Shown piece by piece: positions 1-64,000 of a stretch of DNA of 64,000 nucleotides; position 1 is the stretch's first letter, and every line of letters begins with the position of its first letter. The stretch lies in NCBI GenBank assembly GCA_949751835.1, contig CATKHK010000004.1:793038-857037 (forward strand). The letters are read 5' to 3'. The notes under the pieces are model-generated. The model was given only the letters and a program-made list of their open reading frames with translations. It was not told the origin of the DNA and made no database searches. The position numbers and the translations under genes are program-made. Source of the DNA: Blepharisma japonicum. Taxonomy: Eukaryota > Ciliophora > Heterotrichea > Heterotrichida > Blepharismidae.

Positions 1-579
1 AGAATGCTTATATGTAAAAGTCAAATTTTTTCGGATGCATAAATTTGAAGATTTTTGAATTTCTTACTATAGGTAACTTTAATTAATTTCCATGCACCTT
101 CAATTTAGCTTTGTTTACGAGATAAGATCAATAATATTGTATCTATAATTAAATATGAATTTAAAGTTTGAATTTTATGAAAGTTTAAGCTAATCAGGTA
201 AATTTCTATTATTTATGCTTATTTATATCTTAAATTGCAAATATTCCATTCTATCATTAAAAAAGTTCATTAATTGTGTGAACCGAGCATTGGCAACGAA
301 AACAAATAGCTAAATAAAATAATTGCTCAGAACTGATCAAATATTGAGTTTAATAAAACTATTTTAACATGTATTATTTCTTTTACTATTATTCATTTTA
401 AGTTTGATTTTACTTGAGGTTCACTTTTATAGTAAATTATATTAGACAATTATATAAAATCTAATTAAACAGTCTGCTAAATTTTTAAAATAATTTGAAG
501 GGGCATAAACAAATAGAAAATAAGAATATTTGCTATGATTGCTATATAATTTCCCCTTTATATCACAAAATTTCAAAAA
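1..579. other. AT-rich non-coding stretch
   Basis: No open frame of coding character is seen on either strand when TGA is read as Trp; TAA and TAG are dense in all frames. There is no telomere repeat, so the chromosome continues to the left. The last part is the presumed 5' flank of the plus-strand gene starting at 580. Confidence 0.6.
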
Positions 580-2070
580 ATGGAATTCCGCAGTAGCTAC
601 GGAGAATTTAGCCCATCTCGCGCAACACAAAAATCTCTCGGAATAATTAAAGAAGAAGAGGAAGAAGACGACGAGACCCGTCGCGACCTACACCCTCCTC
701 AGCGTAATGAAGGCAGCAAATCTCCATCTCGATTTATAGCTCATTCTGAAGATGGCCATTCCGAAAGTGCAGCAGCCGAAGAATCCCCAGTATCAGCTTC
801 ATCCTCGTCAAACTCCCCAGTTTTTCGACGTGCAAAGCGATCAAACTCTATCAAAAATTTTGTCCCTTCTATGGAATTCCCAGTTCTCGTGAGAGGAATT
901 GACATGGATTCTCGAAAAACGTCAAATTTATCCTTCAAAGATGCAGACATTGGATTTCCTTTAAAAAAGCAAAATAATGAGAAAAATAGGTTTAGGCCAC
1001 AGAATAAAACAGAAATTGAAGTAATTTCAATACCCAGTTCAAGGAGTATCAAAACGGAAGAAAACACGATAAATTTTATTGAAAATGACTCATTTGAAGA
1101 AATTTCTGGGGATGAAAAAGGAGTTTCTCAGCAGCTTGAAGAGTCATATGGGATTAATGAAGCAATACCAGAGCTATTTAATACTGGGAATTTAAAAAGC
1201 ATGTTTGAAAGGCCATGCAAGCCTGAAGAAATGGTTTTTCTTGCTATTAATGATCAAAATTTGCAGCTGCCAGAAAATAAAGCTGCCTTTTGAAACAAAC
1301 TTGGGTATAAAGAGAAAAAGAATGACATGACACTTATGGAAGTCGCGCTAAAAGAATGGGAAAAATTAGAAAAACAGAAAAATGGCCTATTAAAACAAAA
1401 TTTCGGGCTAAAAGCAGAATACGAGCATTTATTAAATCTCAAGAAAAAATGTATGGAAGACTACAGGACCATCAGAATGGATATAAAATCAGTGCTGAGC
1501 AAGATCACTGAACAAAATGTCCAAGGAGTTCTAAGATATGATGAACTAGGAGCCCATCTAGAAGACGAAAAACTCACTCAAGAAGAATTAATGAATGAAG
1601 AAGAAATAATAAAAAATCACTATTTAATGAAGCTAGAAAGGTCAAGAGAATACGAAGAAATGTGAATGATGAAAATCGAAGACTTAAGATTTGGACTGGT
1701 AAATACTATGAGTGAGAGAATAAGATCACAAGCAAAATGTGAAAAAAATCAAATTTTGATAAAAAAATTAAAAACTGAAGAAGAATTGCAGAGATTCCAA
1801 AAAGAACAGATAGAGCTTGGGCTTGAGATGCTAGGAAAAACACTTGAATTTTTTTCTGAGTCGCAAGAGCATGTTCATTTTAACGTAATTTGTAGTTAGA
1901 CTGCGTTTTGTGAAGCTTTGAAGAGACTGAGAGAAGCGAGCTTTGAGGCTATTGAAGCTGAAAAGCAGTTTGAAATGCAAGCAAATACAGATCCAAGAGA
2001 GCTCATTCCATATACGAGAGTGTCAGAAACTGGGCCTTCTAAAAAAGCAAACAGAATATCGATGCTTTAA
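580..2070 (+). CDS. coiled-coil protein, 491 aa, function unknown
   Basis: The frame opens at ATG 580 (context AAAAATGG) and runs through in-frame TGA at 1291 and 1663, read as Trp. One 15-nt phase-0 intron lies at 1885-1899 and the frame ends at TAA 2068-2070. The first ~240 residues are low-complexity: an acidic EEEEEDDE run near residue 26, Ser-rich segments and basic patches, typical of disordered sequence. From about residue 250 to 435 the protein is Lys/Glu/Leu-rich with heptad spacing (for example LMEVALKEWEKLEKQ), so a long coiled coil is likely. The C-terminus after the intron is short and basic. I recognise no catalytic or named domain. A cytoskeletal or basal-body role is possible, but only because of the coiled coil. 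Confidence 0.85.
1885..1899 (+). other. 15-nt spliceosomal intron
   Basis: GTAATTTGTAGTTAG. It contains an in-frame TAG; its removal restores 56 more codons of open frame. Phase 0, A at position 10. Confidence 0.85.
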
Positions 2071-2473
2071 GATATTTAATCATGATAATGCTAAAAATTA
2101 TTTTACAGCCAATCAAGAAGTATCACAAGTTTTCTTATAAATAATACATTAAGCAATGTTTATTTTTTAAATAGGCTGAGATATTCCTTTATTAATTCTT
2201 TTTATAATGCAGATCTTACTTATTATTAAAAGCGCAGATGCATGCTTAAAATTAAAGAAAAAAATGTTTAATAAGAAGCGGGTTCACTTTTTATTAAAGA
2301 GTCAGTCACCAATTTGAGTCATAAAGTATTTATCTAGCCAAAATTATTAACTTACTAGAATGCATCTTCTATCAAGCAGATATCAATATCCTTAATAAAA
2401 TTTTTTCTGGTGATTATTTTTAAACCATCTTATTATTTTATTATAATTATCAATTTGGCATTTCCTGCTTAAA
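2071..2473. other. AT-rich intergenic
   Basis: Spacer between two tandem plus-strand genes. Nothing coding or structured is evident. Confidence 0.5.
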
Positions 2474-2803
2474 ATGAACATGAAAAATGCAAAAACGATG
2501 AAACTCCCAACTGTATTCCTAACTTAGCCTAAGCAAATCAAAGAAAGATTAGAAAAAGCAAGGAAACTGCGGCTACAAACAAAAGGTTGCTTACAAGCAT
2601 CTCTAGAAAAAGACTCCACAAATAAGTCAACTATTTCTATTACATTAAGCATTGATAATCCAGCTGAAATATCAATCGAATCTACTCCAAAACACACAAA
2701 AGACTCCTCATTTTTTAAACTACTTCTAAAAAGGCTTTGTAAATGGGACTGCTTCTCAAACTCAAATGAAAATGCAAGATCTGACTTCAAGGCCAGATTT
2801 TAG
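2474..2803 (+). CDS. small hypothetical protein, 104 aa, one intron
   Basis: ATG 2474 opens a 13-codon first exon (starting MNMKNAK). A 15-nt intron at 2513-2527 follows, then 91 codons to TAG 2801-2803. After splicing the frame is clean and codon composition looks like neighbouring genes, whereas without splicing it stops at once. The product is basic. It has a predicted helical start (PKQIKERLEKARKLRLQ), a Thr/Ser/Ile-rich middle and a C-terminal stretch with Lys, Phe and two Cys. No domain is recognised. It converges on CFAP418, whose stop is 277 bp away. Confidence 0.6.
2513..2527 (+). other. 15-nt spliceosomal intron
   Basis: GTATTCCTAACTTAG, phase 0, A at position 10. Its TAG would otherwise end the frame. 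Confidence 0.75.
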
Positions 2804-3079
2804 CTTTTTTCTAGAATTCTTTTTAAAATTACACATTTAGGATTCTAACTTTTATATATAAGAAACAATAACACAAAAATTAGTGGATACTATTTACAAT
2901 GGTCCTAAAAAACAAAATTATAATAAAAAAACTCATAAAATCATGAGATTATTTTTATATAGCAATATTAATGCATGTTTTTCAGTTTTATGCCAATTTA
3001 ATTTTTAGAACATTTAGTTTCTTTATTTATTGTGATCAAATTTTGAATTATATTAAGTTTTCTGCGGCATCTCCGTCCC

Positions 3080-3637
3080 TTAATTACCTAAATGTCCTCC
3101 ACATACCCACTGATTATCTCTCAGCACGACAGGCTCATTTACATTTCGCCACTGGCATTGGCAAAAATATGCACAAAAGCCATTAGCATCTGCAAGTGCA
3201 GGCTGAAGCATGTCATCTCTTGAATAATTATTTCTGAAAAACAAATAATTACACCCATCTTTCCAGATTTTATTTTGATACCTCTTGACTGATAAATCGC
3301 ATTTTGTGCATCTCATTTTATTGCAGCACCTCAAAGAAGCTGAGCTAAAACAAATACCAACTTCTAAATTGCTTCCGCCTATACAGAGAGGATAACACTT
3401 CTGCAGCCTATTTGAGTTTGAAACTGGGATTTGGTAGCTAGGCACATAAGCCGGCTTTTCTGGCTCAGGAGAGTCAATATCATTTACAAGATCAAGCAAA
3501 TCGTCAATTTCTCGATGCGAGGATTTATTTTTCTTTGTTTGGACAGCAAGAGGCTGCTGATTTCGCGTTTGGACTGGCTGAGGATGTTCGTCAATGTCAT
3601 TAAGTTCATCTAAGAGGTCATCGAGTTTTGATCTCAT
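3080..3637 (-). CDS. CFAP418: CFAP418 (C8orf37) homologue, 185 aa
   Basis: The C-terminal half carries the conserved CFAP418 signature: paired cysteines (CCNKMRCTKC), then DGCNYLFFRNN and CAYFCQCQWRNV, ending in WVCGGH. The human protein has the same order (RCTSCDF, CDYLFFRNN, ACQCSWR, WVCGKH). The N-terminus MRSKLDDLLDELNDID matches the acidic MAEDLDELLDEVE start of the vertebrate protein, so I place the start at 3637 rather than at the upstream ATG 3676, which adds 13 unconserved residues. A second LDDLLD-like motif follows near residue 45. The family is associated with cilia and photoreceptors (human cone-rod dystrophy and Bardet-Biedl-like disease). Its molecular role is unsettled. The neighbours TTC12 and a SHIPPO protein are also ciliary. 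Confidence 0.9.
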   Translation of the reverse strand: MRSKLDDLLDELNDIDEHPQPVQTRNQQPLAVQTKKNKSSHREIDDLLDLVNDIDSPEPEKPAYVPSYQIPVSNSNRLQKCYPLCIGGSNLEVGICFSSASLRCCNKMRCTKCDLSVKRYQNKIWKDGCNYLFFRNNYSRDDMLQPALADANGFCAYFCQCQWRNVNEPVVLRDNQWVCGGHLGN

Positions 3638-3731
3638 TTTTAAATTATTGATTTTTTGAATAAAAGTTTGGCACAATTTTAATAAAAATTAGAATAAAAT
3701 TAAGAGCAGATTTTTACAATGTGTAAGATAA

Positions 3732-4484
3732 TTAATTAATTGGGGGAGGAAGTGAAGGACGTATAGGTGGTGGAGGCGGTGGTGGTGGAAATGATCTTGA
3801 CTGACTTGGTATTGGTGGAGGCATAGAATTTTGAGGGACCTGCGGAGCTTTATAAGCTCCAGTCCACATAGGTCTATTATAAGGCCGATTAGCCGCTAAA
3901 ATCCTTTCAGCCATAGACCCAAATTTTTCTCTTTTCGAGTCTCTTTTATACGCATAAGTCACTGTAATTGGCCTATTACACAAGAATTGTCCATTCATAG
4001 ACTGTATCGCCCCATCTGAGCTTTCAAAATTATCAAAACTTACAAATCCATACCTATGTGAAGTCCCAGTCATATTATCTCTATTAATCCTCGCTGAAAT
4101 CACATTTCCAAATATCGAAAAAGTCTCGAAAAGCTTTTTTTCGTCCACTTCTTCATCTAAGTTTCCCACAAAAATATTTGCCCCAATGTCTTGGCTCTTT
4201 TTGTCCTGAGAAGCCTTATTAGCTTTTATAGGTTTTCCATATAATTTGATCATATGCATAATTTTGATAGCATAATCCGCGTCTTCTTCATTGCGAAATT
4301 CTACGAAGCCGTATCCTTGATGCTCATTAGAGGTCTTGTCTCGAGGCATGTGGACGTTTACAACAGGGCCGCATTGGATGAAAAGTTCTCATAAGAGCTC
4401 TTCATGGACTCTTTGGTCTAGATTTCCTACATAAATTGTCGCATCTTGATTCCTCTCATAAATTGGTGTTAGATTAGAAGTCAT
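3732..4484 (-). CDS. SF3B4: splicing factor 3B subunit 4, 250 aa
   Basis: Two RRM domains are followed by a Pro-rich tail, as in SF3B4/SAP49/Hsh49 of the U2 snRNP SF3b complex. RRM1 starts [17 protein letters not shown] and contains HQGYGFVEF as RNP1. RRM2 has [16 protein letters not shown] and RYGFVSF. The C-terminus is short, with a Pro8 run. The conserved Trp in [12 protein letters not shown] is encoded by TGA at 4389-4391, direct evidence for UGA=Trp. The start at 4484 matches the family N-terminus. Human SF3B4 (424 aa) has a much longer Pro/Gly tail, so this is a compact version. The start codon lies only two bases downstream of the TTC12 stop on the same strand. Confidence 0.95.
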
Positions 4485-4486
4485 AT

Positions 4487-6823
4487 TTATTTATTATCTA
4501 GATGCCCTATGACACTATTCAAAATCTCAAAGCCATGGAACCTTCGCAGCTCCTCTTTGGTTTCTTCATTATTCGCTAATTTTGATAGCCCAATCGCTAC
4601 ATTTTTTCTTGCAGGGCCTAGTTTTTCTTTAATTACAGAGACAAATCCTTCAATTAATGGCATAAATTGAGTAGAAGTACTAGGTATTTTATCAGCAATT
4701 TTCCCGACGCATAAGCCTAAATTTCCCATCCTATCGTCAATTTTTTTTCCTGATAAAAATTCTGCTACTGATTTTTGTGTGATTTCTAATATTTTTGGGA
4801 TAGGAATGGCTCTGCAGAAATTATACTGAGAAGAGCCAATAGTAATTATTTTAACTGAAATATCAATTGTATCAGGGTTTTCTAGAGCTCTGAAAATCAA
4901 TTCCATAACAGAAGAATTTTGACAGACTGTGTCAGAAAGCTCTGGCTTTGCGAATAAAAGTCTAAATAATAGTAAAAATGACCTATAAGTAATGCTTTGT
5001 ATTCCTGTCTGAAGGTTTATAAGTCTTATTACTCCACTAATGAATTCTTGATAGAATTCTTCTAGTTTTTCCAATGGCGCTGGCAATGTTGCACAGTTTA
5101 TTAAGAATCCTAAAGCGTTTTCTATTTGTAAAGAATTTGTGCCATTGTTAATTATTTCATTGCAAACAGTCATCAGACGGTGCTGGCCCATGCACAAAGA
5201 TTTTATTTTCTGATCTGCAGCTAAATTGCACAACATACCTGTAGCTTCTCGCAGGCTTTCTGGGTTATCTAATAACCTTTGAAAGGCCGGGTAAAAGCTA
5301 TTCCATTGATGCCTTACAATAGCTTTGATGTTTCCTGGGTTTGGCTTTCTTTCAAAGGAGCTTTTATAGGTAGACAAACTTAAATTTGTAATAATTGGTG
5401 AAAAAGATTTTGATGGCCTTTTAATAAATATCTCCACAGCATATCGGCAGAACTTCTTCCCTTTAGTCGTAGCTGAATGTTTTGCAATTTCTTCCCTAAT
5501 TACTTTATTCTCTATAACCAAGCACAAAATCTTTGACAGTCTATGGAAAATTTCATCATTAATATACTTATCAATACTTTCCAGCATCACAATTGCCCCA
5601 ATTCTTTTTTTATCATAAACCTTCGCAATAATTGGTTCCAGCTGTGCATATTTATTTTCATCACTCATCAAAAACTCCAATAACTTTAACGCCTCAATGT
5701 CTTTACTTTCCAAAATCCTTTTAAAAAGCACGATATACCCTCCACTCTGCCTAAAACCCAATATTTTTTCATCAGAATTAAGCTGCTCAATAATGGCTTC
5801 TGCTGACTGTATTTCCTCAACCTTTATTTCTTCTAGTTCTTGTCCAGCTATATTAGCCTCTTCTCTACACATATTTAAAATCCTTTCAATTTCTTCATCA
5901 TCTTTTAAATCCAAGGCTTGTGTTAAATCTTTTATTGCTTCAGTATATTTTTTCTGCAGCCTTAAAGCTTCTCCTCTTCTAATTAATGCTTTGAAGCAGA
6001 CGTCTTTGCTCTTTTCGTAGCCGTCTTCAAAAACTTCGTAATAGTCCAGGACTCGTGAGCAATCTTTTATGGCTCCTTCATAGTCTTCTATTTTGATTCT
6101 TGCTATTGCTGAATTTGTGTAGAGAATCATCCAGTCTTTTTTGACGTTCTGGGCTTCCTCGTATTTTAAGATTGCATTATTGTATTTTCCTTCTTTAAAA
6201 AAAGCATTTCCTTGCTCCCTCAGCTCTGTCGCAATGGCTAATTCTTGCTTTCTTTTTTCTGCCCTTTCTTTCATGTCCTGTTCTAGAGCTTTAAAATTTG
6301 GATCATTATCAGGAGGGATGAACTCAGGCTCAGCTTCTTCTTCGTAGTCATCAAAATAGTCCCATTTCTTATAATTCGTTGCTGTTCTTTTATATAGCAT
6401 TGCTTGGGTTTTTTGCCAGTTTTCCCAGCGGACTTTTTTTTCTGCCTTTTCTGCGCGTTCTTTTTTAAGCTCTTCTACCTTGGATAAAAGGTCTTGCTTT
6501 CTCTTTTCACTTGATATGCATTTCCTGCCGCATACATAGCACATTTCTCGCTCTCTCTCGAATTCACGCTGGCAATTAGTACAATAGGATTTATATGTGT
6601 CAAATTTTATGCCTTTGCCTTTTTTGCCTCGTTTTTTTTCTTCTTCAGCTTTTTGTTTTTCTTCAAGCTCTCTAGCAATTTTTTGGGCTTCCAGGGCTTT
6701 TTGTTGTTCTTCAGATTTTTTGATTTGTTCAACGTCAATGTCGCCTTTTATGATGCCTTCGACTTCAGATGAGACATACTCGATGTCTCGAAGAAATTCA
6801 TCAAGCTCTTTTTCATTGAACAT
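4487..6823 (-). CDS. TTC12: TTC12-like TPR/ARM dynein-assembly factor, 778 aa
   Basis: The N-terminus (DEFLRDIEYVSSEVEGII) resembles TTC12 (LQKFLKNVDEISNLI). A charged helix follows, then a CxxC...CxxC zinc ribbon (Cys 81, 84, 95, 98) which I do not recall in the human protein. TPR units lie at about residues 200-310 (ELREQGNAFFKEGKYNNAI, ILYTNSAIARIKIEDYEGAI, EALRLQKKYTEAIKDLTQAL). The rest is helical, ARM-like, ending in GLSKLANNEE. TTC12 acts in the cytoplasm in preassembly of axonemal dynein arms. UNC45-type TPR/ARM co-chaperones have similar architecture and are the main alternative, but they carry a UCS domain that I do not recognise here. The frame is continuous and contains no TGA. 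Confidence 0.8.
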   Translation of the reverse strand: MFNEKELDEFLRDIEYVSSEVEGIIKGDIDVEQIKKSEEQQKALEAQKIARELEEKQKAEEEKKRGKKGKGIKFDTYKSYCTNCQREFEREREMCYVCGRKCISSEKRKQDLLSKVEELKKERAEKAEKKVRWENWQKTQAMLYKRTATNYKKWDYFDDYEEEAEPEFIPPDNDPNFKALEQDMKERAEKRKQELAIATELREQGNAFFKEGKYNNAILKYEEAQNVKKDWMILYTNSAIARIKIEDYEGAIKDCSRVLDYYEVFEDGYEKSKDVCFKALIRRGEALRLQKKYTEAIKDLTQALDLKDDEEIERILNMCREEANIAGQELEEIKVEEIQSAEAIIEQLNSDEKILGFRQSGGYIVLFKRILESKDIEALKLLEFLMSDENKYAQLEPIIAKVYDKKRIGAIVMLESIDKYINDEIFHRLSKILCLVIENKVIREEIAKHSATTKGKKFCRYAVEIFIKRPSKSFSPIITNLSLSTYKSSFERKPNPGNIKAIVRHQWNSFYPAFQRLLDNPESLREATGMLCNLAADQKIKSLCMGQHRLMTVCNEIINNGTNSLQIENALGFLINCATLPAPLEKLEEFYQEFISGVIRLINLQTGIQSITYRSFLLLFRLLFAKPELSDTVCQNSSVMELIFRALENPDTIDISVKIITIGSSQYNFCRAIPIPKILEITQKSVAEFLSGKKIDDRMGNLGLCVGKIADKIPSTSTQFMPLIEGFVSVIKEKLGPARKNVAIGLSKLANNEETKEELRRFHGFEILNSVIGHLDNK

Positions 6824-6975
6824 TTTCTGAAAAATAATTATGGAATAATAAGTTTAGCTTATTTATAAAGGTTATAATTTTAAAACTAATAATAAATAAT
6901 TTAAATTTTAAGCTATTATATTTTATAAAATTTGAGTTAATTTGTATTAGAACACTCTGTTTAGATAAAAATATC

Positions 6976-7899
6976 ATGGAATACCAACCATCTCAAAAGC
7001 AAGAGAAACATTCAATCGAAGAACTTTATAAAATCACACGTGGCCAAAAAGATGAGTGGGGGATAGAAGGCTACCGAGTCCCAACTGAAAACAACCTTTA
7101 TTTAACTCGAGAGCACGCATTCCCAAAAAGTCCAAGAGCTGATTCATATGCAATTGCGAAAAAACGGGCAACTGAGCCAGATCCAACGAAATATACGTTG
7201 GAGTACAAAGAAGCAAGCAAAATGAATTGGGAAAAGTCCAATGGAAAATTTTTATATTCAAAACGTGAAACAGTTATTGATGAAGTAATGAGAAAAAGTG
7301 CATCAATGCCAGGTCCAGGCGCTTTCTGGCCTAAACCCACTTCTAAAAAAGCAAAAAAGCCAGAAGTGCCTACAGGTCACGTCGCACTTGGGAAGTTTTT
7401 GTAATTTTTATATAGATCAGGAGAAAGGCTCAGCTTTCTGACAACAACAGAGTTTTATGCTGAAGAAACCCCTTGCAGCTGGGCTTATAATCCACATAAA
7501 ACTGAAATAAATAAAGAGCACGGATGGGCAAAACCAAAGGACAAAAGAGCAGCTACTGAGCAAGAACTAAAAGCCAGAGAGCGTGGACCTGGAAAATACT
7601 CAATTGATAAGCCAATCAAATTTGTGACACAAAGAGAACCTTTGTATTCGTTCCCCAAAGACAACCCACCCAATGCAATAGAGCTAAAAGGCCACCAAAC
7701 TAAAAATTTCCCAGGCGTTGGCACTTATAAAGAGATTGACAACGGGTATAAAGTGATTACCAAAAAAGGCTTAACTGCAAGAATATTCAATTATAAAGTG
7801 ACAAGAACCACAGACGCACATATAAAAAGCAAGCAGTGGGTTCCTGGGCCTGGAACTTATGATTGGCCACCTAATAAGCTTGATAAGAAAAAAGAATAA
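6976..7899 (+). CDS. SHIPPO/STPGR-repeat ciliary protein, 302 aa
   Basis: Exon 1 (6976-7400) is joined across a 15-nt intron to exon 2 (7416-7899). The spliced protein has several PGPG-type motifs spaced tens of residues apart: MPGPGAFWPKP, RGPGKYSIDKP, FPGVGTYKEI and VPGPGTYDWPP. This is the STPGR/SHIPPO pattern of ODF3/CIMAP proteins that bind axonemal microtubules, including inner junctions. The length is close to that of ODF3 (about 250 aa). It is divergently transcribed from TTC12 across 152 bp, which may hold a shared promoter for two ciliary genes. No catalytic residues are expected. Confidence 0.82.
7401..7415 (+). other. 15-nt spliceosomal intron
   Basis: GTAATTTTTATATAG, phase 2, A at position 10. 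Without splicing the frame stops at once; with it the STPGR repeats continue. Confidence 0.9.
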
Positions 7900-8059
7900 A
7901 AAATATCCCCAATTAATAAATTCTTTTAATTAAAATATGAAAATTCATTATTTTCTTCGGAAAATCCACATTAATTTTTCTTCTATCTCTTATTCATGTT
8001 GTAAATTTAAATCACCATCCTTTTTGATACATGACATACGAACAAATGGCTATATTAAT

Positions 8060-9874
8060 ATGTTAAGAAGTTTACGGCAGAGCATAGCTCTTGCTAAGAA
8101 AGCCTCATTGTTTGGCACCCAGCCTAGTCGAGGCTTATTTGGTTTAGGCAGTATCTATGACTCCTTGAAGGGACAATTTAAGCATGCTATCGAGCCAGGT
8201 CCTGGAAGACATAATACTCATACAATGGAAGCAACAGAGACCGAACTTTTCGACGAAGATGCTCACGAGGTCCAAGCCATGGTAACCAACAATCCTTTTG
8301 ATCTAGAAATCATGATGGGCGACACTAACCCTCTGCGCAACTTCGGCACCCTCGACAACCCAGTTCTGTTGTTCTCAGCCAATGTTGGCTGGCGATATGT
8401 GATGTGTGCAGGCGCCAACGACGAAGAAGAAGGTCTCCAGCACCAGGGCATCTGGTTCATCCTCAGAGAAGGACCGATCCACAGATGTCACTCTTGTGGC
8501 CAATGCTTTAAACTGATTAACTTAAAAGACGAGATCAGTGCTGAAAATGACTACTACTTGGAGCACTACATGCCAATTTTAGAAGAAGAGATGGGAGATG
8601 ACGACGATTTGGTCACCAGATGGTCCTTCCACAAGTTTGCTGAGCCTTATGCAGTTCTACATCCTCATCAGAACACCAATTATGCTTATATTTTGGTCAA
8701 CCCAGATGACCATGACAGAATTCTCACAGACCCAGCTTATAGGATGCAGAAACTCCATGAAGGCCATGAGAAGCTGACTGACCTCCACAAAGCTTTGATT
8801 AATGTAGAAAACCAGATCTTGTGGGAAAATGGCGGCTATTACCCTAAGTACAACTATACAGTCCAAGACTACGAGGATCTTATTACCTCTGAGCTCGCCA
8901 TTAGGAAGCTGGACAGGATTTTCCAAAAAGTCTCGCAGTTTGAAAAAAGAAGCATCTTAGAACCAATAGACCACGAAAGGAGAGAAAAAAGAATGCTTGA
9001 AAGGGCAGCTGAAAGGACAGGCAAAAACTACGTCTTTTATTTGCATACTAATGAGCTGGAGCAGCAGTTTAACGACTACTATCAGACTGATCTGGATCCT
9101 GAAGAAGAACTTCAAAACATGCAAGACGACTATGAAGACCTTGTCGCCTCAGGAATTTTCAACTTCAAGAACTACGAGTTCGTAGAAGAAGACTTGTATA
9201 ACCCTGTTCCAGTCGTTATGGGGACATATGAGAAGAAAATGTTCAGGTTCAAGCACAGAAAGTGGAATGACGACCCTGCAACTCACTTTATTAGAGAAAA
9301 TAGAATGATTAGAAGATATCTGGATAGACTCCAAAAAAAAGACCCTAAAGAGATAAACTATAAAGAAGCTGCAGAACAGGCCGAAGGAATGACCAGAGAA
9401 AACATTCTCAAGTCAGAAGGAATAAAAAAAACAATTTATGGAAAGGTTGATAATATCCAGAAATTCATTATGGATGAGGCTGTACAACAGTATAAAGATT
9501 ACTATGAAAGTGATGTAGAAGACTTAAAGGACTTTGATTATATGACCCCAGAAGATAAAGTCCAATTTGCAGGTGTGTTTAAGGACTATGCTAAGCCACT
9601 TGGAACTCAAAAATTAGTAGTAAAAGTGCCAAAAGAAGTGCAAGGAGCTACTTGGAGAGAACAATTGAGCAAGCAGATCAGTATTGTGAAGACTCAGATT
9701 GCTTCTTATAATGCAGGTAATCATAGAATCAACACTAATTTCAAGTATGCCAGTGGCACGCGTACTGTGAAGTCTATCAACCCAGAAACCTTGAAAGAAA
9801 TATTTGCAGATATTCATAAAATTGAGCCAACTGGAGAAACCGGAAAATTCGAAGATTCTCGTAAACTTCACTAA
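8060..9874 (+). CDS. COX5B: extended cytochrome c oxidase subunit 5B, 604 aa, mitochondrial
   Basis: Residues of about 60-150 align with COX5B. DEDAHEVQAMVTNNPFDLEI corresponds to the helical part, GTLDNPVLLFS to GTREDPNLVPS, and IWFILREGPIHRCHSCGQC to VWFWLHKGEAQRCPRCGAH. The N-terminus MLRSLRQSIALAKKASLF is basic and amphipathic, a mitochondrial presequence, so I start at ATG 8060. The frame is open from ATG 7937, but those 41 residues look untranslated. About 450 residues, acidic and rich in Tyr, Lys and Glu, follow the COX5B fold. Animal COX5B is about 130 aa; oversized complex IV subunits are known in ciliates. Of the four zinc cysteines, the second of the first pair is Gly (MCAG instead of CxC), while CHSC is kept. 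Codon use is more GC-rich than in neighbours, fitting high expression. Confidence 0.88.
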   Translation: MLRSLRQSIALAKKASLFGTQPSRGLFGLGSIYDSLKGQFKHAIEPGPGRHNTHTMEATETELFDEDAHEVQAMVTNNPFDLEIMMGDTNPLRNFGTLDNPVLLFSANVGWRYVMCAGANDEEEGLQHQGIWFILREGPIHRCHSCGQCFKLINLKDEISAENDYYLEHYMPILEEEMGDDDDLVTRWSFHKFAEPYAVLHPHQNTNYAYILVNPDDHDRILTDPAYRMQKLHEGHEKLTDLHKALINVENQILWENGGYYPKYNYTVQDYEDLITSELAIRKLDRIFQKVSQFEKRSILEPIDHERREKRMLERAAERTGKNYVFYLHTNELEQQFNDYYQTDLDPEEELQNMQDDYEDLVASGIFNFKNYEFVEEDLYNPVPVVMGTYEKKMFRFKHRKWNDDPATHFIRENRMIRRYLDRLQKKDPKEINYKEAAEQAEGMTRENILKSEGIKKTIYGKVDNIQKFIMDEAVQQYKDYYESDVEDLKDFDYMTPEDKVQFAGVFKDYAKPLGTQKLVVKVPKEVQGATWREQLSKQISIVKTQIASYNAGNHRINTNFKYASGTRTVKSINPETLKEIFADIHKIEPTGETGKFEDSRKLH

Positions 9875-10694
9875 CTAATCTTCCCGGTTTAATAAGAATT
9901 CTTTTTAATATTTAATTATAGACCCTAAAAGGCAATTTAGTATTTCACTTTATGATATGCTAGGAGATTGATTATTTAATTTCTCTTGGAAATAAATTTA
10001 ACTATTATAACATATAATATCTTTGGATTTTAGTAATGGTTATAAATATAAATAACTCACCCTTCAAATTCTAATTTATTGGATACAGACAATATAGATG
10101 CATATGATGCTGTATCGTGCAACCTGCTAAATTCTAGTATCGTTTAAGCATATTACTAATATAATAATTAGAAAAGCTCACGGAAAATGATCTTTAACTA
10201 TTAAATATATTCTTTCAAACAGTACTAAAAATGCATGAAAATAAATTATTAATGAAAAAATTATATAATTTAAATGTATATCATATTAATTACTTATTAT
10301 ATTTAAATCATTAATATCATTTTTTTAGATATAAAATATTATGCGTATAAAATTTTATATCTGATAATAATTCTGTAGTCTATCGGCCTTTTATTGGTAT
10401 GATCTGGCACGTCGGGACATCCCACAATTTTCAAATTCATTATATCTATGAATTCCATATAATAAGGTAAAGTTTAAAGGTAGGCAGAGGAGCTAGGAGA
10501 TAGATTTCATGCTTTCCAAATTGTTTTAAATATAATTATCATTTAAATTATATTTAGAATTGTATTATCTTCTATCAAAAATATCATTTTATTATGTCAC
10601 AATAAAGAATTAGCTCTGCACTCAGTAATTCTACTCATTAGAAAAATTATATTGATAAGTTAAATTCCTTAATTTATGCTATCCAGCTTACAAA
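9875..10694. other. AT-rich intergenic
   Basis: Spacer between convergent COX5B and carboxypeptidase genes. It is mostly below 30% GC without a sustained open frame. A short GC-richer patch at about 10390-10430 (CTGGCACGTCGGGACATCCC) has no coding continuation. I see no tRNA or other recognisable RNA. Confidence 0.5.
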
Positions 10695-12029
10695 TTAAAG
10701 TGAAACCCCGCTTAAAAATGAATTGATTATATGCCATGCTTGTGGACGCTTCCACTGTGGAACCATATGTCCTCCTCCCTTCACCAGTACCCATGTAAGC
10801 CCTTCATACTCAGTATAAAACCCAGCCACTTGATCATCTACATATCATGAAGTATAGGGCTGCTTCACATTCAGATTTAAGCCAGTTATTCACTCTCGTG
10901 TACCAATAAAAGGAGTAGAACCATCAGCATCTCCTGAATAAATCCATATCCGTAAGCCAGAACGAATAAGAAAAGGATATAAAAAGACTGACCCATGCTG
11001 ATAATCTGTAATATAGTCAAGGAAAATGCAAAATGCCCAAGGCTGGACATTCTCTGGAATATTGAACGCTTTCCTTACTGTTTCGTTTAAAAAATAGTCA
11101 TAAGCGCCCTCCCAAGCTGCACATGGTGGAATTATTCCTGGAGCTGCCATTGAATCTAATATAACTCTGAGGAAAATATTGTTATCCTTTTGAGCTCTTG
11201 TATCATTTTGATATATGCAAGGCCCATAAATATTGTAAAAATTCAAATTATTGAGAAGCTCGCTTTGTATATAATTTGTGTCGTTTCCACAGGCTTCGCC
11301 ATCTCATTCATTGAAATTGTCGCAGTCATTTACTAATTTATAATACCAGTTATAGTCAATTAATGCATGAGTTCAGAGGAGTTTCATCAACGCTGGGGTA
11401 AAATCATATGTAAAATCTGTAGCTGGGCCTCCTATTATCATTCCTTTGAGGTTAATATAATGAGGACTATAGTTGTTGTACATTAGAATGTTATAGGCTA
11501 AGTAAGGTAAATACATTCCTGCATAGCTTTCCCCTGATATATAAAATTCATGATTTCTATACTCAGGAAATTTTCTAAAAAATTGTAAAATGGCAAGAAG
11601 ATTATCATGTGCAACAATTTGATCATCGGTGTTGTTATTGGAAAGGTCTCCCAAAATAGAGAAGCCAACTCCTGCTGGTGATTCAAGGTATAAGACGCTG
11701 GCATTGGTATTCCAAGACCACTGATTCTTGAAAAGAGTTGTGCCTTCGTCAGGAAATACATAAGGACCGTGCTCATAAGCGAATCCGTCTAATGAAGAGC
11801 AGCCTGGACCTCCATTAAGTCAGAGCAGCAAAGGATCTATAGATGGGTTATTTTGGCTTTCAACAAGAACATAGTGTAATGATTTTCCGTTAGAATTAGG
11901 GATATCAAGGTATCCAGAATACGTATCAAAATTAGGAGGAGAGTCTGATGGAAGTCCTGGCTGATTTTTGACTAAATCAGCTAAAGGTGCACCTAAAACT
12001 GTTTCCACTAAAATTAGGAAACTCCACAT
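10695..12029 (-). CDS. serine carboxypeptidase (family S10), 444 aa, secreted/lysosomal
   Basis: This is a complete single-exon S10 peptidase. It has a short signal peptide (MWSFLILVETVLGAPL), then WLNGGPGCSS and ESPAGVGFS. The nucleophile Ser168 lies in GESYAG, Asp367 in YSGDADGSTP and His421 in GGGHMVPQ. The substrate-binding Asn-Gly-Gly-Pro-Gly is intact. The Trp before LNGGPG is TGA (11820-11822), and further TGA Trp codons occur towards the C-terminus. An in-frame TAA lies directly before the ATG, fixing the start. Such enzymes remove C-terminal residues at acid pH, in ciliates probably in food vacuoles/lysosomes. A decayed relative lies immediately upstream (12179-13020). Confidence 0.95.
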
Positions 12030-12178
12030 TTATAATGTTCACCAAAATAATATCTTTCTCCTCAGCAATATATAGCTAAGATCATCAAAAATACCATTGC
12101 ACTTTCAGTTTTTCTTTTTAATTCAAAAATTTTAAAAGATAGAGATAATTATATCCTCTTAATAATATTTAAAATTAA

Positions 12179-13020
12179 TTATGGTAAAACCCCACTTAAG
12201 AAAGAATTAATCATATGCTAAGCTTGAGGCCTTTTCCATGGTGGAATTATATATCCAGCTTTTTTAACAGTTACTCATGTCAATCCTTCATATTTTATAT
12301 AATATCCGGCAACTTGCTCATCAGCATACCAAGAAGCATAACTTTGTTTCACATCTAAATTTAAGCTGTTAATAAATTCTGTTGTCTTTTAAATTGCACT
12401 GAACCATCAATATCTCCGGAGTAAACAAGAATTCGCAGTCCTATACAATTCAAGAAAGGATATATATAGGCTGAGCCACGAAGATAAACGTCCTGATACT
12501 CCAAATTCAAACAAAAAATCCAATTTTGTACACTATTTATTTGATATAGTAAAAGTAGTCCTCACAGCCTGGCTTTGGAAATACTGATAAGCGCCTTTCC
12601 ACACACAGCACGGAGATTTTATTTCCAATTTTGGATTAAGATCTAATACAAATTTCAGGTGTCGATTATTTTCCAGTTGTGCATGTGCTGGATTATGATA
12701 AATGCATATGCCAAATACATAATAAATGTTGATATTACTTTGAAGAATGGCTTCTATATAATAAATATCATTATTGCACACATCACTGCTCCAATCATTG
12801 AGATTGTCACAATCAGTGACTAATTTATCATACTTATTCATACCCAATAAGAGCATGGGTTCAGATTATTTTCATAAAGGGATTGGTGAAAGTCTGCATT
12901 CCAATCTGTAATCCTATTTCTAGTCACGATGTCTTTTAGGTTAATGTTATTGTAAGGTCTATAGCTATTATATATTATGATGTTGCATGCTAGCATAAGG
13001 ACATAGCTTTCTATTGAGAT
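12179..13020 (-). pseudogene. decayed serine carboxypeptidase copy
   Basis: Reverse-strand translation is homologous to the intact S10 gene beside it, but broken. Recognisable pieces are ESY near 13000 (the GES context is IES and about six residues after it are missing), CDNLNDWSSDVCNND, CVWKGAYQYF, WYADEQVAGYY and KYEGLTWVTVK. The catalytic His motif is AGYIIPPW instead of GGGHMVPQW, so His is lost. TAG 12218-12220 replaces the Trp of QAWH, and several frameshifts occur (around 12395, 12535 and 12860). The N-terminal third is absent. It probably arose by tandem duplication. Confidence 0.88.
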
Positions 13021-13308
13021 TTAAAATCTCGATAAATCATTAATTAAAATACATTAAAGATACTAAAAATGTATTTCGGAAACGATTCTCATCAATTATT
13101 TTCAATTATTTAGGAAATATTTTATTGATTCTCAGTAGGCTCAATAAATATCTTAATTAATTCACATTTAATAAAAATAATCAATTTTTTATATACTCAT
13201 CAGAAGAATTCCTCAATTCAAGATATTTAAGGTTAGCAAATAATTTATCGAAATTAAATTGGTTGTCATAATATATAAATGCTCCTCATAGAACACCTAT
13301 TTTAAAAT

Positions 13309-14562
13309 TTATTTTAGCTTTAATATTTCAGCGGACCTTAGAGCTAAATTGAATTTATAAAGAGAAGTGCCAGAACCTATAAAATAAACAGAGTCTTTAA
13401 ATTGCGTAATTTGAGATACAGAACCTCCAAAATATGAACACTTTCCAATGTATTTTAATTTATTTGGATCATCAATATCTATTTCCAAAATATGTGAAGA
13501 GCTTTCAATTACATAAAACACACTGCTTTTTAAAAATAAAACTTTTCCTGAGCAAGATAATTTAGCTTGTATTTCTTTGTACGTATCTTGTATGGTATTA
13601 TAAATATAAATGTTTTTATGCTCATTTCCAACAAAAAAAATTTGATCCTTATAGGTAAAACCATTGCAGTAAATTGCTCCACAACTCATTTTTCGAATTT
13701 CTTTCCATTTATTTTCTGATATACTATATTTCTCTGGAGTTAATAATAATCCTTCTGAATTTTTACCACCAAAAGCATACACTTCGTCATTATACAAAAT
13801 TGGGCAAACATACTTGCAAGCATGTAATCGATTAGGAATATAACTAATTTTACTGTCAGGATATATAAAAAAGATAGTTGTATCGCATGAATTGACGTAA
13901 CGGTTATCATTTCATAAAATACAGAAAAGACGATTATCTGAAAATTTGGATATTGCTAATTCTTCGGTTTCTTTTAACGATGGAATCTCCATTTTATTGT
14001 TCGTAAGATCATTGAGATTTACTCGAAATAGACTTCTAGGCTTATCTTTAAGAATATAAATTTCACTTCACTCATTTTGAAAATTACAAATATCAAAGCC
14101 ACCAGAAAACTTATCTTTATTGATTCTGCGAAGATTAATTTCTAATTGCTTAATAGCTGCATCAGGGTCCAAAGCTAAAATTTTGCCTAACTCATCTTCT
14201 TTCTTCAAGAGTTCAGCAGAAGATATTTTTTCTATCAAGGAATTGCTTTCATTTTTTACTCTTTTTATTTCATCAATAGCAGTTTTTAGCTGAGAATTCA
14301 ATTCCTTAATCTTTATGGATATATCGTTTATTAATTTTGATTGAAAACTATTAAGCTCTAATATTCTTTTTGCAAGATAAATAACAAGAGCTTGCTTAGT
14401 TCCTGGATATGCACTAAAGCTTAAGAATTCTGGATTGTGAGCTTTATGAATGGATAGTCTGAAGTGTTCAATTATATGGTTTTCACATGAATAAATTCCT
14501 TCTTCAGAGCATAGGCAAAGCATTGCAGCTTTGTTAGTGCAATAGGATTTTCAGCAATTCAT
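13309..14562 (-). CDS. zinc-finger, coiled-coil, Kelch-like propeller protein, 417 aa
   Basis: The start at ATG 14562 is preceded by in-frame TAA. The N-terminus has a B-box-like Cys/His cluster: CWKSYC, CLC, YSCENHIIEH, then H in HKAH. Residues ~65-140 form a coiled coil (ILELNSFQSKLINDISIKIK). The rest is a beta-propeller-type repeat with Kelch signatures (VYAFGGKNSEG, SGGAIY-like and YFIGSG blocks). Three TGA codons are read as Trp. The layout recalls TRIM-like B-box/coiled-coil/propeller proteins but has no RING. It belongs to the same family as the subtelomeric genes and fragments at 55-64 kb, which lack or have lost the zinc finger. Function unknown; a substrate adaptor role is only a guess. 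Confidence 0.78.
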
Positions 14563-15345
14563 GGCTTAATCAATTATAAAAATAAATGGATCATAAAAAT
14601 TAATTTGGCCATTAAATTATTTTATAAATCCCGATATAAATTTTATATTTTTGCTTATGATTGTTCATTATTAGATTTATTTTTAATCAAATCTAGGTTC
14701 ATAACACTCAATAAGAGTCCTATATACTAACTAACTCTAAGTTAGACAATATTATTATTCTGTTTTTGTCGATACCGATTGAAAATTTAAAAATATTAGC
14801 TGGCTCATATTTTCCTAACTACAAAAATTCTAAGATTAGCAAATCAAGCATTGAATACATTTTTATCAAAACAGATTATTATAGGCTATCTGATTGGTAT
14901 GAGTATTTTATATTTTGAATAATTCTGGTTAAAAACTCGAATAAATTTGAATAATAGCCAGGATATTGAGATGTAAAAAAAGGTTAGAAATGTTACTTTT
15001 TCTAATTATTGTTATAAAATCATTTTCTGAATATAAAATAAAAATTTATTTTCATTTTCTTAAATTATTTCATTTCTCCTAATTCTTTAATTTTCTTTAT
15101 TTTGATATTCAGTATTCAAAATTTTAACTTAACTTAAAAATAAGCTTTATCAAAAATTTCTTATTCATATTCTAGAATGCGATTCAGTTTCTCTGCACAT
15201 TAATAGGAGAAATTTGGGAATTATATTATGGTAAAATGGACTGAGCTTTATACTTCCCTCCACTTTTCTTTATCTCTAGCTTCTTGTATATGAGATTTCA
15301 TATCTAAATTCAGATGGCCACGCTCATAACAATATAATTTGCATA
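14563..15345. other. AT-rich intergenic, divergent promoters
   Basis: Region between divergent genes. No coding frame or repeat stands out. It should hold both promoters, but I cannot assign elements. Confidence 0.5.
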
Positions 15346-15711
15346 ATGGCAAAGCGTGATCGTGATGAAATAAAGCGCATCTTCGTTAGTGGCATCGGGT
15401 CAACTGTGAAGGCGGACGCAGTCTCTGAGCTATTTTCAAGGTGCGGGCGCATAGAAAGTATTCGCTTTCTCGGTCGAAAGTACTGCATGATCAAGTTTGA
15501 TCACCCAGAAAGTGTTTCGAGGGCTCTTCAATTACACAACACTCGACAGCCTCTCCTGAAAGCACCATTACTCATCGTCACTACGCAAGACCTCCAGCCA
15601 AACAAAAGACCGAAGCTGTCAGTTGGGGCTTACGCGGTGCTCGATCCTCCTCGATTCAATAACTTTTTGATTCCTGTCCTTCCGTCCTTTATGTCTTCTT
15701 GAGCAATTTAA
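15346..15711 (+). CDS. single-RRM RNA-binding protein, 121 aa
   Basis: One RRM fills residues 10-80: RNP2-like IFVSGIGS, then LFSRCGRIESIRFLGRKYCMIKFDHPESVSRAL, with KYCMIKF at RNP1. The RNP1 aromatic pattern is weak (YCMIKF rather than GYAFVEF), so RNA contacts may be atypical. A short basic and Pro/Phe-rich tail follows. TGA 15700-15702 is Trp, so the protein ends WAI at TAA 15709. The coding part is GC-rich and CG-containing compared with neighbours, suggesting high expression or a different codon preference. No specific family can be named. Confidence 0.78.
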
Positions 15712-16053
15712 TTCTTTAACTTTAGTTTTCAATCAACTCTTAATCTAAATACATTTAGACTGGATTTAGCTATCTTTGGAGGCGTCGAATATTTTCAATC
15801 AAAAGCTGGAGATATCATTTTATGGCTTATGCAAATTATTATGGAGAAAAGATTTTTCTATGAGCAAACCAGTTTTTAACTATATATTAACTGATTGTTT
15901 GTGATTTTTTATCACTTTAAGCTGAATTTTTTGTTTTTATTTAAATGAATATTTTGTATAGTTATATTAGATTAATTAATAAAGGAATTTATATATGCAA
16001 ATTAAAATAAGATAATTAAAATAAGATTTAATTATTAAGATAACTTAATTAAG
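15712..16053. other. AT-rich intergenic
   Basis: Spacer between convergent genes; strongly AT-rich. Nothing else seen. Confidence 0.5.
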
Positions 16054-17475
16054 TTAGTGATTTACCCTGAATCTATGTGCTTTGCACCTTGGGCAAAATT
16101 CAATTCTTGTTGAATTGATATTTTTGCAGGCTTGGCACTCCCAGAAATCTTCTCCGCCATTAGGAATTTCAGCTTCAGAAGTCTTTAATTCTAATATAAG
16201 CCCAATTCTGCCCAAGTTTCTATGATTTTTATCCCTGATTTCTAACTCCACAACATTTATCTGATTTTCATTGCTCAGATTTATAGAAACCAGCTCTTGG
16301 TTATGAATAGAAGGGGAACTAATTCTTGTATTTGCAAGATCTCTTAGTATTTGCTCTGCTTGGTTCGAAGAAGGGTTTTCAGCATTCCCCAACTGCCTAG
16401 CTTGGCTATTTTCTTCATTGGGAGGCCTTCTATCGCTTTTGGGAGCCCTCATTACAGGTCTTGGAGCTTCATTTGAATATTTTCTTGAAGGATTTGATGA
16501 TCCTTGATGGTTAGAGTCTCCATTTCTCCTTTGGCTTTCAATTGAAGTATTATTTGATGATCTATTCACCATTTGATCTGCAAAAGATACTTTTTTTGCA
16601 CAAGGCCGATTTGATTCTGCTCGCTTTTTGGCTGAACTACCTGCATTTGACTCAAAAGTTGGAGGTGATCTATTGGCTAAAATCGAGGGGTCCGGATGGT
16701 TATTACCCTGCTTCAGTTCTTGAGGAGAACTTTGATTAATAGCAGGCTCAATCTTCGGAGGAAGAGGCCCTATGTAAGTTTCTGGGTCATAAGCTTGAGT
16801 TGGGCTGCTTGTAAGAGAAGGTGAAGTAGAAGGGGCTTGGCTGTTTCTATTTGCTGAAGTTCCAGGGTGCAATGGTATTTCAACGCTTACAGGTCTTGGA
16901 GGAAGTGAGCTTGAAGGTGATGGATTTCTTCTCATTCTATATTGGTGGCCCAAAATACTAGGATTATAATTGTTACCGGCTTGAGGGGATCTGCTTCTAC
17001 TTCTTCTCCTTCTTGGGCTCGTATGATTTTCTTCTTCGTCAGAGCTTGGAATAGCAATGATATCTTGAGGGTAATCATAGTACCGTTCACTATTGTTGCT
17101 CAAAGGCATCTCATAATAAAGTGCTTCAGGGTCCAGAGTACGAAGATTATTGAACTTATTTACGTAACCATAATTAGTAAAAATTTTTTTGCATGTCCCT
17201 TGTCCCCCAAAAAAATTAAAGATATTCGGATTAATGGTAGTTTCGCGGTCATATTCTACCAGTACGTACATGATCCTATTTACTGGTAAGTTCGAATCTT
17301 TCGCGACCATCCATTTCCTCGGTTTTGGAATAACGGCTTTCATTCCCTCATTAATAATATCTCTTGGCAAATCACATTCCTTAAAAGTAATTATTAGTCA
17401 TTCTGCATTCAAAGTACCATCTGAATTTGGATTATTAAAGTTTCTGAACCTTTCAGAGCTCCTATTTCCACTCAT
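16054..17475 (-). CDS. disordered protein with C-terminal RanBP2-type zinc finger, 473 aa
   Basis: The first ~120 residues look folded (NAEWLIITFKECDLPRD, RIMYVLVEYDRET). A long Ser/Pro/Asn/Arg-rich disordered region follows, with an RRRRSRSRS stretch near residue 160. At the C-terminus WECQACKNINSTRIEFCPRC matches the W-x-C-x2-C-x10-C-x2-C zinc finger of the RanBP2/NZF type, which binds RNA or ubiquitin. The start at ATG 17475 is the first Met. The frame stays open for about 69 codons upstream to 17683 without an ATG, and that stretch (LKVFLFLISKACPYLLQ) looks partly protein-like, so an unrecognised upstream exon is possible. One TGA Trp lies at the NAEW position. Confidence 0.72.
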
Positions 17476-18875
17476 GCAAATAATTATTATAAACTCTAAA
17501 TTTGTTTGCAAAAGATATGGACATGCTTTGGAGATTAAAAATAAGAAGACTTTCAAGGAGTTTGTCCCAAAGCCCAAAACAAGTTTTATGGGAAAATGTT
17601 TAAAAAATGATGAGAAAATCCTTAAATTATAAATAAATACGCCGTTTTTAATAGTAATTTCAGCCAACCAATTATTTCAGATTTACAAACCACGGAAATA
17701 GCCTGATATAATGATTTATTATTGCCAGAAATGAGCCAAAGAGTAGTTTAGCTGCAGATACAAGCAATAAAATTTAGCACTTAATTAATTGGAACTTATG
17801 TTATAATAAAAGTAAATGATTTTTAAGGAGATTAGTATCTAAACGGCTGTGAAATGTCTCCGAAATTCATATTCTGCCTTATAATCTATTTTCTATTAAC
17901 TATCTTAGCTACTCGTATATATATCAAATCCTGCACACTTAATAATAAATCTGAATAATTTGTGTAGTATAAAGAATAGAGTGTATTGAATTCTTGGCGA
18001 AACCATTCAAATCAATAATTATGGAGTGAGCGCAACTAATTTAGATGACAAGATTTATTTAACTTAATTATTTAAATAAAATTTTAGAATTCTACGATAT
18101 ATTTTTAAAGAAATTTAAATACAGTTAGATTAAAGTGGCAATCTCATTTACTAGTTTTCAAATTATTATATGAACTTATTATTTTTAATAATTCTATGGC
18201 TTTTCTTGCAATTTTTTGCTTAAAATTTATACAGATAGAGTTATTTTCTTTCCTTTATATTAATTGTTTAAATTTTTATAAATTCTAAAATTTTCATAAA
18301 AATCTAAAGGCCATCAATCAAATTCTAAATTGATAAATTATTCCAAAAATTATTGCCAACATATAATATAAATTAAAGTTCATTTGCTCTTTTAAACATT
18401 ATGAGCCTATTCAAGAACTTATAAAGTGTAGCAATTATACTTGCAAGAGCTATAATATGTAATTATATAGGTGTTTTTTATTGTAATGCCTTCAAAAATT
18501 TTGCAAAGAGCTCACTCTTAATCATAAGCTTTATTAATTTCATAAGAAATATCATTAAACTTTAATATATTAATAAACATTTCTTATTCTATATAAAAAA
18601 CTTAAAAGGTGCTTAATGAATAATAATTATTGAATAAAATAATAAACGTTCCTTAGAGTTTATTTCCTTAAAAATCAAAGAAATATTCTATAATCTTTCC
18701 TTTTATATAGATCATTTTATCTACAGTTTTAATCGTCATGCCATGCTTATGTCACATTTAGCTATTTTGTTTTCTTATATAAAATCCAAGCATTTCATTC
18801 TGAAACTTTTAAACGCATTTCTTCTTTTTCGCTTTGCTAAACTTAAATAGAATAAACCTAGTTCTAATTTAATTT
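17476..18875. other. AT-rich intergenic, divergent promoters
   Basis: A 1.4-kb spacer, the longest in the window. A 34-codon frame at 17854-17958 (starting MSPKFIFCLIIYFLL) looks like an isolated signal peptide, but no continuation is found. The rest is very AT-rich. Confidence 0.5.
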
Positions 18876-19799
18876 ATGGGTTGTTGCCAAGCAAAAAATT
18901 CTAAAGATAGGATCGTTCGCAACCAAACCAGAAGATTCACTGTCTCGCAATTAGATGTTAATGATATGATTAAAGGTAAAGTAATCGAAGACTATGTAAT
19001 TATCAAAAGACTCGGGACTGGAGGATATGGTGAAGTGCGTTTAGGAAGGCATAAAACAACAGATGAGCAAATGGCAGTGAAAACTATAAATCTTAGCACA
19101 GTGACAGAATCACAAATAGATCGCATTCTTGAAGAAGTGAAGATCTTGAGATTACTATCGCATCCTAATATCATAGAAGTTTTTGATGTTTACATCGATT
19201 CAAAAAGTCTTAGCATTGTGACCGAATATTGCCGAGGTGGAGACTTAATTGACAAAATCAATGCAAATAATGGGATTAAAGAAAACGACGCTGTCGTCTA
19301 TATGAAGCAAATCGTCTCAGCAGTTAAATATTGTCATTCAAGAGGAATAGTCCACAGAGACCTTAAACCAGAAAATATCTTAATCACAAAGGACCCTATT
19401 ATTAAAGTAATTGATTTTGGCAACGCTGTACACTTTAAAAAAGGCGAAGCGATGACGAAATGTGTAGGAACTCCTGCTTACATGGCACCTGAGCTAATCA
19501 AAGGGAAATACGATGAAAAATGTGACGTATGAAGCCTAGGAGTTACGCTTTACGCCATGCTTTCAGGAAGCCCTCCATTCGTGCTGAGTAACGAGCAAGA
19601 AATTTATAATCGAATAAAAAATAATCAAATTAGCATGACTGAAGGCTGCTGGGCTTCTGTAAGTGATGACGCCAAAGACTGCGTTAGAAAAATGCTGACT
19701 AAAAATCCAATTAATCGGCCTACTATAGATGAAATCAGCCAGCATAAGTGGCTGGATAGCTGCGATGAAAGTATGATTTCTAATAAAACAAAAAACTAA
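18876..19799 (+). CDS. acylated CAMK/CDPK-type Ser/Thr protein kinase, 307 aa
   Basis: A complete kinase domain: Gly loop GTGGYGEV (47-54), catalytic Lys69 in AVKT, HRDLKPEN from His160, DFG at 180-182, and GTPAYMAPE. TGA at 19530-19532 encodes the subdomain IX Trp (CDVWSLGV). Domain VIA-XI ends HKWLDS, the hallmark end of CAMK/CDPK kinase domains. The N-terminus MGCCQAK fits N-myristoylation at Gly2 with palmitoylation at Cys3/Cys4, so membrane attachment is likely. The protein stops 15 residues after the kinase domain: no autoinhibitory junction and no EF-hands, so it would not be a classical calcium-regulated CDPK. It converges on the RCC1-IPT gene with only 23 bp between stops. Confidence 0.93.
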
Positions 19800-19822
19800 G
19801 ATTTTCAAAGATTTAAATAAAA

Positions 19823-22333
19823 TTAACGTTTTCTCTTAGGCGGTTCATCATGGGCACTTAGCCCGACGTATTTGATGTTTACTGTTTCTTTTGAAAATGT
19901 CTGTCCGTTCAAGCTTAGCGCAATAGACACATCAGCTGGGGCTGGAATATCTCCAAGGTCAGGCACAATTACAGCTAGCCTTTTAGAGTTTTTATAGATT
20001 CCTGGAACTTGGATTGCGCTGTTATTTAATACAAATTGAACTATCATGGTGGGGGTTTTGATAAGGCCATCACACCATAAGAAAAGCCGAGTGTTTGGCT
20101 TGCATGGAAGCTGCATGGCGATGTTTTCTTCTTGTTCACGCTTAGCTTTGACTTCTGGATCCTCATGCTCTTCTGGCTCTTCTCGTTCCCAAAGCTCTGT
20201 TTTGGCTGGAATTGGAAGATTTTCATCAAATTTCACTTTCGAAGCTCTCAGGATTTTTACATCAATGTAATAAAACGGTGGCAATGCAGTATACTCAATT
20301 CCATTTAAAGTCAGCTCTAATTTGATAGGCTTGCTCTTTACACTTCTTAGTACAGCTGGATCAGGTTCTTCTCCTCCAAATAGCCAGCTTAAAGGAGGAA
20401 TAACACACAAGTAAGATTTTGTTTTCCTTTCCCAGTTCACTGATACTTCTCTTTCTCCATACTCAGTGCTGATTCTTACTTTTTTAGCACTGCTATCATA
20501 AAGCCCTCTTCCAAGGATTCTCACAGTGGTTCCTTCATTGCTATAGCCCGAGTTTGGTATCATTTCAAAGATTTCGATATCATAATACCTAAAATTAATT
20601 GGCTTCCCTGTAAACTGCTGCCCATTAATAGCGACATCTACCACATATCCCATAGAATTTTCATCATATTCAAATAGAGTGGGAACCTTGCATAGAACTT
20701 TTCCATCAATGTATCTTCCACTTGTCATTTGTCAGTCTGCGTCTTCCATTTTGCCTGAGCTTATACTTATCCTGCTTTCATCGTGGCTTTCTCTTCTGAT
20801 CATGCTGGGCGTTACATCTGTATTGATAGATTTATTCATATGATATCCTTTAGGTTTAGGTAAAAATCCTACAGTTAAGTGGAAAAGCCAAGATTTGTCC
20901 ATTATATCTAAATCAATGTTGATTTCTAGCAAGGTTCCACCTGATACTGAAGCACATTTAGGGTTAATTGCATGAGAAATCATATTATTGGAATAAATCA
21001 GGAATTTTTTCTCGCAGGTCACATAGTGCTCACCATCCATGGTTACATCTATATAAGATTCTACAGGAAGCTGGATTTCTTCACCATCATCAATAAATTT
21101 TGGAGTGATGAGCTCTAATGAAGAAGTCGCTGGGTCTAGCTTGCATTCGCTTTCTATTTGTAGATGGCCATAGCGAAATCTGACCTTTAATTTCTCTGTT
21201 TGAGAAAAGGCAGTTCCTATGAGAGCTAATTTTGTGCCTCCTGAAGCAGGACCACATATAGGAGATATAGAGAAAATTCTAAGAGGAGAAAAAAATAATA
21301 CAGTGTGGTCACAAGCGTAGACTTGAGAATATTGGCGATAGTCTGTGTTCATATCAATCTTTTTAGGAGATGACTGGATCAAAATATTCCCATGGCCGAT
21401 CATACCTTTTCCCCAAGAGTAAGCTTTTCCTTCAATGTCGATACAAAAAGTTGCATTGACTGCACATTTGATTTTTTCAATTTTTAGCAAGGGCAGACCT
21501 GAGCAGTCAGTTTTGACGATTTCTGGAAACCATCGAGGGTTTTGATCTCCAAGCCCGAGTTGGCCATAATGATTATACCCCCAAAGATAAATGCAGCCTT
21601 CAGTGCTTAAGGCTGCAGTATGCCCAGAGCCAGCTGACACTTCTTTGACTTTAACACCTTCTGGAAAGCTAACTACTTGGGGTCTTTTAATTTGTCGATG
21701 AGTTCCGTTGCCAAGTTGTCCACACCTCGCTTCTCCCCATGCATATAAAACTCCTTCATTGTCAATTGCCAATGAGTGCCTTTGTCCACATGCGACTTTT
21801 ACCATTGTTTTCCCATAAAATGCATCTACATATTTAGGAACTGATACTGCCTCAATAGAATTCCTGATTCCTAATTGGCCTTCAAAGCCTCTTCCCCATG
21901 CATAGATGTCTCCACCTTCTGTAAGTGCCAATGTATGGGCCTCTCCACATGCAATGTCCATGATAACTTTATCTGAAAGCGCCTTCACAATCTGAGGAGT
22001 TTTGGTAGCAAATGCTCCTCCATGTCCTAAAACTCCATAAACCCCATTTCCACATGTAAAGACAAACCCATTCTTTGTGAGAAAAACTGAGTGGAGCTGG
22101 CCACATTTAATATTTTTTAGCCCAAGTTTCTCTAGGACTTCGATTTCTGATTCATCTGGGGGTTCTGCAGTATCGGATTGAAGAGCAGTTACTTGGCCTG
22201 CTGCTTCAACGATATAAAGCTTATTAAAGCCGCCGCCTATACAATCAACAGTGCGACCATTATATCCTTCAAGTGAGGCTAAATTTCCATTTGTTTCTAT
22301 TCCGCAAATCATGACTTCTCCAACTTTTGCCAT
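19823..22333 (-). CDS. RCC1-repeat plus IPT/TIG-domain protein, 836 aa
   Basis: Two open stretches are joined by TGA at 20732-20734 (Trp). Residues 1-360 form RCC1 repeats, a seven-bladed propeller (CGNGVYGVLGHGG, YAWGRGFEGQLGIRN, YAWGEARCGQLGNGTH, LWGYNHYGQLGLGDQ, YSWGKGMIGHG). From ~360 onward are IPT/TIG-type immunoglobulin domains (ISPICGPASGGTKLALIGTAF, IFEMIPNSGYSNEGTTVRIL), then more Ig-like folds and a basic KRKR end. RCC1 is the Ran GEF family fold, but without the chromatin tail this is more likely an RCC1-superfamily scaffold. I know of no animal counterpart with this combination. Localisation is uncertain; there is no signal peptide. Confidence 0.88.
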
Positions 22334-22466
22334 TGTGTTAAAGATTATAGCATATTTAATTAAAAAATTTAAATTTAATTTATGATTTTATGAAATAATT
22401 GCTGTTGATAAGCTAAATAGTAAATAAAATTCTCTTACAAATTATTAATATGATAATTATATCTAA

Positions 22467-23570
22467 TTAAATCTCTGTATCATCTTCTAAGAACCCTTGT
22501 GGCAGTTCATGCTCTCCATAGTCATCCACAATGACAAACACTGATTTTACTTCTCCAACCTGCACATCTTGGATCCTCTTCCTCGACATAACGCCTTCAA
22601 TCTGGACTTTGCATCATACTCTATCTTTGATTAGCCGGGGAAACACCACCTCAATTTCTGCCATCGCTCGATTTTCTCTAAATCCTACCCTTCTAACATT
22701 GGCAGTTTTAAAGTGGCCATCCATTACATTTGCCCCGACCCTTGTCACTTCCCAGCCTGCTGGAGCGTAATAGGTGACGACTTCTCGTTTTGTTTCTGTG
22801 AATGGGCTGCATATTCTATGGATCATGGGAACCATCACACATGAAGGCTGCACATCGACTTCAAATTCTTCTTCATGAATAAAGGTATTTCACTCAGTGT
22901 AAGGTCTTCTGACAGTTTTGTAATATTCCCTGGTCACTCTTTTAATCTGAGGTGGCTCAACGCCAGGATTCAGCTTTAATTGCACTTTCAATTTTTTTGT
23001 GTTTTGTTTCAGCTCTTGTGTCTTCTGCTGGAAAAAGTTTTCCCAATCACTCAGCCTTGGAGAGAATCTGCAGTTTTTCAGAGGAGTTTTCTGTATGGAA
23101 TCTAGCAGGTTTCCATACAAATTTCTGATGCCTGAAAATCCGCTCTGTGTCAGCTGCTCAATTGCGGGGTAATAGGTTGAAGGCTTGTTGTTCATAATGT
23201 CTTTGACAATATCTGACCATTTGAGTTTCAGCCATTTGCTGACTTCTTGGCTTCAATTGAAATTTTCTAATTGTCTTGTGACATTGTGACATAAATAATC
23301 AGTCATTTCACTGTCATCATAAATGTGATGGTATGATAGGAATTTATTGATTTCTGAGACAGTGCCTGCAAAAGTCTCATTGGAGATATTAGGAAATACA
23401 TAAAAAGCTGCTTCTATCGAAGTCAATAAAAGCTGAAAAATCACTTCGCTTGCCCTTTCTGATTCTAGCTGTTTTGGGTCCACTTGTGTAGAGTTACCGT
23501 CGACCTGCATCAGCTCGATTGCTTCGTTTTCTTCTGGAATTGTGGGGAGACGATCGAAGTTGGATTGCAT
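22467..23570 (-). CDS. conserved-looking protein of unknown function, 367 aa
   Basis: Continuous frame from ATG 23570 to TAA 22467 with TGA read as Trp at three places (near 23253, 22890 and 22614). The N-terminal 110 residues are acidic and helical (RASEVIFQLLLTSIEAAFYV). The middle has a basic helix, and the C-terminal half is rich in beta-type sequence (REVVTYYAPAGWEVTRVGAN, AMAEIEVVFPRLIKDRVW, DVQVGEVKSVFVIVDDYGE). No signal peptide, membrane span or catalytic motif. I do not recognise the family. It lies in a run of four minus-strand genes with 90-140 bp gaps. Confidence 0.75.
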
Positions 23571-23708
23571 TTTGTATCAAGTTAATAAATTCCAATTAAA
23601 AGTGGATTTATTAATAAGAGCCTAAATATCAGACTAGGCATTTTAAAAGAAATGTCATAATTTCAATTTGGAACGCACAAATTTTTTAAATTTAAACTAG
23701 GTGGATAA

Positions 23709-24254
23709 TTAGATTATTGATGCAGGTATTTTCACTTTACATATAGGGCAAACAGCCCGAGTTTCAAGCCAGGTATCTATACATTCAGAATGAAAAGTAT
23801 GCACACAATTGATTTTTGTTACGAGTTGGCTTTCTGCAATATCGCTCATACAGATACAGCAGTAGCCTTTCTCTATAGCTTCTATATGTGGTAAGTCAAG
23901 AATAGTTTCTTGTGCTGCCCCTTCGTTATTGTCTTCATTTCGTAATGATGCCGCATATAAAGACAGCAGCTCTCCGCGATAATTTCTCAGAATTTCTATG
24001 GCAAGCTCTATGTATCGTTGGCGCTCTTGCTCAGGGGATTCTTCGTGGCTTAAGTAGTAGAGGCGGATTATAAACTGTATGCCAGATGACAGAATTCAAG
24101 AGATAAAAACTTTTTTTGGAGAGAAAAGCTGTGAGTATAGTAGGACAATAAAGAATATTGCAGTGGATAAATACCAAATCTAATTATATAATACCAGAAA
24201 ATACTTCGTCGCGATGGATTCCATGTATTGTTGGAGTTTTTCTACCAGTCCCAT
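23709..24254 (-). CDS. membrane-anchored RING-H2 E3 ubiquitin ligase, 176 aa
   Basis: Exon 1 is 20 codons (24195-24254, MGLVEKLQQYMESIATKYFL). A 15-nt intron follows at 24180-24194, then exon 2 runs to TAA 23709. Two hydrophobic segments (IWYLSTAIFFIVLLY and ISWILSSGIQFIIRLYYL) are likely transmembrane helices. The C-terminus is a RING-H2: CCIC, then INCVHTFHSEC, WL and CPIC, that is C-x2-C...C-x-H-x2-H-x2-C...C-x2-C, including the Trp/Leu typical of E2 binding. It resembles small membrane RING ligases of the endomembrane system; the substrate is unknown. The gene is easy to miss because the spliced, TGA-containing frame is short. Confidence 0.88.
24180..24194 (-). other. 15-nt spliceosomal intron
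   Basis: Reads GTATTATATAATTAG on the minus strand; phase 0, A at position 10. It separates the short N-terminal exon from the transmembrane/RING exon. Confidence 0.85.
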
Positions 24255-24345
24255 TTTGATAGAGAATTTTTGAGTTTATTGTGCTGAATGATAGGTTAAG
24301 TAATTATTATCAAAATTAAAAAAAAGAATTTGTTTTACAATTTTA

Positions 24346-25677
24346 TTAGTCAGAGATTTCTATGATTTCGGGCGATGCTCTGCAGTCTTTCTTATTTGGC
24401 TTGCTACAAAATGGATTTACACTATCCATTTTGGTGCTTTCAGCAAGGGTTTTTTCTTCTTCCTCTTTGAGTTTTCGCCTTTTCTTGATTTCTTCATCAC
24501 TTTGCTCTGAATCTGAGTTATTAATTTCATCCACGATGATCTTAAACGTCCCATTCGTGAATAACTCAATCTGGCTTGCATTTTCTATAGTCCTCGCTGC
24601 TATTATCATTTGCTCCACAAATCTATCTACTATCATTTTATTTACTGGCTTCTTGCAGATTGGGCATTTTCATCTATTGACTTTGGAGTACCTCTGCAGG
24701 TTAATATAAGGTCCTAAATTGAAACAAGGGATGTGGGTGCACCTTATTCCTCTCACTGGGATCTCGACCAAAGTCATGGTAATTGGGCATTTTATAGAAA
24801 ATTTGATGCTGTTTGAGATTATATCAGAATCTCCTTGAGCTAAAATTTTATTAATAAAAGTCTTGCCTTCGTCAATAGATAATCCTGGCTGGCTTCTAAC
24901 TTCTTCAATTAGGCTTTCGTTGCTTTTCTTTTGTATCAAAGCAACCCCACATATAAACTTGTCAACTTTTGCATCTTGCAAGACACAAATATTGTTAGGC
25001 GAGTCTGACCTCAAAAGTGTGGTTATATTCAAGGGCTGGTCTTTTCTCTTTTTTGCATTCGGATTTGGGGGTTGAAATAGCATTGCTAATTTATCATTAA
25101 TTATGAGACAGCCAATTAAGGGTCATTGCTGAACATAAGGGTCTCCTTCTAACCTGATGCATCTTACTTGGATTTGGAAATCGCCATTCCCAAGCTGAAT
25201 TTTTCGATGAAGATCTTCTGAATAGTCGAATTTTTTTGTAAAATGAGGTGATCTTTGCATCCCGTTCTCACTTAAAAAAGGAGGAATTAGGAATTCTTTG
25301 ACCTCTTCTAAGGGATTCATTTGGTTTAGCTGGCAAATAAAGCATTCATATGGGATTATATTAGGATTTTTGATGCATTGCTTGTGCTGGAAGCTGTGGC
25401 AAATTGAGCACTGGATAAGCTGAAGGCGTGAAATGCTTTGGTTGCAAATACAGTTTAGTCGAGGCATATGACATTGCTGACTGTTGCAGAGTAGCTGAAT
25501 AAGTTCAGAAGGATCTTGGGATCTTGATTTAGTGCTGTAATAATTAAATAAGCGAACAATAACCTCAAATCGACTTCCAGAGCCAAATAGACTAAGGCTT
25601 TTGCAGAAATTTCTGAGATCTTCAGTTTGAAAATCTTGTAAAAAGGATTCAAAAATCTTTACAGGGAAAGTTTCCAT
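24346..25677 (-). CDS. SIZ/PIAS-type SUMO E3 ligase, 443 aa
   Basis: Domain order matches plant/fungal Siz1. A SAP-like helix-turn-helix forms residues 1-50 (LQDFQTEDLRNFCKSLSL). A PHD finger spans ~75-117 (CICN, CSICHSFQHKQCI, CFIC). A PINIT-like beta domain lies at ~130-290 (IQVRCIRLEGDPYVQQW, PLNITTLLRSD). An SP-RING from Cys297 (CPITMTLVEIPVRGIRCTH, YINLQRYSKVNRWKCPIC) recruits Ubc9. The C-terminus is acidic (NNSDSEQSDEE) and ends IIEISD, resembling a SUMO-interacting motif. TGA Trp codons occur at 25123 and 24670; the latter is the invariant WKCPIC Trp. It probably acts in the nucleus. In ciliates SUMOylation is linked to conjugation and genome rearrangement, but nothing here ties this gene to that. 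Confidence 0.93.
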
Positions 25678-26290
25678 AATATAAAAAGCACATGAATATG
25701 CTAGGGCTAAAATAGCCTAAATTAGATGTTATTATGTCAGTTTTTTTAGAATCTGTGCATTTAAAATTCTTATTCCATCTACTTTCTTACAATGCTTATG
25801 ACTTCTTTTAAAAATCTACCTTTTTTAAGGTTCTATAGAGAGCCTAAATCTATATTTAGTAATTAGCAAAAGCAGGCTGGAGCATGATTCTAGATCATTC
25901 AAAGAATATAGCATATAAATATCAAGTATATATTTGCCAGTTAGAGAAAATCTTCAGTATTAAGTAATTCTTGTTTATATTGATTATTTATCAGGACCAG
26001 AAAAGCATATGATTAGGACATCTTTAAATGCTACTTATGGTTTAATTTTAGAGTTTTATTTTTAATCGATATTTTAACTCCAAATAAAAATATCTGTAGC
26101 AGACTTTTGGCTAATTTTTAAGATTAATTATCACATATTATTTTTATCTCCATCCGATAAATAATTAAATGCTGCCCTATCAATAAATCGCAAACTAAAA
26201 TTTAAATTATCAATAAAAATGAAGTTTAAATAAACGCATATTTTTAGCACTAAATATTCATATAATTTGTGTGCAATCAAAATTGCTAAA
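25678..26290. other. AT-rich intergenic
   Basis: Upstream region of the SIZ gene and downstream of the small minus-strand gene. A 60-codon minus frame at 26131-26313 is AT-biased and overlaps the small gene, so it is not called. Nothing else seen. Confidence 0.5.
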
Positions 26291-26551
26291 TTAGCATAAA
26301 TCACTGATTTCAATGTCTTCTATTTTCTCCAACGATTTCGGCGCAGAGATCTCAATAATGTATTGCCCAGCGTTCACATTGAAAACGAAAACTTTTGACT
26401 TTGAAAAACTTTTGGAAATATCAGCATTTGACTCATTGAAGTTGCTTATTTGATTAATCTGGCTTTCGTTTGGTCTAAAAAATTTATTGTTTGACACTTC
26501 ACAAGTACGATTCATAGATGCATGATATGATCTTATTACAGAGCAGCCCAT
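26291..26551 (-). CDS. small protein with acylation-type N-terminus, 86 aa
   Basis: Starts MGCSVIRSYHASMNRTCEVS, a plausible N-myristoylation/palmitoylation signal (Gly2, Cys3). The middle is Asn/Ser-rich, and the C-terminal half (SKVFVFNVNAGQYIIEISAP) could be one beta-strand pair followed by an acidic tail. No family recognised. Codon composition is more GC-rich than the flanks, which supports coding, but the short length keeps confidence moderate. Confidence 0.55.
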   Translation of the reverse strand: MGCSVIRSYHASMNRTCEVSNNKFFRPNESQINQISNFNESNADISKSFSKSKVFVFNVNAGQYIIEISAPKSLEKIEDIEISDLC

Positions 26552-27131
26552 TTATAAAAAAAATTATCAGACACATCAAATTTTTAATAGCAAAGCTGAC
26601 AGAAAAATAAAATTTGAATTGAAAAATGTGTTAAATTTGTCTGAAATTTTATGAATTGACTAAGAATAATTATTCACTTCTGCGCCATCTTTTATATTGG
26701 CTTTTGACTTTATCAATGGCAATTGAGGCAAATGAATAAAAAATTTTTTGCTCGATTTTTTTATATTTTTGTTAAACTCAGAAAAAGTTAATAAAAAAAC
26801 CAGATTCAAAATATAAGCAGAGATAATTGTTATAAAGTTTTAAGAGAGAATATTTGCAACAATATCATATGATGCTCGAGGAAAATTATATTGAAAGTGA
26901 TAATATCGCTACAATAAATTTGATTAACTATAGCCTCTCTTTATAATTCTTTTTTTATGGGCATTATCATTTTTATACCTAAATAAACGATAAACTATAA
27001 TTTCAAGTGCTTATGAAGAATTATAAAATCACCAAGACTGATAGAAAAAACTGTTTCCTGGGATGATCTTTATAATAAATTAAAAAGGCTTTTAGTTTTA
27101 ATTTGCAATGCCTTAATTCTTCATTAAATTT
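26552..27131. other. AT-rich intergenic, divergent promoters
   Basis: Spacer between a minus-strand and a plus-strand gene. No open frame or repeat stands out. Confidence 0.5.
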
Positions 27132-27935
27132 ATGAAATCGTGCGGAGTTAGTGAAGATCTACCAAATTACCTTCGTAGCCAATACTCTGTATCGAACCCA
27201 TCTCCTCCAAAAAAGCTTTTTCACAAAGGAGTTACTCCAAATATAAGACAAGGTGTAAGTGCAGAATCCCCTGATTGCTTTCATGTAAAATATGTAGCAG
27301 TTCTAAGCAATGAAGAGAAAAATAAAATAATCTCCAGAGGAGATCGCTCACCAAATCGCTTCATAAGTGACCTAAAAGTGAACAAAGTCGAAGAAAAAAC
27401 TAAATTCCAATTTGATGAAACTAAAACGACTTTTGACTGCCACAGTCTCAAATTCAGCAAGGCGTTAGATCTCATGGCTGATAAAAGTCCAAAGCTCAGG
27501 AAAGAAGTGCCCTATATTAAAGAGTATGAAGAAATGACACGATCAGGCTTTGGACTGCCTAGAGGAGAATTCACAGTGGATGCCATGCAGCCTAATGTCC
27601 CCAGGTATAAGATTGCTAATTTAAATGCACTGAAAGAATCTCTCTTGCACAGCTTTAAGAGGACAAAGACAAGCAAAATGAGCTCCTTGCAAAGCAAGGA
27701 TACATTTATTACAACAGCTAGGGATTGCTTGAGCATCTCGAAAGCGAATGCTAAAAGCATGTCACCAAACACTCCAAGAAGACCAATGAAGCCAATAAAA
27801 CAGAAAAAAGAAAGGCCACTATCAAATCAAAACATGATTGAGATTTTTGAAAAAAAGAGTCTTAGATCAACTGAGCCTTATGAAAGAAGGCAAATCTACA
27901 ATCTGGATGCAAAAGAACTTCTAGATGACAATTAA
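27132..27935 (+). CDS. basic hypothetical protein, 267 aa
   Basis: Single uninterrupted frame with no TGA. The sequence is basic, Ser/Lys/Pro-rich and mostly disordered, with short motifs such as SPPKKLFHKGVTPN, RGDRSPNRFIS and SMSPNTPRRPMKP that look like proline-directed phosphorylation sites. Residues ~130-165 (VPYIKEYEEMTRSGFGLPRG) may be a small conserved block. No domain recognised. A microtubule- or cytoskeleton-associated role would fit the composition but is not shown. Confidence 0.72.
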   Translation: MKSCGVSEDLPNYLRSQYSVSNPSPPKKLFHKGVTPNIRQGVSAESPDCFHVKYVAVLSNEEKNKIISRGDRSPNRFISDLKVNKVEEKTKFQFDETKTTFDCHSLKFSKALDLMADKSPKLRKEVPYIKEYEEMTRSGFGLPRGEFTVDAMQPNVPRYKIANLNALKESLLHSFKRTKTSKMSSLQSKDTFITTARDCLSISKANAKSMSPNTPRRPMKPIKQKKERPLSNQNMIEIFEKKSLRSTEPYERRQIYNLDAKELLDDN

Positions 27936-28255
27936 TTTTTAATTATGATAATTCTTATATAAATAATCTAATAATTGATTATGAATTAAGCTAGTCTAGC
28001 TATTAAAAAGGAGGATAAGCAACTTTTACTTAGACTGCAGCCACAAAAGAAGTTTTAACTTTCAAGTTAAGTGTGATTGAAAATCAGTTATTAATTATAC
28101 TTTACATTTAAAAGAGACTCATTTAATTAATAATTCAAATGCTAAAAAACACGCAGTTTAAGAATTTAAAATAATTAGCGCTTCCAATCAAAAGCAAAGC
28201 ATTTTTTAAGAGTGCTTGAGTTGGATATTTAAAATAAACAAATCTTATTATTAAT
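27936..28255. other. AT-rich intergenic
   Basis: Spacer between convergent genes; nothing coding. Confidence 0.5.
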
Positions 28256-29215
28256 TTAGAACTTTCTAGTTTTTGTTGAGTTAGAAAGTACGAGCGAAGG
28301 ATCATTCTTCTTGACTTCTTTCATTTTTGCCAACAGAGAGTAAGACTTCTCTTCTTCTTTCTCTTTTTCTTCTTCTATATTTGTATATTCTCTTTGCTCT
28401 GAAATATCAACGTTCGTAGAAATTGGCAGTAGGTATTTTCTTAACAATCGAGACGTATTTAATGAAATCGGTTGATAACTCGAGTGTGAGGCCTGAACAT
28501 GCTCTGCCAGTTTGCATAGGCACTTTGTTGAATATCCACATTGGGGAATTGTGCAAGTGAAACTATGAGCCTGTGTAATATGCTCTACTAATTCAGTAAT
28601 TGAACTTGAAACAAAAGGGCAAAACTTTGATGGGCAGAAAACACTCATTTTTGTTTCAGAAGTATTCAGCAGAGGATCAGCTTTGGCAATTTTTCTAGCC
28701 TTGGGCTCTTCAATTTGAAACTTTCTTGGGTTAACTTTTGGAAGAGACTCAAAATCCACTTTTTCAAGAGACTTAGGGCGGTCTTTCTGGGTTGTGGGAG
28801 TTTCTTTTTGGACTGCTGGAGTTTCTTTTCGAACTGCTCTAGTTTCTTTTTGGACTGCTGGAGTTTCTTTTTGGACTGCTAGAATTTCTTTTTGAACAAC
28901 TGGGGCTCTTTTTGGGACTTTTTGAACTCCTGAAGATTTTTTTGGGTCTGTTAGAATTTCTTTTTGAACAACTGAAGTTTCTTTTTGTAAGTTCTTTTGA
29001 GCTTTTGGGGGATCTTGAGTGACGTTTAGCACCTGCTTTTCTGTTCTCAACGTTTTTTTGCTAGGTGTGGATATATCAGGCTGGATAATTTTAGGGCTTT
29101 GCTTTTCTATTTTTGCCTCAATCCTTTCTGGAATTTTTGGAGGTTCAATAATTAAATTTTGTATGTAATTATAAGGAAATCTTTCATCTTCAATAGACCA
29201 CCATTCTTCTAACTT
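28256..29215 (-). CDS. C2H2 zinc-finger protein with VQKETPA heptad repeats; 5' end unresolved
   Basis: An open frame runs from 29215 (just after an in-frame TAA at 29216-29218) to the stop at 28256 and reads like protein throughout (LEEWWSIEDERFPYNYIQN at the start), but contains no ATG before the repeat region. Either the first exon lies upstream across an intron I could not identify, or the start is atypical. A region of seven-residue repeats (E-T-P-A-V-Q-K) spans 28780-28990. Two C2H2-type fingers follow: CPSKFCPF...H-x4-H and CTIPQCGY...H-x4-H. The C-terminus is acidic then basic. A nuclear nucleic-acid-binding role is plausible; no orthologue recognised. Confidence 0.7.
   Translation of the reverse strand, partial: KLEEWWSIEDERFPYNYIQNLIIEPPKIPERIEAKIEKQSPKIIQPDISTPSKKTLRTEKQVLNVTQDPPKAQKNLQKETSVVQKEILTDPKKSSGVQKVPKRAPVVQKEILAVQKETPAVQKETRAVRKETPAVQKETPTTQKDRPKSLEKVDFESLPKVNPRKFQIEEPKARKIAKADPLLNTSETKMSVFCPSKFCPFVSSSITELVEHITQAHSFTCTIPQCGYSTKCLCKLAEHVQASHSSYQPISLNTSRLLRKYLLPISTNVDISEQREYTNIEEEKEKEEEKSYSLLAKMKEVKKNDPSLVLSNSTKTRKF
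28780..28990 (-). repeat. 21-bp in-frame tandem repeat
   Basis: Imperfect repeats of TTCTTTTTGGACTGCTGGAG-like units on the plus strand encode the heptad ETPAVQK on the minus strand. Roughly eight copies, the outer ones diverged and the central ones nearly identical, consistent with slippage expansion inside a coding region. Confidence 0.8.
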
Positions 29216-29484
29216 TTAAAATTTATTTTGTATTTAAATAATTAAGCTCTGAATTGTGTAATTTATATACCTATTTCTATTAAATTAAATTTTAAAGAAT
29301 ATTCTATAATAGTAAATACATCTATCTAGCTTATTAAATTTAGCATCTTTCCAAATAAGTTGATTTGTAGTTAAATAGAATTCTTGCAATTGCAATATGA
29401 GACAGTTTATTAGATTGACCCGCATGCTTAACTTTTATTTTGAAAATTCTTATAGCTAAACAATCAATTTAATAAGGATCTTTA

Positions 29485-32400
29485 TTATCCCCAAGAAGAG
29501 CCACTTGAACTATTTCCCCATGAATTTCCAGAACTTTCAGCAGGTTTGGCTCCCCAGGAAGAAGTATTGCTTTCAGCAGGCTTTTCATTGCTTTGAGCTG
29601 GTGTTGAGTTTCATGATGACTGCTGAGGGGCTGGTGCTGAATTCCAAGATGATGAAGCAGGAGCTTGTTCTGTTGCAGGGGTGCTCGAGCTTGTTGTTGA
29701 TGAACCACCCCATCCTCCCTCTCCACTTGTGACTGGTGCAGGCGTTGATGAATCACCCCAACCTCCAGAAGAAGCAGGCTGAGTTGTGCTTCCTCCCCAA
29801 GAACTTGATGAGGATTGAGGAGCTTCAGTACTCCCGCCCCAGCCACCTGAGCTTGCTTGTGTAGTACTTCCTGCATCTCCCCATCCACCTGAGCTTGCTT
29901 GAGTAGTGCTTCCAGCATCACCCCATCCACCACTGGAGCCTCCTGAGCCACCCCATCCTGCAGAAGAACTTCCTGAGTCAGCCCAGCCAGAAGACCCAGA
30001 GTTGGAGTTTTCTCTGTCATTGTCTCCAGATTCCCTTCGTCCTCTTCCTCGACCTCTGCCTCTTCCTCGGTTTTCTCCTGGGTTTGGACAGTCTCTTGAC
30101 ATATGACCTTCTTGGCCACATTTGAAGCAGCCTTTGGGTTTGTTTTCACCTGGGTTTGGACATTCTCTTGACATATGCCCTTCTTGACCACATTTAAAGC
30201 AGCTCCCTTTAGGTTTACTTTCGCCTGGATTTGGACATTCCCTTGACATATGGCCTTCCTGGCCACACTTGAAGCAGCCTTTAGGTTTGCTTTCTCCTGG
30301 ATTTGGACACTCTCTTGACATATGCCCTTCTTGACCACATTTAAAGCAGCTCCCTTTAGGTTTACTTTCGCCTGGATTTGGACATTCCCTTGACATATGG
30401 CCTTCCTGGCCACACTTGAAGCAGCCTTTAGGTTTGTTTTCTCCTGGGTTTGGACAATCTTTAGACATATGACCTTCCTGGCCACACTTGAAACATCCTC
30501 TTCCTCTTCCTCTGCCTCCGCGGCCTCCTCTTGAGCCTCTGTCACCTGACTGGTCATTATCATCAGAACCACCCCAATTTGTAGATGGAACCTGTGGAGC
30601 TGATGAACCCCAAGACTCTCCAGATGACTCTCCCCAGCTTCCGCCTGATTTTTCTTGAGATCCTCCCCATGAAGCTCCAGAACTTTGGCCACCTTGACTG
30701 CTTCCGCCCCATCCACCTGAACTTTGTTTGTTTTCTTCACCACCGCCTCCTCCCCAGCCTCCTGAGGTTTGTGCTGGCTGTTGGCTTGCGCTAGAATTTC
30801 CTCCTCCCCAGCCTCCTGAGGTTTGTGCTGGTGTTTGGTTTGCACCAGAATTACCTCCCCCCCAACCTCCCGATGTTTGTGCTGGTGTTTGGTTTGCACC
30901 AGAATTTCCTCCCCATCCTCCAGCAGTTTTAGGTGCAGAATTGTTGGCTTCTTGCTTTTTTTCTTCGCCGCCCCAGCTTTCAAAATTACTTGTACTTCCC
31001 CACTCATCAGCTCTTGGAGTTTTAGTTAAGTCTTTTCCACCAGACCATTCCTGAGCACCGATATGCGGGGTTTTATCATAGGGTGTTGCATTTCCCCACC
31101 CAGGAGTCCTAGCAGGAGTTTGAGACACGACCTGGGCATTTTCGTCTTGTTCTGGAGGCTTGTTTTGAGTAAGAAAAGCATTTGAAGTATCAATATTTGG
31201 AGGTTTAGATCTTGAGAGCTGGCTTAAATAAGAAAGATCATTGCAGTGGCGCTTAAACCAGCTTATTAAAAATCCCATGTTAGGATGGTAGGCTTCGTGG
31301 AAAAAAAGTCCTTTAGGCTTGACTTTGATAAACTCTTTGATAATTTGGTCTGTTTTTTGATACAGAAGAACAAAATATTGAGGATAATGAGGGGTAACAG
31401 CAAAGTAATATGGAACAGTTGTAGGCCTTGTGGTCTTTTCTTGAGAAATTAAATTTTCTAAGACTGAAAGGCTTGCTGAGTTCGTTTCTTTGAATTTTGG
31501 ATGGGTGATAGCTTCTCTTACAAGTTTTTCGCAAGGCGCTATATAGCGATCCACAACATCTTGCAGAGATTCATATACTTCAGTCCCAATGCGGAATCTG
31601 GACCCTAGCATATTGGCTGATGGCTTACCTTCTTCTATGATATCTAGATGTGCATATATATAATCATAAAATTTCCACGTACATGTCAAATGATCTTGCC
31701 CGCGGCTTGAAGGCCTAAATATAAAATCTCCTATTTCTTTAGACGAGAGCTCATCACATGCTGTCCTCATCCCTACGTTTCTATATTTCAAGTGGTTTAT
31801 CACCCTAGGGACATATTTTTGGCCAGTTTTCTGCTCATCCTCCATCACCGTTTTTTCAGTTCAATCACCTTCTTCTATTATAAAAGCTTCATCAAGGGTG
31901 AGGTTGATAAACTTCCCATGGTTTATGATGTCGTCTGGGAGCAAGCTTAATTTCATTTTAAAGAATAAGTCTTTTTGTGACCGCAGCTTTGCTGTGACTT
32001 CAATTACTCTTACAGTAAGTTTTCCGCCTTTGACAAATTTTTTCAAGTCTGTTTCATTAGGAATCCTTCCTTCTACAAGGTGCCTTTGTTCGATAATCCC
32101 TTCTAGCTCACATTCTAGCATGCATCTCAAGCATTCACGACGCTCATCATAACCAAGGACCATGACCTGAACCACGCTTCCACGCTTAAGAGTACTGGGG
32201 GTTTCATTTGTGCAGAGGTATAAGAGTTCTTCTGGAGTTGGCTCAAAGTACCGCTTTTTCGGGTTTCCAAATGGAGAACTGAGCTCTGAAACGATAAACT
32301 CTAAGGTCTCTTTCATGTTCTTGAACCCTTTTTCAGCTTGCATTTGAGCGTAGTAATCTAGGTCTAATTCTTGCATTTTCTGAGGAGATCTAATGATTTC

Positions 32401-35076
32401 GTGGATTAGAAGTTCGTCAGGAATTTGTTCGTCATTTAAAGCGCTTTTTGAGACTATTGCTGCAAGTTCGTAGTATTCAGGGTGAATTCTGGTGGAGTCC
32501 AGTGGGTTAGTTTTGCCAAGCTCGTATGGAATTTTTATGAATCCACAAGCATTTTCGTAGACTCTCTGAGGGAGAAGTCTTTTCGTCAAAATTTCTTGCC
32601 TTGTTGTCAAAGTTCCACCACATGCATGCTTGATACCTTCTATTAATGAGTAAGCACGAACAGGTCCAAGTCCAGGGATAAATGACAAAAGTCCATATAA
32701 ATGTGGCTTATGTATAGCCTCGTTAATGTCCACTCCAGAGTGTGAACAAACACAGACAGCAGCAATTTCCATGCTTGTCAGCTTTTTGTGCTCATTTGCT
32801 AAAGACTCTAAAGGATGCAAGTTGAGATATTTGATCTGCAGCTCATTCGGGTCATTCCATAAGCCTAGAATTTCAGCTTTTGGGTTCTGCAGAGATCTCC
32901 CTAACGATATAGCCATCCTGGTCAAAACTTTATGATTTTCACACATCTTAATCGATCTTTGGGATGTGGCGAAGAGTTTGGCGATTTTGGTGTCTCCCAT
33001 AGTAATTAGAGGGGTTTTGCTGAAAAGCTGAGCTTTATCTACTTCTACGCCGATTTCCAGTTCATTAAAGCTATCAACAGTTAAGGCTTCAGCAAGCAGT
33101 CCAATAGACCTCCTTAGCTGTACACTTTGTAGCGAGTTGGCACCAATAATAATTGCGTTTGGTTTGCTAGCTAGCAGAAGGTTGACGAATTGAGATCTTT
33201 CTTTTAAGTATCTTGCCTTATCAGTTTCATGTAACTCTTCAGGCTTTCTCACCATCAAAGTATTGAGCAAAGCTATATCATTAATATCCCCATTTCTTTT
33301 AAGTGCAACCACAGCTGTCTGGCCTAGGAATTTTACATCAGGATCAGTAACTATAGAAACAACACATGGGCTGCTTGACCCTTCCACAATATAGCTTGGC
33401 TTGCTCAGCATTTCAGTAAACTTGCTTTGAATTTGTTCAATAATCCAATCTTCACTTTTTGAGAGTAGTTGTTTCTTAAAGCTGTCTTCAAACTCTTTAT
33501 AAAGCTGTGCAAATGTGAACTTTAACACTTCAGTCCTGAACTGGTTCCATTCTGACTCAACACTTTCAGTTGTGACTGTTGTGTAAAGTCCTTTTACCAA
33601 ATTGAAAATTTTGTCCTCTTTGGCGTCTTCCCATGGTAGCTTGAACTCGATTTTTATAAGTTCAGAACTTTCACACTTTAAGGCTTGACCCCAAAGCTCA
33701 GGTGACCAAGAATCTATGGATTTTCCATTGGCTAAGTTTTTGACTCCATAGAATGGATGAAACACGTCCAGAACTGTTGTGCCTTTCTCAGTTGGAGATG
33801 TATAAATTTTCACTTGTTTTTTGTATTCATCTCTTATAAAACTTCTAAATGCTGGGAAATTGGAAAGTTCTGCCTGCATAAGGTTGCAAGCATTTGTGAT
33901 AACTTGGATTTCTTCTGAAAAGGTTGGGCTGCGGAGTTTAAAGGCTAAGCCTTGCGGTTTCAGGTCTGGCTTGAGAGGTTTGTGAATTTGTTTGTTTTGT
34001 TTAAGATTCTCTGAGATCTGTGAAGGAGTTAGGCCAGCTTTTGCAGCGAATTCATTGAGTTTGTTAATTCTGGACTCTTGAACTGGGTTATATGCTTTTC
34101 TCAGTAATCTGCTTCCATCTTGGTAAGTATATACATATGCTTTTATATAAGCTTCGAGGTCATTTATTTCTAGCAGATACTCATTTGTTGAGTGCGAGTT
34201 TAACAGTATGCTTACACTGTCAGGCAAAACCCCCGGGGTTTCTGAGACTAAAACTTTGTCGCCGTCATTTAGAGGGCGTCCTTTTGATAATGAATCTCCA
34301 TTAGCCGCAGCTGAATTAAGCAAAATTTGCAGGTTTTGTTTTGTTGAGTATAAGAAGCCCCAATCTTTATCCCATGCCCAAAGCTCTAGTAAGTCATTTT
34401 CAGTTTCTATTTCTGGCTTCAGGACGTTGAGTCTGTATTTATATATAAAAGAAATTTCATATTTTTCTACCCTATATAGTAACAAGAAAGTGTGGATTTT
34501 TGCTTTGATTGCTCCTTTAATCCCATGAGGATTCTTTTGAAGAAGTCTTTGCAAGAGCCATTCTTCTTCTAAGTTCAGTTCAGCTTCAGTGGGATATTCG
34601 CGGTTTTTAAGGGAAATTTGTAAACGCTCCGGAATGTCAAGTTGCTTTAACATGATATCTTCTGCTGTTCCATACTGGCTGATATAGTCATAAGGCTCAA
34701 ATTCGATTTTCCTTGTTTCAGCTTGGCCTGGCTCGGGGGTTGGTCCAAAGATCTCAGCAGCGACGTCAAAGTTTTCCCCGAGATGTTCTGGGATTTCTCC
34801 AGGCTCCATTGAGACATCGCTCTCAGTGTCAGATGCTATTTTGGCTTGTTTGCGAGGGATTGCTTCGTCAGAAAAGAGCTTTTGCTCGAGCTCTGCTCGA
34901 GCTTTGGATCGGATACTGGAGTTTAAGTCAAGATTTTCCAGGCTTTCTTTGAGGTCAGATTCAGAAGGTTGAACAGTGCGAAGGCGCTTTTGAGGAGTTT
35001 CAGGGTTTGCGTCTCGGTCAATAACCATAGAATCCGGTTGAGCGTGCTTGGTAGCGGGATTTTGCAAACTGGACAT
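29485..35076 (-). CDS. SPT6: SPT6 with C-terminal WG-repeat/CCHC zinc-knuckle tail, 1863 aa
   Basis: A single frame joins three open stretches through TGA 31861-31863 and TGA 29611-29613 (both Trp). Residues 1-1071 hold the acidic N-terminus and SPT6 core, including the HhH segment [18 protein letters not shown] and an S1 domain ([24 protein letters not shown]). Residues ~1095-1310 are the tandem SH2 ([40 protein letters not shown]) that binds the phosphorylated Pol II linker. Unusually, the protein continues for 550 residues. A WG-rich stretch (12 WG) is followed by six CCHC knuckles (residues 1528-1663, [18 protein letters not shown]), an RGRG linker and ten more WG. Usual SPT6 proteins end soon after the SH2 domains. 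SPT6 is a histone chaperone and elongation factor; the tail suggests RNA and Argonaute binding (inferred). Confidence 0.95.
30085..30500 (-). repeat. 72/75-bp zinc-knuckle tandem repeats
   Basis: Six consecutive in-frame units encode CCHC knuckles. Units alternate between linkers ending KPKG and KPKGS (72 and 75 bp). A two-unit block is itself duplicated at a 147-bp offset: the segment starting at 30191 recurs at 30338 almost without change. This is higher-order homogenisation, a sign of recent expansion or unequal exchange. Confidence 0.9.
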
Positions 35077-35225
35077 TTTATTTATAGACTATAGCCAACA
35101 GCCAAAATATGGAAGCTGAACCCCCTAATTTCAACAAGATTAGTAAGTGGGCCTGAGAAGCAAATTTCAATAAAAAATTTATACTTAATTAGCTTATGAA
35201 CTAGTATGGTATGAACTGATAAAAT

Positions 35226-35711
35226 ATGAACTTAGACACAACGATAGAGCAGGAAATTATGCTGGCTTTAAGTAAGTCAGACTATGACACTTTGAGGCAG
35301 CTTCTAACTCCTTCAAATATAAACAAGCCACTTGACTCATTTGGGAACAGGCCGATACATCTTGCAGCCCTGAAAATGGATATTGAAATGATAGAATTCC
35401 TTGTAAGGATGCTTGGTGCAGATGTGAACATTGTAAATTCTACTAATTGATCACCTTTAACATTCCTTGTTTTGCGCAGCGATCCTAATATCAATAAAAC
35501 TGTGGGTAGGCTTGTAAAATTAGGTGCAACTATTAAAAATGATAAAAGACCATTTGAAAATCTCGCTCTGGACTACGCAATATCTCACAAAGAGGAAAAT
35601 CCAAATCTGTGCAATTTTCTGGAGAGCTTAGCAAATAGCGATTTAAACTGGGGAAACCGCAAAGCAGCTGTTTTTCTCAGGCACTCATTAATTGGGCCTC
35701 ACTTACTTTAA
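35226..35711 (+). CDS. ankyrin-repeat protein, 161 aa
   Basis: Continuous frame with TGA 35448-35450 as Trp. Residues ~15-110 contain ankyrin units (KSDYDTLRQLLTPSNINKPL, FGNRPIHLAALKMDIEMIEF, then GADVNIVNSTNWSPLTFLVL). The third repeat (INKTVGRLVKLGATIKNDKR) is degenerate. The length suggests 3-4 repeats and no other domain. It is divergent from SPT6, with 149 bp between start codons. A protein-protein interaction module; the partner is unknown. Confidence 0.85.
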
Positions 35712-36073
35712 TTTATGCTCTTATATATATTTTCATAAAGCTTCTTCCTCTCCTAAGCTATTAAAAAGCAGAATTATATCCATTATAAATTAAGTTTGAT
35801 ATGCTAGCATTTGAATGGATTTTTTTAAGATTTGGGGAAGTTAAAATATAATAACTAAAAAGATGGCTGCTGAAAAGTTTAAATAAAGATATTTGAAGAG
35901 GAGATCTTCATTATTAGAAGCATATTTATATTGTTTGCATAATTTATAATTTACTAAAGATTTATTAATTATAATTTGCTTTTAACCTTTAGATTTTAGA
36001 AATTATTATCATTGCTCCAACATGAATTTTAATACTTACTTTTATGATATGTTGAGAATCTGTAATATTCAAA
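35712..36073. other. AT-rich intergenic
   Basis: Spacer between two plus-strand genes; no coding sign. Confidence 0.5.
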
Positions 36074-37378
36074 ATGGGAAATATAAACTGCACCAAATAT
36101 TGTCAAGGGTTCGATGGAAAGTCAGAGCTTGACTTAAAGACTTCAGTAAGTTTAATATAGGTCATAAAGCAAAACTATCCCCAAGTCCGACACAGCATTT
36201 CTAAGCAAGAATCCCAGCCTAAGGAAGATTTATTTATAAAGTACCCCAAAAGCGATCTTTCCATGCACGCTTCAAAAATCCAAAAAGCATGACTCCGTCA
36301 TTACTATAAAAATCAATACCAGCAATTTAAAAATCTTTTCCAGCCTAATCATGAATACTTCTCAGATATTTACACTAAAGAAACTATATCAAATATCCCA
36401 ATCTCGCCCAAGCGTAAGAAAAGATCGCTTTATACTTATGCAAATGGAGCGACATATAAAGGAGAGTGACGAGGAGGAATCAGGGATGGTGAAGGGAAAA
36501 TGATTTGGCCCGATGGCTGCATTTATGAAGGGACTTGAGATTACGGCATCCCTTTTAGATATGGGAAATTTACACACTTTGATGGAGAATCTTACGAGGG
36601 CAATTGAAAAAGTCCAATGATTATCCAAAATAATTCCCAAGCCGAGTTAGAAAATGGATACTGTAAAATATATTCAGGCTGGCTGTATTATAAACAAGAA
36701 ATGCTAAAATCTCTGCCATCAGAGCAAAGATCTTCTAAATTTTCTCTAAAGCACTATAAAAGACTGAAAAACCTCTACGATGATTTCAACAAAATTGAAT
36801 CTGAGCTCAACCAACCTACAGAGTTTATTACTAATGTTTTTAATGAAAATTTCAAAAGCCAGTTCCTAGAGCACATTTATGATGTAAATATAAAATATTA
36901 TGGAGAATTTAGAGGGAAGGCCAGAGAAGGTAAAGGCCTTAATATTTGGGAGAATGGAGATAGATACGAAGGCTTGTGGGCTAATGATATGCAAAATTCT
37001 TGAGGCAGAAATGTATGGATTAATGGGTCAACATATATTGGAGGGTATAAAAATAACTTAAAAGAAGGCGTTGGGAAGTATAATTGAGAAGATGGGACTA
37101 TTTATATAGGACAGTGAAAAGCAAATGTAATTAATGGGATTGGAAAATATATGTGGGCTGACGGCAGGCAATATTTAGGAGATTGATTAGATGGAACTAT
37201 GAGTGGATTCGGAGTTTTTTCTTGAAAGGATGGGAAAAGATATGAGGGAGAATGATTTAAAGGCAAAAAGAATGGTATTGGATATTCGATTTCTACTGAT
37301 GGGAGTGTATCCAAAAATAAATGAAATTATGGGAAAATGATTAAGAAAGACAATGATACCCCGAAAAATTGGGATTAA
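36074..37378 (+). CDS. MORN-repeat/IQ-motif protein, 429 aa
   Basis: Exon 1 is 24 codons (MGNINCTKYCQGFDG), followed by a 15-nt intron at 36146-36160 and one long exon. MGN suggests N-myristoylation. An IQ-like motif (SKIQKAWLRHYYKNQYQQF) around residue 65 could bind calmodulin. MORN repeats come in two sets: about three at ~125-185 (GATYKGEWRGGIRDGEGKMI) and about seven from ~275 (YYGEFRGKAREGKGLNIW, RYEGLWANDMQNSWG, IYIGQWKANVINGIGKYMW). Many MORN Trp codons are TGA, so under the standard code the gene breaks into unreadable fragments. MORN proteins bind membranes or scaffold cortical structures, fitting a ciliate cortex. Confidence 0.93.
36146..36160 (+). other. 15-nt spliceosomal intron
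   Basis: GTAAGTTTAATATAG, phase 0, A at position 10. Confidence 0.9.
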
Positions 37379-37861
37379 TTTTGAATATAAACATACTAAA
37401 ATGAGCAGTCGATGTCTAGACTGTCCATATAGATGATAATTATCGTTAAAATAATTTTCATTATCTCTAAAATTAAAAATTATTGTTTTGAAATGACTTC
37501 AAGCTATTTTTTATTAAACAATATGCAATTTTTTAATATTAAAGTAAAAATAATATCGAAAGATGTTAATCTTTTAAAAAAAATCATGTTACAAACTAAA
37601 TACTATAGTTCTATTTTATGAATTATATTACTCTGCTTCATAAATTATTATTATCTTAAAAATCTTTTAAAAAAATATAATCAGTCAGATAAAAGCTATT
37701 ATGGGATTGATAAAGGGAACCGCTTTATAATATTAAAATACTATAAAATTAAAATAATTGAACTCTTTTATAAAAGATTTTGAATAAAAGAAAGTTAAAA
37801 AATTAATGTATTTATAAATATACATATTAGAGCAAAATATTTGTCAGATGACATAAGTAAA
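37379..37861. other. AT-rich intergenic
   Basis: Upstream flank of the first ABC transporter. A 62-codon plus frame at 37433-37621 is Lys/Ile/Asn-biased with no conserved look, so it is not called. Confidence 0.5.
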
Positions 37862-40800
37862 ATGGAGCTTCAACCTCTAAATAATTTAAGCCAAAGCTCT
37901 TACACATATTTCCCAGCACTTCCTACAAGAAAGCCAGGATTTTTATCGATGACTTTCTTCACATGAGTAAAATCGATTCTTGATTTAAGCAAAAAGAAAG
38001 ATGTTACCCCCGATGATGCATATCCTCTTCCTGATGGAGAAAAAGCAGAGAATGAACAACTTACCAAGAGCTTGAAAAAGCACAAACTCTTTTGGGCCAT
38101 TATTCTTTCCAATATAAAACTGATACTTTTATCTGTTTTTCTAGGAAACACAAGTGCATTGTTAGATCTCTCAGCTCCCTTATTTATTGATTGACTCATT
38201 ATTTACATTGAGTCTGACGACAAGCCTTTTATGACTGGGGTCTATATTTTATTAGGCTTTTCAGTTGTTAATATACTAAATCAGATACTAAAAGCAAGAG
38301 TAAAATTTAATGACATGCTCATCGAGATCAGAGTAAAAAACTCCTTGTCAAATGCAATTTATATGAAAATCTTAAAAGCTTCAAAAACTCCAGAAGGACT
38401 TGGAGTTAACATTCTCGAAGTAGACGCTGAAAAAATCTACTCTGCCTTTGTTGATCTTGAACTCTTCATCTCATCCCCAGTTCAAGCTGTCTTATCGATT
38501 TATTTAATCTACTTACAAGTTGGATCTGCAGTTTTTGCTGGATTAGGAGCCTTACTGGTATGCTTAGTGCTAAGCTATTTCTCTTCTTCATTGCTGGAGA
38601 AATATCAAAATAAATTAATGACAATAAAAGATGAAAGGATAGAAGTATCTTCCCAATTTTTTGGAAATATTAAAATCATCAAAGCCTACGTATGAGAAAA
38701 CTTCTTCAAAAACCTAATCCATGATATCCGTAAACGAGAGCTTTCATCTCTAAAATCTTATCATCTATCCTGGTCAGTAATATCATATTTATTCTGGTCG
38801 ACTCCAAGCATAGCAGCAGCTTCTGTATTTGTATACTACACACAAGTTATGGGAGAGAGCTTAAACCCAGGAGTTACCTTTGTAACTTTAACAACTTTGT
38901 TTATTCTACAGGACTCTCTTCAAGTACTTCCTTTTATACTGACTAGCTTAATTCTATGCTTTGTAAGCATAAAAAGAGTGCAAAAGTTTCTTGATGTCAG
39001 TGACTTGAATGAACTTCCTAAAGGTGATACCGTCGAAATCAAAAATTGTTCATTTGAGTTTGAAGGCAAAACTTTATTAAGTGATATCAGCCTTAATTTA
39101 AAGAAAAACGAATTCATTGCTATTGTCGGACCAGTGGGGAGTGGAAAATCATCACTTCTCAATGCAATTATGGGAGAGCTCAAGGTAAAATCTGGTGAGA
39201 TTCGTGTAAATGATCAAATTGCATATGCACCTTCTTTGGAATCTTGACTTCAAAACGACAGTTTGAGGAATAATATTTTATTTGGAAAACCATATAATGA
39301 GAACTGATACTTAAAAGTAATAGACTCGTGCTGCTTAGCACAAGATATAAATTCGTTGCTTGATAAAGATTTAACAGAAATAGGAGAAAAAGGTATCAAT
39401 TTAAGCGGGGGACAAAAAGCTAGAGTATGCTTAGCAAGAGCAGTCTATGCAGATAAAGAAATTTACCTCCTTGATGATCCACTGAGCTCTGTTGACAATT
39501 TTGTAGCAGGCTCAATAATGAATAACTGTTTTCTTAATCTCCTCTCCAACAAGACACGAATTCTCGTTACTCATCGTTTAAATATTTTAGACAAAGTGGA
39601 TCGTATTGTTGTTTTAGAAGATGGAAAGATAAGCCAAATTTCTGAACCTGCTTCTTTGAGTATTCAAGAATCACTTATAGAGAAGGATGATTTTGAACTC
39701 CAAGAAATTCCTCATGGGCCTAAAAAGCTAATAGAAGATGAAGAAAAAGAATCAGGAAAAGTAAGCAGTAAAGTCTATAAGGATTACTTTAAATTCTCTG
39801 GAGGATACACCCTACTAATCTTAGCTTGCATATCTATAGTTCTCTGAACTGCACTTCGTATGTCAGGAGACATAGTTTTGAAAGAATGAAGCATGAACCC
39901 CAGTGATGCATTTACACTGCTAATTATATATTTGTGCTTACGAGTTGGAGGAGACATTTTAATACCTATAAGAGCGATTCTCCTCAATTACTGTCTAGGA
40001 ATAAGAGCTTCGCAAAATATTCATGACAAAATGATTGAATCTTTCACAAGAGCACCAGTCAATTTATTCTATGATGTAACACCAACAGGGAGAATTTTGA
40101 ATAGATTAAGCAAGGATATGGATGAAATTGATGGAAGTGTGCCTTATGGTATTGGCTATACGATGGTCCTACTAGGAGAGACTGGCGCAGTAATTTTAAT
40201 GGCTCTCATATATATTCCATATCTAGTTTTTGCATTGCCTTTATTCATTTATTTTGCACTAAAGATAAAAGATGCATACTTAGGAGCTTCAAGGGAATTG
40301 ACAAGACTTGAAGCAATCTCAAAATCTCCAATTCTTAATCATTTTTCTGAAACTTTAACCGGTGCTAAACTCATTCGAGCCTTTAAGCAAACCGAAAATT
40401 TTCACGCTAAGAACTATAATTTATTGAATCTCAATTCAAGAATCTTATATTCACTAGGAGCATGTGAGTGCTGAATTAACTTATATCTTGGAATTCTTAG
40501 TTCTGCCTTTATATTTATTTTGCTTTTTGCAATTGTTATGCTAAGAAATGATCTATCTGCTGCAACTGTAGGATTATGTCTAGCTTATATAATTCCTTTG
40601 CCAATAGACATGCATTATTTGATATTTGATTTTGCATATTTAGAAAACACAATAATTTCAGTTGAAAGAGCTGAACAGTATATGAACATTCCTGCAGAAA
40701 AGCCAAGTCTGTTGCCGACAGATAAAAATTTAGCAAGCTGGCCTGAAAATCCATCAATTGAATTCAGGAATGTTTTCATGAAATACAGGCCTGATACGCC

Positions 40801-41452
40801 ACATATTTTAAAAGGAGTGAATTTTAAGATTGAAGCATCAAAACGAATAGGATTTGTAGGAAGGACTGGGAGTGGAAAGTCTTCTATTTTTCTTGCCCTC
40901 TTGAGAATTGTTGAAATTGATAAGGGGATAATTTTTATTGATGGAGTAGACATATCACATATAGGGCTAGATAAATTAAGGTCAGCAATTACACTAGTTC
41001 CTCAAGATCCACTAGTCTTTTCTTCCACTCTAAGAAAGAATTTAGATCCATGTGAACTGAAATCGGATGATGAAATTAAAAAAGCATTGGAAGAAGTCAA
41101 TCTATCAAAATTCTCAGTTGATCATGATATCAAAGGCAGTGGATCAAATTTATCAGCTGGAGAAAAGCAGCTCATCAGTATAGCTAGGGCCATGCTTGCA
41201 CATACAAAAATAATTTTATTTGACGAAGCAACTGCTGGAGTTGATCAAGACAGTGATCACGAAATCCAGAATTTAATAAAAGGGAAGTTCTTTAACTGCA
41301 CTATTCTCACTATCGCACACAGACTCATAACGGTTATGGAAAGCGACTTTATTATTGTGATGCAAGATGGAATTGCTGCTGAAATAGGAAATCCTGAAGA
41401 GCTATTACAAAAAGATTCACTTTTCAAAAGAATCAAAGATCAGATCCATTAA
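37862..41452 (+). CDS. ABCC-type (MRP-like) ABC transporter, copy 1, 1196 aa
   Basis: Single exon with many TGA Trp codons. Full transporter layout: TMD1 (~90-365), NBD1 (~390-610; Walker A GPVGSGKSS, signature LSGGQ, Walker B IYLLDDPLSSVD, H-loop LVTHRL), an acidic linker, TMD2 (~670-930) and NBD2 (~965-1190; Walker A GRTGSGKSS, signature LSAGEKQ, Walker B IILFDEATAGVD, H-loop TIAHRL). NBD1 has Asp where the catalytic Glu is expected and NBD2 keeps it, the asymmetry typical of ABCC. No TMD0 is present, so it is a short MRP (ABCC4/5-like). Plasma-membrane or vacuolar export of organic anions is likely; the substrate is unknown. A paralogue of the same length follows downstream. Confidence 0.95.
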
Positions 41453-42639
41453 TTATTTTCGCTTAAAATTAGTAATTAATGAAGATATAGATAGACTTTT
41501 TATATTATAATTACAGAATAATTCAAATAAAACATATTGCCTATGCTATTGTAAATATTAGTTGATAGATAATTAGCTATGATCTGTAATCTCATTCACT
41601 TTTCAAGTATCCAATTCATTAAAGCGGATACTCCTAAAAAAATTAATCTATAACCTTCTTATAAATAGGAACAGCTCTGTAAATTTATTTCTGGAGATTT
41701 GATTGGGTACATAATATTTTCTCTTTTACTTTAATTATAATTAAAGCGCTATACTATTTTTGACTCAAATAAAAAAATTGATATAATTTCTATTTCATTA
41801 TTTGTCCCTAAAATTCTGATATCATATTAAAATTGATTTGTGTAAATTTTGCTCTGCAAGAAAGGTACCTTTATTCTTTTATTATTGGAATGATCAGTTT
41901 TCTTAATTTTAAATAGAAATTTTATAATCGATAATAATTCTGAGGAAGCAGCTTTTTCCAGATTTATCGGAGCAAATGTAAGTTGAATAAATTTATATTT
42001 ACTTTATTTTATACTATTTTGAAAAAATCTGAAAACTCTTATAATTTGCTCAATAAACAAAAATAACACCAAAAGATACTCAATCTTTTATTTAAAGTTT
42101 ATTTCTAAAATATGCAATATAACTGCTTATTTTCATTTGCTAACTCTTAAATTAATTTAATGGAAACCTTTGAGATCTATGAAGAAAAGATTGAAAAATC
42201 TTTAGACCATAAATGGAATCATTCTTCGATTTATATAGCTGAGGAATACATTAAATCAAAAATTGGATTTTTGCTTCTGTGCTTAAAGCTGTTGCCCAGT
42301 ACTTTATTTTTAGGATTAGAGATTTGATAGCAAACTTGATGCTTTATTTTTTATGTTAATACTCTTGTAGTGAAACTGCTAATAATGACATTGCTGATGG
42401 TTGAGAGCTGTGGAAGTTACAAGATAAAATAAATGATAAGCTGTGAAAAATAATTGTTAGATTTTTCTAAAAAATTAAAAAAAAATTAATAAAGAAAGCT
42501 CTACTGAAATAATAAAATACTATAAGAAATAATAAATAAATATTTTCTACTATAAGGATTAAGCAATAGAGCATTAAGGATTTATATATTATGAAGACTT
42601 CCATATTAAAGCAATTTTATCTCCATATAAATAACTAAA
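41453..42639. other. AT-rich intergenic with a short open frame
   Basis: Spacer between the tandem ABC genes. At 42160-42330 a 56-codon frame (METFEIYEEKIEKSLDHKWN...) has coding-like composition; after its TAG the same frame stays open to a TAA near 42430 with hydrophobic sequence. It may be a small gene or a relic of a larger one. I recognise no family, so it is not called as CDS. Confidence 0.4.
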
Positions 42640-45600
42640 ATGGAGCTTCAGCCTCTTAACAATTCAAATCAAAGCTCTTACACATATTTTCATGCACTTC
42701 CTACAAAATCGCCTGGGTTCCTATCAATGACTTTCTTCATATGAGTCAAATCGATTCTTAATTTAAGCAAAAAGAAAGATGTTACTCCCGATGATACTTA
42801 TCCTCTACCAGATGAAGAAAAAGCAGAGAACGAAGAACTAACCAAAAGTCTTAAAAAGCACAAGCTCTTTTGAGCCATTATACTTTCCAATCTAAAACTT
42901 ATACTTTTATCAATTTTTCTAGGAAATTCAAGTGCATTGCTAGATTTGTCATCTCCTTTATTTATAAAATGACTTATTTCTTACATCGAATCTGATGACA
43001 AGCCTCTTATGACTGGGATCTATATTTGATTAGGCTTTTCAGCTCTTCATATACTAAACCAGATACTAAAAGCAAGAACAAAATTTAATAGCAAACTTAT
43101 TGAGATCAGAGTAAAAAACTCCTTGTCAAATGCAATTTATATGAAAATCTTAAAAGCTTCAAAAACACCTGAAGGGCTTGGAGTCAACATACTTGAAGTA
43201 GACGCAGAAAAAATTTACTCTGTCTTCATTGATCTTGGACTCTTTATCTCATGCCCAGTACAAGCTGCTTTATCGATTTATTTAATCTACTTACAAGTTG
43301 GATCTGCAGTTTTTGCTGGATTAGGAGTATTGCTGATGTGTTTATCTTTGAGCTATTTTTCTTCTTCACTACTGAAAAAGTTTCAAAGTAAAATGATGAC
43401 TATAAAAGATGAAAGAATAGAGGTATCTTCTCAACTCTTCGCAAATATCAAAATCATCAAAGCTTATGTATGGGAAAACTTCTTCAAAAATATTATCCAC
43501 AATATCCGGAAAAGAGAGCTTTCATCTCTAAAATCTTACAATTTAGCCTATTCTGGAGCATCATATTTATTCTGATCAACCCCAAGCTTAACAGCAGCTT
43601 CTGTATTCGTCTACTATACACAAGTTATGGGAGAGTCACTAAATCCAGAAGTCACCTTTGTAACTTTAGCAACTTTACTCATTCTTCAGCAGTCCCTTCA
43701 AGAAGTTCCTTATATACTGACTAGCTTAATTCTATGCTTTGTAAGCATAAAAAGAGTGCAAAAGTTTCTTGATGTCAGCGAATTGAGTGAGCTTCCAAAA
43801 GGTGAAACCGTTGAAATCAAAAATTGTTCATTTGAATTTGAAGGCAAAACTCTATTAAGTGATATAAACCTTAATTTAAAGAAAAACGAATTCATTGCTA
43901 TTGTTGGGCCAGTGGGGAGTGGAAAATCATCACTTCTCAATGCAATTATGGGAGAGCTCAAGGTAAAATCTGGTGAGATTCGTGTAAGTGATAAAATTGC
44001 ATATGCACCTTCTTTGGAATCTTGACTTCAAAACGACAGTTTGAGGAATAATATTTTATTTGGAAAACCATATAATGAGAGCTGATACTTAAAAGTCATA
44101 GACTCTTGTTGCTTAGCACAAGATATAAGTTCGTTACCCGACAAAGATTTAACAGAAATAGGAGAAAAAGGTATCAATTTAAGTGGAGGGCAAAAAGCTA
44201 GAGTTTGCCTAGCAAGGGCTATATATGCTGATAGAGAAGTTTATCTCCTTGACGACCCTTTGAGCTCTGTTGACAATTTTGTAGCTAATTCTATTATGAA
44301 TAACTGTTTCCTTAATCTTCTCTCCAACAAGACTCGAATTCTCGTTACTCATCGTTTAAATATTTTAGACAAAGTGGATCGTATTGTTGTTTTAGAAGAT
44401 GGAAAAATAAGCCAAATTTCTGAGCCCGCTTCTTTGAGTATTCAAGAATCACTTATAGAGAATGACAATTCAAAACTCCAAGAAATTCCTCACGAGCCTA
44501 AAAAGCTAATAGAAGATGAAGAAAAAGAATCAGGAAAAGTAAGTAGTAAAGTCTATAAGGATTACTTTAAATTCTCTGGAGGATATACTATGATTACATT
44601 AGCTTGCTTATCTGTGGCTCTCTGGACTACGACTCGTATGTCAGGAGACATAATTCTTAAAGAATGAAGCAGCAACTCCAGTGACACTTTTACGCTGCTA
44701 ATACTTTATTTATGCTTGAGAGTTGGTGGGAGCATTTTCGTGCCTTTGAGAGCGATTTTTCTCAATTATTTTCTTGGAACCAGGGCTTCTCAAAATATTC
44801 ACGATAAAATGATTGAGTCTTTTATAAGAGCACCAATCAACTTATTCTATGATGTGACACCTACTGGGAGAATTCTAAATAGACTAAGCAAGGATATAGA
44901 TAAAATTGATGGGACTGTGCCCCTTATAATTGGCTACATATTAGTCATGCTGTTAGAGACTAGTGCAGTAATTTTGATGGCTCTTATATTTTTTCCACAC
45001 TTAATTCTTTCCTTGCCTTTATTCATTTACTTTTCCCTAAAAATAAAAGAAGCATACTTGGGAGCTTCAAGAGAATTGACAAGACTCGAGGCAATCTCAA
45101 AGTCTCCAATTCTCAATCACTTTTCTGAAACATTTACAGGTGCTAAACTTATCCGGGCATTCAAGCAGACTGATATTTTTCATACTAAAAACAATAAATT
45201 ATTAAACAGAAACTCAAGAATACTTTATTCGCTAGGAGCTTGCTATTGCTGAATTAATTTATATCTTGGACTTTTGAGTTCTGCCTTTATATTCCTTTTG
45301 CTCTTTATCATTATTCTATTAAGAAATGATCTATCTGCTGCAACTGTTGGATTATGTCTAGCTTATGCTATTCCTTTGCCAATTGATGTGAGCTATTTAA
45401 TTTTTGATTTTGCATTTTTGGAGAACGCAGCAGTTTCAGTTGAAAGAGCTGAACAATATATGAACATTCCTGCAGAAAAGCCAAGTCTCCTTCCAACTGA
45501 TAAAAATTTAGCTCATTGGCCAGGAAATCCATCAATTGAATTCAGGAATGTTTTCATGAAATACAGGCCTGATACGCCATATATTTTAAAAGGAGTAAAT

Positions 45601-46230
45601 TTTAAGATTGAAGCATCAAAACGAATAGGATTTGTAGGAAGGACTGGGAGTGGTAAGTCTTCTGTTTTTCTTGCCCTCTTGAGAATTGTTGAAATTGATA
45701 AGGGGATAATTTTTATTGATGGAGTAGACATATCACATATAGGACTAGATAAGTTGAGGTCATCAATTACATTAGTTCCTCAAGATCCATTAGTCTTTTC
45801 TTCCACTCTAAGAAAGAACTTAGATCCATGCGAACTGAAATCGGAAGATGAAATAAAAAAAGCATTAGAAGAAGTCAATCTCTCAAAATTCTCAGTTGAT
45901 CATGATATCAAAGGCAGTGGATCAAATTTATCGGCCGGAGAAAAGCAGCTCATCAGTATAGCTAGAGCCATGCTTGCACATACAAAAATAATTTTATTTG
46001 ATGAAGCAACTGCTGGAGTTGATCAAGAGAGTGATCACGAAATCCAGAATTTAATAAAAGGGAAGTTCTTTAACTGCACTATTCTCACTATCGCACACAG
46101 ACTCATAACGGTTATGGAAAGCGACTTTATTATTGTGATGCAAGATGGAATTGTTGCTGAAATAGGAAAGCCTGGAGAACTGTTACAAAAAGATTCACTC
46201 TTCAAAAAAATCAAGCTTCAAATCAATTAA
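42640..46230 (+). CDS. ABCC-type (MRP-like) ABC transporter, copy 2, 1196 aa
   Basis: Tandem paralogue of the 37862 gene, with exactly the same length and no gaps, differing by scattered substitutions. All nucleotide-binding motifs are retained: NBD1 Walker A GPVGSGKSS, LSGGQ, YLLDDPLSSVD; NBD2 GRTGSGKSS, LSAGEKQ, ILFDEATAGVD. Differences cluster in the transmembrane domains (for example IDWLIIYIES versus IKWLISYIES, and SVPYGIGYTMVLLGET versus TVPLIIGYILVMLLET). Several nucleotide stretches of over 100 bp in the NBDs are almost identical between copies. TGA is Trp throughout. This suggests recent duplication with purifying selection or gene conversion on the ATPase parts and divergence of the substrate path. 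Substrate unknown. Confidence 0.95.
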
Positions 46231-46657
46231 AATCTTCTTTGCTTAATATTATTAATATCATTTCGTGTAATTAGTGAAACCATAAATAGCAATCGAAAAT
46301 TTTTACTCAAGTTGAAAAATTTGTCATCTTTTTAGATTCTCTATTAATATATGATTTTGAAACAAATTATTTATGCATCTTCAAGATAAAAACACTAATA
46401 ACTTCTTTAGTTTTAATTCATATAAATTTTGCCAACTTATCAATATATTTATCCATTAAGTGGGTGTTTAAATTGATAAGTTTTTTTAATCTAAGTGCAT
46501 AAATTGGAATTAATGTTAGAAAATTGAATAATTTCTCAAAAAATTGTCTTTATTTATCCTAATTAATCAGTTCTTTAAATAAATAGTTAATTTTATCAAG
46601 CACTTTAAATTCAACAATTAAGATAAGCAAGTAATATGTGATAATATAAAAAATATA
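46231..46657. other. AT-rich intergenic
   Basis: Spacer between two plus-strand genes; nothing else seen. Confidence 0.5.
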
Positions 46658-49600
46658 ATGATTTCCTGAATATGTTGTACTCTACTTCTTTTAATAAGAT
46701 CTTCCAAAGCTAGCAATTATGTAATCTTCCCTCAAGCCTATTCCCAATATTTTAGTGCTAGCACAGCAGAAATCACAATCTCTCTTACTGAAGCATTCTT
46801 GTCAGGAGAAGAAAATAAAGGCAAGTTTGGAATATCCCTTTGAATAAAAATCAGTGATTTAACAGATGCAGGGCTGATATTTGACTTATATCGAACTCAG
46901 TAATTTTTATTTAGAATAAACTATGCTTACTTGAACTATTTTCCATTGCTTTATTATGACTCAAGCACAATTAAGCTTACATGGAGTAGTTCTGACTATC
47001 CATCCCTTAATCAAGCTCTTTCCCAATCAATCGTATGACCTACATAGACTTACTCAAATCAATGAAAATTTGTTGGGATCTCTTGTGGATTTTCTCTACA
47101 TCAGTCCCTATTGTGCATAAACCAAGGCTCTGGGTCAGTTTGCTCAACAGGGACATGGAATGCTGACGTTGGCATCAGTTTTAATTCTTATCTCAAAATG
47201 GGAGGAAGCTCTTCATTCAATGGTAGAGTAGGAGACTTCAAGCTTCATTTGAATCAATATTTCCAAAACACAGATTGGGACACTCAGTATTCATTGAGAA
47301 GCTCTTGCCCAAATTCGTGCTCTTCAAACTTGATATGCTATTCGCAAGCTGATCAATGATGCCAATCCCATAACCCTTTCTTAGCACTGGTTCAGCCTTA
47401 TTTGTACTCTACAACTCCTTACACAGCTCCTACAGTGCTAAGCTACACTATTTATGGAACTGATGACATTTATCTCGACTGAAGCAGCCCTTTGAGTAGT
47501 TCCTCTTCTTTTACAGTGACTGGCTGGATTAAAGCAGGTTCTTCTTGCTCTGCAGGTACTTTTCTAAAAATTGCTTCCACAACCTATTCTCACTCGACTA
47601 TTAGTACTGTTACAGCTCCCAGCTGCTATATGAGTTTTAGCTTATATGATACAGTTACTTCCGCTAATATCCAAGTTACTCAAAATTCCTACCCAGGTCC
47701 CTTTTCTACTTGAACTTTTTTCTCAGCCACCTCTGATGGAAGTTATATGAATTTATATGTAGCGATGTCATTGGCACAGATTTCTCAAAAGACTTCACCT
47801 CTTACTACACATTCAGCACTTCTCCTTAAGCCTTCAGAAATGGTCATTTATGTAGGAGGAACTGGTTCCACATTATATGGAGGAAATTATGCGGATATTA
47901 GACTATATCCAGGAGTTGTTATTAATTTAGCCGATTTAACAAGTAATATCATAGGTCACGTGCCTAATTATTTATTTCCTACTTGCACACTAAGTGGAAC
48001 TGGCGCATTTAATCAATTCAGTGGAATTTGGACATGCCAAACATGTCCTAGCGGCTATTGGAAAGATACAAGTGGACCTTCAAGTTATATATGCAATAGT
48101 AAGTTATAATTTAGAATGTCATGAGTCCTGCTCTAGCTGCCTTTCGCCGAATATAGTTGAATATAAGTGCACGAGCTGTGCATCTGGATATTATTCCCAG
48201 CCAACCCACTCAAGTTTATGTTTAAACTACTGTCCTTTTGGATACTATCGAGACTCAACCTCAAATGCCTGCACAGGAACTGCAGGTACAATATTAGATG
48301 TGACATTTGAAAACAACTTAAAAGGAGACTTCACTTCCAACAACATTCTTCTAAGTTTTGGACTGTATTCTGACAAGTATTATCCTACAACTGACATTTT
48401 GGATCCATGACCTGCTATTAAAAGAGGAGTCTATCTCTCAGTAGATAGAATTGAAATCATCCCTCAGTCATCAACGGACCATAAGCTGTTTGGCACCGAT
48501 TTTACAATACAAATATGGGCAATGCCATTTGATTATTACGGATGCTTGTTTTCAAGCACTGCCACAGATCCAACCTGATACTATTTAAACTATGTCTCAG
48601 AGTCAACCTGAAATCGGACGCATCCTATTGCATATTTTATGGATAGCCATGGCAGACTAAGGGCTTGGTGGGGCTTGAGTGTGTATGGGGACGGAGAAGA
48701 ATATTTAAGCCCAGTTACTATTGATGTCACCAAAACTGAGTGGGCTCTCTACGCAATTTCAATAAAATTCGATGACACTACAGTTACATCTGAGTTGACT
48801 ATGATGAGGAACACCTTTAGCTACTCTTATACCTCTATTTCAGGTTATTATAAAGAAAAAGATGGAATAAGACATTGGATCGGGTCATCCACTGGAGAAG
48901 GTGCTTTTTCAGGATTTCTTTACGCTTTGTCCCTTTATAACTATGCAAAAACTCCTGCTCAAGTTCAAGCAGGCTTAGGCTCTTGCAGCTCCTGCTCTGC
49001 ATGCCCAATATCTTTGAATTACTGCATCTCTACATGCAGTAAATCTCAATATGTAGATGCATCTGGATCTTGTATAGACTGCAGCAGCAGTTGTGATTCT
49101 ACTTGCTCTAGAAGTGGCACATGCAACTTATGCTATGACGACTTATGCTACTCATGCACTAAATATGATATTGGAACCTGCACAAAATGTATTGACAATG
49201 CAACCTTGTCAAGTGGGCAATGCAGCTGTTCCGTAGGATTTATTCGAAAAGAAAACACCTGTGTTGATGATTGCGGAGATGGGTACTTTTTAAATCTTGT
49301 TGAAAATAAATGCTCTAAATGTCCAAATTATTGCAAAACTTGTTACAACAGTGCTACTTGTATGATATGCTATTCTGACTATATCAAAGTGGATAGCCAA
49401 TGTGCTTGTCCTGATGGATCGTATATTGACGCAGATGGGAATTGCTCTCAATGCAGGTATCCATGCAAGACCTGCTCTTCTTCATACAGCTGTCTAACAT
49501 GTGTTGAGAAATCGCCGATTCTTATGGGAGAGCACTGCTTTCCATGCAATGCATTTGTAGGCTATGGAATAAAGAACCCACTTACAGTAAGTTTAAATGA

Positions 49601-51482
49601 GGTATTGGATGAGCTGGCTCAAAATTGTACAGAAATCTGTGGAGATGGCAGGAATATGGGAGAAGCAGAATGCGACGATGGAAATACAATTAATGGGGAC
49701 GGATGTTCAGCTAATTGTACTGTTGAATCTGGGTGGTCTTGCTCAGGGGGAAGTATTAGCAATCCAGATACTTGTATAGACCAAACGCCTCCAATTCCAA
49801 TACTGGCCTATCTTTACGAAACTGGGACAGGCTATGCTCTTACCTTATCTTTTAGCGAGCAAATTCAGACTTCAACAGAAATGTCTTCAAATATCGAAAT
49901 ATCCTTAGAAAGCACTAGAAAGACTGACTGAACTATGCAAACCACACATTCTATTTATACAATCAAATTAAACGTGTATGATAGCGTTGCGACTGGGACT
50001 ATTGTTACGCTCAAATTTTATCATCCAGAAGCTATAACTGATTTAAGCGGAAACAAAATGGAGAAGTCCAAGGTAGAGCTTAGTCTCCCAACTTCTTATA
50101 CATATTCTTACGGCCAAGCTGTTTCCACAACTGTCACTACGGCTACTACAGTTGTTGTTGTCGGAGGAGTCATTGGGTCAACAACTGGCTCATTTTCTGG
50201 AGGGTTATTTAATCTTCAAGCTCTATGGGGAATGGTAGAAATGATGCAGCTTATCAACTATTTGATATTTTTATCACCAAAATATCCAGATAACGTTAAA
50301 ACCTTTTTAAGCGCACTCAGCATTGCAAATGGGAACTTCATACCAAATCCATTTCAGATGTACCTCGTCAAGGAAGATCCCTTCCCTAACCCTCCAGAAT
50401 CATTTCTTGATGAAAACTTCAATACAGATTTTTTCATGAACGCAGGACAATTTATAATGCTTTGGGGAATCATTTTATCAGGTATTCCTATCACTTTTAT
50501 TGCTTATAGATATTTTTCGAGATATAGATTGGTAAGATGGATCAAAAATGCCTATTTATACTCTATATTACTTAGAGCAGGTATAGAATCATTTTTAGAA
50601 ATCTCGCTTTCAGTTTTTCTTCAATGGAGAGAAATCGTAAACCCAACACAAAGCATTGGCTATTTATCCCTCATATTAAGTTTCTTGACTTTTGCATATC
50701 TGATGCTGACTTTTGTAATCATAATATGGCAAGTTACATTGAAGCCTGAATCAGTCCTTAACAAAGAGCAGCACGAAAAGAAGTATGGGACTTTGTACGA
50801 GAGCTTCAAGAAGAATTTCAAGATTTCTGCTTCATATCTTATCATTCAAAATTTAAGAAGAGTGCTTTTCGTTTTGCTCTGTGTGTTCTTGTATGAGTAC
50901 CCAACAATACAGGTGTCTCTATCAATTTTGTTGTCCTTTTCTTTTACTCTTTCTTTAATATTAATACGGCCGTATGAGAAATTGATTCTTGGGAATATAG
51001 TAAATATTGCAAGTGAAACTTTTTACTTTGCAGCACATTGCATAATTTTGAAGTTTCTGGATAATGGATTGTCTGATGATGAGCGCACCAATTTAGGCTG
51101 GGGAGTTATTGCTTTATTGTCAGTGTCTTTGCTGTTTCACTTGATTGCTAATCTTGTTACCCAAATTATTTCTATACTTAATGGAATCAAAAAGGCAAAG
51201 GACTGGTTTATGAAAAACTTTGCAAATAGGTTTATTAAGAATTATAGGGGAAGCGAAAAAGTAGCGATTGATACGAAAGAAAAACTGAAAAAGCAATTAG
51301 TTACTAAAAGTGATGATGATAGTGAAAATTTGGCTTATTTTGAAGGCAGAGAGTCAGTGGAAAAATCGAAAAGGGTTGGAGTTAGTCATGAGAAAACAAT
51401 GGTTTCATTTGAAGTACAGCCAACTTATCAAGATACATCAGGCAGTGAGTCTTTTGAAAAAATCAAAAAGATAAAAAAATAA
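46658..51482 (+). CDS. large cysteine-rich multi-pass membrane protein, 1592 aa
   Basis: Four exons: 46658-46899, 46915-47032, 47048-48098 and 48115-51482. A signal peptide (MISWICCTLLLLIRSSKA) leads into a Ser/Thr/Tyr-rich ectodomain with LamG-like beta segments (FTVTGWIKAGS, DFTIQIWAMPFDYYG). Furin-like/growth-factor-receptor Cys repeats follow (CHESCSSCLSP, CPNYCKTCYNSATC). A DUF4215-type motif lies near residue 980 (CDDGNTINGDGCSANCTVES). From ~1133 there are about eight hydrophobic helices, then a charged cytoplasmic tail. Ciliates have many such giant proteins with N-terminal Cys-rich repeats and C-terminal multi-pass domains; function is unknown, with surface adhesion or sensing guessed. 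Trp residues are often TGA. Intron 3 is 16 nt, confirmed by the CNKCHESC repeat being restored. Confidence 0.9.
46900..46914 (+). other. 15-nt spliceosomal intron
   Basis: GTAATTTTTATTTAG, phase 2, A at position 10. Confidence 0.85.
47033..47047 (+). other. 15-nt spliceosomal intron
   Basis: GTATGACCTACATAG, phase 0, A at position 10. Without splicing the frame stops at its TAG. Confidence 0.85.
48099..48114 (+). other. 16-nt spliceosomal intron
   Basis: GTAAGTTATAATTTAG, phase 1, A at positions 10 and 11. The only intron here longer than 15 nt. Splicing restores a CxxC in a Cys-rich repeat, which supports the exact borders. Confidence 0.88.
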
Positions 51483-51731
51483 AATAATATTTATTTTTAA
51501 TTATAATTTTAAATTATACAAATCATAATTACTGTCTAAAGCTATTAGACCAAAAGATATTCTAATATATTCTTCATTATGAATAGACTTTTAAAAAAAT
51601 TGATATTTAAATTATTTTCTAAAAGAGAAAATTAATAAATATATTTTTTAAACGCTTTACAGTCTTTATTTGTTCCGATTTCTGGTTAAACTGATATTCA
51701 ATAATATTTGATTTTTATATTTTAATCAAAT

Positions 51732-52382
51732 TTAAATAAGGATGGAGTGAGAAAAAATTTGGAAATGTTTTAAAATAAAATATCTTATAGGCCCTTCATA
51801 TTGTTTCATATCAAGCTCAGTAAACGAATCATATGGATCTGTGTTGATCTTTGAAACTTCGTCATGCTGAATTGTTCATAAATCAAAGCTGCCTGCATTT
51901 ATCCAATTGTTTCCTACAATAGTTTCCCAGTCACTTTGAGATGTCATTATTCCAGCTGTATAAGAAGTCAAACTTCTTATAGAATTTCCCATTGATAAAA
52001 TGAAGTCCTGGTTGAGCTTTGAAATTTTATTCCATGCATATTTAGTCACTTCTATTCAGATAGGATGATAACTATTCCTAGATATGGATTAATGGCTTCC
52101 ACAAGCTCCAATATCTGTTTTTGAGGATTTCCACAAGGAAAGCAAGGGAATATACAAATTCAAATATTATCAAAACAAGCATTTCCTGCATCTTGTATGC
52201 TTTTAATTAAGTTTGGGTCTACAGCTCAATAAGAGCAATATGTTCGAATTACAACAAATGAATAACCTTGTTTATGCAAGCAAGCAAAAGACTCTTGGGT
52301 GGAGCAACTGACATATCCACTCCACGATTGGCCAAAGTTAGAGGTAAAATAAAGAAGAAAAAGCAAAAATTAAATTTCTCAT
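51732..52382 (-). pseudogene. decayed GH25-like lysozyme gene
   Basis: The minus strand has a signal-peptide-like start (ATG 52382, MRNLIFAFSSLFYL) followed by lysozyme-like sequence: QSWSGYVSCSTQESFACLHK, GYSFVVIRTYCSYWAVDP and FPCFPCGNPQKQILELVEAI, then WIEVTKYAWNKISK, SDWETIVGNNW and DLWTIQHDEVS. This is the GH25 type found in nematode and amoebozoan lysozymes. The reading frame changes twice (near 52350 and near 52080), no 15-16-nt GT-AG intron repairs either, and stops follow in each frame. It is therefore called a pseudogene; assembly error or a programmed frameshift are the alternatives. Confidence 0.75.
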
Positions 52383-52959
52383 TTTTATTCCCCAAATTTT
52401 AATCCATTTACATTAGAATAATTTGCAACCTAAAATTTCGAGAAGTTTTGGTATTTGTTTCCTCTTTTGAATTAGGACGCACAAAAATATGTGAAATTAA
52501 ATGAATTTATTAATTAAAAAATATGAGATTATGTTTAGGTGAATTTATTACTGCATGGAGAGATGATGAGATTAAATTGCATTAAAAACTTATAAAAGTA
52601 AAGCATTTATTTTTTATGTCACATGAGAAGCTGGAATTGTGTTTATTTGAAGCGAGAAATTAAATACTTTATAAAATAATTTATTTAAAATACCCAAAAA
52701 AATCATTTTTTTTTATTAATATTAATCAATTATACTTTTATTGCTCAACTAGCATATTCTTTCTTCAATTAGTACTTTAAACTATATAATAATTTGCTGG
52801 ATCTATTGAATCTAGATGCTCTGACTTCTTTGATTTATCTAGAAGTCGTTATAATAAACTTTACGATTTTCAAAAGTAATATAAAAAAGCTCTTAACCAT
52901 TGACTAGGCTATTTAAAATTATATTCTCTTTATGTGGGATAATAAGTTAAGATTATTTT
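52383..52959. other. AT-rich intergenic
   Basis: Spacer between the lysozyme relic and the TPR gene; no coding sign. Confidence 0.5.
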
Positions 52960-54762
52960 TTAGCTTGATGACCAAAGTTGGGCAACTATATCACTTGCAG
53001 CTGTTTGATGTTCAATAATTGCTTTTTCTATTTGCTGGAGTTTAATTGTCTCATTTTTACTTTCTACAAGATAATCAATTGCTCTTTTAAGAATTTGCGA
53101 ATGCTGTTTTTTGACAATTTCCTCCTTTTCTTCAATCTCTTTTAGCAAATCTAAATTTTTTGGAAGATAATTTTTTAGTTTCTGGAATTCCTCTTTTATT
53201 TCAACGGCATTTTCCTGCAAATTAGAAAGTTTTTGGAGTAATTCAATACGATCTTGACTTGACAATTCGTTGATTGAATTATTGTTCCATTCAGACTTTC
53301 CTTGAGCGTTATCATTGATTTCGTTTGATTGCTTTTTTTTCATAAAGCCAATAGCTTTAATAAAATCGTTCAGAGCTTCACTTTCTCTTCCAATGTCATT
53401 AAGCAGACAAGCGCGATAGCAGAAATTTAATGAATACTCAGGACTAAGCCTAATTGCTTCATCATAGAATTCTATTGCTTCAGTATTTCTTCCTAAAGCA
53501 TTAAGAGCTACTCCTTTATTACAGTAAGCTATATCATAACTAGGATTGAGTTTAATTGCTTCATCAAAATACTCTATTGCTTCAAGATTTCTTCCTAAAG
53601 CATTAAGACACATGCCTATATTATTGTAAGCATAAAAATCATCAAAATTAATTTCGATTGCTTTGTTTAAGCATTCTATTGCTTCAAGATTTCTTCCTAA
53701 ACACCTAAGTGAGCTTCCTTTATTATTATAAGCGCTAGCAAAATCAGGATTGAGCTTGATTATTTCGTTATAACATTCAATTGATTCAAAATATCTTCCT
53801 AAAGAACTAAGAGCATTTCCTTTATTATAGTGAGCATAAATATTGTTAGGATTAAAATTGATTGCTTCATTATAGCAATCTATTGCTTCAATATTTCTTC
53901 CTAAAGCCCTAAGCGCATTGCCTTTATTATAGTAAATAATATCATCAACTAGATTGAGCACGATTGCTTCGTTGTATAATTCTAATGCTTCAAGATTTCT
54001 TCCTATTGAAACAAGAGCATTCCCTTTATTAACGTATGCATAACGATTATAAGGATCAATTTTGATTGCTTTGCAATAGCATTCTAATGATTCAAGATTT
54101 TTTCCTAAAGCATTTAGAGAGCTTCCTTTATTAATGTACGCAGCTGCATGATGAGAATCGAGCTTTATTACTTCGCTATAACAATCCACTGCTTCAAGGT
54201 TTCTTCCTAAAGCATGAAGAGAAATTCCTTTATTATAGTAAAAATCAGGATTGTCTGGATTTAGCTTAATTGCTTCATCATAGCATTCTATTGATTCAAC
54301 ATCTAAACCCAAATCGTAAAGAGCAATGCCTTTATTATAGTAAAACTCAGCATTAGCAGGGTCAAGCTCGATTGCTTTGTCATAGAAATCTATTGCTTCA
54401 TGTATTCAGCCTAGCTCACTAAAAGCAGTTCCCATATTCATGTAGGCATAAGCATAATTAGGATCAAGCTTGATTGCTGTCTCATAACTCTGTATTGCTT
54501 CAAGATTTCTTTCTAAAGAATGATAGACAGTTCCTGCATTATTATAGGCACTGGCTAACCTAGGATTGAGCTTGATTGCTTCAGTATAGCACTCAATTGC
54601 TTCAATATTCCTTCCTAAAGCCTTAAGAGCATTTCCTTTATCGTTGTAAGTCTGAGCATCACAAGGATTAAGCTTGATTGCTTCATTATAAGACTCTATT
54701 GCTTCGAGATTTCTTCCCAAAGCACTAAATGTTTCTGCTTTAAGAATATAAAATTCAGCCAT
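52960..54762 (-). CDS. TPR array protein with C-terminal coiled coil, 600 aa
   Basis: From ATG 54762 (MAEFYILKAETFSALGRNLE) the frame runs to the stop at 52960, with TGA 54406-54408 as Trp. Residues 1-~470 are about 13 consecutive 34-residue TPRs with a strong consensus LGRNLEAIECYNEAIKLNP followed by A-Y-x-N-K-G. A charged coiled coil then follows (ELLQKLSNLQENAVEIKEEFQ). TPRs of this O-GlcNAc-transferase-like regularity form a superhelix for protein binding. The repeats are very alike, suggesting ongoing expansion. The array continues upstream of the ATG, but in broken form, so the gene may be a survivor of a longer one. Confidence 0.82.
53350..54760 (-). repeat. 102-bp TPR-encoding tandem repeats
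   Basis: About 13 units of 102 bp, each encoding one TPR. Plus-strand hallmark words such as TTGCTTCAAGATTTCTTCCT and AAGCATTAAGAG recur at 102-bp spacing. Confidence 0.88.
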
Positions 54763-55169
54763 ATTTATATTAACTTTAATTGCTTTGCAAAATTATTCAA
54801 TTGCTTCAAGATCGCTTCCTAAAGACCTATAAGCAGTTCCCATATTTAAGTAAGCTAGAGAATAGCTCGGATCAATCTTGATTGCTTCATTAAAACACCT
54901 ATTACTTCAAGAGTCCTTTCTAATGTATTAAGAGTACACCCTTTATTATTGTAAATATTGACGCATTTTGAATCGAATTTGATTGCTTCGTTAAATAACT
55001 CTATTGCTTCAAGTCTTCTTCCTTGTTTAGCCATAGCTATACCTTTATTATCATAAGCACATCCGAGTTTTAAATTTTGGCTATAAGATTCTATAACATC
55101 AAATTTTTCACCGAGTCTTTGAAGAGCTACATTTTTATCATAGAACGCCCAGTCTAAAAGAATTTTCAA
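54763..55169 (-). pseudogene. decayed 5' extension of the TPR gene
   Basis: In the minus strand the TPR array continues upstream (LEAIELFNEAIKFDSKCVNI, YSLAYLNMGTAYRSLGSDLE), but an in-frame TAA at 54793-54795 lies 11 codons before the presumed start of the intact gene and a one-base deletion near 54895 shifts the frame (LERTLEVIGV...). Further up, MKILLDWAFYDKNVALQ may be the old N-terminus. No short intron resolves either lesion. Confidence 0.75.
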
Positions 55170-55412
55170 TCAAAATCAAATTTGTAATATTTTCTCTCAT
55201 TATTTTTATGCCAATTTCTTCAAAATAACTTGTGATATGTGATTTCCAAATTACGGATTTGTAAGGTGATTTTTAATCTTGCATTGAGTAATCAATTTAT
55301 TTATTCCTCTTAAATAAGTTGTTTAAAAAATTGCATTTTAAAAAATAAGTATTTTCCAATGAATTTCCTCGTTAGTCAAGCAATCACTTTCACCTTCAAA
55401 CACTTTCAAACA

Positions 55413-55442
55413 CTGGTCGTTATCCGACCAGACCTGCTCGCG
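55413..55442. other. two adjacent GC-rich hairpins
   Basis: CTGGTCG-TTATC-CGACCAG forms a perfect 7-bp stem with a 5-nt loop (55413-55431), followed within a few bases by CTGC-TCGC-GCAG. This is unusual in AT-rich intergenic DNA. It could be a small structured RNA or a chance remnant of decayed coding sequence. Confidence 0.35.
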
Positions 55443-55469
55443 CAGATACCCATACTTTGCTGCCTTAAT

Positions 55470-56958
55470 CAACAACTAGCTTTATCTAAAAGTATTGCAG
55501 TACTTCTAATATAAGGCACAAGATATATACACCTCCTTTGTTATATATGCAATATACTTGATCTGGGTTAACAGTAATGTTGAATCTGCAATTTTGTAAA
55601 TTTTGATAAAAAATCCATAAATTTATAAATACTTATTTTACCTATAAAACATAAAATTTTGTAAAAATCTAAAGGCGAGTAAGATAAGTTTAAGAATACT
55701 CAAATTAAATATAGGCCGACTCATTATGATAATTAAGTATAGCTGAAAGTATAAGCTTGTGATCTTTTGTTTGGCTTAGCAATTCTCCTGGCAAACCAAC
55801 AGACCTTGTCAGAAGCACTATATATTTCCATGCATTGCCAATAATGATACAAGAGAATACAATCTTTCTGTATTTATAATAATCTTTCTTTTATTCTCTG
55901 CAAAATCATAAGGAATTAATGAGAAAGAGTCGATCTCAATTGAGTATAACAAAATATTTCTATTTTCACAGCCAGAAATCAAAATATTCCTATTAAATAT
56001 TACAACATTGCAAGATGAGGCTTCTTGAGGCATAGGAGTTAATTTAATTCATCTGTTTTCAGCTAAATAAAATCTATTAAATTGATTAGATTTGTTCCCA
56101 ACACAATAGACATAACCTTGAAAATAAATATAGCTGATTAGATCGTATTGGCTGCTATGAGCTGAAGTAGTTGTTTCCAATAGACTTCATTTTATCACTC
56201 TTTAATTTAGATATTTCACTTTCACAAGAATAGTTACTAAATATACTAATTAAAAATGACTCAGATGTTTGCATTAAAATAATGAGCATCGCTTTTCAAG
56301 GGAGCAAACCTGGAAGTAAAAATATAAAGAGAATTGTGATTAAAATGATATTTCTAAAAATATTAATAAAAATTAATTCCAAACCAGCTTAACAAGTTTG
56401 AATTCTAAAATAATTAAATTAAAAAAAATAATCGAAGATTCTATTAAATGAACCCTTATGAAAGCGGCTAATGCAATCTAAGGCAATTAATATGTGAACC
56501 TAATGATAGCTGATGAATAGTGATAGCCAATTACAGATGGCGGCAAGCGAGCTTTGAATTTTGCCTATCAATTAAGAAGGCATTGAAAGAAGATGAGGAT
56601 GTTATGCAAGCACAGAAAAGCCTGCCATTTGGAAGTGGAGCATAGCATGAGATATTTTCTAACTTTTTTCTAATGGTTCCATATATTCTTTCTCTCTTTC
56701 AGTGTCATAGATGAATAAAACAGCTCGCCCATCAACTGAACCAATAGCATAAAGAGACGTGACTTGGCAGTAAGCACTGATCAAAAGCGGATAAACTTGG
56801 CCAAGTAATGATCCAAGATTGTTCTGATTTTCATATAGTGAACAAATTCTCCTAAACCCTCGCTCTATTTCTGGGTCACTATCAGCTCTGTTTAAAATCT
56901 CAAATAATTTGGCTTCAATATCGCTTAGGCTAATGTGTTCTGATTCATCTGAAATCAT
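55470..56958 (-). pseudogene. decayed Kelch-like family member (subtelomeric)
   Basis: Recognisable family blocks in order on the minus strand: MISDESEHISLSDIEAKLFE and DPEIERGFRRICSLYENQ, then PLPNGRLFCAC in another frame, then YVYCVGNKSNQ, NRWIKLTPMPQEASSCNVV and YDFAENKRKIIINTE, and finally DQVYCIYNKGGVYI far downstream. The frame changes at least three times, and two stretches without similarity (about 56260-56560 and 55570-55820) separate blocks. The intact relatives are at 60581-61633 and 62868-63731. Confidence 0.8.
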
Positions 56959-57056
56959 TACATTAATTGCATGATATTTAAAGTGTCATTTCCATCTTTG
57001 AAATCTTGCGACAACATTGATCAACTCATCAGATTTCTGGGCATTTCTGCACACAA

Positions 57057-58654
57057 ATGTATCTATTGAAAAAGCTAAAAATACTTCCGAAGCGGCTGGA
57101 CTCATATAAGTGTTTAAAACTAGTTTGTGGATTTAGCCAAGAAATTGAGAATATGATTGAATGGCTCATTCAGGATAGATTCGAAACATTTTTAGATAAT
57201 AGGCTCTTAAATATAGAAAAAACCATTGAAAATCAAGACAAAATTATAAAATCAAATAAAAATAAGTTAAAGGAGCTTGAAAATTTTATTTCAAACATGA
57301 GGGAATTATCTAAAAAGAACAAAAGAGAAATAAATGATGTAGGGAATGAATCGAACTTAATTAATTCACACATCTTAATTTTTTCAAAAAAATCCAATAC
57401 TAGGCCTTCTAGCGTTGATGAAATTACAGAAAGACAAATAAATGAATTAAGAGAAAGAAAAAATTCTCTTTTAGAAAGTCCTAATGATCTAGATGTCGAG
57501 GATGAATTTAGAAAGATAAACTCGAGATATCAAGACCAGCTAAGAGGGAGTCGCATTTCTATTCAACCACCTTTCTTATCTTAATCCTTTCCCTCATAAT
57601 TCAGATTATAGACGTCAGTGTGCGGCCACTCTTTAGCAGGAAAGTTTTAAGATTATTATTCTTTTTTAATTATCACTATAATTTTTTGTCTCTAGCATGG
57701 GTTTCGTACTCTGAGTAATAAATAAATAATTATATATAAGGTTCCTAAATCCAGTCATGATTTTCAGATATAATGATAATATCCTATCATATATCAACAA
57801 ATTTTATAAGAGAAGATTTGGCTTTATGTCATTTTTATAATCCTATTCGTCACTCTATGAAGGTTATCAAGACTATATTACCGCTTATCATAAAAATTCA
57901 TCACTTTACCTTACTTCTACTATCGACAACAGACAAATTTGCTGATTTATGATACCGAAAATGAAATAGAAGAAGAAAAAGTAATAGAACTTCAGAGCTC
58001 CTAGACTCTAGCACATGCATAGCTAAGCTCCCGAATGGCGAGCTTTTCTGTTTTGGCAAGAAAGATTCAGTTTCAGGAATTTCGCTAATTATTAACAAGA
58101 ATTATAAAGCCCGAGAATTACACCTGGAACCTCCTGCTCGTTCTCATCTACTATTTATTATAATAGAAATGTATATTGTTTTGGAGGGCAAAACTATAAT
58201 GGCGATCGGTTGGCATTATCAGAATGCTATAATTTGGATCAAAAACGGTGGAAAAAATTAATTTCGATGCCACAACCTGATTCTGGCTGCTGTTGTGCAG
58301 TAAATAATGAGAAAATTTTGATTGCTGGCACTGAAAATAGAAATATTTTGAGATATTCAATTAGTGATAATACTTTTGAAAGAATTCCTTTATAATTTTG
58401 CACCTAGAAAAATAAAAATAATGATAAGTGGAGAGACTATATATTTAATTGAATGTGGTGGGAACATCTATGAATGTGAAAATGGGCTATTTAATACTTG
58501 GACATTCTTAGGGATTTCTAATATTGGCGTTTATTGCCCTGATCAAGCGTATTGCTCATACAATAAATATGCAATTTATATTGGGCTAATAAGCATAAGC
58601 CTTGACCATGAGTTTCGAGTTATTAAAAATTCGATTTGCTTGAAAAAAAAATAA
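57057..58654 (+). pseudogene. decayed Kelch-like family member with coiled-coil N-terminus
   Basis: ATG 57057 opens a 175-codon frame with a coiled coil (LLNIEKTIENQDKIIKSNKN) and the family motif DVEDEFRKINSRYQDQ, which stops at 57584. Downstream the family continues in shifting frames: GYQDYITAYHKNSSLYL, then IAKLPNGELFCFGKKDSVSG, NLDQKRWKKLISMPQPDSGC, ILIAGTENRNILRYSI, and DQAYCSYNKYAIYIG. At least three frameshifts and an unrelated 250-bp stretch (57585-57840) break it. The first frame could still be translated as a truncated coiled-coil protein. It is divergent from the other pseudogene, 98 bp apart. Confidence 0.75.
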
Positions 58655-59039
58655 ATAAACTTCAAGATTTAGTTAATTAAATTTTGCATTTATGATTTTA
58701 CTTGAACTTGATAATTTTTGGCATGCGTAGGAAATAGGCTTAAGTATTAATAGTTTATCAACAATCTAAATAATCGATATTTTGCTTCAAGTTTTCAATG
58801 TAAAAATGCCTAAGATTGCTTTTAAATTAAATACTGGAATTATAAATCAATTCTATTGATAATAACCCAAAGAAAAAAATTTTGCTCAAAAGGTTCTGGT
58901 GATATTGGCCAAGATTAGTTACAGTCAATGCCAGATAGGAGAGTCTATCATCTAATTCAAGGTCGCAATGTTTATACAGAAGAAGAGAGTATGGCCAGAC
59001 TCTTTCTGCTTGGAACACTCTATAGTATAAATATTTAGT
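58655..59039. other. intergenic
   Basis: A 63-codon minus frame (58827-59018, MFQAERVWPYSLLLYKHCDL) has reasonable composition but no recognisable relatives or continuation. Otherwise AT-rich. Confidence 0.4.
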
Positions 59040-59480
59040 AAATCAATTTAAGCTTTCCTCGATATCAATTTTTTAGAAGCTTCAGGATGCAAAGCCAATG
59101 GACTTGAAATTGCATGTTGCTCAACATTTTAAGTTCCGAGTTTTTTTCAATTAAACAGTCGATTTCCTCGATTTCAATCCATCCTACGCAGAGTTTTGGA
59201 GCTGTTCCGATTTTGGCTAAATGAAGCCAAGGCAATCTTCTTCAATTTCTCTTTCTTAAGCTTTTTCTTTGTAAGAAATTCAAGAATTGAATCTTTGATC
59301 CTTCCACAAGGCTCTAAGAGAGTAGAATCAAATATATGATTCTATTTGGCAATTTGAGATGCTCTCCAAGGTGAAATTCACAACAGTAAGTTTCTGTAGA
59401 CAAACATTGGCATGCATACTGAACTTATGGTTCGCAGCCTTTCTTAAAGTAGATGGGCCATAATTATTAGATTCAGATTT
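59040..59480 (-). pseudogene. fragment of a zinc-finger N-terminus of the Kelch-like family
   Basis: Minus-strand reading gives YACQCLSTETYCCEFHLGEH, which matches the B-box-like start of the intact gene at 13309-14562 (CLCSEEGIYSCENHIIEH). It is followed, in a different frame, by a Lys-rich helix (SILEFLTKKKLKKEKLKK). Stops and frameshifts interrupt it, and no propeller follows. Confidence 0.5.
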
Positions 59481-60580
59481 ACTTACTCATTCATATCTCA
59501 ACTATGAAATGTGTTTAATTGATCACTTAAAAAGGATTTAAACATTTTACTAGCCCAGGAAATAATTTTACTTACTAGCCAGAGTGGTTTTGTTTTTTTT
59601 TAAAAATAGCTTATTTGAAAGAAGAAATAGAAAACTGGTTAGTCTGTATCAATGAGTTGTATCTTAACTCATATATGGTTTATGGCATGCGACTGCTGCC
59701 ATAGAGATGTGAGGTATTACTCTTCCTTTTTCATCATTTTCGTGGCATTAATTACCGAACATTCTGGCTGAGTACCAGCTAGATGGCAACTGTCTCTCTG
59801 GAAAAGTTAATAAGTGATACTTGACCCTGGCCAAACTACCTCCACGCGAAATCTATGGCAAGATGCCTAGGGCTGGGCCCTCATAAGTTGCTTTCCTTAT
59901 ATAGTAGGGTAAAGGCTGACAGTTAAAAATCAAGCCCAGGGAAAAAATTATATAAGGATTAAAAAGTTCTTGAATATAAGTGAAATTATTCCGATCTTTA
60001 AAGTTGAATCTATCTAATTTTTTTCCTACTCTTTTTATTTCATTGCAGTCTTTAATTGTTTTGAACTTTTAGATGCAGATTTCTCTACAATTATATAAGC
60101 TTCCAAAACCAAAAAAGTACAGTGTAACTGAATTTTGAAATTCTAACCCATTTAAACTAGACTCTAACCGTTTCCAAGATATACTGCCATCCAAAATCAT
60201 GCTCAATTATCATTTAAATATTTTAATACTTTAGAAGGAGACTTAATTAATGGTTTATTTTTATGATGCTTGCAATTCTTCACCATAATAAAATAATTTT
60301 TAGGATGTAGGACTGGCATATATCTTTTCATATACAGCTCCTTCTTACCATAAACATTAATTGCTATTGCTGTTTACGAAGACGTTAAAAGTGTATAAAT
60401 GATATTAGAATGCCACATTTAAAATGAAATTTGCTTGCAGTTTATATTTATAATATTTTAAACATCGAAACATCTCTTTTCGATTTATATCTATAAAATA
60501 ATAATTTTTGAAACTAAAATAGTTAGACTAAATATTTTTATTAATAAATGACCTAATAAAAATTTTATAATATGGTTTGT
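59481..60580. other. intergenic with a GC-rich island
   Basis: Mostly AT-rich. At about 59660-59945 the base composition jumps (59761-59880 is about 51% G+C, against roughly 25-30% for other intergenic DNA here). No frame on either strand is open throughout. Short inverted repeats occur (AGGGC-TGG-GCCCT; CCCTGG at 59825 with CCAGGG at about 59936). It may be an RNA gene or an inserted foreign fragment. A 53-codon plus frame at about 60073-60234 is not convincing. Confidence 0.45.
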
Positions 60581-61633
60581 CTATTTAATCCAGCGCAGAA
60601 ACTTTTTGTTTAATTCAAACTTGTAATATCTTCCATCTGAGTTTCTAATTGTACTAGAGAAAATAGATATATATATTCCTCCTTTATTATAAGAAAAATA
60701 CAAAACTAAAGGATTATCAATTAATTGCACGTATGCTACTTGTTTTCAAGCATACTCATTTCCAATATCACTTTCATACACCTGCCCACACATATGGCCC
60801 TCAATCAAATACAGTCTTTCTTCTACTTTTATTAGAATCTTTTGAATAAATCCAGGAAAGGGATATAGAATTTCTGAATAAGAGTTGATATCAATTGAAT
60901 ATGCCCAAAGATTTCTGTATCGGTATCCAGCAATCAAAATATTGCCATTAAATATAACACTGTGACAATTTCTATCAGATTCTGGCATTGGGACTAATTC
61001 AATCCATTGGTTTCTATCCAAATCAAATCTAGCAGATAAGGTCACATTACCCCAATCACCAACTCCACCAAAGCAATAGACGTTTCTTTTGAAATAAATA
61101 GCTGATGAGAAATAGCAAGGTGTTCCAGATGGTGGTAGCTCGATAAATTCTCAATTACAATCAATTATTAAGGTAATCCCAGATAATGGATTATTACCAA
61201 AACAAAATAGCTCACCATTTGGAAGCTGAGCTATGCATGTGTATGGGGTTAATGTTTTTAGAGACCTTAAAACTTTTATCTCTTCTTTTTCATTTTCAGT
61301 ATTGTAAATAATAAAGTTAGTTTTTCCATTTTCTTCCTGAATAAGATAAAGAGATGTGAGTTTATGATAAGCACTGACGTATTCTTGAAAAGCTTGACTC
61401 AACGATACATCAGATGTTTGATTTTTATACAATGAGCAAGTTTTCCTGAAGTCCCTTTCAGTTTCTGGATCATTATGGGCTCTGCTTACGATTGAAGCTG
61501 TTTTAGCTCTCAGCTCTTCAATATTTAGTGTTGTGCTTGCAAGATTAATTTTAGGTTGTTCTGAGGGAAATTCTATGGCTGAGCAAAGCTGAAAATCAAG
61601 CAATTTAGCCTGAATTGAAGTGCTAAGCTCCAT
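60581..61633 (-). CDS. Kelch-like propeller protein, subtelomeric family, 350 aa
   Basis: Continuous from ATG 61633 to TAG 60581 with TGA Trp at 61151 and 60746. The N-terminal ~100 residues are helical and carry the family motif DPETERDFRKTCSLYKNQ. They are followed by Kelch-type blades (IAQLPNGELFCFGNNPLSG, AIYFKRNVYCFGGVGDWGN, NQWIELVPMPESDRNCHSV, ILIAGYRYRNLWAYSI). About four blades are visible, so the propeller is small or divergent. Unlike the relative at 13309-14562 it has no zinc finger. Probably a cytoplasmic binding protein; function unknown. The neighbouring copies are decayed, so this one may be under selection or simply young. Confidence 0.8.
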
Positions 61634-62867
61634 TTATAATTTTTATTAATAGGGAACTTGCAGCTCAATTTTAAGCAGCTGTTTCTAGTAATTTTATATT
61701 TAATTAAAGCCAAAAATTAATTTGCTAATCATTTTCTAAATGATAGATGGCAATTTTCCCCATATTCTTCTGCGGCTTCAAGCTTGAATTTTTATTCATC
61801 TTTTATCAGCTCGTATAATTAAATTGGATAAAGTGTCTAGCCCTTTTTTCATCTATTACATGTCATTTTTATTTAATGACCCAGATCTTGAAATACCCCT
61901 GCACAATAAGATCTAATAAATCAATTTTGTAAAATAGGCTAATAAGTTTAATCTTTTTTAAATTGCTTAAAATGTTTTTTGACATTTTTTAAAAATCAAT
62001 ATAGCTCATGCACCTTAATTTCTATATAGAGAAATTGAGATAGATAGATGAGGATCCTTAATATTCATTTTGCAGAAAGTGAGCCAGACTGCAATCATAA
62101 ATGAGAAACAAAGCAGCTATAAAATATGAACTTAAGTAAAATTTAGAGAAAAGGATTTTACAACTAAAATGGCTCTTCTCTTACGCTCTAGCAACTTTGT
62201 GGCAAAATAGCTTGACCCAGTTTTAGAAATTAAACTGCATTACAAAAATTATTGGCAATTGTAAGATCTTTAGTCAGAATTAAATAATTTAAATAAATAG
62301 AAATATGCTCTCATAATTAAATTATGCTAAAAAAAACATCTTAAAAATAATAAACCCTTAAAAGTATTATAAAAATAAAGAAAAAACTGCTTTAACTATA
62401 AATAATTGCAATATCGCACAAAAAACTAATTAATCATATAGCTATTTTACACTCACTAACTCCTATGAGTTCAATATGGGTGAAAAAGTGCTTATAAAAC
62501 TTAAAGTAAGATTAGTATAATTATTTTATAGGCTTAATTAAGAATTCCTCCTATATCATTATTTATTAGTCAAGAAAGAGAGTTTTAAATAGCGATTACT
62601 TCAAATATACAAAAAATCTCCAGTCATAGCCTAGAGAATTAACGCACTTTAAAGATGAAAAGGAAAAAAGTTACATTTAAAAATGATTATAGAAATTTAG
62701 TTTTATTAGTTTGTTTTGTGCTCAAAAAATCGCATTAAAAAAAAATTTGTTTGGAATCAGTATGCCTATAATTACTTCTAAAATGATATTTAAACTAAAA
62801 TTCGATTATTCATATATAAATAAGTGTATAATTTAGCCTTTTTAAAGGTATCATATATAATAAATAT
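61634..62867. other. AT-rich intergenic, divergent promoters
   Basis: A 1.2-kb spacer between the two intact Kelch-like genes, transcribed away from each other. No family fragment or repeat is evident on reading both strands. Confidence 0.5.
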
Positions 62868-63731
62868 ATGGGTAGCAAGCTTAGTTTCAATTCAGGCTAT
62901 AAGTATGCTCCTAAGCTTATGCTGGATCATCTAGACTATACAAGTATTAATAATCAAAGTGTTTCGCTTTACTTAATAGTTAGAACGCAATCGGAGATGA
63001 CATTATTTATTTATGACACTGAGAGTAATAGTGAAGAAACCATGACTTGAAAAGCTCAAAATCTTCTATGCGGTTATGCCTGCAGTATAACTCAACTTCC
63101 AAACCACAAATTATTCTGCTTTGGTAATTATCCAGCTTCAGGACTTACACTGATAATTGATGAGAATGGAAAAATCCAAACTCTACCATCTGGAGCGCCT
63201 TATAAATTTTCATCAGCTATCTATTTCAACTGAAATGTTTACTGCTTTGGAGGAGAAAATGAAAATCAGCTAAATCTATCTAGAAGATTTAATTTGAATG
63301 TAAGTCGGTGGTTTGATTTACCTCTAATGCCATATGCTGATTCCTATTGCAATAGTGTAACATTTAATGGGAGTATTTTGATTTCTGGAATCACAAACAA
63401 AAATCTTTTGCTCTATTCAGTTTATGTGAACTCTTTTACGAAAATTCCTTATGATTTTGCAGAGAACAAAAGAAAAATCCTTATAAATGCAGAAAAAAGA
63501 TTGTATTTGATTGAATCTAAGGATGGATCAATTTATGAAAGCAAAATTGGAAGCTATATGTTCTGGGCACAGATTGCAGACTCAACAATTGGTTTTAATC
63601 CTGTTCAAGCATATTCTTTATATAATAAAGGAACAATATATATTGGGTGCGTTGGACATGGCTGTACCAAATACTTTAAGCTTAATCTGAAGAGAAAAAG
63701 TAGAAGCTTAGAAGGTCTCTATCCTAATTAA
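62868..63731 (+). CDS. Kelch-like propeller protein, last gene before the telomere, 287 aa
   Basis: Opens MGSKLSFNSGYKYAP at 62868 and ends at TAA 63729-63731. TGA Trp codons lie at 63048 and 63232, both at family Trp positions. Blades read ITQLPNHKLFCFGNYPASG, AIYFNWNVYCFGGENENQ, LPLMPYADSYCNSVTFNGS, ILISGITNKNLLLYSVYV, YDFAENKRKILINAE and YSLYNKGTIYIGCVGHG. It lacks the helical N-terminal motif of the 61633 copy and has a short, possibly myristoylated MGS start, so its N-terminus may be shortened or rebuilt. The YDFAENKRKI block is shared almost exactly with the pseudogene at 55.8 kb. Confidence 0.82.
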
Positions 63732-63886
63732 AATTATTTAAGACTTATGCCTTTTTTCAATATTCATTTTTAAATAAATCGTATATTCGATAGCTATACT
63801 ATATCTAGCTTGCGAAAATTAAGCTTAATTCATTCAACATTTAGTGCTAATTTTTTAAGAAAATTGGTAATGTTAAAAAAAAGTTC
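63732..63886. other. subtelomeric spacer
   Basis: Only 155 bp separate the last stop codon from the telomere. AT-rich, without repeats. It must contain the 3' end of the last transcript. Confidence 0.7.
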
Positions 63887-64000
63887 TTAGGGTGTTAGGG
63901 TGTTAGGGTGTTAGGGTGTTAGGGTGTTAGGGTGTTAGGGTGTTAGGGTGTTAGGGTGTTAGGGTGTTAGGGTGTTAGGGTGTTAGGGTGTTAGGGTGTT
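63887..64000 (+). repeat. telomere, TTAGGGTG octamer array
   Basis: Fourteen and a quarter uninterrupted copies of TTAGGGTG (CCCTAACA on the complement) run to the window end. The G-rich strand points outward, as at a right-hand chromosome end. The octamer is the one known for heterotrich ciliates (Blepharisma, Stentor). No degenerate repeats precede it, so the junction is abrupt. Confidence 0.98.

Follow-up and report, generated by a model that had tools for sequence, protein, structure and literature searches.

SPT6 is in general kept on elongating polymerase II (Pol II) by its core and tandem SH2 domain. The cores of GW182/TNRC6 and NRPE1 are unrelated to that of SPT6, GW182 having a domain set of UBA, RRM and silencing domain, and CnjB of Tetrahymena carries CCHC fingers. 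In GW182/TNRC6 and NRPE1, WG/GW motifs reiterated in a disordered region serve as an Argonaute platform (PMC12477606, PMC11127964), and the plant elongation factor paralog SPT5L/KTF1/RDM3 bears a WG tail described as needed for AGO4 recruitment (PMC11127964). SPT6 proteins whose core is followed by a WG/GW C-terminal tail have already been published for plants (Arabidopsis SPT6L) and for Physarum (PMC11127964, PMC9864664); that part of the architecture is known. Arabidopsis SPT6L lacking the WG/GW repeat is reported to be unaffected in genomic recruitment and RdDM (PMC11127964). In Tetrahymena, which is described as having a separate Spt6 (PMC10830130), the GW proteins CnjB and Wag1 are tied to Twi1 and reported to be redundant in scnRNA selection (PMC5666084, PMC6562869, PMC2636879).

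The window analyzed here, a stretch of 64,000 nucleotides from Blepharisma japonicum, contains on its minus strand an SPT6 gene, which we call C4, its paralogs being C13 and C30. Under translation table 4 the open frame spans 29485..35088; the coding sequence (29485..35076) runs from the first ATG at 35076 to a TAA stop at 29485-29487 and, with UGA read as Trp, encodes 1863 amino acids, an SPT6 core followed by a WG/CCHC/WG tail. The frame contains two TGA codons, at 31861..31863 (residue 1072) and 29611..29613 (residue 1822). Both are Trp codons, because TGG stands at the place of the first in C13 and C30 and the ortholog from B. stoltei (P0001, 1851 amino acids), which retains the C4 layout, has W at both places. 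The two orthologous cores are identical at 1226 of 1283 positions without a gap, so that no intron is seen in the C4 core, and the differences between the tails are changes in repeat length. The adjoining ABC transporter frame has eight in-frame TGA codons. By all the sequence tests made, the conclusion that core and tail form one protein is supported. A sequence-only reading of this DNA had proposed such a fusion in a single UGA=Trp frame, in which 12 WG precede six CCHC knuckles and an RGRG linker leads to a further 10 WG; the frame was confirmed, the fusion recurs in B. stoltei, and the counts were exact.

A Pfam scan of C4 matched six families, none of them from the GW182 domain set. The tandem SH2 (SH2_2, residues 1077-1277, 31246..31848) was matched at E 2.4e-53 and 181 bits against a cut-off of 27, the HHH_7 helix-hairpin-helix (residues 748-850, 32527..32835) at E 7.1e-14 and 52.5 bits (cut-off 27), and HHH_9 (residues 857-935, 32272..32508) at E 1.6e-6 and 29.3 bits (cut-off 23.1). 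HTH_44 (residues 163-255, 34312..34590; E 7.6e-8), at 33.3 bits, fell slightly below its 35-bit cut-off in C4 and exceeded it in C13 (47.2 bits), and zf-CCHC matched six stretches. No YqgF match in C4 or C13 was as good as E 0.001, although the domain is annotated in many homologs. The SPT6 core and tandem SH2 that the first reading had recognized are present; the S1 domain it had also named fell short of E 0.001 in C4 and in C13 scored 21.7 bits, below the 27.5 cut-off. We assigned C4 to SPT6 because of the tandem SH2 and the whole-core homology, which was clear in a core-based database search, and its sequence is best explained as that of a genuine SPT6, a histone chaperone and elongation factor. 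Judged by residue composition and Pfam, residues 1-110 (34747..35076) lack the acidic SPT6 N-terminus: the acidic fraction of the first 80 residues is 0.16, versus 0.28 and 0.34 in the paralogs, and in a scan of C4 and C13 Pfam SPT6_acidic did not match C4 and matched C13 below the cut-off. Given this missing N-terminus, which is also absent from the B. stoltei ortholog and present in C13 and C30, C4 is read as a derived SPT6 paralog.

The tail comprises a first array of 12 WG (residues 1327-1502, 30571..31098), an RG-rich stretch (residues 1513-1527, 30496..30540) ahead of six CCHC zinc knuckles found by Pfam and count (residues 1528-1663, 30088..30495), an RGRG linker of 10 residues (1672-1681, 30034..30063) and a second array of 10 WG (residues 1708-1863, 29488..29955), the C-terminal end being ...SSWG-COOH. 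A TP-rich motif of the HIG.QEW.GG....TPRADDW type in the linker (residues 1324-1359, 31000..31107), identified by pattern, was present in 6 of 12 homologs checked in this way and absent in Stentor P0007 and C30. When the knuckles were masked and the tail's own letters shuffled 5000 times, WG+GW numbered 35 in C4 compared with 11.3 in the shuffles (SD 2.8, maximum 23). Tryptophan touches glycine in 23 of 26 cases, with a median spacing of 14 and a minimum of 8. Like the platforms of GW182/TNRC6 and NRPE1, the tail therefore has WG/GW reiterated above composition in a low-complexity region. A tryptophan lies in the last three residues of 23 of the 25 WG-bearing SPT6 proteins from the core searches and this genome, versus 19% when the window is placed elsewhere within the final 60 residues; in the tail-search set the count was 13 of 19. 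These data support the resemblance to WG/GW Argonaute-binding platforms that the sequence-only reading had suggested, the observed count lying above all shuffles.

C13 has the same layout as C4, with the acidic N-terminus, four knuckles and 13 WG, and the first array holds 12 WG in C4, 11 in the B. stoltei ortholog and 2 in C13. The third SPT6, C30, has two knuckles and only 2 WG. A second SPT6 without the tail had been proposed as something to look for; C13 carries the tail, and C30 is nearly free of WG and still bears knuckles. HHH_7 matched three loci genome-wide, and because these are the three SPT6 genes, no separate CnjB-type gene was seen in this search, which a strongly diverged or intron-split gene could escape. 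The genome has 12 PIWI-domain loci, and the one gene tested of these 12 is closest to PIWI-clade proteins, whereas GW182 binds those of the AGO clade. Both SPT5 genes lack a WG array, and for these two genes we rejected a WG habit shared between SPT6 and SPT5. Zinc knuckles gave 43 matches; among the 12 of 43 loci read, no protein besides SPT6 exceeded 2 WG+GW, and two DEAD-box helicases carry a nearly identical knuckle and RG module with no WG. Given an identity between SPT6 and helicase knuckle units of 0.67-0.79 in DNA and 0.68-0.86 in protein, recent exchange is not claimed.

All 33 matches of the core-based search extend to the end of the tandem SH2; knuckles occur in 23, at least four WG+GW in 18, and both in 17. 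Among 26 further SPT6 matches reaching that end, only 6 bear knuckles and 5 carry four or more WG+GW, and in the tree clade holding the Blepharisma and Stentor copies all 27 rows have knuckles. Some knuckle-bearing SPT6 have few or zero WG; in C30 and the Stentor P0016 group, one or two knuckles remain and WG is nearly gone. Stentor coeruleus SteCoe_8277 resembles C4 in having knuckles (nine) and WG+GW (12), with WG fewer than in C4, and SteCoe_24471 shares the knuckles (two) but, unlike C4, has a tail without WG. In plants, the one SPT6 examined, apple P0024, has 13 WG+GW and a final W and, unlike C4, no CCHC knuckles. Plant SPT5-type proteins with CCHC knuckles made up 10 of 59 tail-search matches; SPT5L/KTF1/RDM3 shares with C4 a WG tail on an elongation factor paralog, but of the SPT5 rather than the SPT6 family. 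Because the layout is widespread among SPT6 proteins, C4 has no exclusive claim to the tail, and the sequence-only reading was too narrow here: the tail is also found on C13, with its canonical acidic N-terminus, and on many database SPT6 proteins. A fusion unique to C4 was rejected, and the WG/knuckle tail seems to be an SPT6 feature of long standing in ciliates.

The tail search also found two Tetrahymena GW/zinc-knuckle proteins, P0072 and P0074. An SPT6-core profile was matched by P0072 over positions 102-1089 of 1351 (222 bits) and by P0074 over positions 99-1100 of the same 1351 (237 bits); none of 40 shuffles and neither of two reversals gave a match. The homology runs up to the tandem SH2, which was not found, and the tails consist of WG, a CCHC array and WG, with seven knuckles, 25 and 24 WG+GW, and a GGW end. 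Their genus, layout and length suggest that these proteins are very probably CnjB orthologs. The new observation is that two proteins which are very probably CnjB orthologs have a core homologous to SPT6 but no tandem SH2, followed by the same WG-knuckle-WG tail. The suspected link to CnjB is thereby better founded than first stated. C4 combines GW repeats and CCHC fingers (22 WG and 6 CCHC) as CnjB does; unlike P0072 and P0074, whose cores are strongly diverged and whose tails end in W, it keeps the tandem SH2. From the profile matches the cores are homologous, and we make no claim of orthology. In the SPT6 tree, P0072 and P0074 form a long branch with no settled place, and AU tests did not reject grouping them with the divergent knuckle-bearing group (p-AU 0.123) or the whole 16-row clade (p-AU 0.152).

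We hypothesize, with a probability of about one half, that the tail is a docking site which brings Piwi-small-RNA complexes and nascent RNA to elongating Pol II, and that Tetrahymena moved it to a dedicated paralog. In this scheme C4 would be anchored to elongating Pol II by its core and tandem SH2. Knuckles and RG stretches would grip the transcript as it emerges, and Piwi complexes with their small RNAs would be bound by the spaced tryptophans, so that scanning would take place where transcripts are made, possibly in the service of DNA elimination. In Tetrahymena the same tail would act on an SPT6-derived protein without tandem SH2, very probably CnjB, the Twi1 partner in scnRNA selection. 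In favour of docking are the single frame and its conservation in B. stoltei, the two paralogs, how widely the architecture occurs among SPT6 proteins, the homology of the Tetrahymena proteins to SPT6 and the Piwi genes, along with the tryptophan spacing, the mostly retained C-terminal tryptophan and the ties of CnjB and Wag1 to Twi1. Against it stand the dispensability of the Arabidopsis WG tail for RdDM reported in PMC11127964, the high variability that PMC12477606 describes for the Argonaute Trp (hook) pockets of PIWI-clade proteins, the identification of P0072 and P0074 as CnjB from genus, layout and length with an unsettled place in the tree, and the knuckle-bearing SPT6 with few or zero WG, together with the presence of knuckles in only 6 of the 26 further matches.

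Alternatively, the tail might serve SPT6 more generally, as an appendage for RNA binding, phase separation or mRNA handling (RG, CCHC and aromatic spacers) through which elongation is coupled to the processing or export of mRNA, and have no partner among small-RNA complexes. We regard this as a serious alternative, if a less probable one: knuckles are steadier than WG arrays (23 versus 18 of the 33 core matches), C30 and the Stentor P0016 group have almost no WG, the two helicases among the 12 loci read carry the module without WG, the canonical-looking C13 bears the tail too, and the Arabidopsis result points the same way. Such an appendage does not readily account for WG+GW far above composition, for tryptophans spaced at least 8 apart in C4 with the C-terminal Trp mostly retained across WG-bearing SPT6, or for an SPT6-derived Tetrahymena protein with the same tail that is very probably a Piwi partner.

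Compatible with docking, though less likely than not, is that C4 is a development-specific SPT6 for non-coding transcription and scnRNA-guided DNA elimination, with C13 or C30 as the housekeeping form. The missing acidic N-terminus and enlarged first array of C4 and its ortholog would fit this role, as would the development-specific Spt4/Spt5 paralogs of Paramecium, which are reported to act in non-coding transcription at meiosis (PMC10830130, PMC12716044), and the development-specific, scnRNA-like 24-nt RNAs described in B. stoltei (PMC9942856). However, Tetrahymena is said to lack specialised Spt4/Spt5 paralogs (PMC10830130), and C13 has the same tail, so that the tail alone is no marker of a developmental role; the tie to development drawn by the sequence-only reading is accordingly not clear. 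An annotation artefact, in which SPT6 and a neighbouring WG/knuckle gene were read through UGA, could appeal to the two in-frame TGA codons. It was rejected as extremely improbable, given the W at both sites in B. stoltei, the TGG at the first site in the paralogs, the recurrence of the fusion in B. stoltei and in many database proteins, and the TGA codons of the neighbouring transporter frame.

Extending the docking hypothesis, we tentatively suggest that an ancestral ciliate SPT6 had a Piwi-docking WG tail and RNA-holding knuckles, and that CnjB may have arisen from an SPT6 that dropped the tandem SH2 and kept the tail. Heterotrichs would then retain the undivided form, so that scanning would occur physically on elongating Pol II. 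The SPT6-like Tetrahymena proteins suggest an origin for CnjB and would account for the way in which a GW protein could reach transcripts still being made. Testable constructs follow: a Trp-mutated tail, the three Blepharisma SPT6 copies compared, and CnjB with and without the SPT6-like core. The ciliate SPT6 tail parallels the plant WG tails on SPT5L, SPT6L and NRPE1, and if it binds Piwi, ciliate small-RNA scanning of nascent transcripts would be physically tied to the elongation complex, a tie so far only modelled.

The SPT6 gene of the window, C4, lies on the minus strand as a frame of 1863 residues running from the ATG at 35076 to the TAA at 29485-29487, with UGA read as tryptophan. Pfam analysis detected HHH_7, HHH_9, and tandem SH2, followed by six CCHC zinc knuckles, and scored HTH_44 slightly under the cut-off. 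The sequence-only reading had counted 12 WG dipeptides, six knuckles, an RGRG linker, and 10 more WG in the tail, and these counts were exact. With the knuckles masked, the tail contains 35 WG+GW dipeptides, compared with a mean of 11.3 and a maximum of 23 in shuffled tails (n = 5000). Between the tandem SH2 and the WG tail we also observed a TP-rich motif of about 30 residues, HIG.QEW.GG....TPRADDW (31000-31107), which is common to 6 of 12 homologs checked and absent from the Stentor protein P0007.

The best database match to C4 is a Blepharisma stoltei protein with a core identity of 95.6% (1226 of 1283 residues, ungapped), which suggests that the DNA comes from a near relative of B. stoltei within Blepharisma. 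The tails are 95.7% identical across 556 aligned residues, and 25 of the 26 tail tryptophans of C4 align to tryptophan. The first in-frame TGA (31861-31863) is TGG in both SPT6 paralogs of the genome, and the B. stoltei protein has tryptophan at this position and at that of the second (29611-29613). Therefore, neither codon is a gene end. These comparisons bear out the earlier claim of a single-frame fusion, with the layout kept in B. stoltei and, as judged from sequence, C4 is one protein of core and tail. By eye, it is flanked by an unrelated protein with C2H2-like Cys/His spacing (28256-29215, minus strand) and an ankyrin-like small protein (35223-35711, plus strand). TTAGGGTG repeats cap the window and the contig end (about 63887-64000), which appears to be a macronuclear telomere.

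A search of the 45.2-Mb assembly (224 contigs) with SH2_2 identified three SPT6 loci, and HHH_7 found the same three. Both paralogs keep an acidic N-terminus. C13 (L004 from 756; 1740 residues) carries four knuckles with 13 WG, and C30 (L049 2865-7484; 1539 residues) carries two of each and ends in DPWG. The search proposed in the sequence-only reading, for a second SPT6 lacking the tail, had a mixed outcome: C30 has a short knuckle tail and no WG array, and C13 has a full tail. C4 lacks the acidic N-terminus, and its first WG array is enlarged (12 WG versus 2 in C13), making a developmental speciality of C4 plausible.

A database search with C4 residues 400-1350, the last 67 of which are tail, recovered 33 proteins, all extending through the tandem SH2; knuckles were present in 23, at least four WG+GW in 18, and both in 17. 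A further 38 proteins came from a profile search; 26 of them extended equally far, with knuckles in 6, at least four WG+GW in 5, and both in 3. In a 55-row core tree, knuckles were present in all 27 rows of the Blepharisma and Stentor clade, and WG+GW ranged from 0 to 35; of the two Stentor proteins, SteCoe_8277 combines nine knuckles with 12 WG+GW, and SteCoe_24471 has two knuckles but no WG+GW. Knuckles are retained in SPT6 where WG is lost. A second large group in a wider 58-row tree, probably other ciliates, had knuckles in 17 of 21 rows, a biased figure since these mostly metagenome proteins were partly retrieved by tail likeness. In the set, the tails of named SPT6 from animals and fungi contain 0 to 2 WG, and apple SPT6 (P0024) has 13 WG+GW. 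WG-tailed SPT6 is already reported from plants and Physarum (PMC11127964, PMC9864664); ciliate SPT6 with WG and CCHC arrays was not found in the literature searched.

When the WG-bearing SPT6 of the core searches and the present genome are taken together, 23 of 25 have a tryptophan among their final three residues, compared with 19% for other windows of the last 60 residues. P0034 (913 residues) and P0037 (605 residues), both short database entries, are the exceptions. The same was seen in 13 of 19 proteins of the tail-search set, and the apple and Tetrahymena proteins also end in W. This terminal tryptophan is a conserved feature.

The Tetrahymena proteins, both named hypothetical protein, were found with the C13 tail: P0072 from T. 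utriculariae (ABPG72_012380, 1745 residues) and P0074 from T. malaccensis (ABPG74_018727, 1776 residues). HHH_7 scored 36.6 and 44.0 bits, respectively (cut-off 27). A profile built from 20 SPT6 cores trimmed of their tails, none of them known to come from Tetrahymena, was searched against their first 1180 residues and matched P0072 over positions 102-1089 of 1351 (222 bits) and P0074 over positions 99-1100 (237 bits); none of 40 shuffles and neither of two reversals matched. The P0074 alignment contains the PER, stsP, LQF-GxGprK, and LDxTxI motifs. In both proteins the match ends ahead of the tandem SH2, SH2_2 was not found at E 1, and the core is followed by WG repeats, seven knuckles, WG, and a terminal GGW. 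CnjB reportedly combines zinc fingers of the retroviral type with glycine-rich repeats. It is described as a GW protein co-purifying with Twi1 and acting redundantly with Wag1 in scnRNA selection (PMC5666084, PMC6562869, PMC2636879). Because genus, length, and layout fit, P0072 and P0074 are very likely CnjB orthologs (roughly nine chances in ten), and the comparison with CnjB drawn earlier would gain an SPT6 core. A CnjB-SPT6 connection was not found in the accessible parts of papers naming CnjB or CnjBp or in joint searches by title and abstract opening, nor was an SPT6 ancestry of a CnjB-like protein in the literature searched. P0081, P0084, P0089, P0090, and P0092 form a fast-evolving SPT6-like group with 5-6 knuckles, 33-50 WG+GW, and a retained SH2_2 match, and are possibly CnjB counterparts in other ciliates.

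Similar modules occur elsewhere. Two DEAD-box RNA helicases of the same genome, recognized by eye, end in four (L025, G000:C15 near 450096-450377) and two (L027, G000:C12 near 354088-354219) CCHC knuckles with an RG/RR stretch, a near-identical version of the SPT6 knuckle module that lacks WG. Ten of 59 tail-search matches were plant SPT5-type proteins with knuckles (P0073, P0077, P0078, P0082, P0086, P0093, P0103, P0106, P0110, and P0113), several named RNA-directed DNA methylation 3; carrot P0078 adds dense WG repeats. These look like a parallel to the SPT6 tail on a different elongation factor.

The tandem SH2 has a part in SPT6 action on elongating Pol II, WG arrays recruit Argonaute in several systems, and the knuckles and RG stretches could plausibly hold RNA. 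SPT6 itself is reported to act on elongating Pol II (PMC12716044). B. stoltei is reported to make 24-nt scnRNA-like RNAs specific to development, and strong developmental upregulation is described for its Piwi and Dicer-like homologs (PMC9942856). We counted 12 PIWI loci in the genome studied here; at G000:C87:83374-94768 (minus strand) we observed four consecutive PIWI-domain matches. A further elongation factor, TFIIS4 of Paramecium, is described as required for non-coding transcripts targeted by Piwi-bound RNAs (PMC11723920). The main rival is that the tail is a general RNA tail with no Piwi partner. A Piwi platform is not easily accepted, because the WG tail of Arabidopsis SPT6L is reported as dispensable for RdDM (PMC11127964), WG pockets are described as variable across the PIWI clade (PMC12477606), the one Blepharisma Piwi tested is closest to PIWI-clade structures, and knuckles outlast WG. 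The platform reading is nevertheless the simplest union of the SPT6, knuckle/RG, WG, and Piwi facts, and a C4-type protein would then bring Piwi-small-RNA complexes to transcripts still being made by Pol II.
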